The translations under genes were made by a program, and so were the position numbers. DNA of 64,000 nt from the NCBI GenBank assembly GCA_016401345.1, contig JAEACG010000001.1:496001-560000 (forward strand), written 5' to 3'. Under the pieces are notes generated by a model. It was not told the DNA's origin, made no database searches, and saw only the letters and a list, made by a program, of their open reading frames with translations. Position 1 is the stretch's first letter, and each line of letters starts with the position of its first letter. Below, piece by piece: positions 1 to 64,000 of this stretch. Source of the DNA: Fictibacillus nanhaiensis (GTDB taxonomy: Bacteria > Bacillota > Bacilli > Bacillales > Fictibacillaceae).

Positions 1-321
1 GACAAACAACGTAACTACTTTTCCGTTTTCTACACCTGCTTGCAGATATCCTTTGGGACTCTTGTTTCCATATATGTACCAATCATAACCATAGCTAGAT
101 GGATCTATCCTTTCAGGTTCTCCCCATTGCTCTTTAAATTCAGATATATCTTTACCAACCCAGTTAGAAACAGCATCATCAGGAATCTTTAATGTTTCTT
201 CTATGTACTCTACTTTTGTATCAGGCTTTTCTTTCTCGACTGTGAATTCTGGTAGTACATCATAAAAAAATAAGCCAATCAAAATAAAAACGGATAGGAA
301 AAAAGTAACCAATCCTCGCAT
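1..321 (-). CDS. YlbC-like CAP-associated secreted protein, N-terminal part
   Basis: The gene runs off the left edge; only the first 107 codons are visible, read leftwards from the ATG at 321. It begins with a short positively charged start and a hydrophobic stretch (residues about 4-20), a signal peptide or membrane anchor. A segment rich in Glu and Asp follows, then a region with WVGKDISEFKEQWGEPERI that resembles the CAP-associated N-terminal domain of B. subtilis YlbC, whose C-terminal half is a CAP/SCP domain. The CAP domain would lie outside the window. The neighbours (CBS-domain gene, YugN-like gene, cta genes) match the ylbC-ylbB-ylbA-cta order of B. subtilis, which supports the call. 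Function is unknown; a cell-surface location is inferred. Confidence 0.75.
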   Translation of the reverse strand, partial: MRGLVTFFLSVFILIGLFFYDVLPEFTVEKEKPDTKVEYIEETLKIPDDAVSNWVGKDISEFKEQWGEPERIDPSSYGYDWYIYGNKSPKGYLQAGVENGKVVTLFV

Positions 322-445
322 AATGGTTCCCCCTATATCTTTCTTCTCTTCTTAGTTTAGCATAGAGGGTATGTGTTTGGATGAAACCTTTCAAAAATAA
401 AACAGCTCCCCTATAAAAGGAACTGTTTTATATAATCAACATCAA

Positions 446-880
446 TTATTGAATCTGATCTCTTTGCTCAGAAACTTGTGAAAGGGTATGTCCTGCAGCG
501 GAGTCACTCTCTTTAGCTAGGGAAAGATCTCCTAACGAGATAATCCCTACAAGTTTATTGTTCTCTACGATTGGAAGTCTTCTTACTTGTTTGTCTGCCA
601 TAAGTTCCGTTGCTTCTTCAACTGTCATATCTGCAGAACCTGTAAACAGATTATCGCTCATAACATCGGATACCTTTGTAGACCCTGGACGTTTCTCAGC
701 AACTCCCCGGACGACAATATCTCGATCCGTGATTACTCCGATAATTTGATCATTCTCACAAACAGGAATAACACCTACATTATCCTGCTTCATTTTTACG
801 GCTACTTCGTAAACATTGTCTTGTGGTGTTACATAATCTACATTCCTCGTCATGATGTCACTTACTTTTTTCACAAACAT
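446..880 (-). CDS. CBS-domain protein, YlbB-like
   Basis: This 144-residue protein consists of two CBS motifs (residues about 8-65 and 73-128), each with the typical GVITDRDI or GIISLGDL strand-helix ending. Paired CBS motifs form a Bateman module that binds adenosyl nucleotides such as AMP or ATP. There is no attached enzyme or channel domain, so it is a stand-alone regulatory protein of unknown partner. The ATG at 880 follows an AGGAGG ribosome binding site at good spacing. Size and position between the ylbC-like and ylbA-like genes match YlbB of B. subtilis. It is probably cytoplasmic. The family assignment is firm; the specific role is not known. Confidence 0.85.
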   Translation of the reverse strand: MFVKKVSDIMTRNVDYVTPQDNVYEVAVKMKQDNVGVIPVCENDQIIGVITDRDIVVRGVAEKRPGSTKVSDVMSDNLFTGSADMTVEEATELMADKQVRRLPIVENNKLVGIISLGDLSLAKESDSAAGHTLSQVSEQRDQIQ

Positions 881-1032
881 TACCTCCTCGTTATTTTAAA
901 TCTACACTTCTTTATGCTTTACGAAAGAAAAACAAATATGCGCACTTTTGACAATGATTGCATCTTTAGCGCTTTCATAATATCATTAAGAAGTGATTAT
1001 TATTTTTTATTGAATTCCTAGGAGGTTTCACA

Positions 1033-1383
1033 ATGAAATTTGAAGAAAGCGGCTTAAACGGGAAGGTTGTTGAGTTTTCACTTTTAGAGCATGTGATGGA
1101 TAACCATGGCATGATCCGTGCTGGCCAATGGGATTATGAACGTATTACATATGATTACAAATTTGAAGATATGACGAATGGTGACGTTTACTACTTCCGT
1201 TTCCCTTGTCATGTTATTGAAGCAGAAACAGAAACACCACATGCTAAAGTTGAACTTGGAACACCTTATGTAGGGAAACATTACTACCCGCATGGTGTAG
1301 AATACGACGAAGTATTCCCTAAACACGTAGTTAATCAATGCAACAAATTGATCGAAGCACTGCATAGTGAGTTACACGTTTAA
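1033..1383 (+). CDS. YugN-like family protein (YlbA position)
   Basis: This is a 116-residue soluble protein with no membrane segment, preceded by a strong AGGAGG site at 1020-1026. The sequence, beginning MKFEESGLNGKVVEFS and containing RAGQWDYERITYDYKFE, resembles the YugN-like family found in Bacillaceae, and its position between the CBS gene and the cta cluster corresponds to ylbA. No catalytic motif is visible and the biochemical role of the family is not established. It faces a nucleotidyltransferase gene and shares a terminator hairpin with it at 1384-1412. It is transcribed alone, divergently from the CBS gene. Confidence 0.75.
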   Translation: MKFEESGLNGKVVEFSLLEHVMDNHGMIRAGQWDYERITYDYKFEDMTNGDVYYFRFPCHVIEAETETPHAKVELGTPYVGKHYYPHGVEYDEVFPKHVVNQCNKLIEALHSELHV

Positions 1384-1412
1384 AAAAACCCCTCTTGCAT
1401 GAGGGGTTTTTT
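1384..1412. terminator. Bidirectional intrinsic terminator
   Basis: A GC-rich stem (AAACCCCTC pairing with GAGGGGTTT, loop TTGCAT) is flanked by an A-run on the left and a T-run on the right. It can therefore end both the YugN-like gene and the convergent nucleotidyltransferase gene. Confidence 0.9.
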
Positions 1413-1413
1413 C

Positions 1414-2136
1414 TTATTCAGCAGCTCTTTCTGGAGATTGAGAGGAATACCCTTCAAATAGCCTGCCACCATATGGAGCGAGCACTTCATCAACAAATTC
1501 AATGACTTTTGATTTGGAGCGATTGAAATAATATTCATCAAATACAGAAGCGAATTGTTCAGCAAAAGGTTCGCTATACTCTTTTAAAGCCCGAAGAATC
1601 CACTTTCCTTCCCCGATCCAATGTCCATTAACACGTAAAACAAATTCATGTGTACGATCAGCAAGTTTTGAAACGATAAATAGATCCTCTAAGACGTTGG
1701 TAGAACCTTCTAGATCGTTTAATAGATCGGTTAAGAAATATCGTGCTTGCTCGATTTCAATCGTCTTCCACGGAGTAGGCCCTGCTTTTAATAACTGTAA
1801 AGCTTCATTCTTAATCCGTGACGCATGCCCTGAGTCACGAAGAATGATGCCTTCAGCACACATTTGTGGAAGTGAGGGTCTGGCTCTGTCGATATTTTGT
1901 TTGAAAAAGCGTTTGTAAGTAAACATGTTGTGAACAAAAACCTCAATCGGCCAGTCATACTCGGTAAGTGATTCACGATATGACTCACTGATAGAACTGT
2001 CTATGATGATGATATCCAAATCAGAGCTTTCTGTTTCTTCTCCCCTAACAACACTGCCAGCCAGATAGGCTACATCACAGTTTGGATAATGAGACTCTAT
2101 AAATTTTTTAGCGGCTTGTCTGGCACTGATTCTCAT
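1414..2136 (-). CDS. Nucleotidyltransferase-fold protein
   Basis: This 240-residue protein has the pol-beta nucleotidyltransferase signature GSVVRGEETESSDLDIIII at about residues 25-43. The GS and SDLD parts are the nucleotide-binding and metal-binding elements. The remainder is helical, as in aminoglycoside or minimal nucleotidyltransferases with a C-terminal helical domain. The frame stays open upstream to 2322, but the start at 2136 is preferred because it follows an AAAGGAAAG ribosome binding site. The peptide encoded upstream of it does not look like protein. The substrate cannot be told from sequence. It could be an antibiotic-modifying enzyme or a housekeeping transferase. It is a single gene ending at a shared terminator. 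Confidence 0.7.
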   Translation of the reverse strand: MRISARQAAKKFIESHYPNCDVAYLAGSVVRGEETESSDLDIIIIDSSISESYRESLTEYDWPIEVFVHNMFTYKRFFKQNIDRARPSLPQMCAEGIILRDSGHASRIKNEALQLLKAGPTPWKTIEIEQARYFLTDLLNDLEGSTNVLEDLFIVSKLADRTHEFVLRVNGHWIGEGKWILRALKEYSEPFAEQFASVFDEYYFNRSKSKVIEFVDEVLAPYGGRLFEGYSSQSPERAAE

Positions 2137-2319
2137 GATTTTTCTTTCCTTTCTACTCGGCTTTACTATATATTTCGACACCAACGAGCAATTTCTTTTT
2201 TCTGTTGTGATTTTGTTTGTCTTTTTTAGGTACATTTCGTAAGATTCGCTTTCCAGTGCCATGAGGAGATTATATGCATCTGAGATCATGTTGTTTGCAA
2301 GTATAAACTTAGGTTTAGA

Positions 2320-2349
2320 CAAAAAAAATAACCCGCAAAAATGCCGGTT
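2320..2349 (-). terminator. Intrinsic terminator of ctaG
   Basis: On the minus strand a stem of AACCGGC and GCGGGTT with one mismatch is followed by a run of eight T. It begins inside the ctaG stop codon. Confidence 0.8.
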
Positions 2350-3220
2350 ACTTTAATTCGGGTTTCAATTGACTGTTTTGTCTCTTAATTAACTCCAAGT
2401 CCGCTTTATCACGCAATCGTTCTTTTTTCACCCATCTCGTAAAGATTAATCCGAGTACAAAGGCATAGATCACTTCTTGGAAAATCTTCATCGTTACTCC
2501 ACCTACGTGCTGATCTTCTTTGGGCGTCATCGTTTCAAACAATTGTGGCACATTTCTATATGTTTCATAAAGCTGAAAATCAGCAAACATGATCAACGCA
2601 CAAGCTGGAGTCATTAATACACCATTAGCAAACACGTATCCGATCTTTTTGATATCTGACAACGTATCAAGCTCTTTAACCGGACAAAGAACCGGCCACC
2701 ACATCGTGTAAGCCGTAATTAATAATAAAGCATGATACCCATAATGAATAACAGGATTTGAAACGGCTGCATCAAACACTAAAGGAATATGATACAAAGA
2801 AAATACTGCATTGAAGATAAGCAACGCTAGCAACGGTTTAGTAAGGAAATGAAAAATCCGAGTAAGAATTGTTTTCTTACTTAACCAACTTTTCCATCTC
2901 ACCTCAGGAATCCCAAGTATCATAAGAGGTGCGATCATTAAATAAAGAACAGCCATCTGTACCATGTGAACACTGAATAAATAATTGTGTCCTAAAACCT
3001 GAACAGGCGTCCCTTTTATAATGATCATCAACAAAAGTGAAGCGATCATTGAAGTCTGCTGCCATTTTGTTGCAAGCTTCTTCCCCTGTTTATCTCTCGC
3101 AACGAACCGAAAGTAAACGAACGCAAGAATGATGGCTAAAACATATATAGAAGGCGGAAAAAGCTCGTACCAGTTATAATCACTTAAACTAGTATGATGA
3201 ACATGATGATTATGATGCAT
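2348..3220 (-). CDS. ctaG: Cytochrome c oxidase assembly factor CtaG
   Basis: This 290-residue polytopic membrane protein of the CtaG/caa3_CtaG family is needed for assembly of active caa3 oxidase, probably for copper delivery. The N-terminus is very rich in histidine (MHHNHHVHH), and about seven hydrophobic helices follow, with further His residues near the membrane faces. The start at 3220 is chosen because AAAGGAG lies nine bases upstream; earlier in-frame ATGs overlap or precede that site. It follows ctaCDEF in the same direction, but a terminator at 3321-3352 separates it, so it is expressed by readthrough or from its own promoter in the 100-base gap. The order matches B. subtilis. Confidence 0.92.
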   Translation of the reverse strand: MHHNHHVHHTSLSDYNWYELFPPSIYVLAIILAFVYFRFVARDKQGKKLATKWQQTSMIASLLLMIIIKGTPVQVLGHNYLFSVHMVQMAVLYLMIAPLMILGIPEVRWKSWLSKKTILTRIFHFLTKPLLALLIFNAVFSLYHIPLVFDAAVSNPVIHYGYHALLLITAYTMWWPVLCPVKELDTLSDIKKIGYVFANGVLMTPACALIMFADFQLYETYRNVPQLFETMTPKEDQHVGGVTMKIFQEVIYAFVLGLIFTRWVKKERLRDKADLELIKRQNSQLKPELK

Positions 3221-3320
3221 GTCTGTCATCTCCTTTATAAAAGTACCCATAAATACTATATCAATCATAGTTGGTACTTGTACGGAATAATAGTGACAAT
3301 TCGTAATATTGTAACAAATA

Positions 3321-3352
3321 AAAAGGGCTGCATACGAGATGCAGCCCTTCCT
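3321..3352 (-). terminator. Intrinsic terminator after ctaF
   Basis: On the minus strand an 11-bp stem (AAGGGCTGCAT with its complement) closes on a short loop and is followed by TTTTT. It ends the ctaCDEF transcript. Confidence 0.9.
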
Positions 3353-3355
3353 TGA

Positions 3356-3700
3356 TTACGATGTCCAAATAAGTCCCATTAAGGAAGCTACTGTAATAGC
3401 TGCAACCAATATACCACTTGCCATACCCCAGATTGGGAAGTCATGTCCTTTGTGGCTTAAGTGCATCCAAACATATAGCTGGAAGAAAACTTGAACAACT
3501 GCCAGTGTAAGGATAAACAAAACAGCAAATGAATCACTAATCTTGTCACTCCAGATCGCAAAGAATGCAACGATCGTTAAAAGAATCATCATGACAAAAG
3601 AAACGTTATGATGCTTACGCTCCTCTTTCAAGGCAAGCTTACGCTGAATCTCTTCGTGACGATGAACGGTAGTTTCAGGGTTTTGTGTGTGATTAGCCAT
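3356..3700 (-). CDS. ctaF: Cytochrome c oxidase subunit IV (caa3 type)
   Basis: This 114-residue small membrane subunit of the caa3 terminal oxidase has a charged N-terminal tail (residues 1-33) and three hydrophobic helices, of the COX4_pro/CtaF family. This subunit carries no redox centre and stabilises the complex. It is the last gene of the ctaCDEF operon, starting four bases after the ctaE stop and followed by a strong terminator. It would sit in the cytoplasmic membrane. Length and position fit the B. subtilis gene. Confidence 0.93.
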   Translation of the reverse strand: MANHTQNPETTVHRHEEIQRKLALKEERKHHNVSFVMMILLTIVAFFAIWSDKISDSFAVLFILTLAVVQVFFQLYVWMHLSHKGHDFPIWGMASGILVAAITVASLMGLIWTS

Positions 3701-3704
3701 GAGT

Positions 3705-4325
3705 TTAGCCTACCTTTCCCATTAGATAAACAACGGTAAAAATGAATACCCATACAACATCGACAAAGTGCCAATATAGAGCAAACAAGTAATATTTTGG
3801 AGCATTAGATAATGTAATCCCTCTGTTCCAGTTTCTTGCTAACAATGTTGTGATCCAAAGAATTCCAAACAATACGTGTGCTCCGTGGAAACCTACTAAC
3901 GTATAGAAAGCTGAACCAAACGCAGAGCTTGTAAACGTATGTCCTTCGTGAACATAATGTATGAACTCATAAATCTCTAGACCTAAGAATCCAAGACCTA
4001 ATAATAATGTTACGAGGAACCAGCCTTGCAATGAACGTACTTTGTTCTGCTTTAAAGAAAGTACTGCGTACACACTCGTAAGTGAACTAGTTAGTAGCAG
4101 CATTGTAGCTAGAAATACTAATGGCAGTGAAAATAGTTCTGCCCCAGAAGGGCCGTCTAAATGCATATTTCTAAGACCAAGATATGTTCCGAAAAGCGTT
4201 GCAAATAATACCGTTTCTCCACCAAGGAATAACCAGAATCCTAAAAATTTGTTCTTACCTTCAAGGGTAGCTTTTTCAGGATGAGCAGGGAAATTCGCAT
4301 CTGTTAAACGTTCTCCAGCATTCAT
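3705..4325 (-). CDS. ctaE: Cytochrome c oxidase subunit III
   Basis: This 206-residue protein is subunit III of the haem-copper oxidase, with five predicted membrane helices (the short bacterial form). The family features FLGFWLFLGGETVLFATLFG near the N-terminus and GFHGAHVLFGILW with YWHFVDVVWVFIF toward the C-terminus are visible. It carries no metal centre but supports proton uptake and stability of subunit I. Its ATG overlaps the ctaD stop as TAATG, a sign of translational coupling, and ctaF follows after four bases. Confidence 0.95.
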   Translation of the reverse strand: MNAGERLTDANFPAHPEKATLEGKNKFLGFWLFLGGETVLFATLFGTYLGLRNMHLDGPSGAELFSLPLVFLATMLLLTSSLTSVYAVLSLKQNKVRSLQGWFLVTLLLGLGFLGLEIYEFIHYVHEGHTFTSSAFGSAFYTLVGFHGAHVLFGILWITTLLARNWNRGITLSNAPKYYLFALYWHFVDVVWVFIFTVVYLMGKVG

Positions 4326-6169
4326 TAAGCTCTACCCCCTTTAATGTCTGCTTCAACTTCTTCTTTATGAATATGATACCCGTGATCATCAATAATAGAA
4401 CGTAAGAACATGGTAATCAATACAAGCCCTAGACCTGCTCCTGCTACGTACCAGTTCGAGTAGATAAAACCAAAACCAGAAATGAACATTCCTAAAGATA
4501 AAATAAACGGCAGGATCGATCCATTCGGCATATGAATTTCTCCTACAGGTTCTGCAGGTGTCATATCTCCATTACCAGCTGTCTTCTCAACATACAATGC
4601 ATCTAGACCACGTACTAGTGGTGTTTGAGCAAAATTGTATTCTGGTGTTGGAACTGGCATAGCCCATTCTAGTGTACGGCCATCCCATGGATCTTTTGTT
4701 GTTGCATATTTAGATGATGCAGAAATGATGATGTTGATTAAAAGTACAATGGTACCTGCACCCATAAGAATCGCACCGATCGTACTTACAAAGTTTGCTC
4801 CATCAAGATCTTGTCCAGACATATATGTATAAACACGTCTAGGCATACCCATTAGTCCTAACCAGTGCTGAGGGAAGAACGTTAAATGGAAACCGATAAA
4901 GAACAACCAGAAATTCCACTTACCAAGTGTTTCATTCAATACGCGGTTAAACATTCTAGGGTACCAATAGTATAACCCTGAGAACAATCCTAAAATCAAA
5001 CCACCAACGATTACATAATGGAAGTGAGCTACTACGAAATAACTGTCATGATATTGGTAGTCAGCAGCAGGTACAGAAAGCATTACCCCAGTAACTCCAC
5101 CCATTACGAAAGTTGGAACAAATCCAACTGCGAAAAGCATAGCTGTAGAGAAACGAATCTGTCCGCCCCACATCGTGAAGATCCAGTTAAAGATCTTAAC
5201 ACCAGTTGGAATCGCGATTGCCATAGTTGCTACAGCAAAGATTGAGTTTGCTACAGGTCCTAAACCAACAGTGAACATGTGGTGAACCCAAACCATGAAT
5301 CCTAAGAATCCGATAAGCACTGTTGCAAATACCATTGCGCTATAACCAAACAAGCGCTTATTTGAGAATGTAGAAATAACTTCAGAGATAATACCGAATG
5401 CTGGAAGAATTAAGATATATACTTCCGGGTGACCAAAAATCCAGAAAATGTGTTCCCAGATCAAAATGTTACCACCCATATCTGGATTAAAGAAATTAGC
5501 ATCAAATACACGTTCGAACATCAGTAAGAAGAAGCCTACTGTAAGTGCAGGGAATGCGAAAAGAATAAGCCCAGAAGTAACAAATGAAGCCCATGTGAAC
5601 AATGGCATACGCATAAATGTCATACCAGGTGCACGCATGTTGATAATCGTTACAAGGAAGTTAATTCCTCCTGCAAGAGTACCAGCTCCGGCAATTTGAA
5701 GACCAAGTACATAAAAGTCAACACCTGTATCTTCTGCTACAGTTGATAGCGGAGCATATGCTGTCCATCCAGCTTCAGGAGCTCCGCCTAAGAACCAACT
5801 TAAGTTCAATAGCACTCCTCCGAAGAAGAATAACCAGAACCCGACTGCGTTTACATAAGGAAACGCTACGTCACGAGCTCCTAACTGTAAAGGAACGATC
5901 GCATTCATGAAACCAAAGATAATCGGCATGGCTGCCAAGAAGATCATCGTTGTTCCATGCATCGTTAATAATTGATTATAAAGTTCACCAGTGAAAATCT
6001 TGCTGTCTGGTTCCATAAGTTGAATACGCATTAAAACTGCTTCAAGTCCTCCGATTAAGAAGAAGAAGCCACCAGCCAAAAGATACAGAATACCGATCTT
6101 TTTATGGTCAACGGTAGTGAGCCAATCCATTAACCCACTTCTCTTTTTGTGACTTTCGTGAGTTGCCAC
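4325..6169 (-). CDS. ctaD: Cytochrome c oxidase subunit I
   Basis: This 614-residue catalytic subunit of the caa3 oxidase reduces O2 to water at the haem a3-CuB centre and pumps protons. The metal ligands are visible: the low-spin haem His in TMHGTTMIF, the CuB/His-Tyr region in GHPEVYILILP, the HH pair in VWVHHMFTVG, and the HDSYFVVAHFHYV segment with the remaining haem ligands. About 12 core helices plus two extra C-terminal helices explain the length, as in B. subtilis CtaD. It lies between ctaC (31-base gap) and ctaE (overlapping). Confidence 0.97.
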   Translation of the reverse strand: MATHESHKKRSGLMDWLTTVDHKKIGILYLLAGGFFFLIGGLEAVLMRIQLMEPDSKIFTGELYNQLLTMHGTTMIFLAAMPIIFGFMNAIVPLQLGARDVAFPYVNAVGFWLFFFGGVLLNLSWFLGGAPEAGWTAYAPLSTVAEDTGVDFYVLGLQIAGAGTLAGGINFLVTIINMRAPGMTFMRMPLFTWASFVTSGLILFAFPALTVGFFLLMFERVFDANFFNPDMGGNILIWEHIFWIFGHPEVYILILPAFGIISEVISTFSNKRLFGYSAMVFATVLIGFLGFMVWVHHMFTVGLGPVANSIFAVATMAIAIPTGVKIFNWIFTMWGGQIRFSTAMLFAVGFVPTFVMGGVTGVMLSVPAADYQYHDSYFVVAHFHYVIVGGLILGLFSGLYYWYPRMFNRVLNETLGKWNFWLFFIGFHLTFFPQHWLGLMGMPRRVYTYMSGQDLDGANFVSTIGAILMGAGTIVLLINIIISASSKYATTKDPWDGRTLEWAMPVPTPEYNFAQTPLVRGLDALYVEKTAGNGDMTPAEPVGEIHMPNGSILPFILSLGMFISGFGFIYSNWYVAGAGLGLVLITMFLRSIIDDHGYHIHKEEVEADIKGGRA

Positions 6170-6200
6170 GGTGTAACCTCCTTTTTTGCAATGCTTAAGA

Positions 6201-7223
6201 CTATTTCAATTTTAGACCTAACAAGTAATCCGAAACGGCATCAATTTCCTCGTCAGAAAGATTTACTTTAGGCATGTTGTTGCCTGGTTTAACTTCTTGA
6301 GGGTCCTTGATCCACTTTTTCAGATTTTCTTTATCATGTTCTAAGATACCTGCTACACGGTCTTTATCCCCAAAACCAGTTAAGCTAGGTCCTGTGTTCC
6401 CGCCGTTTTGTCCAACAGCGTGACAAGATAAACAGTTCTTTTCAAAGACTTGTTGTCCATCAGCATTAGCAGAAGATTTGTCGTCAGCCGCTTTATAGCC
6501 CGCAACCCAGTTCTTGTAGTCTTCTTTAGAAACAACTCTTACTTTAAAGTCCATCAAAGCATGGGATGCACCACAAAGTTCAGCACACTTCCCTTTGTAC
6601 ACTACGTCTGTCTTACTTCCCGTATCAAACCACATATAGTTCTTGTTTTTATCACCAGGGTTTGTATCTGTCTTACCAGCTAGTGAAGGAATCCAGAATG
6701 AGTGAATAACATCAGCAGATGATAATTCAACGTGTACTTTCGTATCTGCCGGAAGAACCAATTCCTGAGAAGTGATCAATTCTTCTTTCGGATACTCAAA
6801 CTCCCACCAATATTGGTGTCCAGTAACCTTTATGCTTAACTCGTTCTTTGAAGCTGGTTTTGCATCTGCAGAGAATTCAAACGTTCTCATAACAGTTGGT
6901 ACAGCTAAGATGATAAGCAAAAGAATTGGAATAACTGTCCATAATAGTTCAAGCATGTGGTTACCTTCCACTTGCTTAGGTGTAGAATTGTCACCTTTTT
7001 TCTTTCTAAACTTCAATAATACGAATGCATAAAGAACGAAAACTACCACCAGAACCAGAATCATAATACTAATAGAAATCAGCATCAGCTGGAACTGTTT
7101 GTCAGCAACTTCACCTTGCGGAATCAAAGTTGATAGAGTCGGATCTCCGCACCCCATCAAAAGAAGAGCCAACATGGCAAATAAGGAAAGAAAACGCCCT
7201 TTTTGTAGCCATTTTTTCATCAC
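6201..7223 (-). CDS. ctaC: Cytochrome c oxidase subunit II with fused cytochrome c
   Basis: Subunit II of the caa3 oxidase accepts electrons from cytochrome c and passes them to subunit I. It begins with a lipoprotein signal ending LLMGCGD (lipid on Cys25) and two membrane helices (about 44-72 and 92-112). A cupredoxin domain follows with CuA ligands His174, Cys213, Cys217 and His221 (CAELCGASH). A C-terminal cytochrome c domain has the haem motif CLSCH at 264-268. This fusion defines the caa3 type. The start is uncertain by one codon: GTG at 7223 has better spacing from GTGGGG than the ATG at 7220. It is the first gene of ctaCDEF. Confidence 0.96.
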   Translation of the reverse strand: MMKKWLQKGRFLSLFAMLALLLMGCGDPTLSTLIPQGEVADKQFQLMLISISIMILVLVVVFVLYAFVLLKFRKKKGDNSTPKQVEGNHMLELLWTVIPILLLIILAVPTVMRTFEFSADAKPASKNELSIKVTGHQYWWEFEYPKEELITSQELVLPADTKVHVELSSADVIHSFWIPSLAGKTDTNPGDKNKNYMWFDTGSKTDVVYKGKCAELCGASHALMDFKVRVVSKEDYKNWVAGYKAADDKSSANADGQQVFEKNCLSCHAVGQNGGNTGPSLTGFGDKDRVAGILEHDKENLKKWIKDPQEVKPGNNMPKVNLSDEEIDAVSDYLLGLKLK

Positions 7224-7478
7224 TACATATACCCCACTTTCTCGTTGTAGTCTGTTTTGACTGAATGTTCTATCTATTCAATTCAAATAAATATGTTATT
7301 TGAATGGAAATAGCAAAAGTAGATCTTACGAAAAATTTAAACTTTTTTCTTTATACAACAGGTTCACTCTTAAGAGTGATTACAAACGATCAGCCTTCAT
7401 CTATACTTTTTTTATGAAAGCCCTTTTATGTAATGGCGATTATAGGAACAGCACGATCGCGCTGTTCCAGTATAAAAT
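7224..7478. promoter_or_regulatory. ctaC upstream region with a perfect dyad
   Basis: This 255-base stretch between ctaC and ctaB has no gene. It contains a perfect 9-bp inverted repeat, TTCAAATAA-ATATG-TTATTTGAA, at 7282-7304 upstream of ctaC, which looks like an operator. It also holds a GGAACAGC/GCTGTTCC hairpin at about 7445-7470 downstream of ctaB, which may act as an end structure although no clear T-run follows. I could not fix a promoter with confidence. Confidence 0.5.
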
Positions 7479-8414
7479 CTATATGTTCACTAAGATCATC
7501 GCAACAAACATAATGGTCATATAATTCAACGAATAAACGAACATCATACGAGCCCATTTCATGTCATCCTTTGTCTTTAAGCCTGATAACGCTAGAATCA
7601 GCCAACCTGTTCCTAACACAGCAGCCAATATCAAGTAGACGATACCAAATTCAAACAGGTAAAGAGACACAGGAAGTAATGCAGCTACATACCAGATCAT
7701 CTGACGCTTCGTTAATGCGAAGCCGGATACAACCGGAAGCATCGGAATTCCCGCTTTTCGATAATCTTCACATCTTTTCATCGCAAGCGCCAAAAAATGT
7801 GGAGGTTGCCATAAAAACATGATTAAGAATAAGATCCATGCCACCCAATGAAGGTTAGCATCTACAGCTGCCCAACCGATTAAAGGCGGTACTGCCCCAG
7901 ATATTCCCCCAACAACGGTATTAATAGAATGAGTTCGTTTCAGCCACATCGTGTAAACGACAACATATACGAAAAGTCCGATCAACCCCATAACCGCTGC
8001 CGTTAAGGTAGTCATCGCAAGCATAACTGTTCCGATTGCGGAAAGAATAATACCTACCCAAAGTACTTGATTCGCACTGATCCTGCCCGTAACTGTCGGG
8101 CGCTCAATCGTACGTTCCATCAGCTGGTCTATATCTCTATCAATATAGTTATTCAAGCAGCATCCACCAGCGATAACTAGTGCAGCACCCAGAATACAAA
8201 GAACTAAAGCACCAATCTTGTCAGAGAACAAATGATTGTTATATTTTAAAGCTAGAAAGAATCCAGCAAATGTTGTAATCAAGTTACTCATAACGATCCC
8301 GAGCTTCGCGATGGTCAAAAAATCTTTCCAGGTGCCTGTAGGGTTCGCTTCAGATAGAGGTCCGGGTTCCATTACTTTGTTAGCGACTTCATATGCAGTT
8401 GGAGTTTTGCTCAA
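7479..8414 (-). CDS. ctaB: Haem O synthase (protohaem farnesyltransferase)
   Basis: This 311-residue UbiA-family membrane prenyltransferase adds a farnesyl group to haem B to make haem O, the precursor used by CtaA. The two Asp-rich motifs are seen as [15 protein letters not shown] and, in the second half, the [15 protein letters not shown] loop; about nine helices are predicted. TTG at 8414 is taken as the start because AGGAGG lies eight bases upstream; the GTG at 8423 overlaps that site and cannot be used. It is divergent from ctaA and read in the same direction as ctaC. Confidence 0.95.
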
Positions 8415-8751
8415 CAGATACACCTCCTTTTAGAGTAAAATGTTCCAAATCTTGCTTTTGCTGTTATTTAAGCCCTCATTCATTCTATATGGGCTTGACT
8501 CTAAAATCAACGGTAAAAAAATGTCTTCATCTGTTCACAATATGTAAAGTAGAACGTTTTACCTATATGATAGGATAGTGATATATAAAGAAAATGTCCT
8601 CTAACATTATAAAACAAATATAGTGCTTTGTATACTTCGACTAATATAGACAGTATCTTATATTATTTGTACGATGTGGGTGTCTGTAATACTTGTTGAA
8701 AATATTACAAATTTGTGAACGGTTATAGGACAAAAAAAGCAGGTGATTGAT
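8415..8751. promoter_or_regulatory. Divergent ctaB/ctaA control region
   Basis: These 337 bases hold no gene and must carry both promoters. TTTGTGAAC at 8712-8720 faces ctaA, and TTGTGAAC on the minus strand at 8533-8540 faces ctaB. Both resemble the TTTGTGAA half-site reported for the ResD response regulator, which controls ctaA in B. subtilis. The match to ResD is an inference from short motifs. Confidence 0.45.
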
Positions 8752-9639
8752 TTGAAAAGATTTTATCAAATTTATTCTATTATTACTTCACTAGGTATGT
8801 TGCTCGTATTACTGATGGGAGCTGTTGTAACAAAAACTGGCTCTGGTGACGGATGCGGTAACTCATGGCCTCTCTGTTATGGAGAAATCTTACCTACTGC
8901 ACCAAAACTTGAAACCATAATTGAAGTAAGTCATCGGTTTGTATCAGCATGGCTTGGGCTGCTCGTTATCATACTCGCGATTTGGGCTTGGAGACGAGAA
9001 CCACATAGAAAAGAAATAAAGATATTAGCTGGATCAGCTGTATTCTTTATTATCCTTCAAGGCCTTCTAGGAGCCGCTGCAGTAATTTGGAGCCAATCTT
9101 CAGCCGTTCTTGCATCTCATTTCGGCTTTTCACTAGTTTCGTTCGCGAGTGTTCTCTTGATAGCGATTCTTTCTTTTGAAGATCCTGATCGTCCATTTAT
9201 TGCAAAAGTATCACCCGCATTTAAAAAGAACATCTACTGGTTATTCGCTTATCTGTATGCTGTTGTATACACGGGTGCGCTCGTAAGGCATACTGGCTCG
9301 AGCATGGGTTGTGGTCCTGAGTTCCCTTTATGTAACGGAACCATATTCGCAACGATAGGTTCTCAAGCAAGCATTCATCTGTTGCACCGTATTGCAGCTA
9401 TCGTCCTGTTTATTTGGATCGTATATGCTTGGTATCATGCTCGAAAATACTATAGCGATCAAAAAGTAGTAACAAAAGGATTTCAGTTCGCTCTACTTTT
9501 CGTCATTCTCCAAGGTGTATCTGGAGCATTGATCGTTTATTCCAACTTAAATTTATTCGTGGCCCTTGGTCATGGATTGATCATTTCCTTCTTGTTTGGA
9601 ACGCTGAGCTACTTAGCGTTAATCGTCTATCGAAAGTAA
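8752..9639 (+). CDS. ctaA: Haem A synthase
   Basis: This 295-residue protein with eight membrane helices oxidises haem O to haem A for the caa3 oxidase. Conserved parts are the extracellular Cys pair in TGSGDGCGNSWPLC, the haem-ligand histidines in EVSHRF and ASHFGFS, and the matching second-half elements RHTGSSMGCGPEFPLC, LLHRIAA and LGHGLII. TTG at 8752 is chosen as start because the upstream GTG at 8743 lies inside the AGGTG ribosome binding site. The resulting MKRFYQIYSI start fits B. subtilis CtaA. A strong terminator follows. Confidence 0.94.
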   Translation: MKRFYQIYSIITSLGMLLVLLMGAVVTKTGSGDGCGNSWPLCYGEILPTAPKLETIIEVSHRFVSAWLGLLVIILAIWAWRREPHRKEIKILAGSAVFFIILQGLLGAAAVIWSQSSAVLASHFGFSLVSFASVLLIAILSFEDPDRPFIAKVSPAFKKNIYWLFAYLYAVVYTGALVRHTGSSMGCGPEFPLCNGTIFATIGSQASIHLLHRIAAIVLFIWIVYAWYHARKYYSDQKVVTKGFQFALLFVILQGVSGALIVYSNLNLFVALGHGLIISFLFGTLSYLALIVYRK

Positions 9640-9647
9640 ATCAAAAA

Positions 9648-9682
9648 AACCAAGGTGCACGTTTTGCACCTTGGTTTTTTTA
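9648..9682 (+). terminator. Intrinsic terminator of ctaA
   Basis: The stem AACCAAGGTGCA pairs with TGCACCTTGGTT around a CGTT loop, and a run of seven T follows. Confidence 0.93.
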
Positions 9683-9686
9683 TTTT

Positions 9687-9895
9687 GCTGTTTCTAAATG
9701 ATTGTTGCTTTTAACTCCTTGTCACCTTTGACAATTGATTGGAATGGAAGGCGCGAGACTCCTACGGGACAGGCGGGCAGGTGAGACACTTAAGAGTGAA
9801 ACGTACGAATGTGGCTCACCGCCTGCCCCGTGGAAAGCGAGCAGCCTGTAACGGAAATCAACACTTTCAAGATCAACAAAGTTTACGAAAACAGC
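9687..9895 (+). repeat. Interspersed repeat, copy 1
   Basis: This is an AT-poor element of about 209 bp between the ctaA terminator and the pycA stop. Its ends are imperfect inverted repeats: GCTGTTTCTAAATGATTGTT on the left, and a right end that reads GCTGTTTTCGTAAACTTTG on the other strand. The interior carries GGAAGGCGCGAGACTCCTAC, a large G+C dyad (GCAGGTGAG against CTCACCGCCTG) and GGAAAGCGAG followed by ACGGAAATCAAC. I recognise the type as one scattered in intergenic regions of many Bacillaceae. It lies eight bases from the pycA stop, so it is probably transcribed as the pycA 3' end. Confidence 0.75.
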
Positions 9896-9903
9896 TTTTA
9901 TTT

Positions 9904-12900
9904 TTACTTGATCAACTCTATTAAAAGATCGCCAGCAGCGATTCCTTCTCCGTTTTGAACAGAGATCTCTTTAACGGTTCCATCGAATGGAGCTTGAACG
10001 GTTGTTTCCATCTTCATGGCTTCAGTAATCATCAGATGATCACCTTTTTTAACCTTTTCTCCTTGTTCAACTAAAACCTTTATCACCGTTCCTGGCATAC
10101 TTGCACCAATTTGAGATGGGTTTGAAGGATCTACTTTTTGTTTTGCAGATACGGTTACTTTTGCACTTTCATCGATTACTACGATCTCACGCGATTGACC
10201 GTTAAGTTCAAAGTAAAGTACTCTAGATCCATCGTTCTGAGCTTCACCGATTGAAACGAGCTTCACGATTAAAGTCTTACCTTGTTCAATTTCGACTTCA
10301 ATCTCTTCCCCTAGCTTCATTCCATAAAAGAATGTTGGCGTATCAAGAACTGAGATATCACCGAATTGTGAATACATCTTTTCACGATCTAAGAATACTT
10401 TTGGATATAGCGCATACGCCAAAACATCAAAACTTGTTACTTGGCGATTGATCTTATGGAATAACGTTTCCTTAATGTCATTAAAATCAGCAGCTTCTAA
10501 AAGCTCTCCAGGCCTCTCTGACAAAGGTTCTCTTCCTTTTAAGATGATACGCTGCAACTCTTTAGGAAAACCTTCGTACGGCTGCCCCAGGTACCCTTGA
10601 AAGAATTCTACAACAGAATCAGGAAAATCTAATGAATCTCCTCGATCATAAACATCATCTTCCGTTAAGTTGTTCTGAACCATATACAGAGCCATGTCAC
10701 CTACAACTTTTGACGATGGTGTAACTTTAACCACATCGCCAAACATATCATTCACTCTGCGATACATCTGTTTGACTTCATCCCAGCGGTCTCCAAGACC
10801 GACTGCCTTTGCTTGCTGCTGAAGATTACTAAACTGCCCGCCTGGCATCTCATGCTCATAAACTTCCGGATCTGGTGCAGCCGAATTGCTTTCGAACCCT
10901 GAGTAATATTTTCTGATATCTTCCCAGTAAGAAGATAGATCTTTAACATGATCAATGTTCAAATCTGGCTGTCTTTCGTTCCCTGCTAACGCGTAGTAGA
11001 GTGAATTAGCACTAGGTTGAGAGGTCTGACCCGCCATAGAACTTACAGCAACGTCTACGATATCAACACCTGCTTCAGCCGCTTTTGCGTAAGTATAGAT
11101 TCCGTTACCACTCGTGTCATGCGTATGAAGATGGATTGGAATTTCGACCGCTTGCTTAAGCGCTGATACTAAGTCATAAGCAGCTTGAGGTTTTAATAGT
11201 CCAGCCATATCTTTAATAGCTAGTATATGTGCTCCTTCCGCTTCAAGTTCTTTCGCGAGATTCACATAATATTTCAGATCATATTTCGTGCGGTTCGGGT
11301 CTAAAATATCTCCTGTATAGCAGATGGCTGCTTCGGCAATTTTTCCTGTCTCACGAACAGCTCTGATTGCCACTTTCATCCCTTCCACCCAGTTTAGGCT
11401 ATCAAAGATTCGGAACACATCGATTCCTGCCATTGCTGACTTTTTAACGAACTCTTCAACGACATTATCTGGATAGTTTTTGTAACCTACTGCGTTTGAA
11501 GCTCTAAGTAACATTTGGAACAACACGTTCGGAGCTTTTTCTCTCAGCTTAATCAAGCGGTCCCATGGATCTTCATTAAGGAAACGATAAGAAACATCAA
11601 ACGTTGCTCCTCCCCACATTTCAAGTGAGAACATTTCTGGCCATAATCTTGCGGTCGGTTCAGCAATGTGCAGAAGGTCATTCGTACGAACGCGAGTTGC
11701 TAGCAATGATTGGTGACCATCTCGGAAGGTTGTATCCGTAAGTAAGAGTTTCTTTTGATCCTTTATCCAGCGAGACACAGCTTCTGGCCCCTCAGCGTCT
11801 AACAATTGCTTCGTTCCATTTGGAATTGGTTCTGAGTGCTTTATTTTTGGAATACGAGGTTTAGCAAAATTAGGTTTCTCCTGCTTAGCGAGTCCCGGGA
11901 AACCATTAATTGTTGTTGCACCGATATAGGAAAGCATCTTCGTTCCTCTATCTTTACGCTTAGGAAAGACGAAGAGTTCACTGCTTGTATCAATGAAAGA
12001 AGTATCATAATCACCTGATAAAAACTTCTGGTGTGTTACAACGTTCTCAAGGAAAGCAATGTTTGTTTTAATCCCACGAATACGAAACTCTTTTAAGTTT
12101 CTTAACATTTTAGATGCTGCTTGCTCATAAGATAAAGCCCACGTAGACACTTTAACGAGTAAAGAATCATAGAAAGGAGTGATAATCGCACCTTGGAATC
12201 CATTACCAGCATCCAATCGAACTCCAAAACCTCCACCTGAACGATACGCCATGATCTTACCAGTGTCAGGCATGAACTGATTAGAAGGATCTTCTGTCGT
12301 TACTCGCGATTGGATCGCATAGCCATGACAATAAATATCTTCTTGCTTTGGAATTCCAATCTCTTTTCCATGCAACGGGTATCCTTCTGCGATAAGGATT
12401 TGCGATTGGACAATATCGATTCCAGTAACCATCTCAGTAATCGTGTGCTCCACTTGAACGCGCGGATTTACTTCTATGAAATAAAATTTGCCGTCTGGCG
12501 TTACTAGATACTCAACGGTACCTGCATTGATATACCCTACATGCTCCATCAACGATACAGCTGATTTACAGATATCATGACGAAGCTCATCAGATAGCGA
12601 GACGCTTGGTGCAACTTCAACTACTTTTTGGTGCCTTCTTTGTACAGAACAGTCACGCTCGTATAAATGCACTAAGTTCCCTTCATGATCTCCGAGTATT
12701 TGTACCTCAATATGTTTTGGGTTTTCTACAAATTTTTCTACATATACTTCATCTTTACCAAACGCGGCTTTTGCTTCTGATTTAGCACGATCGTAACTTT
12801 CTGCAAGGGAGTTTTCACTTCTGACGATACGCATTCCGCGTCCACCGCCACCCATAGATGCCTTGATGATGATTGGAAAACCATTACTTAGAGCAAAGTC

Positions 12901-13347
12901 TCTCACTTCTGAAAGACTGTTAACAGGTCCATCACTACCTGGAATTACTGGAATGTTAGCATCAATAGCAGCTTGTCTAGCTTTAACCTTATCCCCGAAT
13001 ACATCAAGATGTTTTTCGTTCGGTCCTATAAAAATGATGCCTTCTTCACTACAGCGTTCTGCAAATTCCTTGTTCTCTGACAAAAAACCATATCCAGGAT
13101 GAACTGCGTCGATACCATTTGCTTTTGCAATCTCGATAATACCTTCAATATCCAGATAAGCATCGATCGGTTTCTTTCCTTCGCCTACTAGATAGGCTTC
13201 ATCTGCTTTATAACGATGATAAGATCCCGTATCTTCTTTCGAATAAATAGCTACTGTTCGTATATCTAGTTCGGTACAAGCTCTGAAAATCCGAATTGCA
13301 ATTTCCCCACGGTTTGCTACTAAGACTTTGCTGATTTTTCTACTCAT
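9904..13347 (-). CDS. pycA: Pyruvate carboxylase
   Basis: This 1147-residue biotin enzyme converts pyruvate, bicarbonate and ATP to oxaloacetate and replenishes the citric acid cycle. From the N-terminus it has a biotin carboxylase/ATP-grasp domain (about 1-455, with the glycine-rich GGGGRGMR loop), a carboxyltransferase TIM barrel (about 530-800, beginning LLLTDTTFRDGHQS), a linker/allosteric domain, and a biotinyl domain with biotin on Lys1112 in EAMKME. Length is normal for a single-chain enzyme. The ATG follows AAAGGAGAGG. It lies 22 bases after ftsW in the same direction, as in B. subtilis. Confidence 0.97.
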   Translation of the reverse strand: MSRKISKVLVANRGEIAIRIFRACTELDIRTVAIYSKEDTGSYHRYKADEAYLVGEGKKPIDAYLDIEGIIEIAKANGIDAVHPGYGFLSENKEFAERCSEEGIIFIGPNEKHLDVFGDKVKARQAAIDANIPVIPGSDGPVNSLSEVRDFALSNGFPIIIKASMGGGGRGMRIVRSENSLAESYDRAKSEAKAAFGKDEVYVEKFVENPKHIEVQILGDHEGNLVHLYERDCSVQRRHQKVVEVAPSVSLSDELRHDICKSAVSLMEHVGYINAGTVEYLVTPDGKFYFIEVNPRVQVEHTITEMVTGIDIVQSQILIAEGYPLHGKEIGIPKQEDIYCHGYAIQSRVTTEDPSNQFMPDTGKIMAYRSGGGFGVRLDAGNGFQGAIITPFYDSLLVKVSTWALSYEQAASKMLRNLKEFRIRGIKTNIAFLENVVTHQKFLSGDYDTSFIDTSSELFVFPKRKDRGTKMLSYIGATTINGFPGLAKQEKPNFAKPRIPKIKHSEPIPNGTKQLLDAEGPEAVSRWIKDQKKLLLTDTTFRDGHQSLLATRVRTNDLLHIAEPTARLWPEMFSLEMWGGATFDVSYRFLNEDPWDRLIKLREKAPNVLFQMLLRASNAVGYKNYPDNVVEEFVKKSAMAGIDVFRIFDSLNWVEGMKVAIRAVRETGKIAEAAICYTGDILDPNRTKYDLKYYVNLAKELEAEGAHILAIKDMAGLLKPQAAYDLVSALKQAVEIPIHLHTHDTSGNGIYTYAKAAEAGVDIVDVAVSSMAGQTSQPSANSLYYALAGNERQPDLNIDHVKDLSSYWEDIRKYYSGFESNSAAPDPEVYEHEMPGGQFSNLQQQAKAVGLGDRWDEVKQMYRRVNDMFGDVVKVTPSSKVVGDMALYMVQNNLTEDDVYDRGDSLDFPDSVVEFFQGYLGQPYEGFPKELQRIILKGREPLSERPGELLEAADFNDIKETLFHKINRQVTSFDVLAYALYPKVFLDREKMYSQFGDISVLDTPTFFYGMKLGEEIEVEIEQGKTLIVKLVSIGEAQNDGSRVLYFELNGQSREIVVIDESAKVTVSAKQKVDPSNPSQIGASMPGTVIKVLVEQGEKVKKGDHLMITEAMKMETTVQAPFDGTVKEISVQNGEGIAAGDLLIELIK

Positions 13348-13369
13348 ACAAGTTCCTCTCCTTTTACCG

Positions 13370-14536
13370 TTACATGATAGCTTTTATCTTTCTGTTTACT
13401 TCGGGCTTTTTATCTGGGACTTTCTTGTTCAGATTTACTTTTGCAGAAATATTTATAAGAATCCCCATCGATGTTAGAAACAAAAGAAGGGATGAGCCCC
13501 CATACGAAATAAATGGTAACGGAACACCAGTAATCGGCAATAACCCTACTGCTGCACCTAGATTGACCACTGTTTGAATACCTATCATTCCAGCGATACC
13601 AAAAGCTAATAAGCTTGAATATGTATCATTACTTTGCATGCCAATATAAAATCCTTTTAAAACGATATACCCTAACAAGGCGATGATCAAAAATACTCCA
13701 ATAAAACCTAGTTCTTCTGCGATGATGGCAATTATAAAATCTGTATGTGGTTCTGGGAGGAATCCATATTTCTGAATACTCTCACCCAGACCTGATCCTG
13801 TCATTCCCCCTGCAGCGATAGAAATATATCCATTAACAAGCTGATAACCGTCGCCCGCAGGATTTTTAAAGGGTGCATAAGCTGCATCGAAACGGGAAAG
13901 TTGTTCTGGGGTTAAACGAAGGAATATACCTAACCCTACGATACCCGCTAAAGCTGCCATTGAAAAAATATGTTTAAACTTTATACCTGAACAGAACAGA
14001 ATAACTCCAGCAACACCTGAAACGATAATGCCTGTCCCTAAATCTGGCTGTCTCAATATCAATAGAAACATGATGGCGAAAATCGTTAGTGGAGGAATGA
14101 CTCCTTTTTTGAAATCTTGCATCTTCCCTTGTTTCTTTGAATAGATTGCCGCTAAGTAGATAGCTAGTGTTAGCTTAATAAATTCAGCAGGCTGAATACC
14201 GATCGGACCTATGTATAGCCAACTTTTTGCATTGTTCACTTCTCGTCCGAACAATAAGACAAATATCAATATGAGAATTGAAAAGACGACGATAGGCATC
14301 ATTAACTTTTTGTAGATTTGTATATTGAACCTCATGGTAAAATACATGAGCCCTATCCCAACTAGCAGAAAGACAAGTTGTCTTGAAAAGAAAAAGCTAC
14401 TGCTGTAATCGTATTTATTAATCGTTACCCCTATACTCGCGCTGTAGATCATGACTAATCCAGCACTGCACAATAATAGTACGGCTACTATCAAAGAATA
14501 GTCATAGGGTCTTACTGCTTTTTTCACGTTGTTCAC
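13370..14536 (-). CDS. ftsW: FtsW/RodA/SpoVE-family glycosyltransferase (FtsW)
   Basis: This 388-residue SEDS-family membrane protein has about ten helices and polymerises peptidoglycan glycan strands at the division septum. Family signatures include QPDLGTGIIV in the middle and the C-terminal PLPFISYGGSSLL with upstream NLGAAVGLLPITG. The position directly upstream of pycA is that of ftsW (ylaO) in B. subtilis, which is why FtsW is preferred over RodA or SpoVE. The start is either GTG at 14536 or GTG at 14527; both have nearby purine-rich sites. Confidence 0.9.
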   Translation of the reverse strand: MNNVKKAVRPYDYSLIVAVLLLCSAGLVMIYSASIGVTINKYDYSSSFFFSRQLVFLLVGIGLMYFTMRFNIQIYKKLMMPIVVFSILILIFVLLFGREVNNAKSWLYIGPIGIQPAEFIKLTLAIYLAAIYSKKQGKMQDFKKGVIPPLTIFAIMFLLILRQPDLGTGIIVSGVAGVILFCSGIKFKHIFSMAALAGIVGLGIFLRLTPEQLSRFDAAYAPFKNPAGDGYQLVNGYISIAAGGMTGSGLGESIQKYGFLPEPHTDFIIAIIAEELGFIGVFLIIALLGYIVLKGFYIGMQSNDTYSSLLAFGIAGMIGIQTVVNLGAAVGLLPITGVPLPFISYGGSSLLLFLTSMGILINISAKVNLNKKVPDKKPEVNRKIKAIM

Positions 14537-14678
14537 CTTTCTCCTCTCTTCTGAAGTCTTGAAACTGCATCTTTATAATTATTAGATATTGTATCACATA
14601 AACCTTTTTTATTTATGATACAACACTACAGCTTCAGCTTCTTATACTATTTCGAAGGTTTTATCTTGTTTTTGAATA

Positions 14679-14889
14679 GGCTCTAACCTACAGAATAGTT
14701 GCTTTTCATTTTCATAGTCCTCTTTGAACAGTTGTGTGGAGTGGAAGGTGCGTGACTACCACATTAGAAACTTCTTGCAGTCCTCAGACAAAGAAGCTTA
14801 CTGCGAACACATCAAGTTGAAGACATAGGAGCAAGAGTGCTTCCTTTAAGATGACAGGACCAAAAGCAACAAAATTTACGAAAACAGCC
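14679..14889 (+). repeat. Interspersed repeat, copy 2 (degenerate)
   Basis: The ends match copy 1: GTTGCTTTTCATTTTC on the left, GGAGTGGAAGGTGCGTGACT inside the left arm, and AGCAACAAAATTTACGAAAA at the right end. The interior has diverged and lost most of the G+C dyad. Orientation is the same as copy 1, about 5 kb away. Confidence 0.65.
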
Positions 14890-14921
14890 TATTATTAAAA
14901 TACAAACTTAGTTATATATAT

Positions 14922-14957
14922 AAAAAAATCCAGTCCAATTTACATTCTCGGACTGGG
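14922..14957 (-). terminator. Intrinsic terminator of ylaN
   Basis: The minus strand forms a CCAGTCC/GGACTGG stem followed by ATTTTTTT. Confidence 0.88.
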
Positions 14958-14963
14958 TGTCGA

Positions 14964-15245
14964 TCATTTTTTCATTGAGGCATCGTGCAAAGCAGTTAAC
15001 TGCTTTTCAAGTGATTCTAATAATTTCTTACCTGCTTCTTCTTCCACCAGGTTTAAACGGACTGCAAAATCTATTTCACGGGATAAACCAAACATTTGCG
15101 TATCCAATACTTCCTCATAGAGGGGACATTGTGGCATTGTTAAGTTTTCCATTTGAACTTCAATTAGTTTCAGGATTTTGTCTGCATCTGCTTTTAATAG
15201 TTCAAATGCCCTTTCCCGATGTCCAGTTGCCATCTCAGCTGACAA
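14964..15245 (-). CDS. ylaN: YlaN family protein (UPF0358)
   Basis: This 93-residue helical cytoplasmic protein is close to B. subtilis YlaN, with the conserved core [20 protein letters not shown]. The TTG at 15245 is the likely start, with GGAGG eight bases upstream, and this gives the expected length. The family is widespread in Bacillales; in Staphylococcus it has been linked to iron homeostasis and to the Fur regulator, which I recall but cannot check here. It is transcribed alone and ends at a strong terminator. It is divergent from the YlaL-like gene. Confidence 0.9.
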
Positions 15246-15376
15246 TGATCATCCCTCCGTTCGACACGATTTCTACCTTTAAATATAAAGGTTTGCATAA
15301 AAAAAATCAACATATTACAGTATTCTTATAATCGTGCTATGCTTTTTATAGCGTTTTCAAATTCAAGGAGGTTTAT

Positions 15377-15886
15377 ATGGAGTTCATCGTTGCATTAAAC
15401 GGAAAAGTAAACTATCCCCTTACATTAGATCCAGGAGTATGGATTTTTGATGATAGAAAAGAGGATTTACACACATTGTTCGATTTAGATAAATCGAAGG
15501 AAAACGAGCAAGAAAAATACTTAAAAGAAGTGTCTGCACATTGGGACCGCGAATTACAAGAGGGTGCCGTTCCCCCTTCAGAGCAAGAGCAAAAGAAAAA
15601 AAGTTCAAAAACCACTTTAAAAGAAACATTATTATCAAGTTCATTTGCAATCTCTCTATCCTATTTTATCTATAATGCACAACCGCTCCCTGACGCAGAA
15701 AAAGTTAGGCTAGAGTCAGGGGACGGTAGCGTTGAAATCACACTTGAGGAAGCACAAAACGGATACTTTGCTTTTTCTAACAGTGGAAAACCGCTAAAAG
15801 AAGACGGTCCTGTACATTTTTATTTTGGTGATGGTCGCAACAAAGAAAATCCGATCAAACACATTTCAGCAGTAACGATTCTTTAA
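15377..15886 (+). CDS. YlaL-like protein
   Basis: This 169-residue protein begins MEFIVALNGKVNYPLTLDPGVWIFDDRKEDL, a form characteristic of B. subtilis YlaL, and the position between the ylaN and ylaK genes fits. The middle (residues about 75-115) is charged and then mildly hydrophobic (SSSFAISLSYFIYNAQPLP). The C-terminal half looks like a beta-rich domain. Family members are sometimes annotated as peptidyl-prolyl isomerases, but I see no feature that proves this. An AAGGAGG site precedes the ATG. Confidence 0.7.
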   Translation: MEFIVALNGKVNYPLTLDPGVWIFDDRKEDLHTLFDLDKSKENEQEKYLKEVSAHWDRELQEGAVPPSEQEQKKKSSKTTLKETLLSSSFAISLSYFIYNAQPLPDAEKVRLESGDGSVEITLEEAQNGYFAFSNSGKPLKEDGPVHFYFGDGRNKENPIKHISAVTIL

Positions 15887-15893
15887 TTGAAAA

Positions 15894-15926
15894 TGTAGAC
15901 AGCTCATAATTGGGCTGTCTTTTTTA
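15894..15926 (+). terminator. Intrinsic terminator of the YlaL-like gene
   Basis: The stem AGACAGC/GCTGTCT is followed by TTTTTT. Confidence 0.85.
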
Positions 15927-15940
15927 ATGACCATACAAAT

Positions 15941-17275
15941 TTATAATAGATCTGCCGCAATCTGAGCTAGCGATGAACGTTCTCCTTTTTCTAAGCGAAC
16001 ATGCCCACTCAATGCTTGATCTTTAAATTTCTCTACTACATACGTTAATCCGTTAGTAAATTCATCTAAATACGGATGATCGATCTGTTGAGGATCTCCT
16101 AAGAGAACGATCTTACTGCCTTCTCCGACACGTGTTAAAATGGTCTTTACTTCATGCTTCGTTAAATTTTGGGCTTCATCTATGATGATAAATTGGTCCG
16201 GCAAACTTCTTCCTCGAATATAAGTCAGTGCTTCAACATGAATTGAACCGATACCAGCTAAAATCTTTTCCAGTTCACCTGATTTTTTTGTATTAAATAA
16301 ATATTCTAAGTTGTCATAGACAGGTTGCATCCACGGTTTTAATTTTTCTTCTTTTTCCCCTGGCAGATAGCCGATATCTTTTCCGACCGGAACGATCGGG
16401 CGAGCGATAAAAAGCTTGATATAATCTTTCAAATCCTCTGTTTGAAGAAGTGCTGCAGCGAGCGTTATCAGTGTTTTTCCAGTTCCAGCTTTACCGATCA
16501 GAGTTACGAGTGGCAAATCTTTTCTAAGAAGTAACTCAAACGCCATCTTTTGCTGAACATTTCTTGCTCGAATTCCCCATATTTGTTCTGAATCATATCG
16601 AAGCGGCTTTAATGTCTTTCCGAATTCATCAACTTTTCCAAGAGCAGAAACCGAAGATCTGAACACATCCTTTAAGATTACAAATTGGTGAGGATGAAAT
16701 GAGTGACCTGTCAACTCGATCAGTTGAAGTTCATTTTTTTCATAAAATTTATTCAACAGATCACCTTGTACATAAATTTCTTTATAGCCTGTGTACGTTT
16801 GATCATTCTTGTCTATAACGCGATCGCTCAGAAAATCTTCAGCTTCTATTCCAAGTGCGTCTGCTTTTACTCGGACGAGCACATCTTTTGAAACAAGTAT
16901 AACTTTTATTCCGCTTTTCTTCTCTTCTTCTTCTTGTTTTAGGTTTAAGGTAACTGCCAGTATTCGGTTATCGTTTGTTTGTTCAACAAAGGTTTCCTGA
17001 AGTCTTTTAAAGGATTTATGGTTGAGTTCTACTCGAAGCGTACCTCCATTTTCTAGAGGAACTCCTTTATGAAGCTGTCCTTTTTGTCTGACTCTATCGA
17101 TCAAACGAGAAACCTCACGTGCATTTCTTCCAATTTCGTCCATATAACGTTTCTTTGAATCCACTTCTTCTAACACGACTGCAGGAATGATCACTTCACT
17201 ATCTCCAAAGGATTGTATGGAATATGGATCCTGCAACAGCACGTTCGTATCTAGGACGTATCGTTTATTCAACAT
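15941..17275 (-). CDS. ylaK: PIN-PhoH protein (YlaK/PhoH2 type)
   Basis: This 444-residue protein joins an N-terminal PIN ribonuclease domain (about 1-130; acidic residues in YVLDTNVLLQDP and the later Asp cluster) to a C-terminal PhoH ATPase domain. The ATPase part has Walker A GKAGTGKT and Walker B FIIIDEAQN. PhoH2 proteins of this layout act as ATP-dependent RNA helicase-ribonucleases in other bacteria. The gene is monocistronic here and matches ylaK of B. subtilis in length and location. It is cytoplasmic. Confidence 0.9.
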   Translation of the reverse strand: MLNKRYVLDTNVLLQDPYSIQSFGDSEVIIPAVVLEEVDSKKRYMDEIGRNAREVSRLIDRVRQKGQLHKGVPLENGGTLRVELNHKSFKRLQETFVEQTNDNRILAVTLNLKQEEEEKKSGIKVILVSKDVLVRVKADALGIEAEDFLSDRVIDKNDQTYTGYKEIYVQGDLLNKFYEKNELQLIELTGHSFHPHQFVILKDVFRSSVSALGKVDEFGKTLKPLRYDSEQIWGIRARNVQQKMAFELLLRKDLPLVTLIGKAGTGKTLITLAAALLQTEDLKDYIKLFIARPIVPVGKDIGYLPGEKEEKLKPWMQPVYDNLEYLFNTKKSGELEKILAGIGSIHVEALTYIRGRSLPDQFIIIDEAQNLTKHEVKTILTRVGEGSKIVLLGDPQQIDHPYLDEFTNGLTYVVEKFKDQALSGHVRLEKGERSSLAQIAADLL

Positions 17276-17409
17276 TCAGCCTCCTGACTTAATGTGTTCT
17301 AGTCATTGTTCATTTAGCGTCTTTATGGACTGCCTATTAAAAATGTATGTACAAAGGAATAAAGTTAGAAGAATGTACAAAAAATAAGGAAAATGAACTG
17401 GAAGGATGA

Positions 17410-18045
17410 ATGTCATTGAAAATATTTCGTATCGTAGCCGTTCTTAGTGCTATATTCGTACTTTTTGGCTGCATGAACAATAATAATGATAACGCTCAAA
17501 ATGACCAAAACACCCCGAGGCTTACTAAAGTCAACCAAACTGCAAATAGTAAGAAGCCTCACCAGCCAAAAGGATCTCAAGAAATATCGAAACACCTTGT
17601 AGGACTCGCTACAGGTATTCCAGGTGTTGAAGATGCAACTGCAGTAGTATTAGGCCCATATGCAGTAGTAGGGATAGATGTAGATCGCAAGCTTGATAAT
17701 TCAAAGGTTGGTTCTATAAAGTATTCTGTAGCAGAATCTCTAAAAAACGATCCAAATGGAAAGAATGCACTCGTTACAGCTGATCCTGATACGGTAGAAA
17801 GACTCCGTCAGATGGGCAAACAAATCCGACAAGGTCATCCAATCGGCGGAATTATGAAGGAGCTTGCAGGGATCGTTGGACGTCTGATGCCACAAGTACC
17901 TCACAGTATACAAACGAAAAAGCCGTCTCCAACAGAAACAAACGATAGTCAATTATCAGAAAGAGAACAACAAGAGCTTAAAAACCAACAACAAAAACAA
18001 GAAAAATCAGATAAAAATCAGCCTCAACGATTGAATGAAACGTGA
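17410..18045 (+). CDS. ylaJ: YhcN/YlaJ-family sporulation lipoprotein
   Basis: This 211-residue protein has a lipoprotein signal peptide ending FVLFGCMN (lipid on the Cys near residue 21). An Asn- and Gln-rich low-complexity stretch follows, then the conserved YhcN/YlaJ core (GLATGIPGVEDATAVVLGPYAVVGIDV, about 67-93). The C-terminal tail is very hydrophilic. Members are membrane-bound lipoproteins of forespores and spores. The start is ATG at 17410 or TTG at 17416, both behind GGAAGG. It is divergent from ylaK and ends at a hairpin terminator. Confidence 0.88.
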   Translation: MSLKIFRIVAVLSAIFVLFGCMNNNNDNAQNDQNTPRLTKVNQTANSKKPHQPKGSQEISKHLVGLATGIPGVEDATAVVLGPYAVVGIDVDRKLDNSKVGSIKYSVAESLKNDPNGKNALVTADPDTVERLRQMGKQIRQGHPIGGIMKELAGIVGRLMPQVPHSIQTKKPSPTETNDSQLSEREQQELKNQQQKQEKSDKNQPQRLNET

Positions 18046-18061
18046 TTTTTTGAGATTTGTA

Positions 18062-18098
18062 AAAAAGACTCATGGCGCCTTAGCTCATGAGTCTTCTT
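18062..18098 (+). terminator. Intrinsic terminator of ylaJ
   Basis: The stem AAGACTCATG/CATGAGTCTT has a T-rich tail on the right and an A-run on the left. Confidence 0.82.
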
Positions 18099-18397
18099 TA
18101 CACTTGTTAAACACAGATGTTTTGTCGAAAATCGGATAAAAAATTTTATACTCGTAATTAATCAGAATTACCTCGTAATTAAGACAGCTTTCTCCGGATA
18201 AAATACAAATTACCTCGTAAAAAAACGATATGTGTTCGCTATAGAAAGACACTCGGTTAATTTTGTTCACCTGATGATTACGTACATTGCATTCTATCAA
18301 AAACGATCCGTTACATTCACTCTACTCGCATCCCAAGCATCGTTCGTTTAATTTTCCAATTTCTTTATGGTATACTATTTGAAAGAGGTGAAATACG
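18099..18397. other. Intergenic region with scattered short repeats
   Basis: About 300 bases without a convincing gene. The words CTCGTAATTAA (18150-18160), ATTACCTCGTAATTAA (18167-18182) and AATTACCTCGTAA (18208-18220) recur as a decayed short repeat. The ylaI promoter must lie in the right half. Confidence 0.45.
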
Positions 18398-18598
18398 ATG
18401 CGTGTAAAATGCGTATTATGCGATACGATCGAAGTAATTGAAAATGAATGCTCACTTGCAAAAAAATTAAGAAACCGTCCCATACACACGTTTATGTGCG
18501 ATTCTTGCAGAGAACGCATAACGCGAAAAACCGCTCAGCGTGAAGCTACCGGTAATTTCACATTATATCGAAGTCCGGATACAAACAATGATTGGTAA
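18398..18598 (+). CDS. ylaI: YlaI-like small zinc-ribbon protein
   Basis: This 66-residue basic protein has two CxxC pairs (CVLC at residues 5-8 and CDSC at 34-37) that would bind one zinc ion. It matches the YlaI family of Bacillaceae in size and in its MRVKCVLCD start. GAAAGAGGTG precedes the ATG. The function is unknown; a nucleic-acid or protein-binding role is only inferred from the zinc ribbon. The stop overlaps the start of the downstream membrane protein by 11 bases. Confidence 0.85.
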   Translation: MRVKCVLCDTIEVIENECSLAKKLRNRPIHTFMCDSCRERITRKTAQREATGNFTLYRSPDTNNDW

Positions 18599-19034
18599 TA
18601 ACATAAGAATTATTTCATGGATTTTATTTGGTACCCTTGCCGGCATTCTGCTGGCTTGTTTTTTTTACGTTCCAGAAGTGTTATTTGGATTGAATCTTTA
18701 CACATTTTTATTAAATATTGATTTCCTGCCTCTTCCTGATTCCGTTATCTATAATGAACCTTTTCAATTTGTTCTTCATATTATCATAGCGATCATTTTG
18801 ATTGCATTCGTAGATCTGTTCTGCAGAATTTATTATCATCCCTATCAGATTTCGTTAATCATAAATGTGATCATGTCTTTTACATTTTTTCCTCTGTACC
18901 ACCTAGCTGTTGAAAAGCCATTCTCAGCCCCACTAACCTTCCCTTTTATCATTTGGCTGCTCGGCCATATACTCTTCGCGATAATCATAGCTTATTTTGT
19001 TACACTCCTAAACAAAAAAAGGAGTACTGATTAA
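18588..19034 (+). CDS. Uncharacterised four-helix membrane protein
   Basis: This is a 149-residue protein that I do not recognise. It has four strongly hydrophobic segments (about residues 7-28, 57-78, 88-108, 118-140) and a short charged tail ending in KKRSTD. The ATG at 18588 overlaps the ylaI stop and is probably translated by coupling, since no good ribosome binding site precedes it. Its last codons lie inside a palindrome that also ends the convergent gene. It is probably a cytoplasmic-membrane protein; no transport or catalytic motif is visible. Confidence 0.65.
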   Translation: MIGNNIRIISWILFGTLAGILLACFFYVPEVLFGLNLYTFLLNIDFLPLPDSVIYNEPFQFVLHIIIAIILIAFVDLFCRIYYHPYQISLIINVIMSFTFFPLYHLAVEKPFSAPLTFPFIIWLLGHILFAIIIAYFVTLLNKKRSTD

Positions 19035-19046
19035 TCAGTACTCCTC
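19014..19046 (-). terminator. Palindromic terminator shared by two convergent gene ends
   Basis: AGGAGTACTGA-TTAA-TCAGTACTCCT is a perfect inverted repeat. Read on the minus strand it is followed by seven T, so it terminates the typA-ylaH cluster. It also encodes the last residues and the stop codons of both flanking genes. Confidence 0.85.
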
Positions 19047-19313
19047 GTTAAATCTTGGTTCACTTTGAATTCCTTCATATAAAGCATCGATACTATCGAT
19101 AAAAAACTTTTCGGAGTTTTCAATGCCGTTAACTTCATACAAAACGACATAAAACGGACCTGAAGTCGATACAGTAGAGATGTTTACATGATGATCCTCT
19201 GTGAGAATCTCAGTAAAAAACTCAAAAGTCTCCTTAGCTGCTTGGTCTCGGGGTCTCTCTTCATGTACTTTCTTAATGCTCAACCAATTGGAAAGAGCGT
19301 CAACAAGTTGCAT
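19035..19313 (-). CDS. Uncharacterised small conserved-looking protein
   Basis: This 92-residue soluble acidic protein (MQLVDALSNWLSIKKVHEERP at the start) has an alternating strand/helix pattern and no membrane segment. I do not recognise the family. It lies 13 bases after the ylaH stop and is the last gene of the typA-ylaH transcription unit. Its stop codon is within a perfect terminator palindrome. A GGGG-containing site precedes the ATG. Its function is unknown. Confidence 0.65.
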   Translation of the reverse strand: MQLVDALSNWLSIKKVHEERPRDQAAKETFEFFTEILTEDHHVNISTVSTSGPFYVVLYEVNGIENSEKFFIDSIDALYEGIQSEPRFNEEY

Positions 19314-19326
19314 AATGAACCCCCTA

Positions 19327-19662
19327 TCAGCTTTTTTCTTTCTTGCTCTGATGAAGCCGGACTTTATAGATGATCAAGATGAGTGCGGCTACCATCAAAC
19401 CTTCAGCAACAGGCAAACCGATGCCGAAAAATGCTAGTGGCAGACATCCGATAATCAAAAACAAATAGATGACTATCGCTTTTAGCGGCGGCAGTTTTTT
19501 TGCAAAACCTAACTTAAAAACAATGATACTTAACACTGTTATGATGAGATATAACAGCAGAAAAGCTCTGACAGGGTCGTTTTCAATTCCTAGCAACAAT
19601 GCCATGGAGGATGAATCTTCCCCTGTCGCTTTCATGATTTCTTGTTCCTCCACGATTCCCAC
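19327..19662 (-). CDS. ylaH: YlaH-like membrane protein
   Basis: This protein of up to 111 residues has a hydrophilic N-terminus and three hydrophobic helices (about 31-51, 58-78, 80-100), with the GLPVAEGLMVAALILIIYKVR ending seen in the YlaH-like family. It sits directly downstream of typA as in B. subtilis. The exact start is unclear: GTG at 19662, GTG at 19653 or ATG at 19635 are all possible, and only the latter two have purine-rich sites at normal spacing. Its function is unknown. Confidence 0.78.
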   Translation of the reverse strand: MGIVEEQEIMKATGEDSSSMALLLGIENDPVRAFLLLYLIITVLSIIVFKLGFAKKLPPLKAIVIYLFLIIGCLPLAFFGIGLPVAEGLMVAALILIIYKVRLHQSKKEKS

Positions 19663-19689
19663 TCCCGATCGTTTTGTTAAGAAATACGT

Positions 19690-21525
19690 TTAGCCTTGAG
19701 CAAGTTTCTTTTTCTTTTCTACTCTTTCACGCTCGTTCTTATCAAGTACTTTTTTACGAAGACGAATGCTTTCAGGTGTTACTTCACAATACTCGTCATC
19801 GTTCAAGTATTCTAACGCTTCTTCTAATGACATGATACGAGGCTTCTTCATGCTAACCGTTTGGTCTTTGTTCGCAGAACGCATATTTGTCATCTGCTTC
19901 ACTTTTACGATGTTAACCGTAATATCATTCTCACGAGTGTGTTCCCCAACGATCATACCCATGTATACTTCTGTTCCTGGCTCAATAAAGATCGTACCAC
20001 GGTCTTCAACACCCATGATTCCGTATTGAGATGCTTTTCCGTTTTCCATTGAAACCAGTACACCTTGACGACGTCCACCAACGTTTCCAGCAACCATAGG
20101 CTGATAGCTGTCAAACGTGTGGTTTAGGATTCCGTATCCGCGTGTTTGTGTTAAGAATTCAGTCGTATAACCGATCAAACCACGAGCAGGTACCATGAAC
20201 TCAAGACGCACTTGACCAGAACCGTTGTTCACCATGTTCTTCATTTCACCTTTACGGTCTCCTAAAGATTCCATGATCGCACCTGTGTACTCTTCAGGAA
20301 TGTCAATTTGAACATGTTCAACTGGCTCACATTTAACGCCATCAATTTCACGAACGATTACTTCTGGCTTTGATACTTGAAGTTCAAATCCTTCACGGCG
20401 AAGGTTTTCAATCAGAATTGAAAGGTGAAGTTCACCACGACCCGAAACTGTCCAAACATCTGGAGAATCCGTGTTTTCAACACGAAGACTTACATCAGTT
20501 TCAAGCTCAGACATTAAGCGCTCTTCAATTTTACGGCTTGTTACATATTTTCCTTCACGACCAGCGAACGGTGAGTTGTTAACTAAGAAAGTCATCTTCA
20601 ATGTTGGCTCATCGATACGAAGAACAGGAAGTGCTTCTTCTTGACCTTCAGGACAAACTGTTTCACCAACGTTGATCTCTTCCATTCCAGATACAGCGAT
20701 TAAGTCTCCAGCTTTTGCTTCATTGATCTCAATACGTTTCAAACCTAAGAAACCAAACAGCTTTGTAACACGGAACTTTTTAACTGATCCATCAAGCTTC
20801 ATTAATGAAACGGCTTGACCAACTTTAATCGTTCCACGGAATACACGACCAATACCGATACGTCCAAGGTAGTCGTTGTAATCAAGCATCGTAACTTGGA
20901 ACTGAAGTGGCTCAGCGCTGTTATCTTCTGGAGCAGGAATCGTGTCGATAATTGTATCAAGAAGAGCTGTCATATCTTGATCTTGCTTGCTAGGATCCAT
21001 TGAAGCTGTTCCTTTAAGCGCAGATGCATAAACAACAGGGAATTCTAATTGATCTTCTTCAGCACCTAGTTCAATGAATAGATCGATTACTTCGTCTACT
21101 ACTTCTTCTGGGCGTGCAAAGTCACGGTCAATTTTGTTTACAACTACGATCGGCGTTAACTTTTGCTCTAAAGCTTTTTTCAAAACAAAACGCGTTTGCG
21201 GCATACAACCTTCATATGCATCTACAACAAGTAGAACACCATCAACCATTTTCATGATACGTTCTACTTCACCGCCGAAATCGGCATGTCCTGGAGTGTC
21301 CATGATGTTAATGCGTTTCTCGTTATAGTTAATCGCTGTATTTTTAGCTAGAATTGTAATTCCACGCTCACGTTCTAAAGCATTGGAATCCATAGCACGT
21401 TCATTAACTTGTTCATTGTCACGGAAAGTTCCTGACTGATGTAGCAATTTGTCCACCAATGTCGTTTTACCATGGTCAACGTGGGCAATAATTGCTATAT
21501 TGCGTAAATCATCTCTTCTATTCAA
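19690..21525 (-). CDS. typA: Translational GTPase TypA/BipA
   Basis: This 611-residue ribosome-associated GTPase of the EF-G/LepA superfamily is important for ribosome assembly and growth at low temperature or under stress. The GTPase motifs are clear: P-loop AHVDHGKTT (residues about 15-23), switch [10 protein letters not shown], and NKID. Domain II, two EF-G III/V-like domains and the BipA-specific C-terminal domain follow. The length is normal. It corresponds to ylaG of B. subtilis and is the first gene of a unit with ylaH. Confidence 0.96.
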
Positions 21526-21675
21526 GTGTATTCTCTCCTTATATCCTATCTCTTTTTCTTATCATTTTTTGTTCAACTTGACTATTATATCACAAATTTA
21601 CAGAAAGGCTTTTTCTTTTTATGTAAATTCGGTACACTTATACAGTATAGACAAGTTTTTGGCTTGGAGGTCATC

Positions 21676-21846
21676 ATGAATATCATTTTCTTTTTTATAG
21701 CTCTACTAACGGCATTTGCAATATGTGGCATTGGAATAGCTATTGGTGAAAAAAGCTGGTTGATCTTTCTTATATCGACCGTTTCTGTATTTTTTCTTAT
21801 GGGATACGGGTTTACTCTTAAAAAGAAGCAAAGAGAACGTTCCTAA
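21676..21846 (+). CDS. YlaF-like small membrane protein (DUF5325 type)
   Basis: This 56-residue protein has two hydrophobic helices (residues about 3-23 and 29-48) and a basic tail KKKQRERS. A strong TTGGAGG site lies just before the ATG at 21676; the open frame further upstream lacks such a site. Its place beside typA matches ylaF, and I think the family is DUF5325, with moderate certainty. It is followed at once by a terminator whose stem includes its last codons. Its function is unknown. Confidence 0.75.
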   Translation: MNIIFFFIALLTAFAICGIGIAIGEKSWLIFLISTVSVFFLMGYGFTLKKKQRERS

Positions 21847-21864
21847 TCGGACGTTCTCTTTTTT
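21832..21864 (+). terminator. Intrinsic terminator of the YlaF-like gene
   Basis: GAGAACGTTC pairs with GGACGTTCTC (allowing a slipped pair) and is followed by six T. Confidence 0.85.
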
Positions 21865-21874
21865 GCGTTGCGCT

Positions 21875-22669
21875 TTATATTAAGTGGTCTAATATTTCTT
21901 TATGCAACCCTGGCTTTGCAGCGAGAATACTGTTTTGTTCAAGAAGCTGTACAGGTTCTCCATCCGTTCTGCTTACAATCCCACCTACTTCATTTAAAAG
22001 AATTAAACCTGCTGCGAAATCCCACGGGGAAAGTCGAAGTGTCATATAGGCATCGAGTCTTCCTGATGCAACATAAGCAAGTTCAATTGCAGCAGAGCCG
22101 TATGATCGAGTCCCTCTAGATTTTCTGATGATCTGTTGGACATGCTCATGATTGATTCGTCTGTTCGGACCCGCCCACGTTGCATTAACACCAACAACAG
22201 ATTCTGATAAAGTGACTTCCTCTAATTTCGGTAATTTCTTATCGTTTAAATAAGCACCTTCACCATCTTTAGCAAAATAAAGGTTACTTCCCTCCACATC
22301 ATATATCAATCCTAGTTTTCCGATTCCATCTTCATAAACTCCAATTGAAATCGCAAAATTAGCTTGTTGATGGATAAAATTTGTTGTGCCATCGATCGGG
22401 TCAATAATCCAAATGACACCATTGGAATTCCCTTTTATCTCATCTCCAAAGCCTTCTTCCCCAAGTACTTTATGGTCTGGGAAGGTTTGTTGTATTTTAT
22501 TAATAAAAAATTTCTCAATACTCTTATCCATATCCGTGACTAGATCTGCGATATGAGATTTATATGTAATCGTTAATGTGCTCTGAAAAGAATCTTTTAA
22601 GAGCTGTGCGGCTTCAAGTGTCCATGTCTTCATGTGTTTCTCTATTGTTATCATTTCTTCGTTCGTCAT
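21875..22669 (-). CDS. Inositol monophosphatase family protein (YktC-like)
   Basis: This 264-residue member of the Mg-dependent, lithium-sensitive phosphatase family has the metal-binding motifs GEEGFGDE, WIIDPIDGTTNFIH and SPWDFAAGLILLNEVGG. Such enzymes hydrolyse inositol phosphates and, in bacteria, sometimes fructose bisphosphate, PAP or NADP. The substrate is not decided by sequence. The start at 22669 follows AAGGAGTG; an upstream in-frame extension lacks support. It matches the yktC position near yktB and typA. Confidence 0.88.
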   Translation of the reverse strand: MTNEEMITIEKHMKTWTLEAAQLLKDSFQSTLTITYKSHIADLVTDMDKSIEKFFINKIQQTFPDHKVLGEEGFGDEIKGNSNGVIWIIDPIDGTTNFIHQQANFAISIGVYEDGIGKLGLIYDVEGSNLYFAKDGEGAYLNDKKLPKLEEVTLSESVVGVNATWAGPNRRINHEHVQQIIRKSRGTRSYGSAAIELAYVASGRLDAYMTLRLSPWDFAAGLILLNEVGGIVSRTDGEPVQLLEQNSILAAKPGLHKEILDHLI

Positions 22670-22720
22670 GTTTTCACTCCTTACCTTTACTATAGTATAA
22701 GGCAATTTCATTCTCTTCAC

Positions 22721-22758
22721 AAAAAAACGAACCATCCGTTCATGATGGATTCGTTTTT
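22721..22758 (-). terminator. Intrinsic terminator
   Basis: The AACGAA-CATC stem with its complement GATG-TTCGTT carries T-runs on both strands. It ends the small helical-protein gene on the minus strand. Confidence 0.8.
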
Positions 22759-22779
22759 GTTATCCGCTATCAGCTTGGA

Positions 22780-22968
22780 TCATGCTTCTAATCTCACGAG
22801 CTCCAGCCTTAATCGTTCGAGCTTACGCTTCGATTCGTTGATCTGTTTTTGATCTTTCGCTTTTAAAGCATCAAACAAAGTAGCTAGTTCATAATCAATC
22901 TCAAGTTTTAATACTGGAATTCTTCTTTCTGCATCCGTTCTTTTTAAAGTGTTCATTACTTGTTTCAT
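22780..22968 (-). CDS. Small helical protein of unknown function
   Basis: This 62-residue highly charged protein is predicted to be almost entirely helical, with a heptad-like pattern of Leu and Ile (IPVLKLEIDYELATLFDAL, then KLERLRLELVRLEA) that suggests a coiled-coil dimer. I do not recognise the family. An AAAGGATG site precedes the ATG at slightly long spacing, and a good terminator follows, which supports it being a real gene. It is probably cytoplasmic. Confidence 0.6.
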   Translation of the reverse strand: MKQVMNTLKRTDAERRIPVLKLEIDYELATLFDALKAKDQKQINESKRKLERLRLELVRLEA

Positions 22969-23142
22969 TTCACGGGCACATCCTTTCTTTTCGTTTTCTT
23001 CTTTTCTTCATTTTATGAAGCAACCATGTATATGGAAACGGCACTTTGCGGAATCTAATGCAAACATTTTTTTATAAAGCTTTTCGTATGGTAAAATTCT
23101 TTGTAGCACTTGATCATCAGGAGGATTTTTCAAATGACATTT

Positions 23143-23763
23143 AACGGATTTAATGATTCAGACTTCAATGTTTTCCAAACGCAAGGTCTTGATGAGCGTA
23201 TGGAGCAAATCATCAGCCAGATTCGGCCAAAACTTGAGTCCTTAGGTAATAAATATGCAGAAGAACTTACTGTTCTTACTGGAGAAGAAATGTTCTTTCA
23301 TGTAGCAAAACATGCAAGAAGGACTGTAAATCCTCCAAAGGATACTTGGGTAGCCTTTGCACCTAACAAAAGAGGATATAAAATGTTGCCACATTTTCAA
23401 ATAGGACTTTGGGAAACACATGTATTCCTGTGGTTCGCGCTCATTTACGAAGCACCAATAAAGGATGCTTATGGCCAATTGATCCTTAAGAACCTAAACA
23501 AGATTAAGAAGAATATACCTAACGATTTCGTATGGTCTGATGATCATATGATGCCGGATAGTTTTCCACATCGTGAGGTTAAAAAGGAACGACTAGAAGA
23601 AATGGCAAGCCGTCTTAGCACTGTGAAATAAGCTGAATTGCTTTGTGGCGTTCGCATTGAAAGAGACGAAGCGTCAAACATGAGTGAGAATGACTGGTAC
23701 GAACGAATTGATGAAACGTTTAAGACGCTTTTACCCCTATACGAATTAAAGAAAAAACTGTAA
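23143..23763 (+). pseudogene. yktB: yktB-like gene (DUF1054/UPF0637) interrupted by one in-frame stop
   Basis: An AGGAGG site precedes the ATG at 23143. The protein ([14 protein letters not shown] at the start) is of the YktB/DUF1054 type. It stops at TAA 23629-23631 after 162 residues, but the same frame continues without a shift for 43 more sense codons (AELLCGVRIERDEAS to LLPLYELKKKL) to TAA at 23761. The joined length of about 206 fits the roughly 210 residues I recall for YktB. A single A-to-T change of a Lys codon would explain the break. The upstream part may still make a protein lacking its C-terminal helices. A base-call error or readthrough is also possible. Confidence 0.8.
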
Positions 23764-23808
23764 TGAAAAAAAGTGGCAGGAAGCAGTGAATACGCTGCTT
23801 CTTACCAC
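23764..23808 (-). terminator. Intrinsic terminator of the FabK-like gene
   Basis: On the minus strand a GTGG-GAAGCAG stem pairs with CTGCTTC-CCAC, and TTTTTTT follows. Confidence 0.85.
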
Positions 23809-23866
23809 TAGTATATTGCCGTACAACAGAAATGTATGGGTAAGTATCATCATTGTTAGAAAAGTG

Positions 23867-24826
23867 TTAGAATAGGTTGTTTAATCTTTGTTTAATGGTT
23901 TCAGCTTCCGTATTCATCCTATTGAATAATTCTTCTACTGAAGGTATATCTTTAATCCTTCCGATAATTTGTCCAGCCCACCCAAAGCCTTCTCCACTTT
24001 TTCCTTCATAAATAAATTTTTGATTGGCCGCACCACTAATGTAATCCTTTATTTGATCATACGTTCCACCCATACCTTCTTCTTTTAAAATGTTGAGTGT
24101 GAAATCTGTTCTGAGCGTTCTGCCGGGGGCCCCTAGCGTTCTTTTAATAACCACCGTATCTAGTTCTGAACTTTCAACTACAAGTTTTTTATATGCTGAA
24201 TGTGCATGAACACATTCTTTTGTAGCTATAAATCTTGTACCCATCTCAACACCTTCCGCTCCTAGAGCCAGCGCTGCCATCAGTCCTTTTCCATCCCCGA
24301 TTCCTCCAGAGGCGATTACTGGGATCGAAACATTTTCAACTACTCCAGGAATTAACACAATTGTACCCGTGTCATCCTTTCCGATATGGCCACCGCCTTC
24401 TTGACCTACCGCCATTACAGCATCCGCGCCTAATTGTTCTGCTTTTATAGCTTGTCTGACACTTGATACAAGGACTAATGTTTGAATATCTGTATCTCTT
24501 AGTCGCTCTAATACTGGTGCTGGATTGCCTCCCGTTACACTGATTACCTTTACACCTTCTTCAATTGCAGTCTCAAGCAAGTCTTCATATGGCCTACCAT
24601 GCTGTCCGATTGCAAAATTAACTCCAAAAGGGTTTGAGGTTAATTTTTTTGTCTTCTGAATTTCAGACTTTAATGACTTTGAATCTGCTAAAGACATAGC
24701 TGTAATCTGACCTAAACCACCCGCGTTAGAAACGGCTGAAGCAAGTTCAGAATATGCCAGATATGCGAGCCCTCCTTGAATAATTGGAAACTTAATATGT
24801 AATAGTTCTGTTAGTCTAGTGTTCAA
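23867..24826 (-). CDS. Nitronate monooxygenase / FabK-like FMN protein
   Basis: This 319-residue TIM-barrel flavoprotein is of the 2-nitropropane dioxygenase family. Visible features are FPIIQGGLAYLA at the start, EGGGHIGKDD, the phosphate-binding PVIASGGIGDG and GAEGVEMGTRFIATKE. The family includes true nitronate monooxygenases and the enoyl-ACP reductase FabK. No fatty-acid genes flank it, so FabK function is not supported by context. It is a single gene, divergent from speA, with a strong terminator. It is cytoplasmic. Confidence 0.85.
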   Translation of the reverse strand: MNTRLTELLHIKFPIIQGGLAYLAYSELASAVSNAGGLGQITAMSLADSKSLKSEIQKTKKLTSNPFGVNFAIGQHGRPYEDLLETAIEEGVKVISVTGGNPAPVLERLRDTDIQTLVLVSSVRQAIKAEQLGADAVMAVGQEGGGHIGKDDTGTIVLIPGVVENVSIPVIASGGIGDGKGLMAALALGAEGVEMGTRFIATKECVHAHSAYKKLVVESSELDTVVIKRTLGAPGRTLRTDFTLNILKEEGMGGTYDQIKDYISGAANQKFIYEGKSGEGFGWAGQIIGRIKDIPSVEELFNRMNTEAETIKQRLNNLF

Positions 24827-24950
24827 CTCATTTCCTCCTTGAAAATTAAATCATTTACTTACATCTTCATGCATTTTCTGTTATACTTCTTTTGTTTTAT
24901 AAAAAGATAAAATTTATTATCAGTTAACGATAGATGAGGTGTAGAATACA

Positions 24951-26426
24951 TTGTCTCAACACGAAACTCCTTTATTTACTGGTTTGCGTGAACATGCAAA
25001 CAAGAACCCATTACAGTTTCACATTCCTGGTCACAAAAAAGGGCAGGGAATGGATGAAGAATTTAAAGATTTTATTGGACCGAACGCATTATCAATCGAC
25101 CTTATTAACATTACACCACTAGATGACCTGCATCATCCAAAAGGAATGATTAAAAAAGCACAAGCACTTGCTGCACAAGCATTTGGTGCGGATCACACTT
25201 TCTTTTCTGTACAAGGAACAAGCGGTGCCATCATGACGATGATCATGTCTGTTGTGTCACCAGGAGATAAGATTCTTGTACCACGAAACGTTCATAAATC
25301 GATTATGACAGCAATCGTATTCTCAGGCGCAACTCCAATCTTTATCCACCCTGAGATCGATCCTGAACTAGGGATCTCACACGGAATAACACCAGACAGT
25401 GTAGAAAAGGCTTTAAATCAGCATCCAGACACAAAAGCTGTGCTTGTTATCAACCCAACTTATTTTGGTTTCGCTGCTGACTTAAAAGGAATCGTCGATA
25501 TTGCTCATCGATTTGACGTACCTGTACTTGTAGATGAAGCACACGGTGTTCTGATCCACTTTCATGATCACATGCCACTATCTGCCATGCAAGCTGGAGC
25601 AGACATGGCAGCAACGAGCGTTCATAAACTGGGCGGGTCATTGACAGGAAGCTCCATTTTAAACGTGAGGGAAGGTCTTGTTTCACCTGAACGCGTGCAA
25701 ACCATTCTAAGTATGATGACTACGACATCTACATCCTATATCCTTCTTGCCTCTTTGGATGCGGCTCGTCGCCGTCTTGCTACTGAAGGGTATACACTAA
25801 TTGAAAAAACAATTCGACTTGCTAATGAAACGAGAGCAAAGATCAATGATATCCCTAACCTATACTGTGTAGGGGAAGAGAAGCTTGGCACATCTGCAAC
25901 TTTTGATTATGATCCATCAAAGCTTTTAATATCAGTAAAAGACTTAGGCATTACAGGATATGACGCGGAAACTTGGCTTCGTCAAAACTTTAATATTGAA
26001 GTGGAATTATCTGATCTCTACAACATCCTTTGTTTGATTACAACGGCAGATCATGAAAAAGATACAATGGTACTCGTTCAAGCGTTATCTCAACTTTCTG
26101 ATGAGTTAAGCCATTCAAAGAATGAGGAGATCAAATCAATACCTGTACACGTTCCAGATATTCCTGTGCTTGCATTATCACCACGTGATGCATTTTACGC
26201 AAATACAGAGAGTGTTCCGTTTGAAGAATCTGCCGGCAGGATTATAGCAGAGTTCGTAATGGTCTATCCACCTGGAATACCGATTTTCATTCCTGGTGAA
26301 ATCATCACAAAAGAAAACTTAGATTATATTAAAGAAAACCTTGAAGCCGGTCTACCCGTTCAAGGTCCAGAAAATGCAGATTTAAAGTACTTGAAGGTTA
26401 TTCAAGAACAAGTTGCCATACGCTGA
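24951..26426 (+). CDS. speA: Arginine decarboxylase (Orn/Lys/Arg decarboxylase family)
   Basis: This 491-residue PLP enzyme makes agmatine, the first step of polyamine synthesis. The PLP lysine is in TSVHKLGGSLTG, the phosphate-binding turn in QGTSGAI, and the Asp-Glu-Ala-His motif VLVDEAHGVL lies before it. A C-terminal family domain follows with the FIPGE region. Start is TTG at 24951 behind GAGGTG. It lies next to the SR1-type gene and the pdh operon as in B. subtilis, which supports SpeA. Other family members act on lysine or ornithine. Confidence 0.93.
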   Translation: MSQHETPLFTGLREHANKNPLQFHIPGHKKGQGMDEEFKDFIGPNALSIDLINITPLDDLHHPKGMIKKAQALAAQAFGADHTFFSVQGTSGAIMTMIMSVVSPGDKILVPRNVHKSIMTAIVFSGATPIFIHPEIDPELGISHGITPDSVEKALNQHPDTKAVLVINPTYFGFAADLKGIVDIAHRFDVPVLVDEAHGVLIHFHDHMPLSAMQAGADMAATSVHKLGGSLTGSSILNVREGLVSPERVQTILSMMTTTSTSYILLASLDAARRRLATEGYTLIEKTIRLANETRAKINDIPNLYCVGEEKLGTSATFDYDPSKLLISVKDLGITGYDAETWLRQNFNIEVELSDLYNILCLITTADHEKDTMVLVQALSQLSDELSHSKNEEIKSIPVHVPDIPVLALSPRDAFYANTESVPFEESAGRIIAEFVMVYPPGIPIFIPGEIITKENLDYIKENLEAGLPVQGPENADLKYLKVIQEQVAIR

Positions 26427-26432
26427 TTTCCC

Positions 26433-26467
26433 AAAAAAAGAAGACCTCTTGAGGTCTTCTTTTTTTC
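26433..26467. terminator. Bidirectional terminator shared by speA and the SR1-like RNA
   Basis: AAGACCTC and GAGGTCTT form a stem with seven A on the left and seven T on the right, so it works on both strands. Confidence 0.92.
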
Positions 26468-26590
26468 TTACTTATCTAAGTTCGTTTGCTCGTGGCAATG
26501 CGGGCATGTGTTTGAATATAATGTGGTCACTTTTTCCTCTTCAAAATGTTCAATTGTTGTTTCACACGTTTGGCAAATGATTACTCCCAT
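26468..26590 (-). CDS. SR1P-like GapA-binding peptide
   Basis: This 40-residue peptide begins MGVIICQTCETTIEHFEE and has two Cys pairs (CQTC at 6-9 and CPHC at 29-32), forming a small zinc-ribbon shape. It resembles the SR1P family, in which the peptide binds the glycolytic GAPDH GapA and promotes its interaction with RNase J1. The ATG at 26590 follows AAGGGAG. Its promoter, cre site and terminator match the known SR1 layout. The identification rests on remembered family sequence and on context. Confidence 0.85.
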   Translation of the reverse strand: MGVIICQTCETTIEHFEEEKVTTLYSNTCPHCHEQTNLDK

Positions 26591-26613
26591 CCGTTCCATC
26601 TCCCTTCACATTT

Positions 26614-26627
26614 TGAAAGCGCTTACG
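26614..26627 (-). promoter_or_regulatory. cre-like CcpA site downstream of the SR1-like promoter
   Basis: TGAAAGCGCTTACG on the plus strand differs from the cre consensus TGWNANCGNTNWCA only at the last base. It lies a few bases inside the transcript, where CcpA would act as a roadblock or repressor. Confidence 0.75.
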
Positions 26628-26638
26628 TTTGTAATCTT

Positions 26639-26667
26639 ATATTATTATGTCACATTAACTTTGTCAA
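26639..26667 (-). promoter_or_regulatory. Sigma-A promoter of the SR1-like RNA with a CcpN-like box
   Basis: On the minus strand TTGACA is followed after 17 bases by TAATAT. Between them TGTGACATAAT (26644-26654) fits the remembered CcpN operator consensus TRTGHYATAYW at ten of eleven positions. CcpN is the main SR1 repressor in B. subtilis. Confidence 0.75.
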
Positions 26668-26702
26668 CACATTTAGTATAACACATTAAAAAAATATGCT
26701 AT

Positions 26703-27002
26703 TTAATCATATTGCTCAATGGTATGGATATTAGGAACAGCCTCTTCAAAAAATAGGGCTAGATCTTCCGCTTCTTTAAGGGTTTTAATATGAAAAACCT
26801 GTTTGATGTATTCCAAATTCCGCATATCGTTCGAGTCCAATAAAGCCGATCTTCCCGTTTGCATACATACTACTAATGGTTTACCGAAGAACATATTCGT
26901 ATAAACAATACCAAAGTCATACCTGACAGTATCTGTAGTAAAACCTACAAACCTAACATTAACGGATTCACTCTCGTCATACAATTTCTCAAACCATTCC
27001 AT
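26703..27002 (-). CDS. DUF3055-like small cytosolic protein
   Basis: This 99-residue acidic protein begins MEWFEKLYDESESVNVRFVGF and has a mixed alpha/beta pattern without membrane segments. The arrangement (early DxxE segment, RFVGF strand, GRSALLDSNDMRNLEYIKQVF) resembles the DUF3055 family of Bacillaceae; I hold this with moderate certainty. The start is well supported by AGGAGGGG. No catalytic residues are evident. It is transcribed alone upstream of the SR1-like RNA. Its function is unknown. Confidence 0.65.
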   Translation of the reverse strand: MEWFEKLYDESESVNVRFVGFTTDTVRYDFGIVYTNMFFGKPLVVCMQTGRSALLDSNDMRNLEYIKQVFHIKTLKEAEDLALFFEEAVPNIHTIEQYD

Positions 27003-27212
27003 ATTACCCCTCCTCGTATGATTGCCTCTTTCATCGATCGGGTCGTCTATTACTGGAATTAAATAAGTTATACTAATAAGAGTGTCATTGAATGTAAGAG
27101 TAATTCCCTAATTTAAGAAGATTCAAACTCAATTTGTCAAAATCTTCTTAAAATATGATATACTATTAGTATGTTTGGATGACGTTAAAAATTACAAATT
27201 GGAGTGGATTAC

Positions 27213-27641
27213 ATGTCTCAAAGCGCCTATGTAAAACTTGTTCCCGCATCTGAAAAACAAGTGATCACAATAGATGAACTGAAAGACCTTCTGCTGTATT
27301 ACCGTTCCATCACGACTAAAACAGGTGAACAATTATCATGGGGCTATGAAGATGCAGCGTTTCCGTATACGATTGAGGAAAAAGCAGAAGCTGACGGGCG
27401 ATGGTTTTATTTAAAAGGTTTAGATCAAAGGAAAAATAAATATATTTTAGTTGGTATCGGAACAGAAAAAGAAAGTGACTCAGATCTTGAAAAACATTAC
27501 ATACAATTTACCCTAACCGATATTTCAACTCACGGTGACAAAGGTAAGGCCAATGAGTTCTGTAAGTTTATCGCTTCAAAACTAAAAGGCGAACTTCACC
27601 TTTTTAATGGCAGAGTAATGTATTATTACCCCAAAAAATAA
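27213..27641 (+). CDS. DUF1885-like protein
   Basis: This 142-residue soluble alpha/beta protein begins MSQSAYVKLVPASEKQVITIDEL. It resembles the DUF1885 family of Bacillales, for which I recall a structure but no function. The ATG at 27213 is chosen because TTGGAG lies before it; the GTG three codons upstream overlaps that site. A hairpin terminator follows. It is a single gene between a small cytosolic-protein gene and the OpuD-type transporter. Confidence 0.65.
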   Translation: MSQSAYVKLVPASEKQVITIDELKDLLLYYRSITTKTGEQLSWGYEDAAFPYTIEEKAEADGRWFYLKGLDQRKNKYILVGIGTEKESDSDLEKHYIQFTLTDISTHGDKGKANEFCKFIASKLKGELHLFNGRVMYYYPKK

Positions 27642-27663
27642 GGAAAGTATAGGTAATTTTCTA

Positions 27664-27704
27664 TAGGAAGCCCAATCATATGATTGGACTTCCTATTTTA
27701 TTTT
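27664..27704 (+). terminator. Intrinsic terminator
   Basis: AGGAAG-CCAATCAT pairs with ATGATTGG-CTTCCT, and a T-rich tail follows. Confidence 0.85.
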
Positions 27705-27775
27705 TACTACAATGTAAACTTTCGGGCCCTTAGGGAAAAATAAAATGGATACATATCATGAAAGGATGTGAAGAA

Positions 27776-29269
27776 ATGAAAAAACAACCAAATACTGTTT
27801 TTATCGTTTCACTAATAATTTCTGTCGTTTTTGTTATCATAGGAAGTTTATTTCCTACCGAATTCCAAGCTAAGGCTACCGTCATTCAAAATTTCTTACA
27901 AGAGAAATTCGGCTGGTTCTATCTACTTTCTGCTACAAGCTTTTTGATTTTTGTACTTTATCTAGCTTTTAGTAAGTACGGAAAAATTAAACTTGGAGAA
28001 CCAGATGATAAACCTGAATACTCTACTATCACGTGGTTTGCTATGCTGTTTAGTGCTGGTATGGGTATAGGGCTTGTCTTTTGGGGTGTAGCTGAGCCAA
28101 TCAGCCACTTTTATACTCCACCATCAGGCGAAGGAGGAAATGCCGCCTCTGCTCAAGCTGCGCTTCGTTACAGCTTCTTTCATTGGGGATTGCACCCTTG
28201 GGGGATATACACGTTAATTGGGTTGTCACTTGCTTATTTTAAATTTAGAAAAGGTGCACCTGGATTAATCAGTGCAATCTTTACTCCTTTATTAGGTGAC
28301 AAAGTTCATGGACCAATTGGTAAAACGATTGATATAATCGCCGTATTTGCAACGATCTTTGGAGTAGCAACTTCCTTAGGTCTTGGAGCTGTCCAAATAA
28401 GCGGTGGAGTATCTTATTTAACGAACATTGCAAATAACTTTACGACACAATTGATCATCATCGGCATTGTGACTGTCTTATTTACACTTTCTGCTCAAAC
28501 AGGATTAAATAAAGGGATTAAATACTTAAGTAACCTGAACATTATTATAGCTGTTCTGTTAATGGCGTTCTTGCTTTTTGCGTCATCAACAAACTTCATC
28601 ATGGATGTTTTCGTACAATCTCTTGGGAACTACCTGCAATACCTTCCAAGCATGAGTTTAAAACTAAGTCCTTTCAGACCTAGTGAAGCAGGCTGGATTC
28701 AAGGTTGGACAGTCTTTTATTGGGCTTGGTGGATCGCATGGGCACCATTCGTTGGTACATTTATCGCTCGTGTTTCAAAAGGTAGAACAATTCGTGAATT
28801 TATCATGGGTGTATTGCTTGTCCCGACTGTTTTTGGTGCACTTTGGTTTTCTATTTTCGGCGGAGCAGCATTGCATCTAGAAATTTTTAATAATGTCGGT
28901 CTAAACAAGATCATTGCGGACAAAGGTACAGAGGTCGCTCTTTTCGCACTCTTTGAACATCTTCCGTTCGGAACGATCATGTCCTTATTAGCTATTTTCT
29001 TAATCAGTACGTTCTTCATTACATCTGCTGATTCTGCTACGTTCGTTCTAGGTATGCAAACAAGTGACGGTCGATTGAATCCTACTTCTATGACTAAATT
29101 CATTTGGGGTATCGTTATCGCAGCAGCTTCATCGATACTATTGTACACAGGCGGATTAGAAGGATTGCAAACTGCATCGATTATAGCAGCTTTCCCGTTT
29201 GCATTCGTACTGATCTTTATGATGATCTCTCTTAAAAAGGCACTTTCTGAAGAGACAAAATTAAAATAA
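27776..29269 (+). CDS. opuD: BCCT-family betaine transporter (OpuD type)
   Basis: This 497-residue secondary transporter has 12 membrane helices and takes up glycine betaine or related trimethylammonium osmolytes with sodium. Family features include WFAMLFSAGMGIGLVFWGVAEP (TM3) and the tryptophan-rich YWAWWIAWAPFVGTFIARVSKG (TM8 and the following loop). The N-terminus is short, without a long sensing tail. The ATG at 27776 follows AAAGGATG. No biosynthesis or regulator genes flank it. The substrate is inferred from the family. Confidence 0.88.
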   Translation: MKKQPNTVFIVSLIISVVFVIIGSLFPTEFQAKATVIQNFLQEKFGWFYLLSATSFLIFVLYLAFSKYGKIKLGEPDDKPEYSTITWFAMLFSAGMGIGLVFWGVAEPISHFYTPPSGEGGNAASAQAALRYSFFHWGLHPWGIYTLIGLSLAYFKFRKGAPGLISAIFTPLLGDKVHGPIGKTIDIIAVFATIFGVATSLGLGAVQISGGVSYLTNIANNFTTQLIIIGIVTVLFTLSAQTGLNKGIKYLSNLNIIIAVLLMAFLLFASSTNFIMDVFVQSLGNYLQYLPSMSLKLSPFRPSEAGWIQGWTVFYWAWWIAWAPFVGTFIARVSKGRTIREFIMGVLLVPTVFGALWFSIFGGAALHLEIFNNVGLNKIIADKGTEVALFALFEHLPFGTIMSLLAIFLISTFFITSADSATFVLGMQTSDGRLNPTSMTKFIWGIVIAAASSILLYTGGLEGLQTASIIAAFPFAFVLIFMMISLKKALSEETKLK

Positions 29270-29425
29270 GCTGTTTATCATATTCAATGTTGCTCTGAAA
29301 GTATAATTTAAGCTCACACTAACTCGTTATCCATGCGGCCTATGGTGAGCTTCCTGCTGCTTTCTGCCATAGGAGTCTCTCGCCACATTGCGCTATAACC
29401 AGCATGCTTAGGAAGCATCTATGAG
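29270..29425 (-). repeat. Interspersed repeat, copy 3 (opposite orientation)
   Basis: The plus strand starts AGCTGTTTATCATATTCAAT, continues TGTTGCTCTGAAAGT, has CTCGTTATCCATGCGGC with GGTGAGC in the middle, and later ATAGGAGTCTCTCGCC. These correspond in order to the reverse strand of copy 1 (AGCTGTTTTCGTAAACTTTG, TGTTGATCTTGAAAGT, CTCGCTTTCCACGGGGC, GGTGAGC, GTAGGAGTCTCGCGCC). It separates the betaine-transporter gene from a small membrane-protein gene. The right boundary is unclear. Confidence 0.65.
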
Positions 29426-29656
29426 CTATCCAATCATCATTTTACCGGTAACATAAATAAGAGTTAACGATATCGTCATGTTTAAAGCTACTGATTTGTT
29501 TATGTTTAAACGCTGTGCTACCAGAAAATTAAAATACCCAAACATCAACATTAATATTGTTTCAAAAAAATTATGGTCATGATGTGAGAGAAACAGTACG
29601 ATTGAATAACCGCACCACATTACAATCTGAATGAAAGTGCATAATAAAACTCTCAT
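29426..29656 (-). CDS. Small membrane protein of unknown function
   Basis: This 76-residue protein is almost wholly hydrophobic with three predicted helices (about 5-24, 29-47, 53-74). I do not recognise it. The start at 29656 lies five bases after TGGAGGAAGCG, so an upstream ATG that overlaps this site is rejected. It may be a single-gene unit; repeat copy 3 lies at its 3' end and might serve as terminator. A plain integral membrane protein is all that can be said. Confidence 0.6.
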   Translation of the reverse strand: MRVLLCTFIQIVMWCGYSIVLFLSHHDHNFFETILMLMFGYFNFLVAQRLNINKSVALNMTISLTLIYVTGKMMIG

Positions 29657-29795
29657 CGCTTCCTCCATTTTAACGATATGAATTATTTTGATAGGGCTTA
29701 ATCAAATTAGAAAAAACCACTGTCTACATTCATCTGTTTAGACAAGTGCTTCTAAATAAAGATTATGATGCGTTTACTTATATATGATTGAACAG

Positions 29796-29839
29796 AAAAA
29801 AACCCCTTGTGAGCTGTAAAAACAGTCACAAGGGGTTTT
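29796..29839 (-). terminator. Intrinsic terminator of the pdh operon
   Basis: On the minus strand AAAACCCCTTGTGA and its complement form a long stem followed by seven T. Confidence 0.92.
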
Positions 29840-29846
29840 CACTTAT

Positions 29847-31259
29847 TTATTTTACAATGTGTACAGGAAGTCCAATCGCAACTTCAGCTGCTTCCATAGA
29901 AATTTCTCCGAAAGTCGGATGAGCGTGAATAGTCATAGCGATGTCTTCAGCAGTCATACCTGCTTCGATTGCTAATCCTAATTCTGCGATCATATCAGAT
30001 GCATTTCCACCAGCAATTTGAGCTCCTAGTACAAGTCCATCTTCTTTACGAGTGATTAGTTTCATGAAACCATCTGTCTCGTTCATAGATAGAGCACGAC
30101 CATTTGCTGCAAACGGGAATTTAGAAGCTTTCACTTCGTATCCTGCTTCTTTTGCTGATTTTTCATCATAACCAACAGAAGCTAGTTCTGGGTCTGTGAA
30201 TACTACAGCCGGAATCGCTAAGTAATCAATTTCTGCCGCATGTCCTGAAATCACTTCTGCTGCTACTTTACCTTCATAAGAAGCCTTATGAGCAAGAGCT
30301 GGACCTTCTACGACATCACCGATTGCATAGATGCCGTTAACACTTGTTTGAGCTTTCTTATTGATTTTGATAAGACCGCGTTCAGTCATTTCAACACCAA
30401 CTTGCTCAAGACCTAGTTCTTCAGTGTTTGGACGACGTCCAACAGTAACAAGAACATAGTCAGCTTCAAATGTCTTAGATTCACCTTTGATCTCAGCAGT
30501 TACAGTAACTCCGTCTTTTGTTTCTTCAACGCCTTTTGCCATTGATTCAGTAAATACTTCCACATTGCCTTTTTTCTTTAAGCGTTTAGAAACGACTTGA
30601 CTCATTTGCTTTTCGAAACCTGGAAGGATTTGTTTTCCACCTTCAAGGATTGTTACTTCAGTACCGAAGTTGGCATAAGCTGTTCCAAGCTCCATACCGA
30701 TATAACCACCACCGATAACTACCATCTTCTTAGGAATTTCTTTAAGAGCAAGAGCTCCTGTAGAAGAGATAATACGGTCACTCCATTTGAAACCTGGGAT
30801 TTCAATAGGACGTGAACCCGTAGCGATGATCGCATTTTTAAACGTATAGGTTTGAGAGTTCTTCTCATCCATAATACGTACAGTGTTTTCATTTACGAAA
30901 TAAGCTTCACCACGAATGATTTCAACTTTATTTCCTTTTAAAAGTCCTTCAACCCCGCCAGTAAGCTTCTTAACGATGCCTGCTTTCCAGTCTTGAACTT
31001 TGCTGAAATCTACTGTTACGTTATCAACAGTAATCCCCATATCTTCAGAGTGATTAGCATGTTCTACACGGTGACCTGCATTAATTAAAGCTTTTGATGG
31101 AATACAACCAACGTTCAAACAAACGCCGCCCATTTCTGCCTTTTCCGCAATAGCCACTTTTTGTCCTAACTGTGCTGCACGGATTGCTGCAACATATCCC
31201 CCAGGACCTGAACCTATGACAAGTGTGTCTAACTCAATTGGAAAATCTCCTACTACCAT
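29847..31259 (-). CDS. pdhD: Dihydrolipoyl dehydrogenase (E3)
   Basis: This 470-residue FAD-disulphide oxidoreductase reoxidises the lipoyl arm of the pyruvate dehydrogenase complex and may serve other 2-oxoacid complexes. Visible are the FAD-binding [17 protein letters not shown], the redox-active [13 protein letters not shown], the NAD site [13 protein letters not shown], and the catalytic His in HAHPTFGE near the C-terminus. It is the last gene of pdhABCD, starting four bases after pdhC, with TGGAGG before the ATG. A strong terminator follows. Confidence 0.97.
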
Positions 31260-31263
31260 CGAA

Positions 31264-32595
31264 TTACGCCTCCATTACTAATAGTTGTGGATCGTTCAAT
31301 AAACGCTTAATGTGATTCAATGCATTTTGAGCTGTTGCACCATCGATCAGACGGTGGTCAAAGCTAAGAGATAAAGCTAAAACAGGAGCTACTACTACTT
31401 CTCCGTCTTTAACAACTGCTTTTTCAGCAATACGGCCGATACCTAAGATCGCTACTTCTGGGTGGTTGATTACTGGAGTGAACCATTGACCGCCTGCAGA
31501 ACCGATATTTGTAATCGTACAAGATCCGCCCTTCATCTCTTCACCAGAAAGCTTACCATCACGTGCTTTAGTAGCTAGTTCATTGATTTCAGAAGAGATT
31601 TTGAAGATGGATTTACGATCAGCATCTTTAACAACTGGTACCATTAGTCCGTTATCTGTATCTGCCGCAATACCGATGTTGTAATAGTGCTTGTATACGA
31701 TTTCTTCGTTCGCATCGTCGATAGATGCATTAAGCACAGGGTATTCACGCAATGCAGAAGTTAATGCTTTTACCACGTATGGAAGATAAGTAAGCTTGAT
31801 GCCTTTATCTGCAGCAACTTGCTTAAATTTCTTACGGTGTGCAACAAGATCAGTAACGTCCACTTCATCCATTAGTGTAACATGCGGAGCTGTATGTTTG
31901 GAGTTAACCATCGCTTTTGAGATCGCTTTTCTAATACCTTTGATCTTTTCACGAGTTTCCATTTCTCCAGCAGGAATTGCTTTAGGCGCTTCTTTCTTCG
32001 CTTCAGCTTTTGGAGCTGCTTCGGTTTCAGTAGCTTGTGGTGCTGCTTCAGCTGCTCCGCCGCCGCTTACGAATTTGTCGATGTCTTCTTTAAGTACACG
32101 TCCGTTATCTCCAGAACCTTGTACTTTACGAATATCAACTTCTTTTTCACGCGCATATTTACGAACAGAAGGCATTGCGATTACACGCTTAGATTCGTCT
32201 GCTGGTTCTTCTTTAGCTGTATCTTCAGTTTTATCTGTTTTAGCTTCTGATTTGTCAGCTTCTTTAGCTTGATCAGCAGTTACGTTCTTTTCTTCTTCAG
32301 CTTTAGGTTGTTCTGGAGCTTCCTCGCCACCACCATGAGCATCAGCAGGAATTTCACCTTCTGCTTCAATTGTTACTAGAACATCACCAACAACAGATAC
32401 TGTTCCTTCGTCTACTTTTAGTTCAAGAATTTTACCGTCTACAGGTGATGGAATTTCAACTACAGCTTTATCGTTTTGTACTTCAAGCAGGATATCGTCT
32501 TCTTTAACTTCATCCCCTGCTTTTACAAACCACTTTACGATCTCTCCTTCGTGAATTCCTTCTCCAATATCGGGAAGCTTAAATTCAAATGCCAC
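31264..32595 (-). CDS. pdhC: Pyruvate dehydrogenase E2 (dihydrolipoyl acetyltransferase)
   Basis: This 443-residue core enzyme has one lipoyl domain (about 1-80, lipoyl Lys in QNDKAVVEI) and a Glu/Ala/Lys-rich linker. A peripheral subunit-binding domain follows (about 140-176, with [19 protein letters not shown]), then a second linker and the acyltransferase domain with active-site [10 protein letters not shown]. It receives acetyl groups from E1 and gives them to CoA. A hairpin-containing gap of about 105 bases separates it from pdhB, so an internal control point is possible. Confidence 0.96.
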
Positions 32596-32644
32596 GATTA
32601 ACGCCTCCTAGTTAATAACAATCTTTTTTCGTCACTGATGTGAA

Positions 32645-32688
32645 AGAGCTGAAAGAAACAGTCTAGTACAGACGTCTCTTTCAGCTAA
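32645..32688 (-). other. Stable stem-loop between pdhB and pdhC
   Basis: AGCTGAAAGA (32647-32656) and TCTTTCAGCT (32677-32686) form a perfect 10-bp stem, with a GTCT/AGAC stem inside. No T-run follows on the minus strand, so it is more likely an RNA stability or processing element than a terminator. Confidence 0.65.
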
Positions 32689-32701
32689 CCTTCATTTTTT
32701 T

Positions 32702-33679
32702 TTAGAAATTGTAGACTTTCTTTGCTTTGTCTACAATATCACGATGATCTGGAATCCAAACATCTTCTGCAGAAGCATATGGGAACACTGTGTCTGGTGC
32801 AGTAACACGCAGTACAGGTGCTTCTAAGTGAAGGATTGCACGGTCGTTAATTTCAGCTACAACGAACGCTCCAATACCAGCTTGTTTTTGTGCTTCTTGT
32901 ACAACAATCGCTCGACCCGTTTTTTCAACAGACGCCATGATCGTTTCGATATCAAGCGGGCTGATTGTACGAAGGTCGATCACTTCAGCAGAGATGCCTT
33001 CTTTTTCTAATTCTTCAGCAGCTTTTAGTGATGCGTGAACCATAGCACCGTAAGTAATGATAGAAACATCCTTACCTTCACGTTTCACATCTGCTTTTCC
33101 AAGTTCGATCGTGTATTCTTCCTCAGGCACTTCGCCACGGAAAGAACGGTATAGTTTCATATGCTCTAGATAAACTACTGGGTCATTATCACGAATTGCA
33201 GAGATTAATAGACCTTTTGCGTCATAAGGAGTTGAAGGTATAACAACTTTGATACCAGGAGTTTGGTACATTAAACCTTCAAGGCTGTCTGCATGAAGCT
33301 CAGGTGTTTTAACGCCTCCACCAAATGGTGAACGGATCGTTACTGGAGAAGTGTAAACCCCGCCTGAACGGTATCTCATACGACCCATTTGTGCAGCAAC
33401 TGAATCAAATACTTCAAATACGAAACCGAAGAACTGAATCTCCATTACTGGACGGAAACCTGTAAGCCCTAGACCTATTGCAAGTCCCCCAATTCCAGAC
33501 TCAGCTAGCGGAGTATCAAAAACGCGATCTTCTCCAAATTCTTTTTGAAGTCCTTCAGTAGCACGGAATACTCCACCGTTTTGGCCTACGTCTTCACCGA
33601 AAACAAGAACTTGTTCATTGCTTTTTAATTCATTGCGCATAGCGTCTGTAATTGCTTGAATCATAGTCATTTGAGCCAT
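32702..33679 (-). CDS. pdhB: Pyruvate dehydrogenase E1 beta
   Basis: This 325-residue beta subunit of the thiamine-diphosphate E1 heterotetramer decarboxylates pyruvate and acetylates lipoyl-E2. The sequence is typical: [35 protein letters not shown] and the C-terminal transketolase domain with [12 protein letters not shown]. It lies one base after the pdhA stop, which implies translational coupling and equal amounts of both E1 subunits. Confidence 0.96.
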
Positions 33680-33680
33680 A

Positions 33681-35304
<1,624 letters not shown>

Positions 35305-35856
35305 GTGTTAACAATGAAAGATGTTATAAGAGAAGGTCACCCAACACTTAGAGAAAAAGCGGTCGAAGTACCTTTTCCTTTTTCAGATGAAGATATTAAA
35401 ACAGCTAATCAGCTCCTGGAATTTGTAAAGAACAGCCAAGATCCAGAACTTGCGGCAAAATACAACTTAAGACCCGGTATAGGGATTGCTGCACCTCAAA
35501 TCGGAATCTCAAAACGAATTTTTGCTTTTCATGTATCAGATGAAAACGGAAATCTATACAGTTATGCACTGTTGAATCCGAAAATTATTAGTCATTCGGT
35601 TCAAATGACTTATTTAGATGGAGGAGAAGGATGCTTGTCTGTAGACAGAGATGTTCCTGGACTTGTACCTCGATATGCCAAGGTTACTGTAAAAGGGTTC
35701 ACACCTGACGGCTCAGAAGTTAGCTTGAAGTTAAAAGGGCTTCCTGGCATTTGCTTTCAACATGAACTTGACCATTTAGACGGTATCATGTTCTATGATC
35801 GAATCAATGAAAAACAACCATTTGAACCTCCTGCAAATTCTGTTGTTATCAGATAA
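35305..35856 (+). CDS. def: Peptide deformylase (DefB/YkrB type)
   Basis: This 183-residue Fe/Zn enzyme removes the N-formyl group from new proteins. All three motifs are present: GIGIAAPQIG, EGCLSVD (metal ligand Cys110) and HELDH (His153 and His157, catalytic Glu154). It is the longer type-2 form of Gram-positive bacteria. GTG at 35305 is taken as start, with GGAGG eight bases upstream; an upstream TTG is too close to that site. It sits between pdhA and the rpoY-rnjA genes as in B. subtilis. Confidence 0.95.
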   Translation: MLTMKDVIREGHPTLREKAVEVPFPFSDEDIKTANQLLEFVKNSQDPELAAKYNLRPGIGIAAPQIGISKRIFAFHVSDENGNLYSYALLNPKIISHSVQMTYLDGGEGCLSVDRDVPGLVPRYAKVTVKGFTPDGSEVSLKLKGLPGICFQHELDHLDGIMFYDRINEKQPFEPPANSVVIR

Positions 35857-35865
35857 CGATTAACT

Positions 35866-35909
35866 AAAAAAACTCACTAAGTCGAAAGAGCGACATAGTG
35901 AGTTTTTTG
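35866..35909. terminator. Bidirectional intrinsic terminator
   Basis: AAAAAAACTCACTA pairs with TAGTGAGTTTTTT around a short GC-containing internal hairpin. It serves def and the convergent cstA. Confidence 0.9.
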
Positions 35910-35951
35910 TTTTTACGCATAACTTGCTACCGGAATTAGTTACAACTTTCA

Positions 35952-37385
35952 TTAAGCTACATCACGATCATCATCAACGAGCATGACATCTTCATCGCTT
36001 GTTTTACTTCGAATGAATAAGATTGATACAAATACAGTCGTTATTGTAGCAATCGTGTAGGATATCCCATTCGACAGCCCAAGACCTATTGGAGCATTAC
36101 AAATGTAAGTAACAGTCACCATCGTCATAAAAATTGCAGGAAGCGTAGCGATCCAATGATTTTTTTTCGATCTTTTCAAATACATAGCTCCTACCCAAAG
36201 AGCTAGCATTGCCGTTGATTGGTTCGCCCAAGAAAAATAACGCCATAATAATGTAAAATCAATCTTAGTTAAAAGAAAAGAAATAACAAACATTGGTATA
36301 GCAATCCAAAGCCTCGAAGATAATTTCTTTTGACCAATGTTAAAGTAATCAGCTAGTATCATTCTAGCACTTCGGAAAGAGGTATCTCCCGAAGTAATCG
36401 GTAAAATGATGACACCGATTACCGCAAGCGTCCCTCCGATTGCTCCTAGCATCGTTACTGACACTTCACTGACAACTGCAGCTGGTCCACCTTCTGCAAT
36501 AATTCCAGATAACGATTTTCCATCAAATAAACTCATTGCAGCCGCTGCCCAGATCATCGCGATTACAGCTTCTGCAATCATCATGCCATAAAAGATTTTT
36601 CTACCTTCTTTTTCATTTTTAGTCGTGCGAGAAATGATAGGAGATTGGGTAGCATGAAATCCTGAAAGTGCTCCGCAAGAAATCGTCAAGAATAAGAGTG
36701 GAAATATAGGAACATTATCTGGATGCATATTTTCAAATGAGAGTTCAGGGATCGGTGCCCCTGTAACTACTAGACCCCCACCTATACCAATAGCACTTAT
36801 AACAAGCAATGCACCAAAGATTGGATAGACACGACCTATTATCTTATCGATCGGTAAGAGTGTAGCTAGAATATAATAAACAAAGATCAAACCAATGATG
36901 AGACTTATGCTTAACCAGTCTCCAGTAAGATCATGAATCAATGCTGCTGGAGCACTAACAAAAACAGTCCCTACTAACAACAAGAGTAAAAGAGTAAAGC
37001 CATTTACAACATGTCTCATCGCATTCCCTAAAAATTTACCAGCTAGTTGTGGTAAATGTGCCCCTCTATTACGAATGGATATCATGCCAGTCAAATAATC
37101 GTGAACAGCTCCAGCAAATATGGCACCAAGTACAATCCAGAGAAATGCAACCGGACCGTATAGCGCCCCCATAATGGGACCAAAAATAGGACCCACTCCG
37201 GCAATGTTCAATAACTGGATCAGAGAATTCGTTTTTGTACCCATCGGGACATAATCAATACCATCTTCTTGCGCATATGCAGGAGTCTTTCTTTTCTGTT
37301 TTACTCCAAACACTTTTTCAACGTACTTTCCATACGTAAAATAACCAACGACCAATAACACGATTGAAACTAAGAATGTAATCAA
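35952..37385 (-). CDS. cstA: Carbon starvation protein CstA family transporter
   Basis: This 477-residue membrane protein with many helices is the shorter Bacillus-type CstA. Family members import peptides or pyruvate when carbon runs short. Features include GVGPIFGPIMGALYGPVAFLW, GAVHDYLTGMISIRNRG and SGFHATQSPIISRT. TTG at 37385 follows GAGGGGG and is taken as the start. A cre-like site just upstream fits repression by CcpA during growth on good sugars. The exact substrate is not decided. Confidence 0.87.
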   Translation of the reverse strand: MITFLVSIVLLVVGYFTYGKYVEKVFGVKQKRKTPAYAQEDGIDYVPMGTKTNSLIQLLNIAGVGPIFGPIMGALYGPVAFLWIVLGAIFAGAVHDYLTGMISIRNRGAHLPQLAGKFLGNAMRHVVNGFTLLLLLLVGTVFVSAPAALIHDLTGDWLSISLIIGLIFVYYILATLLPIDKIIGRVYPIFGALLVISAIGIGGGLVVTGAPIPELSFENMHPDNVPIFPLLFLTISCGALSGFHATQSPIISRTTKNEKEGRKIFYGMMIAEAVIAMIWAAAAMSLFDGKSLSGIIAEGGPAAVVSEVSVTMLGAIGGTLAVIGVIILPITSGDTSFRSARMILADYFNIGQKKLSSRLWIAIPMFVISFLLTKIDFTLLWRYFSWANQSTAMLALWVGAMYLKRSKKNHWIATLPAIFMTMVTVTYICNAPIGLGLSNGISYTIATITTVFVSILFIRSKTSDEDVMLVDDDRDVA

Positions 37386-37403
37386 CCAGATTCCCCCTCA
37401 CGT

Positions 37404-37417
37404 TGTATACGCTTACA
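37404..37417 (-). promoter_or_regulatory. cre-like site upstream of cstA
   Basis: TGTATACGCTTACA matches the cre consensus TGWNANCGNTNWCA with one mismatch and lies about 20-30 bases before the cstA start. Confidence 0.65.
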
Positions 37418-37431
37418 TTCTACACGAAATA

Positions 37432-37462
37432 AAAAAAACACTCAATTTTCAATTGAATGCTT
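37432..37462 (-). terminator. Intrinsic terminator of the EamA gene
   Basis: On the minus strand a CATTCAAT/ATTGAGTG stem is followed by eight T. Confidence 0.82.
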
Positions 37463-38374
37463 TTAGGCTGTTCTGTCATGTTGAAGTTGTAAAGGTTTCT
37501 TTTTCTTTCCCCTCTTGCCTGTTAAATAGACTCCGGTAAAAATAAGCAGCAAGCCCCAAAATGCACTGAGATGAATTTTTTCATCTAATAATACGCTTCC
37601 CCATATAACCGCTGAAACTGGGACTAGATAGGTAACAAGAGTAGCAAACTCTGCCGAACCTGCAGATATCATATAATAATAAAGCAAGTATGCAATACCT
37701 GAACCAAAGACTCCAAGACCGACGATAGATAATAAAGAATAGTAATTTAAGGAGTCTTCAGGTAAATGCCATCCATCCGTGAATAACATCATCATGGCAC
37801 TTAAAAGCATACCTGCAAAAAGTGTAGAAGAGGCCGTGATCCAAACCGTCGTTTCTTGTAGATGTTTTTTTGCGTACTGTGAACTGTATCCATAACAACA
37901 CGTAGCTATTAACATTAAAACAATCCCTAAACCGAGCTGACTCTTTGTCAATCCAGGAGCATCAACATCCATTAGCAATAGAATACCAACAAAACCGATT
38001 ATTACACCAATCCATTGTTTCCATCGCAATGTAATGGAAAAAAAGAATACGCCCATTATTGACGTCCAAATCGGTGTAGTAGCATTTAATATAGCGGTGT
38101 ACCCGCTATCTAGGAAGGTTTCGCTCCAAGCAATAAGCCCCCAAGGAAGACCAGCGTTCAAGAAACCTACGAAAAGTAACTTCTTCAAGGGAAGTGTTTT
38201 CCAGTTCACTGTCTGCCTGCTTATCATGAACAACGGAACGATCGTCATTATTCCTAACAAACAGCGAATAAATACAATTTGCCAAGGATCGAATACACCG
38301 AGCAGGACTTTTATAAATAAGAAAGACATTCCCCATATTAAACTTAAAACAAAAAGCGCTGAATATAGCTTCAT
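37463..38374 (-). CDS. EamA/DMT-family transporter
   Basis: This 303-residue protein has ten predicted helices formed by two EamA repeats, the layout of drug/metabolite exporters. The first repeat starts WGMSFLFIKVLLGVFDPWQI, and the second includes ASSTLFAGMLLSAMMMLF and the LVPVSAVIWGSVLLDEKI signature. The substrate cannot be told; amino acids or small metabolites are common in the family. The ATG at 38374 follows GGGGGTG. It is a single gene ending at its own terminator. Confidence 0.85.
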   Translation of the reverse strand: MKLYSALFVLSLIWGMSFLFIKVLLGVFDPWQIVFIRCLLGIMTIVPLFMISRQTVNWKTLPLKKLLFVGFLNAGLPWGLIAWSETFLDSGYTAILNATTPIWTSIMGVFFFSITLRWKQWIGVIIGFVGILLLMDVDAPGLTKSQLGLGIVLMLIATCCYGYSSQYAKKHLQETTVWITASSTLFAGMLLSAMMMLFTDGWHLPEDSLNYYSLLSIVGLGVFGSGIAYLLYYYMISAGSAEFATLVTYLVPVSAVIWGSVLLDEKIHLSAFWGLLLIFTGVYLTGKRGKKKKPLQLQHDRTA

Positions 38375-38488
38375 TTGTTCACCCCCGTTCATATAAACAC
38401 CGCAAATAAAGAATTGTAACAATTTCCCTCTAGCAATATCGATTCAAATACACATACTAGTAATAAAAATTGGCATGGAGGGCAATAA

Positions 38489-38572
38489 ATGAAGATGAGA
38501 ACACGCTTATTAAAAAGACTTAGGAAATGGGTAAGACAACAAAATAATAACGGGAAATTAATTCTTAACTAG
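38489..38572 (+). CDS. Candidate 27-residue basic peptide
   Basis: An ATG behind a strong TGGAGG site (spacing about seven) opens a 27-codon frame, MKMRTRLLKRLRKWVRQQ followed by NNNGKLILN. It has nine Arg or Lys residues spaced as an amphipathic helix. No homologue is recognised. The ribosome binding site and its isolation between two transcription units are the evidence. It could be a leader, a regulatory or an antimicrobial-like peptide, or chance. Confidence 0.4.
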   Translation: MKMRTRLLKRLRKWVRQQNNNGKLILN

Positions 38573-38755
38573 GTTAAGTTTCTCTCTTAACTAAAGTAAT
38601 TATAAAGGATAATACCTATAGCTTAACAGTTATTATTTTTATATTTTTGTGGTTTTCCAATGAAGCATTATGAAAAAACATGAAAAACATGTCACTTTCC
38701 TTTATAATAGGACGAAGAAACTCAAAAACTACAGACCGGTAAGGAGACATGAAAT

Positions 38756-38965
38756 ATGATTTATAAAGTATTTTTTCAAACTAGCTTAACAGAGGTTCCT
38801 GTTCGTGAACACACTCAATCAGTATATGTAGAAGCGGAAACGATCAACGACGTACGTAAAAAACTAGCTGACCGCAAATACAATATTGAATACATACAAG
38901 AAATTAACGGTAAATTTCTTGAGTATGAAAAAGACACGAATTCATTGGAATTGGAGAATGTATAA
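38756..38965 (+). CDS. rpoY: RNA polymerase epsilon subunit (YkzG)
   Basis: This 69-residue small acidic subunit of Firmicutes RNA polymerase, of the DUF1447/RpoY family, has the typical MIYKVFFQ start and a VPVREHTQSVYVEA segment. It is cytoplasmic and bound to the core enzyme. It lies three bases before rnjA, and the two form a conserved pair in Bacillales. TAAGGAG precedes the ATG, and TATAAT at 38703-38708 may be the -10 of the promoter. Confidence 0.93.
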   Translation: MIYKVFFQTSLTEVPVREHTQSVYVEAETINDVRKKLADRKYNIEYIQEINGKFLEYEKDTNSLELENV

Positions 38966-38968
38966 TTT

Positions 38969-40639
38969 ATGAAATTTGTAAAAAATCATCAAGCCGCTGT
39001 TTTCGCACTTGGCGGTCTAGGAGAAATCGGTAAAAATACGTATGCCGTTCAGTTTCAAGATGAGATCATCCTTATTGATGCAGGAATTAAATTTCCAGAA
39101 GATGAACTCCTAGGAATTGATTACGTAATACCAGATTACACGTATCTTGTTAAGAACGAAGAAAAGATCAAAGGGCTATTTATCACACATGGACACGAAG
39201 ATCATATTGGCGGTATTCCTTATCTTTTAAGACAAGTGAACATCCCTATCTATGGTGGTAAACTCGCGCTTGCTCTGATCAAGAACAAACTAGAAGAACA
39301 CGGTTTGCTTCGTCGTGCACAATTACATGAAATCACTGAGGACGATGTGATTAAATTCCGTAAAACATCTGTAAGTTTCTTCAGAACGACTCACAGTATT
39401 CCAGATTCATATGGATTGGTAGTGAAAACACCACCTGGTAACATCGTTCATACAGGTGACTTTAAGTTTGATTTCACGCCTGTTGGTGAACCTGCTAACT
39501 TAACAAAAATGGCTGAGATCGGAAAAGAAGGTGTACTCTGCTTACTTTCTGATTCAACAAACAGTGAAGTTCCTGGGTTCACTCTTTCTGAGAGACGTGT
39601 CGGAGAAAGCATACAAGACATCTTCAGAAAAATGGAAGGCCGAGTGATCTTCGCTACCTTCGCTTCGAACATTCATAGATTGCAGCAAGTTGTTGAAGCT
39701 TCTGTTGCAAACAATAGAAAAATTGCTGTGTTTGGACGTAGTATGGATTCTGCGATAACGGTTGGACAAGAGCTTGGATTTATTAAAGCACCTAAAAATA
39801 CGTTTGTTGATGCAAATCAGATCAATCGATTGCCTGATAATCAAGTTACGATTCTATGTACAGGAAGCCAAGGTGAACCAATGGCTGCTCTCTCAAGAAT
39901 TGCTAACGGAACTCATAGACAGATACAAATCATTCCTGGAGACACGGTTGTCTTCTCATCCTCACCTATCCCAGGAAATGCTCTTAGTGTCAGTAAGACG
40001 ATCAACCAGTTGTTCCGTGCAGGTGCAGAAGTGATTCATGGATCATTAAACGATATCCATACTTCCGGTCATGGCGGACAACAAGAACAAAAGCTTATGT
40101 TACGTCTTATGAAGCCTAAATTCTTTATGCCGATTCATGGTGAATATAGAATGCTTAAGATGCACACGAAGCTTGCTTCTGATTGTGATGTTCCATCTCA
40201 GAATTCATTTGTAATGGATAATGGCGAAGTTTTAGCTCTTTCACAAAATGAGGCTATGGTTGCTGGTAAGATCCCTTCAGGTTCCGTCTATGTAGATGGA
40301 AGTGGAATTGGTGATATCGGGAACATCGTACTTCGAGACCGAAAAATTCTCTCAGAAGAAGGCCTTGTAGTTGTTGTCGTAAGCATGGACATGAAAGAGT
40401 TTAGAATAGAGACAGGACCTGATATCATTTCACGAGGTTTTGTTTATATGCGTGAGTCTGGAGACTTGATTCACGATGCTCAAAGTCTTCTTAGCAAACA
40501 TTTAGAGACGATCATGAACGAAAAAAGAACCACACAGTGGTCTGAGATCAAGAATGAAATCACAGATACTTTGGCTCCTTTCTTATATGAAAAAACAAAA
40601 AGACGTCCAATGATCCTACCTATCATCATGGAAATTTAG
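38969..40639 (+). CDS. rnjA: Ribonuclease J1
   Basis: This 556-residue metallo-beta-lactamase/beta-CASP nuclease has both 5' exonuclease and endonuclease activity and is central to mRNA decay and rRNA maturation. The metal motif HGHEDH (His74, His76, Asp78, His79) and the beta-CASP part [10 protein letters not shown] are clear, as is the [12 protein letters not shown] region. The C-terminal domain mediates dimerisation. It is co-transcribed with rpoY. RNase J1 is also a reported partner of the SR1P-GapA pair, whose gene lies about 12 kb away. Confidence 0.95.
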
Positions 40640-40647
40640 TTTCATAA

Positions 40648-40684
40648 TAAAAACCGTTCCCTATTCAAGGGTAACGGTTTTTTT
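40648..40684. terminator. Bidirectional intrinsic terminator
   Basis: AAAACCGTT pairs with AACGGTTTT and there are A/T runs on both sides. It serves rnjA and the convergent ktrC. Confidence 0.9.
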
Positions 40685-41348
40685 ATTCTTCATTAGCCAT
40701 TTGTTTTTCTAAGCGGTTGATGTCCTTATCTCCACCGATTACAATCAATACATCTCCTTGGTGAATGTTTTGATCAGCTTGTGGAGAAACGAAGATGTCT
40801 TTTCCCCTCTTAACAGCTACAACGTTACAGCCATACTTTGCTCGAATGTCTAACTGTATCAAAGATTTATTGTTCATCTTCTTACTTGCTACTAATTCAA
40901 CGATGCTATGTTCGTCGGATAGTTCTAAATAATCAAGAACGTTGTTTGATACGATTTGATGCGCAATTCTAACACCCATGTCTCGCTCAGGGTGAATAAT
41001 TTTATCTGCACCGATCTTTCTTAACACCTTTTCATGGTAATCATTTTGAGCTTTAACCGTAATCTTTTCTACACCCATCTCTTTTAAGATCAGTGTTGTA
41101 AGAATGGACGACTGAAGATTGTCACCAATCGCGACCACTACATGCTGAAAATTCCGTATCCCAAGACTTTTCAATACCCCTTCATCTGTAGAATCTGCAA
41201 TTACAGCGTGCGTCACAACGTTTGAAAACTCATTCACACGATCCTCATCAATATCAATCGCAAGAACTTCCATTCCTTGATCGGCCAATGCTTTACACAT
41301 ACTACCGCCAAAACGACCTAGTCCGATTACAGCATATTGCTTTTTCAA
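40683..41348 (-). CDS. ktrC: Potassium uptake regulatory subunit KtrC
   Basis: This 221-residue cytosolic RCK protein gates a Ktr potassium channel subunit. The N-terminal Rossmann-type RCK_N domain has VIGLGRFGGSMCKALADQG and binds ATP/ADP. The C-terminal RCK_C domain (about 140-220) is the usual site for cyclic di-AMP. It stands alone, without a membrane KtrB/KtrD gene, and next to rnjA, exactly as ktrC (ykqB) does in B. subtilis. That context favours KtrC over KtrA. Confidence 0.9.
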   Translation of the reverse strand: MKKQYAVIGLGRFGGSMCKALADQGMEVLAIDIDEDRVNEFSNVVTHAVIADSTDEGVLKSLGIRNFQHVVVAIGDNLQSSILTTLILKEMGVEKITVKAQNDYHEKVLRKIGADKIIHPERDMGVRIAHQIVSNNVLDYLELSDEHSIVELVASKKMNNKSLIQLDIRAKYGCNVVAVKRGKDIFVSPQADQNIHQGDVLIVIGGDKDINRLEKQMANEE

Positions 41349-41471
41349 AGTCCCTCACTCCAATCTTTCGCGGTATAGCCTTATTTTACCACATTATTTA
41401 CAAATCAATATCTAACTAATACCTCTTATGTAAAAAATACAGAATATGTTCACGTTTTCATTATTAATTAT

Positions 41472-41503
41472 AAAAATAACCCAAGAACAACGTCTTGGGT
41501 TAT
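41472..41503 (-). terminator. Intrinsic terminator of ykuU
   Basis: The minus strand has ATAACCCAAGA pairing with TCTTGGGTTAT, then TTTTT. Confidence 0.9.
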
Positions 41504-41524
41504 GAAATATACACGATTTGACGA

Positions 41525-42067
41525 TTAAAGAGTCTTTTGACCAGGCTTCCAGTTTGCTGGGCAAAGTCCACCTGTTTGAAGTGCTTGAAGTACACGTAAT
41601 GTTTCATCAACATCACGGCCAATGTTGTTATGGTTAACAACAGAGTACATTAATTCACCCTCTGGAGAGATGATGAATAAACCGCGAAGAGCAATACCTT
41701 CTTCTTCGATTAGAACACCATAATCACGAGCTACAGTGTGGTTTGTATCAGCTGCTAGAGAATATTTTAACTCACCAAGACCGTTCATGTCACGTGGTGT
41801 GTTGATCCAAGCTTTGTGAGTGTGGATTGTATCTGTAGAAACACCAATTACATCAGCATCTAAATCTTCGAACTCGTCAAAACGGTCGCTAAGTGATGTA
41901 ATTTCTGTAGGACAAACGAAAGTGAAGTCCATTGGATAGAAGAAAAGAACAGTCCACTTGTCATTCTTCATGTTTTCTTCTAAGCTAACTTTTCCAAATT
42001 CTTTGTTTGGTAATACTGCATCCATTTCAAATCTAGGTGCTTGTTTTGCTACCATACGTTCTGCCAT
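41525..42067 (-). CDS. ykuU: 2-Cys peroxiredoxin YkuU
   Basis: This 180-residue typical 2-Cys peroxiredoxin reduces peroxides. The peroxidatic cysteine is Cys52 in FYPMDFTFVCPTE, and the resolving cysteine is Cys169 in GGLCPANW. It is almost identical in layout to B. subtilis YkuU. The ATG at 42067 follows GGAGGG, while the longer frame upstream contains the promoter and is rejected. It is a single gene with its own promoter and terminator and is probably cytoplasmic. Confidence 0.94.
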   Translation of the reverse strand: MAERMVAKQAPRFEMDAVLPNKEFGKVSLEENMKNDKWTVLFFYPMDFTFVCPTEITSLSDRFDEFEDLDADVIGVSTDTIHTHKAWINTPRDMNGLGELKYSLAADTNHTVARDYGVLIEEEGIALRGLFIISPEGELMYSVVNHNNIGRDVDETLRVLQALQTGGLCPANWKPGQKTL

Positions 42068-42110
42068 AGGTGAAAATCCCTCCAAAAAAACTGTTTTATT
42101 TACATGGGTA

Positions 42111-42139
42111 ATTATAGTACAGTCCTTATTTTTAGTCAA
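42111..42139 (-). promoter_or_regulatory. Sigma-A promoter of ykuU
   Basis: On the minus strand TTGACT is followed after 17 bases by a perfect TATAAT, about 45 bases before the ykuU start. Confidence 0.8.
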
Positions 42140-42268
42140 TATTAAATAATAATTAATTTAAATAAGGAAAGGTATTCCCACGACTTAATTTCTCCTTAAT
42201 CATAGCAACTTAAACTATAAATGTGAAATTATTCGCTCATTTTAGATGCTTTTCATTCTCAATAAAGA

Positions 42269-42294
42269 GTTTACATTGAGGATTCCACGGGAAC
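42269..42294 (+). promoter_or_regulatory. Sigma-B-like promoter of the ChaB-like gene
   Basis: GTTTAC followed after 14 bases by GGGAAC resembles the general-stress sigma-B consensus (GTTTAA, 12-15 bases, GGGWAW). Sporulation sigma-F sites are similar, so the factor is not certain. Confidence 0.55.
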
Positions 42295-42319
42295 GCTTTA
42301 TCGTATAGGAGGGATAAAT

Positions 42320-42523
42320 ATGCCGTATGATTCGCTTAAAGATCTACCTGAGGGAGTAAGAGATCATCTCCCCCACCACGGTCAGGAAATCTATAAAGAG
42401 GCTTTCAATTCTGCACTTCAAGAGTATAAAGAAGAAGAAACCGCACACAAGGTAGCATGGAGCGCAGTAAAACATAAATACGAAAAAACAAAAAATGGAC
42501 AATGGAAAAGCAAAGACTCCTGA
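42320..42523 (+). CDS. ChaB-like small protein
   Basis: This 67-residue hydrophilic helical protein has the ChaB-family pattern: LPEGVRDHLPHHGQEIYKEAFNSALQEY followed by AHKVAWSAVKHKY. The family is annotated near cation transport in Escherichia coli, but its true role is unclear; a stress role in bacilli is suggested by the sigma-B-like promoter upstream. AGGAGGG precedes the ATG. It is a single gene with a terminator that it shares with the convergent hemolysin-family gene. Confidence 0.82.
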   Translation: MPYDSLKDLPEGVRDHLPHHGQEIYKEAFNSALQEYKEEETAHKVAWSAVKHKYEKTKNGQWKSKDS

Positions 42524-42547
42524 AACATCGTTCAGGAGTCTTTATTT
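42514..42547. terminator. Shared terminator
   Basis: GACTCCTGAA pairs with TTCAGGAGTC, followed by TTTATTT. The left arm lies within the last ChaB-like codons and the right arm within the end of the convergent gene. Confidence 0.82.
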
Positions 42548-43851
42548 GTATCGACATTCTTTTCTTCAAATATCTTTTCAATTCCGATTTTTTTAATCTG
42601 TCTGCCATCTAGCTCTAAAATCGTAAATCGATAACTTTCGTAATTAAACGAGTGATGAGTTTCTAAATCAACTGATCTTGTTAGAACCCAACCTCCAATT
42701 GTATCGATTTCACTGTTATCAATATCGAGTGCGAATAGTTCATTGATTTGTGAGATGAGCACTTTTCCATCCACTACCGTTTGATTTTGATCGAGTTGTT
42801 GAATTTCAGGTTCTTCATCGATATCAAATTCATCTCTGATCTCCCCAACGATTTCTTCTAAGATGTCTTCAACCGTAACAATTCCAGCAGTTCCTCCGTA
42901 CTCGTCTACGAGCACAGCCATATGTGTCTGATCTTTTTGCATTTTGACTAATAGTTTTTGAATCGGTATAGATTCATGGACCGTAATAATAGGGCGAATA
43001 TAATCATTTAAATCAAAATTTTCTTTGCTGAAATTTTCATTAAAGAATTCCTTAATGTTTACTATACCTACGATATGATCCTTATCATCATGCCCAACAG
43101 GATATCTCGTGAACTTTTCTTCACGCATGATCGCCATGTTCTGTTCACACGTATTTTCTAGAAATAAACAGACCATCTCTGTTCGAGGAATCATGATTTC
43201 CTTGGCTACACGGTCATCAAATTCAAAAATTCTGTTCACATAACGGTATTCTGATTGATTAATCTCTCCACCCTGTAAACTTTCAGAAAGAATAAGACGC
43301 AACTCTTCTTCTGTATGTACTACTTCATGTTCACTAGCTGGGCTAATACCGAAGACTCGTGTTAAAAGATTCGCTGAACCATTTAGTAAGAAAATAAAAG
43401 GATACATGACCTTATAAAACAGGATTATTGGTTTTGCTGTAGCCAACGAGACCATTTCAGCTTTTTGAATCGCGACTGTTTTAGGTGCTAATTCTCCTAG
43501 TACCACGTGCAAGAATGTAATTAAGAAGAAAGCGATTGAAAATGAGAGCGTATGCGTTAGTCCTTCATTCAATCCTGCATTTTCAAACAATGGTCGTAAA
43601 AAGATCTCAACAGTCGGCTCACCCAACCAACCTAGTCCTAGTGCTGTAATGGTTATCCCTAACTGACAAGCTGACAAATAGCCATCAAGATTTCCGATAA
43701 CTTTTTGTGCAGCGATCGCTTTACTATTACCTTCGGAAGCTAAATGGTCTATTCGCGTCCTACGTACTTTAACAATGGCAAATTCAGTAACTACAAAAAA
43801 TGCGGTTAATACGATAAGTAAAATAATCATGATTACATTAAAGATTGGCAT
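42532..43851 (-). CDS. CNNM/CorC hemolysin-family transporter-like protein
   Basis: This 439-residue membrane protein has a DUF21/CNNM transmembrane domain (about 1-190), a pair of CBS motifs (about 205-335, with RYPVGHDDKDHIVGIVNIKEFF and HMAVLVDEYGGTAGIVT) and a CorC_HlyC C-terminal domain. B. subtilis relatives are YhdP, YqhB, YrkA and MpfA; the last is a magnesium exporter, so cation or magnesium export is the likely role. The start at 43851 follows GGGGAGG; the longer reading frame lacks support. It is a single gene. Confidence 0.88.
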   Translation of the reverse strand: MPIFNVIMIILLIVLTAFFVVTEFAIVKVRRTRIDHLASEGNSKAIAAQKVIGNLDGYLSACQLGITITALGLGWLGEPTVEIFLRPLFENAGLNEGLTHTLSFSIAFFLITFLHVVLGELAPKTVAIQKAEMVSLATAKPIILFYKVMYPFIFLLNGSANLLTRVFGISPASEHEVVHTEEELRLILSESLQGGEINQSEYRYVNRIFEFDDRVAKEIMIPRTEMVCLFLENTCEQNMAIMREEKFTRYPVGHDDKDHIVGIVNIKEFFNENFSKENFDLNDYIRPIITVHESIPIQKLLVKMQKDQTHMAVLVDEYGGTAGIVTVEDILEEIVGEIRDEFDIDEEPEIQQLDQNQTVVDGKVLISQINELFALDIDNSEIDTIGGWVLTRSVDLETHHSFNYESYRFTILELDGRQIKKIGIEKIFEEKNVDTNKDS

Positions 43852-43935
43852 ATGGACCTCCCCATCTGCTGCTAAACAACATATTTTTTTATGATTGGTC
43901 AATTAATTCCCTGTTAAAACGTGCGTTAAACAGAA

Positions 43936-43960
43936 ATAAAGGGGCAGCATGGCTGTCCCC
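43936..43960 (-). terminator. Intrinsic terminator of the YkuS-like gene
   Basis: A GGGGACAGC/GCTGCCCC stem on the minus strand is followed by TTTATTT. Confidence 0.75.
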
Positions 43961-43967
43961 AGGAGTG

Positions 43968-44213
43968 TTATGATTGTAATCTGCTCTCAACAGCCTGACA
44001 TACTTCATCTGCTGACATACCATGAGCGTTCAATACAGATCCTTGTGTTTCTGCATTTTGAATGCCCATAATGTTCTGATCCTGTCCGGAAATTACACAG
44101 CAATCACAGCCGTTAGCGTCTTGCTCTTGTCGAAGTTCTACAACATCATGTCCCTTTGATCGCAAAGCATCTGAGACGTTTGATAATGATTGTTCTACAC
44201 CAATTCTAGCCAT
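43968..44213 (-). CDS. ykuS: YkuS family protein (UPF0180)
   Basis: This 81-residue protein begins [17 protein letters not shown] and contains the [17 protein letters not shown] core of the UPF0180 family. The two adjacent cysteines (residues about 36-39) are conserved in what I recall of the family, but their role is unknown. A good GGAGG site precedes the ATG. It lies near dapL and dapH as ykuS does in B. subtilis, though separated from them by a tandem repeat of about 105 bp. Confidence 0.87.
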
Positions 44214-44343
44214 ATTCCCACCTCCTTACCTTTCTTAATGTTTCCAACTCATAATGGGAATATGTAATGCAGAAATGAAGTGTTGCTATTAAGACACGCA
44301 TGTCGATATATGACGTCACGTGTCGACTCGCGGATAAATCATA

Positions 44344-44448
44344 AAAACTTTTGGATTGAGCACCAAAACTTTTGGATTGCGTATTAAAACTTTGGATTGA
44401 CGGTTAAAATTTCTGGATTGGAGGGAAAAATTCGTGAATTGAGTGTGA
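44344..44448. repeat. Five-unit degenerate 21-bp tandem repeat
   Basis: Units begin at 44344, 44365, 44386, 44406 and 44427. They share AAAACTTTTGGATTG followed by a variable six-base tail (AGCACC, CGTATT, ACGGTT, GAGGGA, AGTGTG). The third unit has lost one base and the last is the most decayed. The unit length is a multiple of three, but the frame is broken by the deletion, so it is not coding now. Confidence 0.8.
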
Positions 44449-44478
44449 TTAGGAGACTGAAATTAGGGAAATGGGCAA

Positions 44479-44502
44479 GAAAAAAACGGCCGATTGGCCG
44501 TT
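44479..44502 (-). terminator. Intrinsic terminator of dapL
   Basis: A perfect AACGGCC/GGCCGTT stem with a four-base loop is followed by T residues on the minus strand. Confidence 0.9.
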
Positions 44503-44505
44503 TCC

Positions 44506-45630
44506 CTACATTCTATTCCCTTTAAAGTGGAAATATTGAACTAATAGATCTACCGCATGCTGAATGGCTTCTGCTTGCGGTTTTAACTTTGAATGATGAA
44601 GACCATATTGGGTATCAGCCCCTAGCCAGAACATGAATCCAGGGATTTTTTCTAAAAAATATCCATAGTCTTCCCCGGTCATAGCTTCTTTACATTCAAT
44701 AACATTCACAGTTTCTCGCTGTTTTGCAAATTCCATGAATTCTCTGGTTAAGACCGGTTCGTTATCCACTTGGCGATAATTCGAACCATAATCAATCACT
44801 GTTTCACATTCAAACCCGCGCGAAATACCTTCAACTAAAGCTTCGATCCTCTTTTTCACTTTTTCCATCGCTTCTGGAGATAACGTTCGAATAGTGCCTT
44901 CGAGTCTTGCTTTTTCTGCAATGATATTTTGCTTCGTTCCACCAGTGATCTTACCGATCGTTACAACAGCTGAATCCAGTGGATCAATATTACGTGAGAT
45001 GATCGACTGCAACTGTGTAACAAGATGGCTTGCTGCGACTACCATGTCATTACTTAAATGCGGATAAGCAGCATGGCCGCCTTTTCCGATCAGATCAACA
45101 AAAAGTTCAGAAGTATTAGCAAATAATAATCCTTCTTTTACAGCGATCGTGCCGACCGGATATTCCGGAGCTATGTGAAGCGCTGTGATCATGTCGGGTT
45201 TTAGCTGCTTAAACAGCTCACTCTCTCGCATTGGGAGAGCTCCCCCTGGTCCTTCTTCAGCAGGCTGAAAGATAAATAACAGATGATCATCTATTGGGTT
45301 CTCCGCAAAATGAGCCAATAGCCCTAACGCGATCGTCATATGAAGATCATGACCGCAGGCATGCATCATTCCTTCGTGAAGAGAGGAAAATTCATAGCCA
45401 GTTTCTTCACTGATAGGTAGACCATCCATATCTGTTCGATAAGCTATCGTTTTAGATGGATTTCTTCCGATTACTTTTACAAATATGCCTGTTTCCCACG
45501 TATGAATTTCTAAATGGTCCTGAGGAAAAGTGGAGATGAGATCAAGGATATATCTCTGCGTTTTAAACTCTAAAAATCCTGGCTCCGGTATACGGTGCAA
45601 GTCTTTTCTTATCTCAAGCAATGATTTCAT
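44506..45630 (-). CDS. dapL: N-acetyldiaminopimelate deacetylase
   Basis: This 374-residue M20-family metallohydrolase removes the acetyl group from N-acetyl-LL-diaminopimelate in the acetylase branch of lysine and cell-wall diaminopimelate synthesis. Metal-site motifs are [23 protein letters not shown] and PAEEGPGG, with a lid domain at about 170-290. It lies 23 bases after dapH in the same direction and ends with a strong terminator. It is ykuR of B. subtilis. Confidence 0.93.
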
Positions 45631-45653
45631 CTTCTCTCATCCCCTACTTAAAA

Positions 45654-46370
45654 TTAGTCGTTTAATTGACGAAGCTCTTGTCTGATTTCTGTTTTTGATT
45701 TTGTTTTTTCGTCGATCTTTTTTAGTACGCGAGCTGGAGTTCCACCAACCACTGTGTATGGTTCTACGTCTTCGATCACAATGGCACCTGCAGCTACAAC
45801 TGCGCCCTTACCTACCGTAACGCCTTCAAGAACAACTACGTTCGCTCCAATGACTACATCGTCTTCTACAACTACTGGTTTTGCTGAAGGTGGTTCGATT
45901 ACACCTGCAAGCACAGTTCCTGCTCCGATGTGGCAGTTCTTTCCTACAGTAGCTCGTCCACCAAGTACTACGTTCATGTCGATCATCGTTCCTTCACCGA
46001 TTACTGCTCCGATGTTAATGGAAGCACCCATCATGATTACAGCATTGTCACCGATCTCGACTTGGTCACGAATGATGGCACCTGGTTCAATACGAGCTTT
46101 AATGTTTTTCATATCTAACAATGGAATCGCCGAATTACGACGATCATTTTCGATCACGAAGTCTTCAATGTTGCTTTCATTTGCTTTTAATGCAGCTTCA
46201 ATATCTTTCCACTCGCCGAATAAAACAGCCGTGTTGCCTGAAGGGAACACTTTCGTATCTTGTCCGAAATCGATATTTTCAAGATTTCCTTTTACGTAAA
46301 CTTTTACGGGTGTAGATTTTGTTGCGTTTTGGATAAATGAGATAATTTCGTTTGCATCCATCATTTTCAT
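45654..46370 (-). CDS. dapH: Tetrahydrodipicolinate N-acetyltransferase
   Basis: This 238-residue left-handed beta-helix acetyltransferase acetylates tetrahydrodipicolinate with acetyl-CoA, the first committed step of the acetylase branch of diaminopimelate synthesis. The hexapeptide repeats run from about residue 90 to 205 ([20 protein letters not shown] and so on). The start at 46370 gives [15 protein letters not shown] as in B. subtilis DapH, behind AAGGAGG. It forms an operon with dapL; the CcpC-like gene lies just upstream in the same direction. Confidence 0.95.
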
Positions 46371-46439
46371 GTTTGGTAGTTCCTCCTTAAAAGTCATTCT
46401 GTATTGTATTAAACCACTAAATATAGAAAGATTCAAACG

Positions 46440-47309
46440 TTATTCATCGGTTAGTTTTCGAATCAAATCCATAAACACATTCACTTGTTTTAGCTCCGAT
46501 CCCGTACCGTGATGAATGAGCCAAGTATCTCGTTTAATGGCATTACCCTTTTTATCTGTTAATGGAATCTTAAACATATCATCCTCTGGTCGAAGACTGA
46601 TCGATGGGAGAATCGCATAACCAATTCCATTTAGCGCCATCTGCTTACACGTTTCAATCTGATCAACAACAATCGTCTTTTGCGGTGTAGTTTTAAAATG
46701 AGTGTGCCACCAATCTTGTATTTCTTGATAATACGTTGAATGGCTCTTGAATTGAATAAATGGTTTAGTCGTATCAGAAAGCTCGTCAATGGATGAAATC
46801 GTCGTATCTACTAAGTATAAATGATCTGACAAAATATGCTCTTTACTGCCTCTCCACTCTGGATTTCCTCTTACAATGCCAAGATGGATCTTATCTTCAT
46901 AAAGGTGTTTAATGATTTCAGAACTCCAACCCGTAATAAGTGATATATTTACATGAGGGTATAGATTTACATACTCCTTTAACACATGGGGCAACCAATA
47001 TTGACCTATGATTGAGGCAACCGCAAGCTTTAATGTACCGTGAACATGCTCTGAAAGAGATTGAAGTTCTTCTTTTACAAGTTCTTCTTTTTGAAGAACT
47101 TCCGTTACAAAAGCAAGAATCTTTTCTCCAGAGGGCGTTAAATTCAATCCTTTTTGAGAACGAATAAAAATGATGGTTCCCCAATTATTTTCAATCGTTT
47201 GAAGTCGCTGACTAAGAGCTGGTTGAGATACATATAGCCGCTCAGATGCTTTTCTCATGTTTAATTCTTCAGCAAGAACTTTTAAAATACGAAATTCAGA
47301 TAACTGCAT
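46440..47309 (-). CDS. ccpC: LysR-type regulator CcpC
   Basis: This 289-residue LysR-family regulator has an N-terminal winged helix (about 1-60, LNMRKASERLYVSQPALSQR) and a periplasmic-binding-like effector domain. It is very close to B. subtilis CcpC, including LKLAVASIIGQ and VDQIETCKQMAL. CcpC represses aconitase and citrate synthase genes and responds to citrate. ATG at 47309 is preferred over the one at 47312, which is too near the GGAG site. It is divergent from the TSUP gene and upstream of dapH. Confidence 0.9.
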   Translation of the reverse strand: MQLSEFRILKVLAEELNMRKASERLYVSQPALSQRLQTIENNWGTIIFIRSQKGLNLTPSGEKILAFVTEVLQKEELVKEELQSLSEHVHGTLKLAVASIIGQYWLPHVLKEYVNLYPHVNISLITGWSSEIIKHLYEDKIHLGIVRGNPEWRGSKEHILSDHLYLVDTTISSIDELSDTTKPFIQFKSHSTYYQEIQDWWHTHFKTTPQKTIVVDQIETCKQMALNGIGYAILPSISLRPEDDMFKIPLTDKKGNAIKRDTWLIHHGTGSELKQVNVFMDLIRKLTDE

Positions 47310-47434
47310 CATTTCTCCTTCTTTTACTATGATAAGTTTTACTTATTGAAAAATATCTATTTTATGTAATTTATTTTAAGTATACCTTAACATAGGATAG
47401 ATATGTAAAGGGAAAATGAAGGGATGTGAAAACA

Positions 47435-48166
47435 ATGTATATCCTAATATTCGTTGGGTTTGTAGCGACTTTTATCGGCACTCTTTCTGGAAGTGGCGGC
47501 ATGATCAATTTTCCTATCATGTTATTGTTAGGTGTTCCAGTCCACTCTGCGATTGCAGCGAATAAATTTGCCAATATGTTCAGTTCTTTTTCAAGCTTTT
47601 TTGTTCTCTTACGAAAAAATGATACAAAGCTTACCCCTTACCTCATTTCTGGTGTTATCAGTCTACTAGGAGGAATTGCAGGTGGCTTGACTGCTTCCTT
47701 AATCTCAAGAGAGAATTTAACCATCATCGCACTTTTCTTACTCACCTGTGCACTCTTCTTAACTTTTCTAAAAACAAAAAGAGAAAAAGATCCTAATGAT
47801 GAGATCAAACAGCTCCCTCCGAGTAAGTATCCTTACCTTTTTGGCATCGGGGCATATGACGGCTTATTCGGTCCAGGTCAAGGTACCTTGCAGATGCAGC
47901 TTTTTATGCGAAACGGCTTTTCCTATATTCGCACCGTCTCATTTACACGATTCAATACGTTCTTAAGCTGTACAGGGGCTGTATTCACTTATTTATGGGC
48001 AGGACATTATATGTGGAGTGTGGCTATACCGCTTACGATTGGAAGTATATGCGGTGCTCAAGCTGCGGTAAAACTTGCACCTCATTTAAAAACAAAACAA
48101 GTTACAATCCTTATGAGGACTGTAACTGTTCTGCTAATTATTCAATTAATTATTCAATGGAGGTAA
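47435..48166 (+). CDS. TSUP (TauE/SafE) family membrane protein
   Basis: This 243-residue protein has seven or eight hydrophobic helices. The family signature SGSGGMINFPIMLLLGVPVHSAIAANKFANMFSS opens the first half, and its repeat GPGQGTLQMQLFMRNG the second. Members export or import sulfite, sulfoacetate, organosulfonates or related anions; the substrate here is unknown. It may be translated together with the glyoxalase-fold gene six bases downstream. The start at 47435 follows AAGGGATG. Confidence 0.82.
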   Translation: MYILIFVGFVATFIGTLSGSGGMINFPIMLLLGVPVHSAIAANKFANMFSSFSSFFVLLRKNDTKLTPYLISGVISLLGGIAGGLTASLISRENLTIIALFLLTCALFLTFLKTKREKDPNDEIKQLPPSKYPYLFGIGAYDGLFGPGQGTLQMQLFMRNGFSYIRTVSFTRFNTFLSCTGAVFTYLWAGHYMWSVAIPLTIGSICGAQAAVKLAPHLKTKQVTILMRTVTVLLIIQLIIQWR

Positions 48167-48172
48167 TAAACC

Positions 48173-48538
48173 ATGAAAATAACAGGTATCCATCATGTCC
48201 AAATATGTATTCCACGAGAAAAGGAAGATGAAGCACGAGCTTTTTATAAAGGAATCCTGCAACTTGAAGAAATTCCAAAACCAGATGCTCTTCGAAAAAA
48301 TGGTGGGATATGGTTCCAATTCGGTCATCAACAACTACACATCGGAGTGGAAGATCAGGTTTACAAAGGTAAACATCACCCGGCCTTTTTAGTCGATGAC
48401 CTCACAAGTTTCAAAGATCATTTGGCTCTTCATCAAGTACCGATACAACAAGAACTGCCGTTTCCTGGATTTTCACGCTTTACGATACGAGATCCCTTCG
48501 GAAATCGTATAGAATTCATTCAGCCCTCTTCACTTTAA
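48173..48538 (+). CDS. VOC/glyoxalase-fold protein
   Basis: This 121-residue protein of the vicinal oxygen chelate fold begins with GIHHVQICIPREKEDEARAFY and ends FTIRDPFGNRIEFIQ. The metal-ligand positions (His near the start, His of QLHIGVE, Glu near the end) seem to be kept, so it may be a metalloenzyme of the glyoxalase or lyase kind. It follows the TSUP gene with GGAGG between them. Its last nine bases overlap the end of the convergent cation-efflux gene. Confidence 0.82.
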   Translation: MKITGIHHVQICIPREKEDEARAFYKGILQLEEIPKPDALRKNGGIWFQFGHQQLHIGVEDQVYKGKHHPAFLVDDLTSFKDHLALHQVPIQQELPFPGFSRFTIRDPFGNRIEFIQPSSL

Positions 48539-49420
48539 TGAATTATCTTTGTTCTTTCCGTCTTCTGGTTCAACGTGAACTTGTATACTCTCGACATTAT
48601 AAGCTTCTTTAATCGTGTCTTCTATCTTTTCTGTGATCTCGTGACTCTCCACTACATTAAGGGAAGGATCAACTTTAATCGTTACATCGATAATAGCTCG
48701 GTTACCGTGTTTACGAGCTTTCAGGTCTCCCACGTTCTCTACACCTTCAACATCTAAAATCTTGTGTTCCATTTCCTTGCCTTCTTCATAATCAAAGCCA
48801 TCTGAAAGGTTATGGGAGGTTTCAGTGAAAATCTCCCAACCTGTCTTAATGATGATCAGACCAACAAGAACTGCTGCTGCTGGATCTAGCCACGGTAAGC
48901 CGATCTGTGCGCCAAGAATTCCGACTGCTGCTCCAATACTGACAAATGCGTCTGAACGGTTATCAAGAGCGGCTGCTTTCAGCCCTTGGCTGTCTGTTTC
49001 TTTTGCAACTTTTATATTATACAAATAAACGATCAACATCACAGCTGCACCGAACAGAGCGATCAAGGCCGCCGTAAGTGAAGGCTCCGTTTCCACTCCG
49101 TTAAACATCTTTTTAATAGATGAAATCAATACTTCAATACCGATGACTACCATAATAAATGAAGCAACCATCGATGCAATCGTTTCTGCACGCAAGTGTC
49201 CATAAGGATGATCCTCATCTGCTGGCTTCCTTGAAATTTTCAATCCTATTAATACTGCGATAGAAGCGATAATGTCAGTAGCATTGTTTAATCCGTCAGC
49301 AACTAATGCATCGGAATTATAAAAAATACCTGACACAAGTTTAACTATTGATAGAAAAATATATGCTCCTAGACTAAGATAAACACCGCGTTCCACTCTT
49401 TTTTGCTGATCAGATTGCAT
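48530..49420 (-). CDS. Cation diffusion facilitator (zinc/manganese/iron efflux)
   Basis: This 296-residue CDF-family antiporter has six membrane helices (about 12-205) and a cytosolic domain (about 210-285). The metal-binding helices carry the Asp pairs in SDALVADGLNNATDI and ALDNRSDAFVSIGA. The variant Asn residues in place of one family Asp suggest manganese or iron rather than strictly zinc, but this is uncertain. It is a single gene that overlaps the glyoxalase-fold gene end to end. Confidence 0.88.
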   Translation of the reverse strand: MQSDQQKRVERGVYLSLGAYIFLSIVKLVSGIFYNSDALVADGLNNATDIIASIAVLIGLKISRKPADEDHPYGHLRAETIASMVASFIMVVIGIEVLISSIKKMFNGVETEPSLTAALIALFGAAVMLIVYLYNIKVAKETDSQGLKAAALDNRSDAFVSIGAAVGILGAQIGLPWLDPAAAVLVGLIIIKTGWEIFTETSHNLSDGFDYEEGKEMEHKILDVEGVENVGDLKARKHGNRAIIDVTIKVDPSLNVVESHEITEKIEDTIKEAYNVESIQVHVEPEDGKNKDNSLK

Positions 49421-49511
49421 TCTCTATTCTCCTTCGTTAAATAATACCTTTTACATCATAAAGAATGGATTCGGGGTGGGTCTAGAGCAATCTTTTTCCC
49501 TATAGGAAACA

Positions 49512-50258
49512 TTAATGTTCATAGATCATTTTTCTAGTCATCCCGCCATCGATCGTAATATTTTCCCCGGTAATAAAATTATTGTCAGACTGCGCTAAGA
49601 ATAAGCATGCCCTTGAAATATCAGCTGGCATACCCACTCTTTTTGAGAGATGCTGATCGTGATCAACTTCACGCAGCTCTTTATAATCTCCTGTATGTAT
49701 CCAACCAGGACTAATAGAATTCACGGTAATAAAATCTTCAGAGAACGATGCAGCCAAGGCGTGAGTTAAAGCAACAATTCCGCCTTTAGTTGCCGCATAT
49801 GCTTCGGAATGAGGCTCAGACATTACCGCACGAGTGGAAGCCATATTGATGATAGAACCTCCTCCAGACTGGGACATGTACTTAGCCGCTTCTCTAGAAA
49901 AAAGAAAAACACTTCGCAAGTTCGTGTTTAAAATGTCATCCCATTCATCTACTGTTAATTCATATGGCGATTTCCATTTTGAAATACCAGCGTTGTTGAT
50001 AACACAGTTCAGACCGCCTAATCTATCATGTGTTTCTGATACTGCTTTAATAATTTCCTCTGGATTTTTTACATCGCATGTAATAAAGATGCTATCTGCT
50101 TGAATTTGACGGACTTCAGAAAATGTAGTTTCAAGCTCATTTTTATTGTAATCAATTAGCGAGACCTTCCATCCTGCTTTGGCAAAATCAATTGCTATCT
50201 GTTTTCCAATTCCCTCGGCTGCACCTGTAACCAATACTATACCTCTAGTCTTAACCAT
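49512..50258 (-). CDS. Short-chain dehydrogenase/reductase
   Basis: This 248-residue classical SDR has the cofactor loop TGAAEGIG (residues about 12-19), NNAG (89-92), the catalytic Ser-Tyr-Lys triad with YAATK, and the PG motif after it. It ends with GENITIDGG. The acidic residue after the second strand (LIDYN) favours NAD over NADP. It lies downstream of lhgO but beyond a strong terminator, so it is probably expressed separately. AGGAGG precedes the ATG. The substrate is unknown. Confidence 0.87.
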   Translation of the reverse strand: MVKTRGIVLVTGAAEGIGKQIAIDFAKAGWKVSLIDYNKNELETTFSEVRQIQADSIFITCDVKNPEEIIKAVSETHDRLGGLNCVINNAGISKWKSPYELTVDEWDDILNTNLRSVFLFSREAAKYMSQSGGGSIINMASTRAVMSEPHSEAYAATKGGIVALTHALAASFSEDFITVNSISPGWIHTGDYKELREVDHDQHLSKRVGMPADISRACLFLAQSDNNFITGENITIDGGMTRKMIYEH

Positions 50259-50339
50259 AATAAGTTCCTCCTAAAATAAAAAATCCATATATACTATTCT
50301 TTCCCCTCTTTCTATTATTTTCATCAACGACTTACACAT

Positions 50340-50376
50340 AAAAAAAGAGCATAAAAACAATTGTTTTTACACTCTC
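50340..50376 (-). terminator. Intrinsic terminator of csiD-lhgO
   Basis: On the minus strand AGAGTGTAAAAACAA and its complement form a long AT-rich stem followed by seven T. Confidence 0.85.
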
Positions 50377-50394
50377 TTCTCTTTACATTCCAAA

Positions 50395-51606
50395 CTATCT
50401 TGCAGCAAAAAGTTTATACTCTAATTCAGGCACTCTTTTAGCAATTTCTCTTCCGATTGGAAAACATGCAGTAGCTGCTGGAGAAGGTGCATTACACACA
50501 TTAATACTTCGTTTACTCTGTTCAATGAAGAAATCATCGACTAATGAGCCGTCAGATCGCAAAGCTTGTGCTCTAACACCAGATGGTGAAGGTATAATAT
50601 CACTTTCTTGAATGTCTGGTACGAGCTCTTGAAGGCTCTTTACAAAGGCTTTCTTGCTTAAAGATCGCCAAATTTCTACCGTTCCTTCTTTCCAATATTT
50701 ACGTGCCATCTTCCAAAAACCTGAATATAGCATGATTTCCGTTGCATCTTTAAAGTTAATATCACGTTTTAAATAGCCTTCCCTTTTTAATCCTAAAACG
50801 GCATTTGGACCAGCCTCAACGCCACCATTTATCATTCTAGTAAAATGCACACCTAAAAAAGGAAACTCTGGATTCGGAACAGGATATATTAAATTTTTCA
50901 CTAAATACTGTTTATCTGGTTTAAGTTCGAAATACTCTCCTCTAAAAGGGATTATTTTTACATCTGGTGATAAACCCGTCATTTTAGCAAGCCGATCACT
51001 GTGAAGTCCGCCACAGTTCACAATATATTTAGCAGTGAAATCCTTTTGATTTGTGACAATATCTACTTGCTCGCTTTTTTCAATAATCTTTTTTACTTCA
51101 GTATTTAAAAGCAGTTCAACTCCATGCTTTTCTAAAATGGAAACAAGAGTCAAACATACCTGTTTATAGTCTACAATGCCAGCTGAAGGCACCTTAACTG
51201 CCTGTATCCCATGAACAAATGGTTCCTCTTCTTTTATTTGTTCTGGACCAATCATTGATAGCTCAAGCTCGTTTGCAATGCCTCTTTGATACAAATTTTT
51301 AATATGCGGCAATTCATCTTGTTTCGTTGCCACTATAACTTTGCCGCATTGTTCATAGTTCACATTGTACTTTTGACAAAAGTCTATCATTTCTTTATTT
51401 CCTTCTTTTGCAAACTTAGCTTTTAAACTTCCTGGTTTATAGTAAATGCCTGAGTGGATTACACCGCTGTTATTTCCTGTCTGATGTTTTGACCATGAAT
51501 CTTCCTTTTCTAATACGCTAAGACGAGCGTGTGGAAATCTCTTGCTTAATGAGTACGCAGTGGATAATCCAACAATTCCTCCCCCGATAATTACGATATC
51601 TTCCAT
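50395..51606 (-). CDS. lhgO: L-2-hydroxyglutarate dehydrogenase/oxidase LhgO
   Basis: This 403-residue FAD enzyme of the DAO superfamily has the dinucleotide fold IIGGGIVGLSTAYSLSKRF at the start and the LhgO-type NSGVIHSGIYYKPGSLKA. It oxidises L-2-hydroxyglutarate to 2-oxoglutarate and passes electrons to the quinone pool or oxygen. Its partner csiD lies 27 bases upstream. Together they convert glutarate to 2-oxoglutarate with net regeneration of the CsiD cosubstrate. In E. coli the equivalent (YgaF) is membrane-associated. A terminator follows. Confidence 0.9.
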   Translation of the reverse strand: MEDIVIIGGGIVGLSTAYSLSKRFPHARLSVLEKEDSWSKHQTGNNSGVIHSGIYYKPGSLKAKFAKEGNKEMIDFCQKYNVNYEQCGKVIVATKQDELPHIKNLYQRGIANELELSMIGPEQIKEEEPFVHGIQAVKVPSAGIVDYKQVCLTLVSILEKHGVELLLNTEVKKIIEKSEQVDIVTNQKDFTAKYIVNCGGLHSDRLAKMTGLSPDVKIIPFRGEYFELKPDKQYLVKNLIYPVPNPEFPFLGVHFTRMINGGVEAGPNAVLGLKREGYLKRDINFKDATEIMLYSGFWKMARKYWKEGTVEIWRSLSKKAFVKSLQELVPDIQESDIIPSPSGVRAQALRSDGSLVDDFFIEQSKRSINVCNAPSPAATACFPIGREIAKRVPELEYKLFAAR

Positions 51607-51633
51607 ATTTCCCTCCGGATATGTTCGTAGTTG

Positions 51634-52569
51634 TTACACTCTAGCAAAATAACCTCTTTGTCTTAATAATTCACGATGAAGCTCAGGATTCTTTGCGAAT
51701 GCAGCTCTGCCATGCAGCCAGAAAGTATTGTTCACCATAACAAGGTCTCCAACAGGGAGAGGGAGGTCGATGGTGTACTTGCTGTTCTCCATAGACTCAG
51801 AAAGATTTTTTAAGTAAACGGCTTGATCCATCGTTGTTGGATGAGCAAATTGGTCAATAAAACAGATACATGGTTTGCCGTTATGTTCAAAAAATGTTTC
51901 ATTATAAACATTTTTTGCAACATTTTTACTAGCCGGTGCCTTATATTCAATACGACAAGTTGCTAATGGGTGGCGGGAAAAGTGGTCTAATTCTTCCCAA
52001 TCATCTAAATGTAAAACCCGAGACTCTCCACCTTTCGCATTTTCTTCCGCAAACTTCATCATTAGAAGCCAATCTGTAGGTTCATCTACGAACGTTCCAT
52101 CTGTATGAAGAGTAAAACGTCGATATGCTTGCCTTAAGTAGGAATCACTTTCGTCTGTATCTTTAACTGTAAATCTAGCGTAGTAGGTTCCTGACATCGC
52201 ATCAAAGTTTACCCCTCCGATCAAGTGAGATAAAGCAGTTGAAAATTTAATATACTCATCATAATTTTGAGTTAACCCTTGCATTCCGACTGTAAAACCA
52301 CCTGTATTCCGATCGTGTAATATGGAACGAACGGTATCAGAAAATGAACTACCTAAGTGTCTTTCCAATGATTGCGATAATACGAGTCTCATATAAGGAA
52401 CGTACTCTAATTGTTGTGCATTCACTAGTTGATTTTCAGTCAAAAATGCTAATAATGAATCTTTTTCAATGACTAGATGATATAGTCGTTGATGATTCGG
52501 ATGACTATTCACCTTAAAAGTACCGTATGTTCCTACAAATGTTTTCTCATTTTCTTTAGTTACGCTCAT
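51634..52569 (-). CDS. csiD: Glutarate 2-hydroxylase CsiD/GlaH
   Basis: This 311-residue Fe(II)/2-oxoglutarate dioxygenase has the metal triad His155, Asp157 (LHTDGTF) and His286 (LHGRAAF), with an Arg near the C-terminus for the 2-oxoglutarate carboxylate. It turns glutarate, 2-oxoglutarate and O2 into L-2-hydroxyglutarate, succinate and CO2. It starts behind AAAAAGGAGGAAG. Between that site and the upstream promoter lies a structured leader with a terminator (52592-52757), so expression needs antitermination. In E. coli csiD is a stationary-phase gene of lysine and glutarate breakdown. Confidence 0.92.
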   Translation of the reverse strand: MSVTKENEKTFVGTYGTFKVNSHPNHQRLYHLVIEKDSLLAFLTENQLVNAQQLEYVPYMRLVLSQSLERHLGSSFSDTVRSILHDRNTGGFTVGMQGLTQNYDEYIKFSTALSHLIGGVNFDAMSGTYYARFTVKDTDESDSYLRQAYRRFTLHTDGTFVDEPTDWLLMMKFAEENAKGGESRVLHLDDWEELDHFSRHPLATCRIEYKAPASKNVAKNVYNETFFEHNGKPCICFIDQFAHPTTMDQAVYLKNLSESMENSKYTIDLPLPVGDLVMVNNTFWLHGRAAFAKNPELHRELLRQRGYFARV

Positions 52570-52591
52570 TTTTCTTCCTCCTTTTTTTCCA

Positions 52592-52639
52592 CAAAAATAG
52601 CCAGTTGTACCATTTCATTAGGAAATGATAAAACTGGCT
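52592..52639 (-). terminator. Attenuator terminator in the csiD leader
   Basis: On the minus strand AGCCAGTT (52639-52632) pairs with AACTGGCT (52606-52599), CATTTC pairs with GAAATG inside, and TATTTTTGT follows. The csiD ribosome binding site begins about ten bases later, leaving no room for another promoter. Confidence 0.88.
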
Positions 52640-52757
52640 TGTAGTCTACTTTTGGCTTTTGGTAAAAGTCCGATAGACTTAACAGTTATTATTAATTATA
52701 AGTTGCATACTAACTATTACTAGCCGTGGTAGGGGACACCAACCTACGGGTAATATT
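52592..52757 (-). ncRNA. Candidate riboswitch or attenuator leader of csiD-lhgO
   Basis: The leader of about 165 nt has two hairpins before the terminator. Hairpin A (52754-52716) has ATTAC/GTAAT, CCGT/ACGG and GGT/ACC stems around a TGGTGTCCCCT loop. Hairpin B (52679-52643) has AGTCTA/TAGACT and CTTTT/AAAAG stems, a TCGGA bulge and an ACCAAAAGCC loop. TTGGT of loop A is complementary to ACCAA of loop B, allowing a kissing contact. TAATAGTTA could instead pair with TAACTGTTA and open stem A. No known riboswitch class was recognised. Confidence 0.65.
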
Positions 52758-52763
52758 TATATC

Positions 52764-52792
52764 ATTTTAAATCAGTTTTTATCTTGTGTCAA
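52764..52792 (-). promoter_or_regulatory. Sigma-A promoter of the csiD leader
   Basis: On the minus strand TTGACA is followed after exactly 17 bases by TAAAAT. It gives csiD-lhgO transcription independent of the upstream sigma-54 operon. Confidence 0.82.
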
Positions 52793-52828
52793 TAAATAAA
52801 TTGAATAATCAGAAATTTAACAAGTCCA

Positions 52829-53155
52829 TCAGATCTCTGTTTTTGCTCTTATTGCACTATATTGTTTATAGGCATCTTTTACCGCCGTTATTAATGCCGT
52901 TTTTGCCTTTCCGTGATAATTTCTTTCAATCGTATTCACAATGGGATCACACCCATCCATGAGACTAAACCCTTTTAATAAACTACTAAAAAAATTTTGA
53001 GCATGTTGCGTTGATAAAGTACATGAAGCATTTAGAATCACCCAGTATTGATGATCCGTTTCAATAGTAACTGTTAATGTTTGATGAATTTCACTCGCCG
53101 ACATACCTTGAGGAAGCTTCGCATGACCTGCAATCATTCTAGTTCGTTCCAACAT
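52829..53155 (-). CDS. DUF3870-like protein, last gene of the acyl-CoA operon
   Basis: This 108-residue small alpha/beta protein has MIAGHAKLPQGMSASEIHQTLTVTIETD followed by ILNASCTLSTQHAQNFFSSLLKGF. The single Cys in NASCTLST and the FSLMDG segment fit the DUF3870 family as I recall it; no function is established. AGGAGG precedes the ATG at 53155. It closes the nine-gene acyl-CoA operon, so a role in CoA-ester catabolism or in its control is a fair guess only. Confidence 0.65.
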   Translation of the reverse strand: MLERTRMIAGHAKLPQGMSASEIHQTLTVTIETDHQYWVILNASCTLSTQHAQNFFSSLLKGFSLMDGCDPIVNTIERNYHGKAKTALITAVKDAYKQYSAIRAKTEI

Positions 53156-53205
53156 CACCACCTCCTAGATTTGAAGTGTTATCTTTCATCCTCATGCAAC
53201 TATTC

Positions 53206-53607
53206 CTACACATGAATCAACTTAAAAGTCCCTGTTCCTTTTGAAACAACATTTCCGTACTCATCTTTAATTACCCCATCCACAAAAGCGGTCTTATGAC
53301 CTTTAGAAATAATATGAGCCTCTGCATATATGTAGCCTGTTTTGACTGGTGCTGTAAAATGAACGGTTAAACTCATCGTCACACACCTCGTCTTTGTAAC
53401 AGAGCGAAGATGCATACTTTGAACGAAGTCAATGATGGAGGCATATACACCCCCATGAAGGGTACCATTCGTATTCAACAATTCATTCTTTATATTTAAT
53501 TTTATCCTCACATTTTCTTCTTCAAAAGATACGATCTCTATACCTAAGTGGTGAAGGTATGGACAATGCGCAAATTCTTTGTGGATTTCATCGATTGTTA
53601 ATGGCAT
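53206..53607 (-). CDS. PaaI-type hotdog thioesterase
   Basis: This 133-residue hotdog-fold protein of the PaaI/YiiD thioesterase kind has the motif LNTNGTLHGGVYASIIDF (residues about 43-60), where HGG and the following acidic residue form the usual active site. It probably hydrolyses a small or aromatic acyl-CoA. It lies between the DUF3870-like gene and the enoyl-CoA hydratase gene in the operon. A second hotdog gene is at 55596-56003. Cytoplasmic. Confidence 0.83.
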   Translation of the reverse strand: MPLTIDEIHKEFAHCPYLHHLGIEIVSFEEENVRIKLNIKNELLNTNGTLHGGVYASIIDFVQSMHLRSVTKTRCVTMSLTVHFTAPVKTGYIYAEAHIISKGHKTAFVDGVIKDEYGNVVSKGTGTFKLIHV

Positions 53608-53633
53608 ATCGTTTGTCCCTTCTTCCTTCGTTT

Positions 53634-54416
53634 CTATCTAGACATGAATTCAGGAGCTCTTTTCTCAAGAAAAGCCCTTGTTCCTTCCTTTTTATCTTCG
53701 GTTGAAAATAAAACAGCTTGAGCCAGCTTTTCTATTAATAATCCAGCTTTCATATCAGAATCATAACCTGCATGAATGGCTAATTTAGCAAACTTAACTG
53801 CCAGCGGTCCTTTAGATATGATTTGATGTGCCGTTCTCTCTACGGATTCTTTCAATTGTCTAGCTGGTGCAACTTCGGACACGAGGCCAATTCTTTCCGC
53901 TTCATCTGCCGATATTATTTTTCCAGTCAGTATAAGTTCCATCGCTTTTCCTTTTCCGATTAAACGCGCTAATCGTTGTGTTCCCCCTGCACTTGGAATA
54001 ATACCTAAATTCAATTCAGGAAGACCAAGTTTGGCATCTTGAGAAGCTATTCTAATATCACATGCCATTGCAAGCTCGCATCCTCCGCCTAAAGCATATC
54101 CATTTATCATAGCAATAGTTGGCTTCTCAAACCCTTCAATATGATCATACGTTTCTTGCATTCCATCTGGATTGAAAACATCTAAAGGCTCACGGTCTTT
54201 CAACTGACTAATATCTGCTCCTGCTGCAAATGATTTGTCTCCTTTCCCTGTAAATACGATACAGTAAATTTGATCATCGTTCTTTAACTCATCCAACGCT
54301 TTCTTTATCTCTAAGAGCGTTTCTTTACCCAACGCATTTCGCTGTTCAGGTAAGTTTATAATTAGATAGGCGAGCTGATTAGATTTTTCAACAATAATAT
54401 TTTGAAAGGTTTGCAT
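53634..54416 (-). CDS. Enoyl-CoA hydratase/isomerase (crotonase family)
   Basis: This 260-residue crotonase has the oxyanion-hole elements AAGADISQL and ALGGGCELAMACD and the catalytic-Glu region LPELNLGIIPSAGGTQRL. This hydrates trans-2-enoyl-CoA in beta-oxidation. The start at 54416 follows GAGGTGAAG. It begins two bases after the thiolase stop, so the two are probably translationally coupled. The chain length or branching of the substrate is not known. Confidence 0.9.
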   Translation of the reverse strand: MQTFQNIIVEKSNQLAYLIINLPEQRNALGKETLLEIKKALDELKNDDQIYCIVFTGKGDKSFAAGADISQLKDREPLDVFNPDGMQETYDHIEGFEKPTIAMINGYALGGGCELAMACDIRIASQDAKLGLPELNLGIIPSAGGTQRLARLIGKGKAMELILTGKIISADEAERIGLVSEVAPARQLKESVERTAHQIISKGPLAVKFAKLAIHAGYDSDMKAGLLIEKLAQAVLFSTEDKKEGTRAFLEKRAPEFMSR

Positions 54417-54418
54417 GA

Positions 54419-55594
54419 TTACTTCACCTCGTTTGTATTTTCTAATAAAATCGCTATCCCTTGTCCACCACCGATACATGCCGTAACAATCGCACGTTTG
54501 GCACGTGTCTTATTCATATGATAGACCGCTTTCGTTATTAAAATCCCTCCGGTCGCTGCAATTGGATGGCCATGCGCGATAGCACCACCGTTAACATTTA
54601 ATTTTTCTTTTGGAATCTCCAACTCACGGTTACATGCTAGGACTTGGGATGCAAATGCTTCGTTCAATTCCACAAAATCTATATCCTTGATCGACAATTG
54701 GTTTCGTTTTAGTAGTTTTCTAACTGCAGGAACCGGACCCATACCCATCATATTTGGATCTACTCCTGCAACTTGTGAATCTACAACTGTAGCAAGTACT
54801 GTTAAATGGCGCTTCTGGGCTTCATCATGAGACATCATCACTACTGCAGACGCACCGTCATTCACACCTGATGCATTTCCAGCTGTAACCGTTCCACCCT
54901 CTTTAAATACAGGGGAAAGAGGGGATAAACTTTCTATAGTTGTTGAATGGCGAGGATGTTCATCTTGTTTAAAAACATATGTTTCTTTCTTACCTCTTAT
55001 CTCAATAGGTACGATTTGCTTATCAAACAATCCCTCTTCCATCGCCCTTGCCATACGTCTTTGACTTTCAGCTGCATATTCGTCCTGTTCTTCTCTTGTA
55101 ATCTTATATTTTTCAGCAACATTTTCAGCTGTGATGCCCATTGGTGGGTCGCCAATGTCGTCAGGAGAGAGTTTTCTCTTAATAAACTGTGGAGGATTTC
55201 GGTCATACGTTCTAGTTGCTGGTGATAATAGATAGGGAGAACGGGACATGCTTTCTACTCCTCCAGTTAAATACACACTTCCTCTTCCAGCCTTGATAAG
55301 ATCTGCTGCAAGAGCAACTGCATTAATGCCTGTACCACATTGACGGTCAATCGTCATACCAGGTACTTCAAATGGTATTCCAGCTTGTAATAACGTCATT
55401 CGTGCTGGATTTCCTCCTCCACTTAAACAATTCCCAAAAATTACATCATCGATCTCGTGATGCTGAATTTCTGCTCTTCTCACAGCCTCTCTCATTACTT
55501 CTGCTCCGAACATATAATAAGGAAGTGTCGCCAAAGCCCCTCCTTGTTTGCCGATTGCGGTTCTAACAGCTGACACAATAACAGGTGTAGTCAT
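54419..55594 (-). CDS. Acetyl-CoA acyltransferase (thiolase)
   Basis: This 391-residue thiolase completes beta-oxidation by releasing acetyl-CoA. The catalytic Cys is in DRQCGTGINAV (about residue 90), the His in NGGAIAHGHPIAATGG and the second Cys in ACIGGGQG. The GHP loop has AHGHPIA rather than the more usual ALGHPLG, a variant seen in some degradative thiolases. The start at 55594 is 13 bases from the GGAGGGG site, slightly long, and directly follows the stop of the upstream thioesterase gene. Confidence 0.9.
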   Translation of the reverse strand: MTTPVIVSAVRTAIGKQGGALATLPYYMFGAEVMREAVRRAEIQHHEIDDVIFGNCLSGGGNPARMTLLQAGIPFEVPGMTIDRQCGTGINAVALAADLIKAGRGSVYLTGGVESMSRSPYLLSPATRTYDRNPPQFIKRKLSPDDIGDPPMGITAENVAEKYKITREEQDEYAAESQRRMARAMEEGLFDKQIVPIEIRGKKETYVFKQDEHPRHSTTIESLSPLSPVFKEGGTVTAGNASGVNDGASAVVMMSHDEAQKRHLTVLATVVDSQVAGVDPNMMGMGPVPAVRKLLKRNQLSIKDIDFVELNEAFASQVLACNRELEIPKEKLNVNGGAIAHGHPIAATGGILITKAVYHMNKTRAKRAIVTACIGGGQGIAILLENTNEVK

Positions 55595-55595
55595 T

Positions 55596-56003
55596 TTAGT
55601 ATTTACGCTCCCCTCCTGCCGGAATGATTTTGAAAGTAGCCGAACCTGAAGCACAATGATTTCCATTCTCATCAAATATGTCTCCTACTCCACTTCCAAT
55701 ATTTCCGGTTATATTAATAGAACGTCCTTTGCATGTAAGTTGCTCTACATACCTGTTTTCATATACTTGAACATGCATGTTAATCGTTATCGTAAAGCAA
55801 TTTTTCATTTCTGTAATCGAAGTCCCAAGTGCTATATCAAGCAGGGTATAATAGATTCCATTTGATAACACTCCTGACTCATTACAATGCTCTTCTTTCA
55901 TATTGAGTGATATGATGACATTCTTATTCTCATTTGGTTCCCTCTTTATTCCTAGATGATTAAAGAATGCTGAATGTGAATTATAATTTCTTTCGTTTAT
56001 CAT
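55596..56003 (-). CDS. Second hotdog-fold thioesterase-like protein
   Basis: This 135-residue protein has the PaaI-like pattern HCNESGVLSNGIYYTLLDIALG, but the usual HGG is replaced by SNG, so one expected active-site His is missing. It may be a binding or diverged enzyme subunit, or may pair with the other hotdog protein at 53206-53607. GGGAG precedes the ATG. Its stop is one base before the thiolase start, so the two are coupled. Confidence 0.7.
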   Translation of the reverse strand: MINERNYNSHSAFFNHLGIKREPNENKNVIISLNMKEEHCNESGVLSNGIYYTLLDIALGTSITEMKNCFTITINMHVQVYENRYVEQLTCKGRSINITGNIGSGVGDIFDENGNHCASGSATFKIIPAGGERKY

Positions 56004-56088
56004 GATTTCATTCTCCCGTAACCATTTTTTAAGAACTGAAGTAGAACAGGGTGCTTCACGCCCGTTAGACTGATGGGAGAGATAAATA

Positions 56089-56982
56089 CTATAAAACTAC
56101 TTCTACTTTTCTTCCTTTTTCATCGTATTCATAAAATCCTTTACCTGTCTTTTTACCTAATTCTCCTTTTCTTACTTTTTCAGCTACAACTTTTGAAGGC
56201 TTTTCGTTTTCATCTCCACTTTCCTCAAACCTCTGCATTCGAACATAATAATTAACGTCTAAACCTGTTAAATCCATTAAAGCAAACGGACCGATTGGAT
56301 GATTAAGCGCTTTTTTGCAAACTAAGTCAATTTCGTCATGTGTTGCATAACCATTCTCATATAGAAAAAGTGCTTCATCCATTAGTTTTCCTAAGATACG
56401 GTTCGCAATAAATCCTGAAATTTCTTTTTTTAGCAATACAGGGGCTTTATTAATGCTTCGAACAAAATCCATACATCTTTCAGAAGTTTGATTCGACGTA
56501 TGTGGTCCTTTTACTACTTCAACAAGTTCCATAACAAGTGCAGGGTTGAAAAAATGAATATTACATACATTCTCTGGTCGACTTACAGCTTCTGCAATTT
56601 TTGAGCTTACAATCGTTGAACTATTTGTTGCCAGTATCGTCTGTTCTGAAACTATTTTTTCTACGTTTTGAAACAATTCTTTCTTCGCGTCTAACTTTTC
56701 AATGATTGCTTCTATAACAAGATCCGCTTCTGATAACTCATCTAAAGAAGTAGTAAAGGTAATAAGATTAAACGCCTGCTTCACCTCGTTTGATGTTAAC
56801 TTCCCTTTTGTGACTCTTTTTTCCATCTGCTTCTTTAATTGCTCTTTTCCTTTAACAAGACTTTCTTCACGAATATCTTGCAGTACGACAGGATACCCAG
56901 CTAGTGCACATACCATTGCAATCTGTGATCCCATCGCACCTGAACCTACGACTGCTACTCTTTGAATAGACATATTATTCAT
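56089..56982 (-). CDS. 3-hydroxyacyl-CoA (3-hydroxybutyryl-CoA) dehydrogenase
   Basis: This 297-residue NAD-dependent dehydrogenase has the Rossmann motif VVGSGAMGSQIAMVCALAGY and the family parts ATNSSTIVSSKIA, HFFNPALVMELVEVV (catalytic His) and NRILGKLMDEALFL. The C-terminal domain starts near residue 185. The short single-function length resembles Hbd/MmgB enzymes. The start overlaps the end of the ligase gene by eight bases; its ribosome binding site GGAG lies within that gene. Confidence 0.92.
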   Translation of the reverse strand: MNNMSIQRVAVVGSGAMGSQIAMVCALAGYPVVLQDIREESLVKGKEQLKKQMEKRVTKGKLTSNEVKQAFNLITFTTSLDELSEADLVIEAIIEKLDAKKELFQNVEKIVSEQTILATNSSTIVSSKIAEAVSRPENVCNIHFFNPALVMELVEVVKGPHTSNQTSERCMDFVRSINKAPVLLKKEISGFIANRILGKLMDEALFLYENGYATHDEIDLVCKKALNHPIGPFALMDLTGLDVNYYVRMQRFEESGDENEKPSKVVAEKVRKGELGKKTGKGFYEYDEKGRKVEVVL

Positions 56983-58597
56983 TCACTCTCACTCCTTTTT
57001 CCATCTCTTCTTTAACTAATAGTCTTTTTAATAACTTGCCTACTCCATTCCTAGGGAGACTTTCTCTCACTTCAATACTCTTTGGCACTTTATATGGAGT
57101 AAGATTGGAGTAACAATGACTTTTCAGTGCATCGGTGTCTATAGTTCGTCCTTCTTTAGGGACAACATACGCTTTTACGATCTCATCATGTATTTCATCT
57201 GGAATGCCTACTACAGCTGCTTCCTTCACATCTTCATGATCATATAAAACGCTTTCAATTTCTTGCGGATAAATATTAAATCCACCAAAAATAATCATTT
57301 CTTTTTTTCTTCCGACGATATAAAAGTACCCATCATGATCCATCGTTGCTAAATCACCCGTGCGGAGCCAACCATTCACAAGCGCATGTTTCGTTTCAGA
57401 TTCATTGTTCCAATACCCTTTCATAACTTGAGGACCTCTGATCAACAGCTCACCTACGTAGTTTGGTTCGAGAAGGTTATGCTCATTATCCGTTATACAG
57501 CAATCGGTTTCTGGAACTGGAATACCGATGCTTCCTACCTTCCGTTTTCCATTGATCGGAGTTCGATGGGTGGTAGGAGATGTTTCAGACATTCCGAATC
57601 CTTCTAGAATTGTCGCGCCAGAAACCTCTTCAAATCTTCTAATTACTTCTACAGGAAGAGGAGCTGATCCTGAAGAACATATTTTCAAGCTGTTTAATCC
57701 AAACCGCTCTGCATTTGGGTAATTAGCGATTGAAATATACATTTTAGGAACACCTGGAAAAACAGTAGGTCTGTATTTTTTTATCACCTTCATCATTTTA
57801 TCGATATCAAACTTCTCCAATAATAACAGGTTAGCTCCTAAGAAAATGCCCACATTCATTGCACTCGTCATCGCATAAACATGATAAAGCGGTGTTACGG
57901 TTAAGACCGTTTCTTTACCTGGAATATATTTTTGTCTATACATCGTAAAACTCTGATACGCATTCGTTGTTAAATTATGATGAGTTAACATGGCACCTTT
58001 TATTTTACCTGTCGTCCCACCTGTGTATTGAATGACAGCTATATCATCTTTAGCCTTGATTTCGACTGGGCAGTATAATGGTGAACCTTGTTCAATGAGC
58101 TCGTCCAAGGTAAGAAAGTAATCTGTTTTTTGTTTTTTTACCTGGGATGTCATAACGTATTTAAAAGGGTAGAATTCTTCAATCTCATAGATGGTTTGCA
58201 ATGACCGATTATCTGCAACAATATAAGAAACTTTTGCATCGTCCAAAATTTGCAGAAATTCTCTTGGTGTATAAGAAGGGTTAATTTGAACAATGATTAA
58301 CCCTAACGACATGGCCGCATAGTAAGAAACGATATAATCAGGGTGATTGCCTAACATCAAACCGATACGTTCACCTTTTTCAAAACCTCGGTCTCTCCAA
58401 CTGTTTGCTAATCGATCTGTCTTGTTCTTTAATTCCGAATACGTGATAACTTGATCATTAAAGGTTATAGCGGGTTGGTCTCCATATTTGTTTTCTGAGT
58501 CTGCTAAAAATGAGTAGAGTGATACTTCTGGAAACACTATTGCTTCGTTCACATCTCGGTAGTATTTGTCCCATGGACGGTTCTGGATCTCGTTCAT
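56975..58597 (-). CDS. Acyl-CoA ligase (AMP-forming)
   Basis: This 540-residue ANL-superfamily ligase activates a carboxylic acid to its CoA ester using ATP. Motifs are YTGGTTGKIKGAMLTH (P-loop), GFGMSETSPT, LRTGDLATMDHDGYFYIVGR and the C-terminal catalytic Lys in LPRNGVGKLLKR. It resembles long-chain ligases, but the operon could use a shorter or aromatic acid. The next gene upstream is an MFS carrier that may import the acid. It is coupled to the dehydrogenase gene by overlap. Confidence 0.92.
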   Translation of the reverse strand: MNEIQNRPWDKYYRDVNEAIVFPEVSLYSFLADSENKYGDQPAITFNDQVITYSELKNKTDRLANSWRDRGFEKGERIGLMLGNHPDYIVSYYAAMSLGLIIVQINPSYTPREFLQILDDAKVSYIVADNRSLQTIYEIEEFYPFKYVMTSQVKKQKTDYFLTLDELIEQGSPLYCPVEIKAKDDIAVIQYTGGTTGKIKGAMLTHHNLTTNAYQSFTMYRQKYIPGKETVLTVTPLYHVYAMTSAMNVGIFLGANLLLLEKFDIDKMMKVIKKYRPTVFPGVPKMYISIANYPNAERFGLNSLKICSSGSAPLPVEVIRRFEEVSGATILEGFGMSETSPTTHRTPINGKRKVGSIGIPVPETDCCITDNEHNLLEPNYVGELLIRGPQVMKGYWNNESETKHALVNGWLRTGDLATMDHDGYFYIVGRKKEMIIFGGFNIYPQEIESVLYDHEDVKEAAVVGIPDEIHDEIVKAYVVPKEGRTIDTDALKSHCYSNLTPYKVPKSIEVRESLPRNGVGKLLKRLLVKEEMEKGVRVNE

Positions 58598-58637
58598 TCG
58601 TATTCCCTCCCAACAAAATTACGAGATTCATATCAGA

Positions 58638-59927
58638 CTAATTGACCTTCTTTTCTAACACTTCCATCTGACCCTGTGATCTTTCCTTGTACGTGGAATC
58701 AGGTTTAACAAATAGTAGAAACAGCAGTGCAAAAGTCAATACGAGAAAAGCCATAAACAGCACAGAATAGTTATATCCGGTAATCTTACTAGAATCGGAG
58801 ATCGCAATAATATATCCAGTAATGATTGGCGCGATTATACCTGCAAGATTGCCAGATGAAGTGAGGATACTGGTCATTAAACCTCCTCGTTCTGGCATCT
58901 CGTTGATCATAATGGTTGGGCCAATTGGTAAAATTGCATAAGTTAACCCCTTAGACAAACACATGGCTATAATTACCCATACCGGATTTTGATAAAAGGT
59001 AATAGAAGCCATTAATAACGCTCCAATCACCATAGAGATTCCTACAACATAAACTCTGGAAATCCGCCAATTCTCATTTTTCTTGTATAGATGATCAGAA
59101 ATAAAAGACACTCCGATATAGATAAACGTGGACACTATACCGATAATCATCACGGCTAAACCCATTTGCTTAGATGTCATTTCCACAACTTCCACTAAGT
59201 AGATCGGCAGCCAAACCGCGATCCAAACGACCAGGAAATAGGTTGAAAAGTAAGCGAGTGTTGTAAATAATGCAGAAGGAGATAGCAGTAATCTGCCAAA
59301 ATCTCTTAGATTGATTTTTTCTAGTTTCTCCTTTCGCTTCTTCTCCTTTTCTTCAAATACTTTCAATGGATTTTCTTTCGTAAAAAAATGAAAAGCAACC
59401 GCCCAAACGATACTTGCAGCACCTAAACAAGCAAAAGCAGGTTTCCATCCCAACGTGCTAATCAATGCCACAAGAATAGGGGCAACCACCATGGCACCTA
59501 CTGTTGCACCTGATACGACTACTGAATTAGCAAGACCTCGCAGTTTAGGAGGAAACCACTTATTCGCATGACTATATGCCACTGGGCTGAATGGTCCCTC
59601 AAATGCTCCAAGTAGGATACGATAAGCAATTAATAACGGTAAGGCAGTGATCGCTAACACTCCAAATTGCAGAACTGCCCATGTTAACATCAGTAATCCT
59701 AATACTTTCTTAGCTCCTATTCTGTCAGCCCACGCTGCTCCAAATATACCTGTTACCGGATACAACCAGTAATAGCTGCTTCCAACAAGACCCCATTCCG
59801 TGTAGGAAAGGTTAAAGTCCTTCATAATTGGAGCTGCAGCAAGTCCAATAATAGACTTGTCTGCAAAATTAATGATCATTCCAAAGAATAATAAAACGAG
59901 GACGATCCAACGCATATAATCCCTCAT
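58638..59927 (-). CDS. MFS transporter (anion:cation symporter type)
   Basis: This 429-residue protein has 12 predicted helices and the MFS loop motif WADRIGAKKVLG between helices 2 and 3. The start MIINFADKSIIGLAAAPIMKDF and helix 4-5 features LIAYRILLGAFEGPFSPVAYSH are like the ACS subfamily that transports organic anions, including aromatic and sugar acids. It lies in the acyl-CoA operon, 22 bases after the acyl-CoA dehydrogenase and 40 before the ligase, which suggests uptake of the acid that the ligase activates. Confidence 0.87.
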   Translation of the reverse strand: MRDYMRWIVLVLLFFGMIINFADKSIIGLAAAPIMKDFNLSYTEWGLVGSSYYWLYPVTGIFGAAWADRIGAKKVLGLLMLTWAVLQFGVLAITALPLLIAYRILLGAFEGPFSPVAYSHANKWFPPKLRGLANSVVVSGATVGAMVVAPILVALISTLGWKPAFACLGAASIVWAVAFHFFTKENPLKVFEEKEKKRKEKLEKINLRDFGRLLLSPSALFTTLAYFSTYFLVVWIAVWLPIYLVEVVEMTSKQMGLAVMIIGIVSTFIYIGVSFISDHLYKKNENWRISRVYVVGISMVIGALLMASITFYQNPVWVIIAMCLSKGLTYAILPIGPTIMINEMPERGGLMTSILTSSGNLAGIIAPIITGYIIAISDSSKITGYNYSVLFMAFLVLTFALLFLLFVKPDSTYKERSQGQMEVLEKKVN

Positions 59928-59949
59928 TTCTGTAATTTAGATAAGGATT

Positions 59950-61098
59950 TTAATTTTCTTCAAGAATTCTTCTCGAGATAATTAACCGCTGAATCTCATT
60001 GGTCCCTTCATAAATCTTTGTGATCCTTGCATCTCTGTAGAACCGCTCAACAGGATAATCGGAAACGTAACCCATTCCGCCATGAATTTGAACAGCTTTA
60101 TCGGCCACTCTATTAAACACATCACTTGCAAATAATTTAGCCATAGAAGCTTCTTTAATCACTTTCTTTCCTTCATCGACCATTTGCGCTGCTTTCAACG
60201 TTAACAAGCGAGCGGCTTCCGTTTCGGTTGCCATATCTGCTAACATCCATTGAATAGCTTGATTATCAGCAATCGGTTTTCCAAACTGTTTCCGTTCCTT
60301 TGCATAAGATGCAGAGAGCTCGATCAGTTTGTCACATGAACCTACTGCTCTTGCAGCTAATCCTATTCGTCCCTCTCCCAATATCTTTAAAGCAGACATA
60401 TAGCCCATACCAACTTCACCAATCACGTTCTCTTCAGGTACTTCACAATCTTCAAATATGAGTTGCGCTGTATAAGATCCACGTAAACCCATTTTTTTAT
60501 CTTTTTTCCCTATACTAAATCCAGGTGAATTCCTCTCAATTAAAAAGGCAGTTATTCCGCCTTTAGCCCCTTTTTCTTTATCTGTTAAAGCAAAGACTGT
60601 GAAAAAATCGGCGATCGGAGCATTGGTTATAAAGTGTTTCGTTCCATTCAAAATCCATTTATCACCATTTTTTACAGCTCGAGTTGATAAGTTGGTCGCA
60701 TCAGATCCAGCACCAGGTTCAGATAGAGCAAACGCAGCGATCCTATCACCTGTCGCCATCGCTGGTAAGTATTTCTGCTTGAGCTCTTCCGATGCAAGTT
60801 TTACAAGTCCCGTACTTCCGATGCCGGTATGAGCACCTATTAAACTCACAAATCCATTATGAGTGCGTCCAAGCTGTTCCAGCACCGTTGCTTTTCCAAC
60901 TGTATTTAAACCGATTCCTCCATATTCCTCTGGTATACTCATCCCGAATAAACCAAGTTCTTTTGCTTGTTCTACCAAATGTTGCGGTATCTTATCATCC
61001 TCTTCAATTTGTTGAGCATAAGGCTCTACCTCGTTTTCAACAAAGTTTTTCACCATTTGTTTCATCTGTTCAATTTCTGGGGCTAATGTCGTAATCAT
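59950..61098 (-). CDS. Acyl-CoA dehydrogenase
   Basis: This 382-residue FAD enzyme oxidises acyl-CoA to enoyl-CoA and passes electrons to electron-transfer flavoprotein. The signatures are AFALSEPGAGSDATNLSTRAV and QIHGGMGYVSDYPVERFYRD with ARITKIYEGTNEIQR, the Glu in YEGT being the catalytic base as in short-chain and branched-chain enzymes. Start 61098 follows AAGGAGG. It is the first gene of the sigma-54 operon; the substrate is unclear, and glutaryl-CoA dehydrogenase activity is not excluded. Confidence 0.92.
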   Translation of the reverse strand: MITTLAPEIEQMKQMVKNFVENEVEPYAQQIEEDDKIPQHLVEQAKELGLFGMSIPEEYGGIGLNTVGKATVLEQLGRTHNGFVSLIGAHTGIGSTGLVKLASEELKQKYLPAMATGDRIAAFALSEPGAGSDATNLSTRAVKNGDKWILNGTKHFITNAPIADFFTVFALTDKEKGAKGGITAFLIERNSPGFSIGKKDKKMGLRGSYTAQLIFEDCEVPEENVIGEVGMGYMSALKILGEGRIGLAARAVGSCDKLIELSASYAKERKQFGKPIADNQAIQWMLADMATETEAARLLTLKAAQMVDEGKKVIKEASMAKLFASDVFNRVADKAVQIHGGMGYVSDYPVERFYRDARITKIYEGTNEIQRLIISRRILEEN

Positions 61099-61151
61099 TT
61101 TCTTCCTCCTTTTGAATACAAAAATTATGAAAAAGTTCTTAGTTAACAGAT

Positions 61152-61169
61152 ATGCAATTTCCATGCCAA
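61152..61169 (-). promoter_or_regulatory. Sigma-54 (-24/-12) promoter of the acyl-CoA operon
   Basis: The minus strand reads TTGGCATGGAAATTGCAT. GG and GC are separated by the required ten bases, and the sequence differs from the consensus TTGGCACN5TTGCAT at one base. It lies 54-71 bases before the acyl-CoA dehydrogenase start. Confidence 0.88.
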
Positions 61170-61179
61170 CTCTAGAGAA

Positions 61180-61325
61180 TGTTCATTTTTCTGCAAATCA
61201 GATACATGATTTCTCTATAAAGTGCTGATTTCCGTATCACATGATCGCTATCCGCGTGTTGTCCGGCGAACCCCCGCAGAAGTTTCGGGAATCTTTCCCG
61301 CACTAATCTCTCAATAACATGAATA
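61180..61325 (-). repeat. Interspersed repeat, copy 4 (weak)
   Basis: The minus strand shows, in order, GTGCGGGAAAGATTCCCGAA, CTTCTGCGGG, GCGGATAGCGA, ACGGAAATCAGCACTTT and a TTTGCAGAAAAA end. These align to GAGCGGAAGGCGCGAGACTC, CTGCGGG, GCGGAAAGCGAG and CGGAAATCAACACTTT of the family. The match is partial and gapped, so the assignment is less sure than for copies 1-3. Confidence 0.45.
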
Positions 61326-61348
61326 ACAATATGAGTAAAAAGAGCGGA

Positions 61349-61362
61349 ATTCATAAATGAAT
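61349..61362. promoter_or_regulatory. Palindrome, possible activator binding site 1
   Basis: ATTCATAAATGAAT is a perfect 14-bp palindrome about 200 bases upstream of the sigma-54 promoter. Confidence 0.45.
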
Positions 61363-61407
61363 CAAAATCGTAACAAATTGGATATTCCTTCTATGATTTA
61401 AAAAAGA

Positions 61408-61435
61408 ATCAATGATTCAAAAATGAATCATTGAT
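61408..61435. promoter_or_regulatory. Inverted repeat, possible activator binding site 2
   Basis: ATCAATGATTCA-AAAA-TGAATCATTGAT is a perfect 12-bp inverted repeat. TGAATCA recurs at 61358-61364, so the motif appears three times upstream of the sigma-54 promoter. Such sites are where NtrC-type activators usually bind. Confidence 0.6.
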
Positions 61436-61446
61436 AACTATTAAAA

Positions 61447-61477
61447 GCAAAAAGCCCCTTCCAAAAAGAAGTGGCTC
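61447..61477 (-). terminator. Intrinsic terminator of the activator gene
   Basis: On the minus strand GAGCCACTTC pairs with GAAGGGGCT with one mismatch, and TTTTTGCTTTT follows. Confidence 0.8.
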
Positions 61478-61480
61478 GAA

Positions 61481-63163
61481 TTACTCATTTAAACGGATAT
61501 TATATTTTTTTAGTTTTCTTACGATTGTTGGCTGACTTGTATCAAGAGCTTTAGCAAGTTCATAGGTGGTTGTGTATTTGATTGCTGCTTGACTTAAATA
61601 TTTTCTTTCTGCATGTTCAACAACTTCTTTTAATGTTTGAATTTCTGTTTCATTCATTGAAGCTTTACTTGACTGATATTCCTCTGGTAAATGTCTCAGT
61701 CCCAATAAATCCTCACTGTTAAGAAGGACAAGCTGCTCTAATACATTTGAAAGTTCTCTTATATTACCCGGAAAAGAATACTTGTAAAAAAAAGCATTGA
61801 GCTCTGAATCTATTACTTTTGCTGTGTTGTACTTTTGGTTGATTTGTTCCAAAAATAATGAAATTAAACTAGGGATCTCTTTCCTTCTTTCACGAAGGGC
61901 TGGTATGAATAAAGGAACAACATTTAGTCGATAAAATAAATCCTCTCTAAACGTTCCCAGTTGCACCATCTCTTTTAAGTTACGGTTCGTAGCAGCAATA
62001 ATACGTACATCCACTTTCTTAGTTACTGTTCCGCCAACACGTTGAATCTCTTTTTCTTGAATAACTTTTAACAGTTTCACCTGAAGGTTCGACGGCATCT
62101 CTCCAACTTCATCTAAAAATAATACGCCTTTATCAGCTAATTCAAACAAACCTGGTTTTCCCTGTTTGTTTGCACCTGTAAAGGCTCCCGGTGCATACCC
62201 AAACAATTCAGATTCTAAGAGATCAGGAGGAATAGCACCACAATTTACTTTAACAAACGTGCCACTTCTTTTTCTCTCGCTTTTATTATAGATGTACTTT
62301 GCCAGTACATCCTTACCTACCCCAGTTTCTCCTAAAATAAGTACAGTTGCCGATACATCCGCAATTCGACTCGCTGTATCGTAGATAAGTTTCATCTGAT
62401 CCGCCTCAACAACTGTTTTTCCACCAAATAAAGATGCGCTCCCTTTTAAGCGTTCTATTTCTTTTTGGTAACTTTCGTTTAACTTATTCGCCTGACTAAG
62501 TGCTTTTTGTAAACTGTTTAATTCAGATAGATCACGTATATTGGTAACGACACTTTCAACTTCACCGTTTTCATTAAAAACAGGATTTCCTGTAAGCAGA
62601 GTTTCGCGTCCAGAATAGCTTAATTGAATGTGTGTGACACTTTTCTTCTTTTGGATGACCTTATCTGTGATCGAGTTTTCAAGAATTCCTCTTTTCACTA
62701 GATCATCCACTTTTTTATTTATGTAATATTCCTTTGGTATTCCTGTTATTCGTTCAATGGCAGAGTTTGTCCGTAACGTAATTCCGTCTTTATCTGTTAT
62801 ATAAATGCCATCGTATGAACTTTCAATGATAGCATCAAGGTGAAGATTCCATCTCTGAAGTTCTTTCACTTCTTCAGACTTCTTTTCCAATTCAGCAGAA
62901 ACGATTCCTACGTAAACAAACCTATTACCTGATATTGATATTTTATCTTTAATAAAAATAAAGTTCTTATCCTTCAAACGAGCTTGAATTAAATTGCCTC
63001 CTGATGTTGGTTTCCACTCATCGAATACTGTTTCAATTGATTCATTTATAACAGTGTTGTTTATTTCTTCTTTCAATCGATCATTCATTATTAAGATTAC
63101 ATTGTTTAGAGTTGCTTCTATATAGAAAAAAGAAATCGTGTCCTTCTCCAATATTGCTGGCAT
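61481..63163 (-). CDS. PAS-containing sigma-54-dependent activator
   Basis: This 560-residue regulator has an N-terminal sensor region (about 1-100), a PAS domain (about 105-215), a coiled-coil linker (215-240) and a sigma-54 AAA+ domain. That domain contains Walker A GETGVGKD (278-285), GAFTGA (326-331) and Walker B GVLFLDEVGEMP. The C-terminal helix-turn-helix is TyrR-like (TTYELAKALDTSQPTIVRKL). It precedes a -24/-12 promoter and its operon, so it is probably the activator of the acyl-CoA genes. The signal sensed is unknown. AAGGAGG precedes the ATG. Confidence 0.93.
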   Translation of the reverse strand: MPAILEKDTISFFYIEATLNNVILIMNDRLKEEINNTVINESIETVFDEWKPTSGGNLIQARLKDKNFIFIKDKISISGNRFVYVGIVSAELEKKSEEVKELQRWNLHLDAIIESSYDGIYITDKDGITLRTNSAIERITGIPKEYYINKKVDDLVKRGILENSITDKVIQKKKSVTHIQLSYSGRETLLTGNPVFNENGEVESVVTNIRDLSELNSLQKALSQANKLNESYQKEIERLKGSASLFGGKTVVEADQMKLIYDTASRIADVSATVLILGETGVGKDVLAKYIYNKSERKRSGTFVKVNCGAIPPDLLESELFGYAPGAFTGANKQGKPGLFELADKGVLFLDEVGEMPSNLQVKLLKVIQEKEIQRVGGTVTKKVDVRIIAATNRNLKEMVQLGTFREDLFYRLNVVPLFIPALRERRKEIPSLISLFLEQINQKYNTAKVIDSELNAFFYKYSFPGNIRELSNVLEQLVLLNSEDLLGLRHLPEEYQSSKASMNETEIQTLKEVVEHAERKYLSQAAIKYTTTYELAKALDTSQPTIVRKLKKYNIRLNE

Positions 63164-63319
63164 GTATGTCCCTCCTTAGAAGTCGTCTGCAAACTCTTTA
63201 AAAGTAAACTAATGGTTTTCTATTAGCCGATTGTTTAATCATACTATTTTTTATTCATTATAGTTAGAAAAGTTTAATTATTCAAAAATCTATAACGTGT
63301 GGAGTGTACTAGTCGAAAT

Positions 63320-63350
63320 AATGAAAGCTGCCGACCGTGTCGACAGCTTC
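63320..63350 (-). terminator. Intrinsic terminator of the cotD-like gene
   Basis: On the minus strand GAAGCTGTCGA pairs imperfectly with TCGGCAGCTTTC, followed by ATTATTT. Confidence 0.7.
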
Positions 63351-63354
63351 ACTA

Positions 63355-63795
63355 TTACTTCTTTCTCCAAGGACCACATGGAGGAGGGCAGGGCGGGGGA
63401 CAAGGTGCCATGATGGGTTGGACCGTTCCACAAAGGTTTTGCTGCGTTGCTTGGTTTACGACGTTCGTGTTCTGAGGGAAATAATGTACATATTTATAGT
63501 TCATCTGGTTGACTTGAGTCGTTTGAGTTGGATGAACCATCGGAACATATACATCTTGCTGGTTATATTGAACTTGTTGGTTCGTAGGGCTAAACTGTGC
63601 AGGCATAACTTGTGGAGGATAATATTGAGATGGTGATACTGCTGGGTATCCACATCCACCCATCTGGGGCATCTGTTGCATAGCTCCCATCGTAGGCGCC
63701 ATCTGACCCATTGCTCCCATCGTAGGTCCCATTGCACCCATATTAGGAACCATTCCCTTTTTGGCAAAAATGCCAGGGCGTTTAAATAAAGCCAA
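63355..63795 (-). CDS. CotD-family spore coat protein
   Basis: This 146-residue protein is rich in Met, Pro, Gln and Tyr. The core VPMVHPTQTTQVNQMNYKYVHYFPQ is the CotD signature of inner spore coat proteins. The N-terminal part has three MGAMG-type repeats (PTMGAMGQMAPTMGAMQQM), and the C-terminus is a Pro/Cys-rich tail ending PPCGPWRKK. TTG at 63795 behind AAGGAG is the likely start. A sigma-K-like promoter upstream fits mother-cell expression late in sporulation. Confidence 0.85.
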   Translation of the reverse strand: MALFKRPGIFAKKGMVPNMGAMGPTMGAMGQMAPTMGAMQQMPQMGGCGYPAVSPSQYYPPQVMPAQFSPTNQQVQYNQQDVYVPMVHPTQTTQVNQMNYKYVHYFPQNTNVVNQATQQNLCGTVQPIMAPCPPPCPPPCGPWRKK

Positions 63796-63837
63796 AAAAA
63801 TGTTCTCCTTTCAAAAACCTTATATCCTATTTCTCTA

Positions 63838-63866
63838 TATTTTATGTAGGACGACTTAAAAAGTTC
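63838..63866 (-). promoter_or_regulatory. Sigma-K-like promoter of the cotD-like gene
   Basis: On the minus strand GAAC is followed after 16 bases by CATAAAATA, which fits the sigma-K consensus (AC near -35, CATANNNTA near -10). Confidence 0.6.
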
Positions 63867-63970
63867 GTCCATTTATCAATAAGTATTAAAAGGATTTTGT
63901 AGAAATTAATCGAACTGTACTTGAAATACATACTATTCAAATATCATTTATGAGGAGAGGAAGAAGAAAT

Positions 63971-64000
63971 TTGAGACTTTTAATTTCATTTTCAAACAGA
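63971..64000 (+). CDS. Possible start of a gene cut by the right edge
   Basis: TTG at 63971 follows GAGGAGAGGAAG and opens a frame MRLLISFSNR that stays open to the window edge. Only ten codons are visible, so nothing can be said of its product, and it may not be a gene. Confidence 0.25.
   Translation, partial: MRLLISFSNR

Follow-up and report, generated by a model that had tools for sequence, protein, structure and literature searches.

We analysed a 64,000-nucleotide stretch of the Fictibacillus nanhaiensis genome (the window). The locus described here lies on its minus strand and comprises csiD and lhgO, the leader in front of them and a DUF3870 gene. The features are summarized in Table 1. 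The csiD product scored 438 bits with the glutarate dioxygenase GlaH equivalog model (NF002814; cut-off 333), and its nearest solved structures were glutarate 2-hydroxylases (PDB match, 1.3e-79). Elsewhere in the window, the SR1 small RNA was detected (RF02376, 62.3 bits; 26433-26637, minus strand).

Table 1 Features of the csiD locus in the window and selected RNA copies at other loci.
Feature	Position	Strand	Evidence or remark
SDR oxidoreductase	49512..50258	-	possible third operon gene, judged by strand and spacing
lhgO (L-2-hydroxyglutarate oxidase)	50395..51606	-	NF008726, 583 bits, cut-off 299
csiD (glutarate 2-hydroxylase)	51634..52569	-	PF08943, 417 bits
csiD Shine-Dalgarno AAGGAGGAAG	52574..52583	-	sequence
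Intrinsic terminator (AGCCAGUU...AACUGGCU, then A-UUUUU)	52593..52639	-	fold and relatives
P4 3' strand CAGU	52633..52636	-	also part of terminator 5' arm
Conserved RNA, both domains	52633..52758	-	covariance-model match, 87.7 bits
Domain 2, P3 hairpin (P3a GUCUAU/GUAGAC, asymmetric internal loop, P3b)	52644..52678	-	covariation in A5
P4 5' strand ACUG (putative antiterminator)	52683..52686	-	pairs with CAGU
Domain 1, P1a/P1b and hairpin P2 (52744-52728), loop ending CC	52716..52757	-	covariation in A1 and A5
Sigma-A promoter	52764..52792	-	-35 TTGACA 52792-52787, -10 TAAAAT 52769-52764; 11/12 consensus matches
DUF3870 gene	52829..53161	-	PF12986, 95.3 bits; directly upstream of leader, same strand
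RNA leader, Priestia megaterium	L020:5804-5923
RNA before small MCK... ORF	L128:10654-10787
RNA before small MCK... ORF	L131:805-931
RNA before small MCK... ORF	L132:2421-2548
RNA before small MCK... ORF	L133:6052-6179
RNA before small MCK... ORF	L135:7300-7427
RNA before small MCK... ORF	L138:728-853
RNA before small MCK... ORF	L139:6753-6885

TTGACA-17-TAAAAT was the only minus-strand promoter-like site listed between 52000 and 53400, a region in which such sites were fewer (3) than in shuffled sequences (mean 5.6). The leader of about 165 nt extends from 52757 to about 52593. The segment 52585-52757 folded at -47.7 kcal/mol (z = -4.34; none of 200 shuffles was equally stable), with hairpins at 52757-52716 and 52678-52644. 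The terminator hairpin spans 52639-52599 and is followed by a U-run at 52597-52593. The consensus terminator scan of 52000-53400 listed no terminator, and the call was made from the leader fold and its relatives. Only 23 nt separate the U-run from the csiD start codon at 52569, which leaves no room for a second promoter between them. The initial annotation had described this promoter, a leader of about 165 nt with two hairpins, an intrinsic terminator before the csiD ribosome binding site and a lack of space for another promoter, all of which were borne out.

CsiD was found in 9 of 34 genomes of the family, in 50 of 397 genomes of the order and in 20 named loci. Two of 398 genomes in the phylum set carried it (G000 and G073), both already included in the earlier sets. 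The sequences upstream of CsiD share one leader, and the model R1 found the RNA in 59 of 70 CsiD sources. The 11 negative sources were L018, L041, L044, L083, L084 and the proteobacterial csiD loci L033-L038, in which the RNA was found in 0 of 6. L041 is cut by a contig end, leaving too little upstream sequence for its absence to be sure. L018 is a second CsiD copy in G020 that has no leader of its own; by eye, its upstream sequence resembles the end of an lhgO gene. In a search of the whole genome that contains the window, the leader was matched at E 4.8e-13, and the next matches were at E 4.11 and 8.56.

Two alignments were used for the analysis of covariation. A1 was made with MAFFT, without fitting to a structure, from 40 leaders below 85% identity that were retained from 59 distinct leaders after dropping 19 redundant ones. 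Paired cells amounted to 83.6% compared to 71.0% in shuffled alignments, and the covariation score was 0.427 compared to 0.214. Change on both sides was seen in 24 of 30 pairs, and none of 500 shuffles was as high on any of five measures. Structures slid along A1 reached at most 50.4% paired cells, and RNAalifold, unaided, gave the same helices (P1, P2, P4, P3a and P3b). A5, which was fitted to the model, comprises 109 matches that come from 95 sources; 89 of the matches fall below 85% identity. Here, 88.3% of cells were paired compared to 71.5% after shuffling, and the score was 0.516 compared to 0.227; 27 pairs changed on both sides compared to 24.5, a value reached by 24 of 500 shuffles. 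A promoter score of at least 10 of 12 preceded 81 of the 109 members, and the mean best score was 10.16 versus 8.23 in shuffles. Judged from these sequence comparisons, the leader RNA is conserved with strong covariation. The initial annotation had proposed a covariation test in relatives, and its hairpins proved conserved and covarying in the 40 leaders and the 109 matches. A conserved 5' leader RNA with covarying helices, as a riboswitch would have, is therefore present.

Domain 1 comprises P1a, P1b (3 bp) and P2. P2 could be formed in 102 of 109 members, and in the other seven fewer than three of its six pairs were possible; therefore, domain 2 together with P4 looks like the core. The linker between domain 1 and P4 varies in length. 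P3 lies inside P4, which is opened by ACUG and closed by CAGU. In A5, 97.4% of the cells of P3a (6 bp) and 99.5% of those of P4 were paired, and 6 of 6 P3a pairs had changed on both sides. The sequence of P3 is highly variable, and few unpaired positions are conserved, which is unusual for an aptamer.

P4 formed in 107 of the 109 members when G-U pairs were allowed. Its strands were ACTG/CAGT in 97 members, GCTG/CAGC in five, GCTG/CAGT in four and ACTG/CGGT in one, and were broken in two. The GCUG/CAGC combination is compensatory: GCTG accompanied CAGC in 5 of 5 cases and was found in 4 of 104 otherwise (Fisher p = 1e-6, ignoring phylogeny). An outward extension of P4 was rejected, as the -1/+1 pair was possible in 79 of 109 members, where shuffles gave 70.0 and at most 81, and the -2/+2 pair was possible in 32, fewer than the 48.9 of the shuffles; P4 was taken as 4 bp. 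The terminator arm GCCAG was identical in 107 of 109 members. The five positions following it vary and paired in 523 of 545 cells in the best-scoring placement, for which there was no shuffled control. The best terminator placement in each of the 109 members, likewise without a shuffled control, had 8-12 of 12 pairs and 5-7 T in the next eight positions.

The conserved alternative pairing predicted from the alignments is that of ACUG with CAGU. Since the 3' strand of P4 lies inside the 5' arm of the terminator, P4 and the terminator should be mutually exclusive. The initial annotation had instead proposed TAATAGTTA with TAACTGTTA as the switch. This pairing is present in the minimum-energy fold of the window leader, and it is not conserved. 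When transcripts were ended ahead of the terminator 3' arm, the probability that the ACUG strand pairs with anything upstream was 0.28 for the window and 0.46 for its closest relative, L010, and it exceeded 0.5 in 5 of 109 members. A suggested TTGGT/ACCAA loop-loop contact did not hold up either. Complementarity of at least 5 nt between the P2 and P3 loops was found in 4 of 109 members compared to 2.0 with shuffled partners, and TTGGT lies mostly within the P2 stem in the family alignment.

We computed the stability of the competing folds. The terminator fold was more stable than the P4 fold in 106 of 109 members, by a median of 12.2 kcal/mol. For transcripts that end ahead of the terminator 3' arm, the probability of P4 exceeded 0.5 in 78 of 109 members and that of P3a in 101. 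By computation, then, the leader has an alternative helix that excludes the terminator, as expected of a riboswitch. As the terminator is energetically favoured in these folds, termination is likely to be the default, and something would have to hold P4/P3 for read-through. The greater stability of the terminator fold would also suit a constitutive attenuating terminator that has no sensor. Such an element leaves the covarying P1-P4, the compensatory change in P4 and the restriction to one pathway unexplained, and we consider it very improbable. Attenuation by ribosome stalling on a leader peptide would likewise account for a terminator/antiterminator arrangement in a catabolic leader. However, an ORF of at least six codons with a Shine-Dalgarno-like site was found in 3 of 109 members when the matched stretch was scanned, and what is conserved is a compact RNA with covariation; the chance that this mechanism operates appears negligible.

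No family of Rfam 15 (4227 families) was found in the leader at the gathering score in a scan of the window and 36 family loci. At E up to 5, the leader gave two chance-level matches of 14.3 and 12.2 bits, compared to gathering scores of 56 and 55. The models of the lysine riboswitch (L-box) and the T-box matched neither in the window nor in the 36 family loci. This agrees with the earlier statement that the leader belongs to no known riboswitch class. Among the openly accessible papers listed in literature searches on riboswitches, csiD, glutarate and aminovalerate, none was found to describe such an RNA, and the accessible parts of two surveys of bacterial noncoding RNA (PMC11109978, PMC8632094) contain no such motif. 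The RNA class appears to be new; as to its kind, it appears to be a termination-controlling leader RNA.

The distribution of the RNA was examined with R1 in 397 genomes of the order at E 0.01, a threshold at which about four chance matches are expected. There were 77 matches in 59 genomes, with up to four per genome. At 46 of the 77 sites, CsiD followed on the same strand at a distance of 64-280 nt, and 46 of 51 CsiD loci had such a site. The RNA was present in 49 of 50 CsiD-carrying genomes compared to 10 of 347 others (p = 2e-51, ignoring phylogeny). The lone CsiD carrier negative with R1, G042, later yielded weaker RNA matches.

Twenty-four of the other 31 sites precede pathway genes by our own tally. 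Thirteen are followed by genes for a CoA-transferase and/or an acyl-CoA dehydrogenase (in G224, identified by the first codons only), three by a transaminase gene and three by a small ORF and then GntR-LhgO-DUF3870. One site each precedes genes for an aldehyde dehydrogenase, an amino acid permease, an ABC transporter (with a transaminase further down), TRAP-TAXI-CoA-transferase and Rieske-BCCT. The remaining seven sites have no recognised pathway gene behind the RNA: a small ORF is next at four of them, followed by dynA at three, an MFS transporter gene lies 524 nt on at one, and two have none. L136, L141, L155 and L159 showed no pathway link, and L159, which has no terminator, is an apparent false match. 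Among 378 genomes of the class, R1 matched 18, of which 14 were new; nine of the 28 rows repeated the order set. The 19 new rows comprised 10 sites before CsiD, five before CoA-transferase and/or dehydrogenase, one before TRAP-TAXI-CoA-transferase, one before aldehyde dehydrogenase and two with nothing recognised behind them. As would be expected of a riboswitch, the RNA thus accompanies genes of one metabolite at 70 of the 77 sites in the order and, again by our tally, at 17 of the 19 added by the class, with the caveat that some of the gene names fall below curated cut-offs. R1 undercounts: among 40 genomes initially scored as lacking the RNA, weaker matches were located immediately in front of pathway genes, and 3 of the 40 were positive with the model R2.

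R2 matched 2 of 164 phylum genomes, namely the window genome and G494, and the RNA seems rare beyond the class. The match in G494 is weak (37.6 bits) and precedes a gene for a PrpF-like isomerase, with an acyl-CoA ligase gene behind it. This RNA (L189:1501-1625, L193:15105-15136) lies outside the class, has an intact P4/P3/terminator core and has a DUF3870 gene on its other side. It could be a relative with another ligand.

We compared the enzymes of the regulon with curated models and solved structures. The CoA-transferase was named best as succinate-glutarate CoA-transferase, with 432, 456 and 472 bits for three copies, below the cut-off of 750; the runner-up models scored 310-352 bits. Its best solved relatives were succinate-hydroxymethylglutarate CoA-transferase (354 bits) and formyl-CoA transferase (353 bits). 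The dehydrogenase was named best as glutaryl-CoA dehydrogenase Acd (390-393 bits in three copies, below the cut-off of 470), in a near tie with acryloyl-CoA reductase (382-390 bits in the three copies). The solved glutaryl-CoA dehydrogenase 3mpi was its second-best structure match, at 337 bits (best 346). The transaminase passed the cut-off of the 4-aminobutyrate transaminase model, and two copies of the aldehyde dehydrogenase scored 795 and 755 bits as 2-oxoglutaric semialdehyde dehydrogenase (cut-off 770). The CoA-transferase and the acyl-CoA dehydrogenase probably form the glutaryl-CoA route, and the transaminase may act on 5-aminovalerate and the aldehyde dehydrogenase on glutarate semialdehyde. 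Because their operons and the RNA are shared with CsiD-LhgO, all RNA-controlled enzymes would act in the C5 glutarate pathway. The gene names are less firm than the argument requires.

Forty of the 73 RNA-bearing genomes had an orthologue of the dehydrogenase (at least 74% identity); in the other 33, including the window genome, none was found at E 1e-130. CsiD was present in all 31 of these 33 that belong to the order set, and in the remaining two it follows the RNA. Ten of 59 RNA-bearing order genomes had no CsiD match, and all ten had the dehydrogenase; one of the ten, G237, is only 62% complete, and draft genomes may hide genes. The RNA thus occurs in CsiD-only and in CoA-only genomes, so that L-2-hydroxyglutarate and glutaryl-CoA drop out if there is one ligand. 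As single common ligand, L-2-hydroxyglutarate is disfavoured by the RNA genomes without a CsiD match, and glutaryl-CoA by those without a dehydrogenase orthologue. If one ligand serves all sites, glutarate and its precursors would remain. Both glutarate and L-2-hydroxyglutarate had been guessed as ligands in the initial annotation; the regulon favours the former, and the genomes without a CsiD match speak against the latter.

A riboswitch of the same kind might instead sense 5-aminovalerate, GABA or another upstream signal of lysine/GABA catabolism. The RNA is found with transaminase-aldehyde dehydrogenase operons and with genes for amino acid permeases and a polyamine-type ABC transporter, and the transaminase is named as a 4-aminobutyrate enzyme. 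However, in the stretch examined, several operons show only a CoA-transferase and a dehydrogenase with no amine-handling gene, and operons of a TRAP-TAXI transporter and a CoA-transferase (L121, L165) show none either. Therefore, glutarate is favoured over 5-aminovalerate. CsiD itself also acts on glutarate, and we regard an upstream ligand as quite unlikely.

LicT-type or HutP proteins stabilise antiterminator hairpins on their leaders. P4/P3 could similarly be stabilised by a metabolite-sensing RNA-binding protein, for which DUF3870 would be the natural candidate. A DUF3870 gene was found in 72 of 73 RNA-bearing genomes compared to 15 of 40 others (p = 1e-13, ignoring phylogeny), where the 40 are those reported without an RNA match in the order and class scans rather than a random sample, and one of the DUF3870 cases is borderline. 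The three of these 40 that carry the RNA by R2 (G042, G114 and G152) all have DUF3870. The gene adjoins the RNA in the window and at many loci, and it precedes the weak G494 RNA despite the different downstream genes. In addition, P4 and P3 together make a single imperfect hairpin that overlaps the terminator. Such proteins bind hairpins of this shape, and in this P4/P3 resembles the LicT/SacY RAT and HutP leader hairpins. The RNA differs from them in that P2 is formable in most members and the sequence of P3 is unconserved, which would be unexpected of a protein-recognised hairpin. DUF3870 would be a candidate, and no antiterminator protein is known for this RNA.

DUF3870 also tracks the pathway. 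The dehydrogenase gene was nearby in 10 of 16 DUF3870 loci from the 40 genomes, and in several of these loci weaker RNA matches lay directly upstream of pathway genes. DUF3870 thus follows both the pathway and the RNA. In G1002, a weak (35.7 bits) but well-placed RNA occurs without DUF3870. A simple pattern scan found no RNA core at distant DUF3870 loci (26-36% identity; L169, L173, L176, L182 and L183) or at L181 (55%). The protein is close to neutral (net charge from -2 to 7 in 42 sequences, median +1) and gave no significant solved relative, the best profile match being NUDT16, a U8 snoRNA-decapping enzyme, at E 0.48. This small conserved protein is a candidate regulator or enzyme, and control by a protein antiterminator, although the main alternative, appears unlikely to us.

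The initial annotation had read the element as a riboswitch-like leader outside the known classes, with control over csiD-lhgO exerted at a terminator. This idea is well supported, because the comparisons revealed a conserved covarying RNA behind a promoter, a helix overlapping and excluding the terminator, no Rfam match and one metabolic regulon. We propose, with a probability of roughly 0.57, that the leader represents a new class of antitermination RNAs acting in cis, most likely riboswitches, by which the catabolism of glutarate (lysine/5-aminovalerate) is controlled. During transcription from the sigma-A promoter, domain 1 (P1/P2) would be made before domain 2 (P3). ACUG would then pair with CAGU, and P4 would close P3 before the 3' arm of the terminator is made. 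When the signal is absent, the more stable terminator would displace P4, and transcription would stop before csiD. When it is present, P4/P3 would be held and csiD-lhgO would be read, making the element an ON switch. The signal would presumably be a small molecule bound directly by the RNA, most likely glutarate, at which the controlled modules meet, with 5-aminovalerate as the second choice.

Its narrower form, that this is the first glutarate-sensing riboswitch class, is a tentative proposal that we place a little below even odds. It would be a protein-free RNA ON switch present in up to four copies per genome, coordinating 5-aminovalerate/glutarate modules across Bacilli, from Fictibacillaceae to Paenibacillaceae. 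The modules would be uptake, transamination, oxidation and the CsiD-LhgO and CoA exits. Transcription-terminating ON riboswitches are known in Bacillota. The present RNA resembles them in its location in a 5' leader, its sigma-A promoter, its structured RNA, an antiterminator that shares the 5' arm of the terminator and several copies per genome on one pathway. It differs in matching no Rfam family at the gathering score and in that no riboswitch for its putative ligand was found in the accessible part of the literature searched. The lysine riboswitch (L box) senses lysine, governs biosynthesis and transport, and works on a terminator. The present RNA is also a regulatory RNA of lysine metabolism in Bacillota that would act on a terminator, whereas it governs the glutarate end of degradation and has no Rfam match.

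Protein regulators of these genes have been described. CsiR (GntR family) is reported to repress the E. coli csiD operon, a repression that glutarate relieves (PMC6265302), and GcdR (LysR family) is reported to regulate glutarate catabolism in Proteobacteria (PMC6667623). The control of csiD or the glutaryl-CoA route is common to these systems and the present one, but CsiR and GcdR are proteins acting on DNA, whereas here a cis RNA would act on termination. Glutarate is a simple dicarboxylate, and the accessible part of the literature searched contains no riboswitch for it; should it be the ligand, an RNA would take the place of the protein CsiR. The regulon outlines a catabolic network of Bacilli and links DUF3870, the Rieske-BCCT module and a small Cys-rich peptide to it. 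The RNA could also offer a sensor part for the bioproduction of glutarate or 5-aminovalerate. Even if a protein is needed, the analysis defines a large class of regulatory RNA with a coherent regulon, undescribed in the literature searched and widespread in Bacillus-like bacteria.

At the loci listed at the end of Table 1, a very small ORF (MCK...), in most cases Cys-rich, begins behind the RNA; next comes a GntR gene, or dynA in three genomes. The ORF was identified in full in L133 (36 aa) and L139 (37 aa) and by its first codons in the others. The GntR/FCD gene lies behind 3 of the 31 order sites away from CsiD; it was assigned by Pfam in L132, and those in L133 and L139 were 82-83% identical to it. 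Another RNA copy (L117:8416-8556, minus strand) precedes genes for a Rieske oxygenase and a BCCT carnitine/betaine-type transporter (L117:5379-8119, minus strand), which are divergent from an RNA-controlled CoA-transferase operon. Speculatively, this module might take up and cleave 5-aminovalerate betaine and so feed glutarate.
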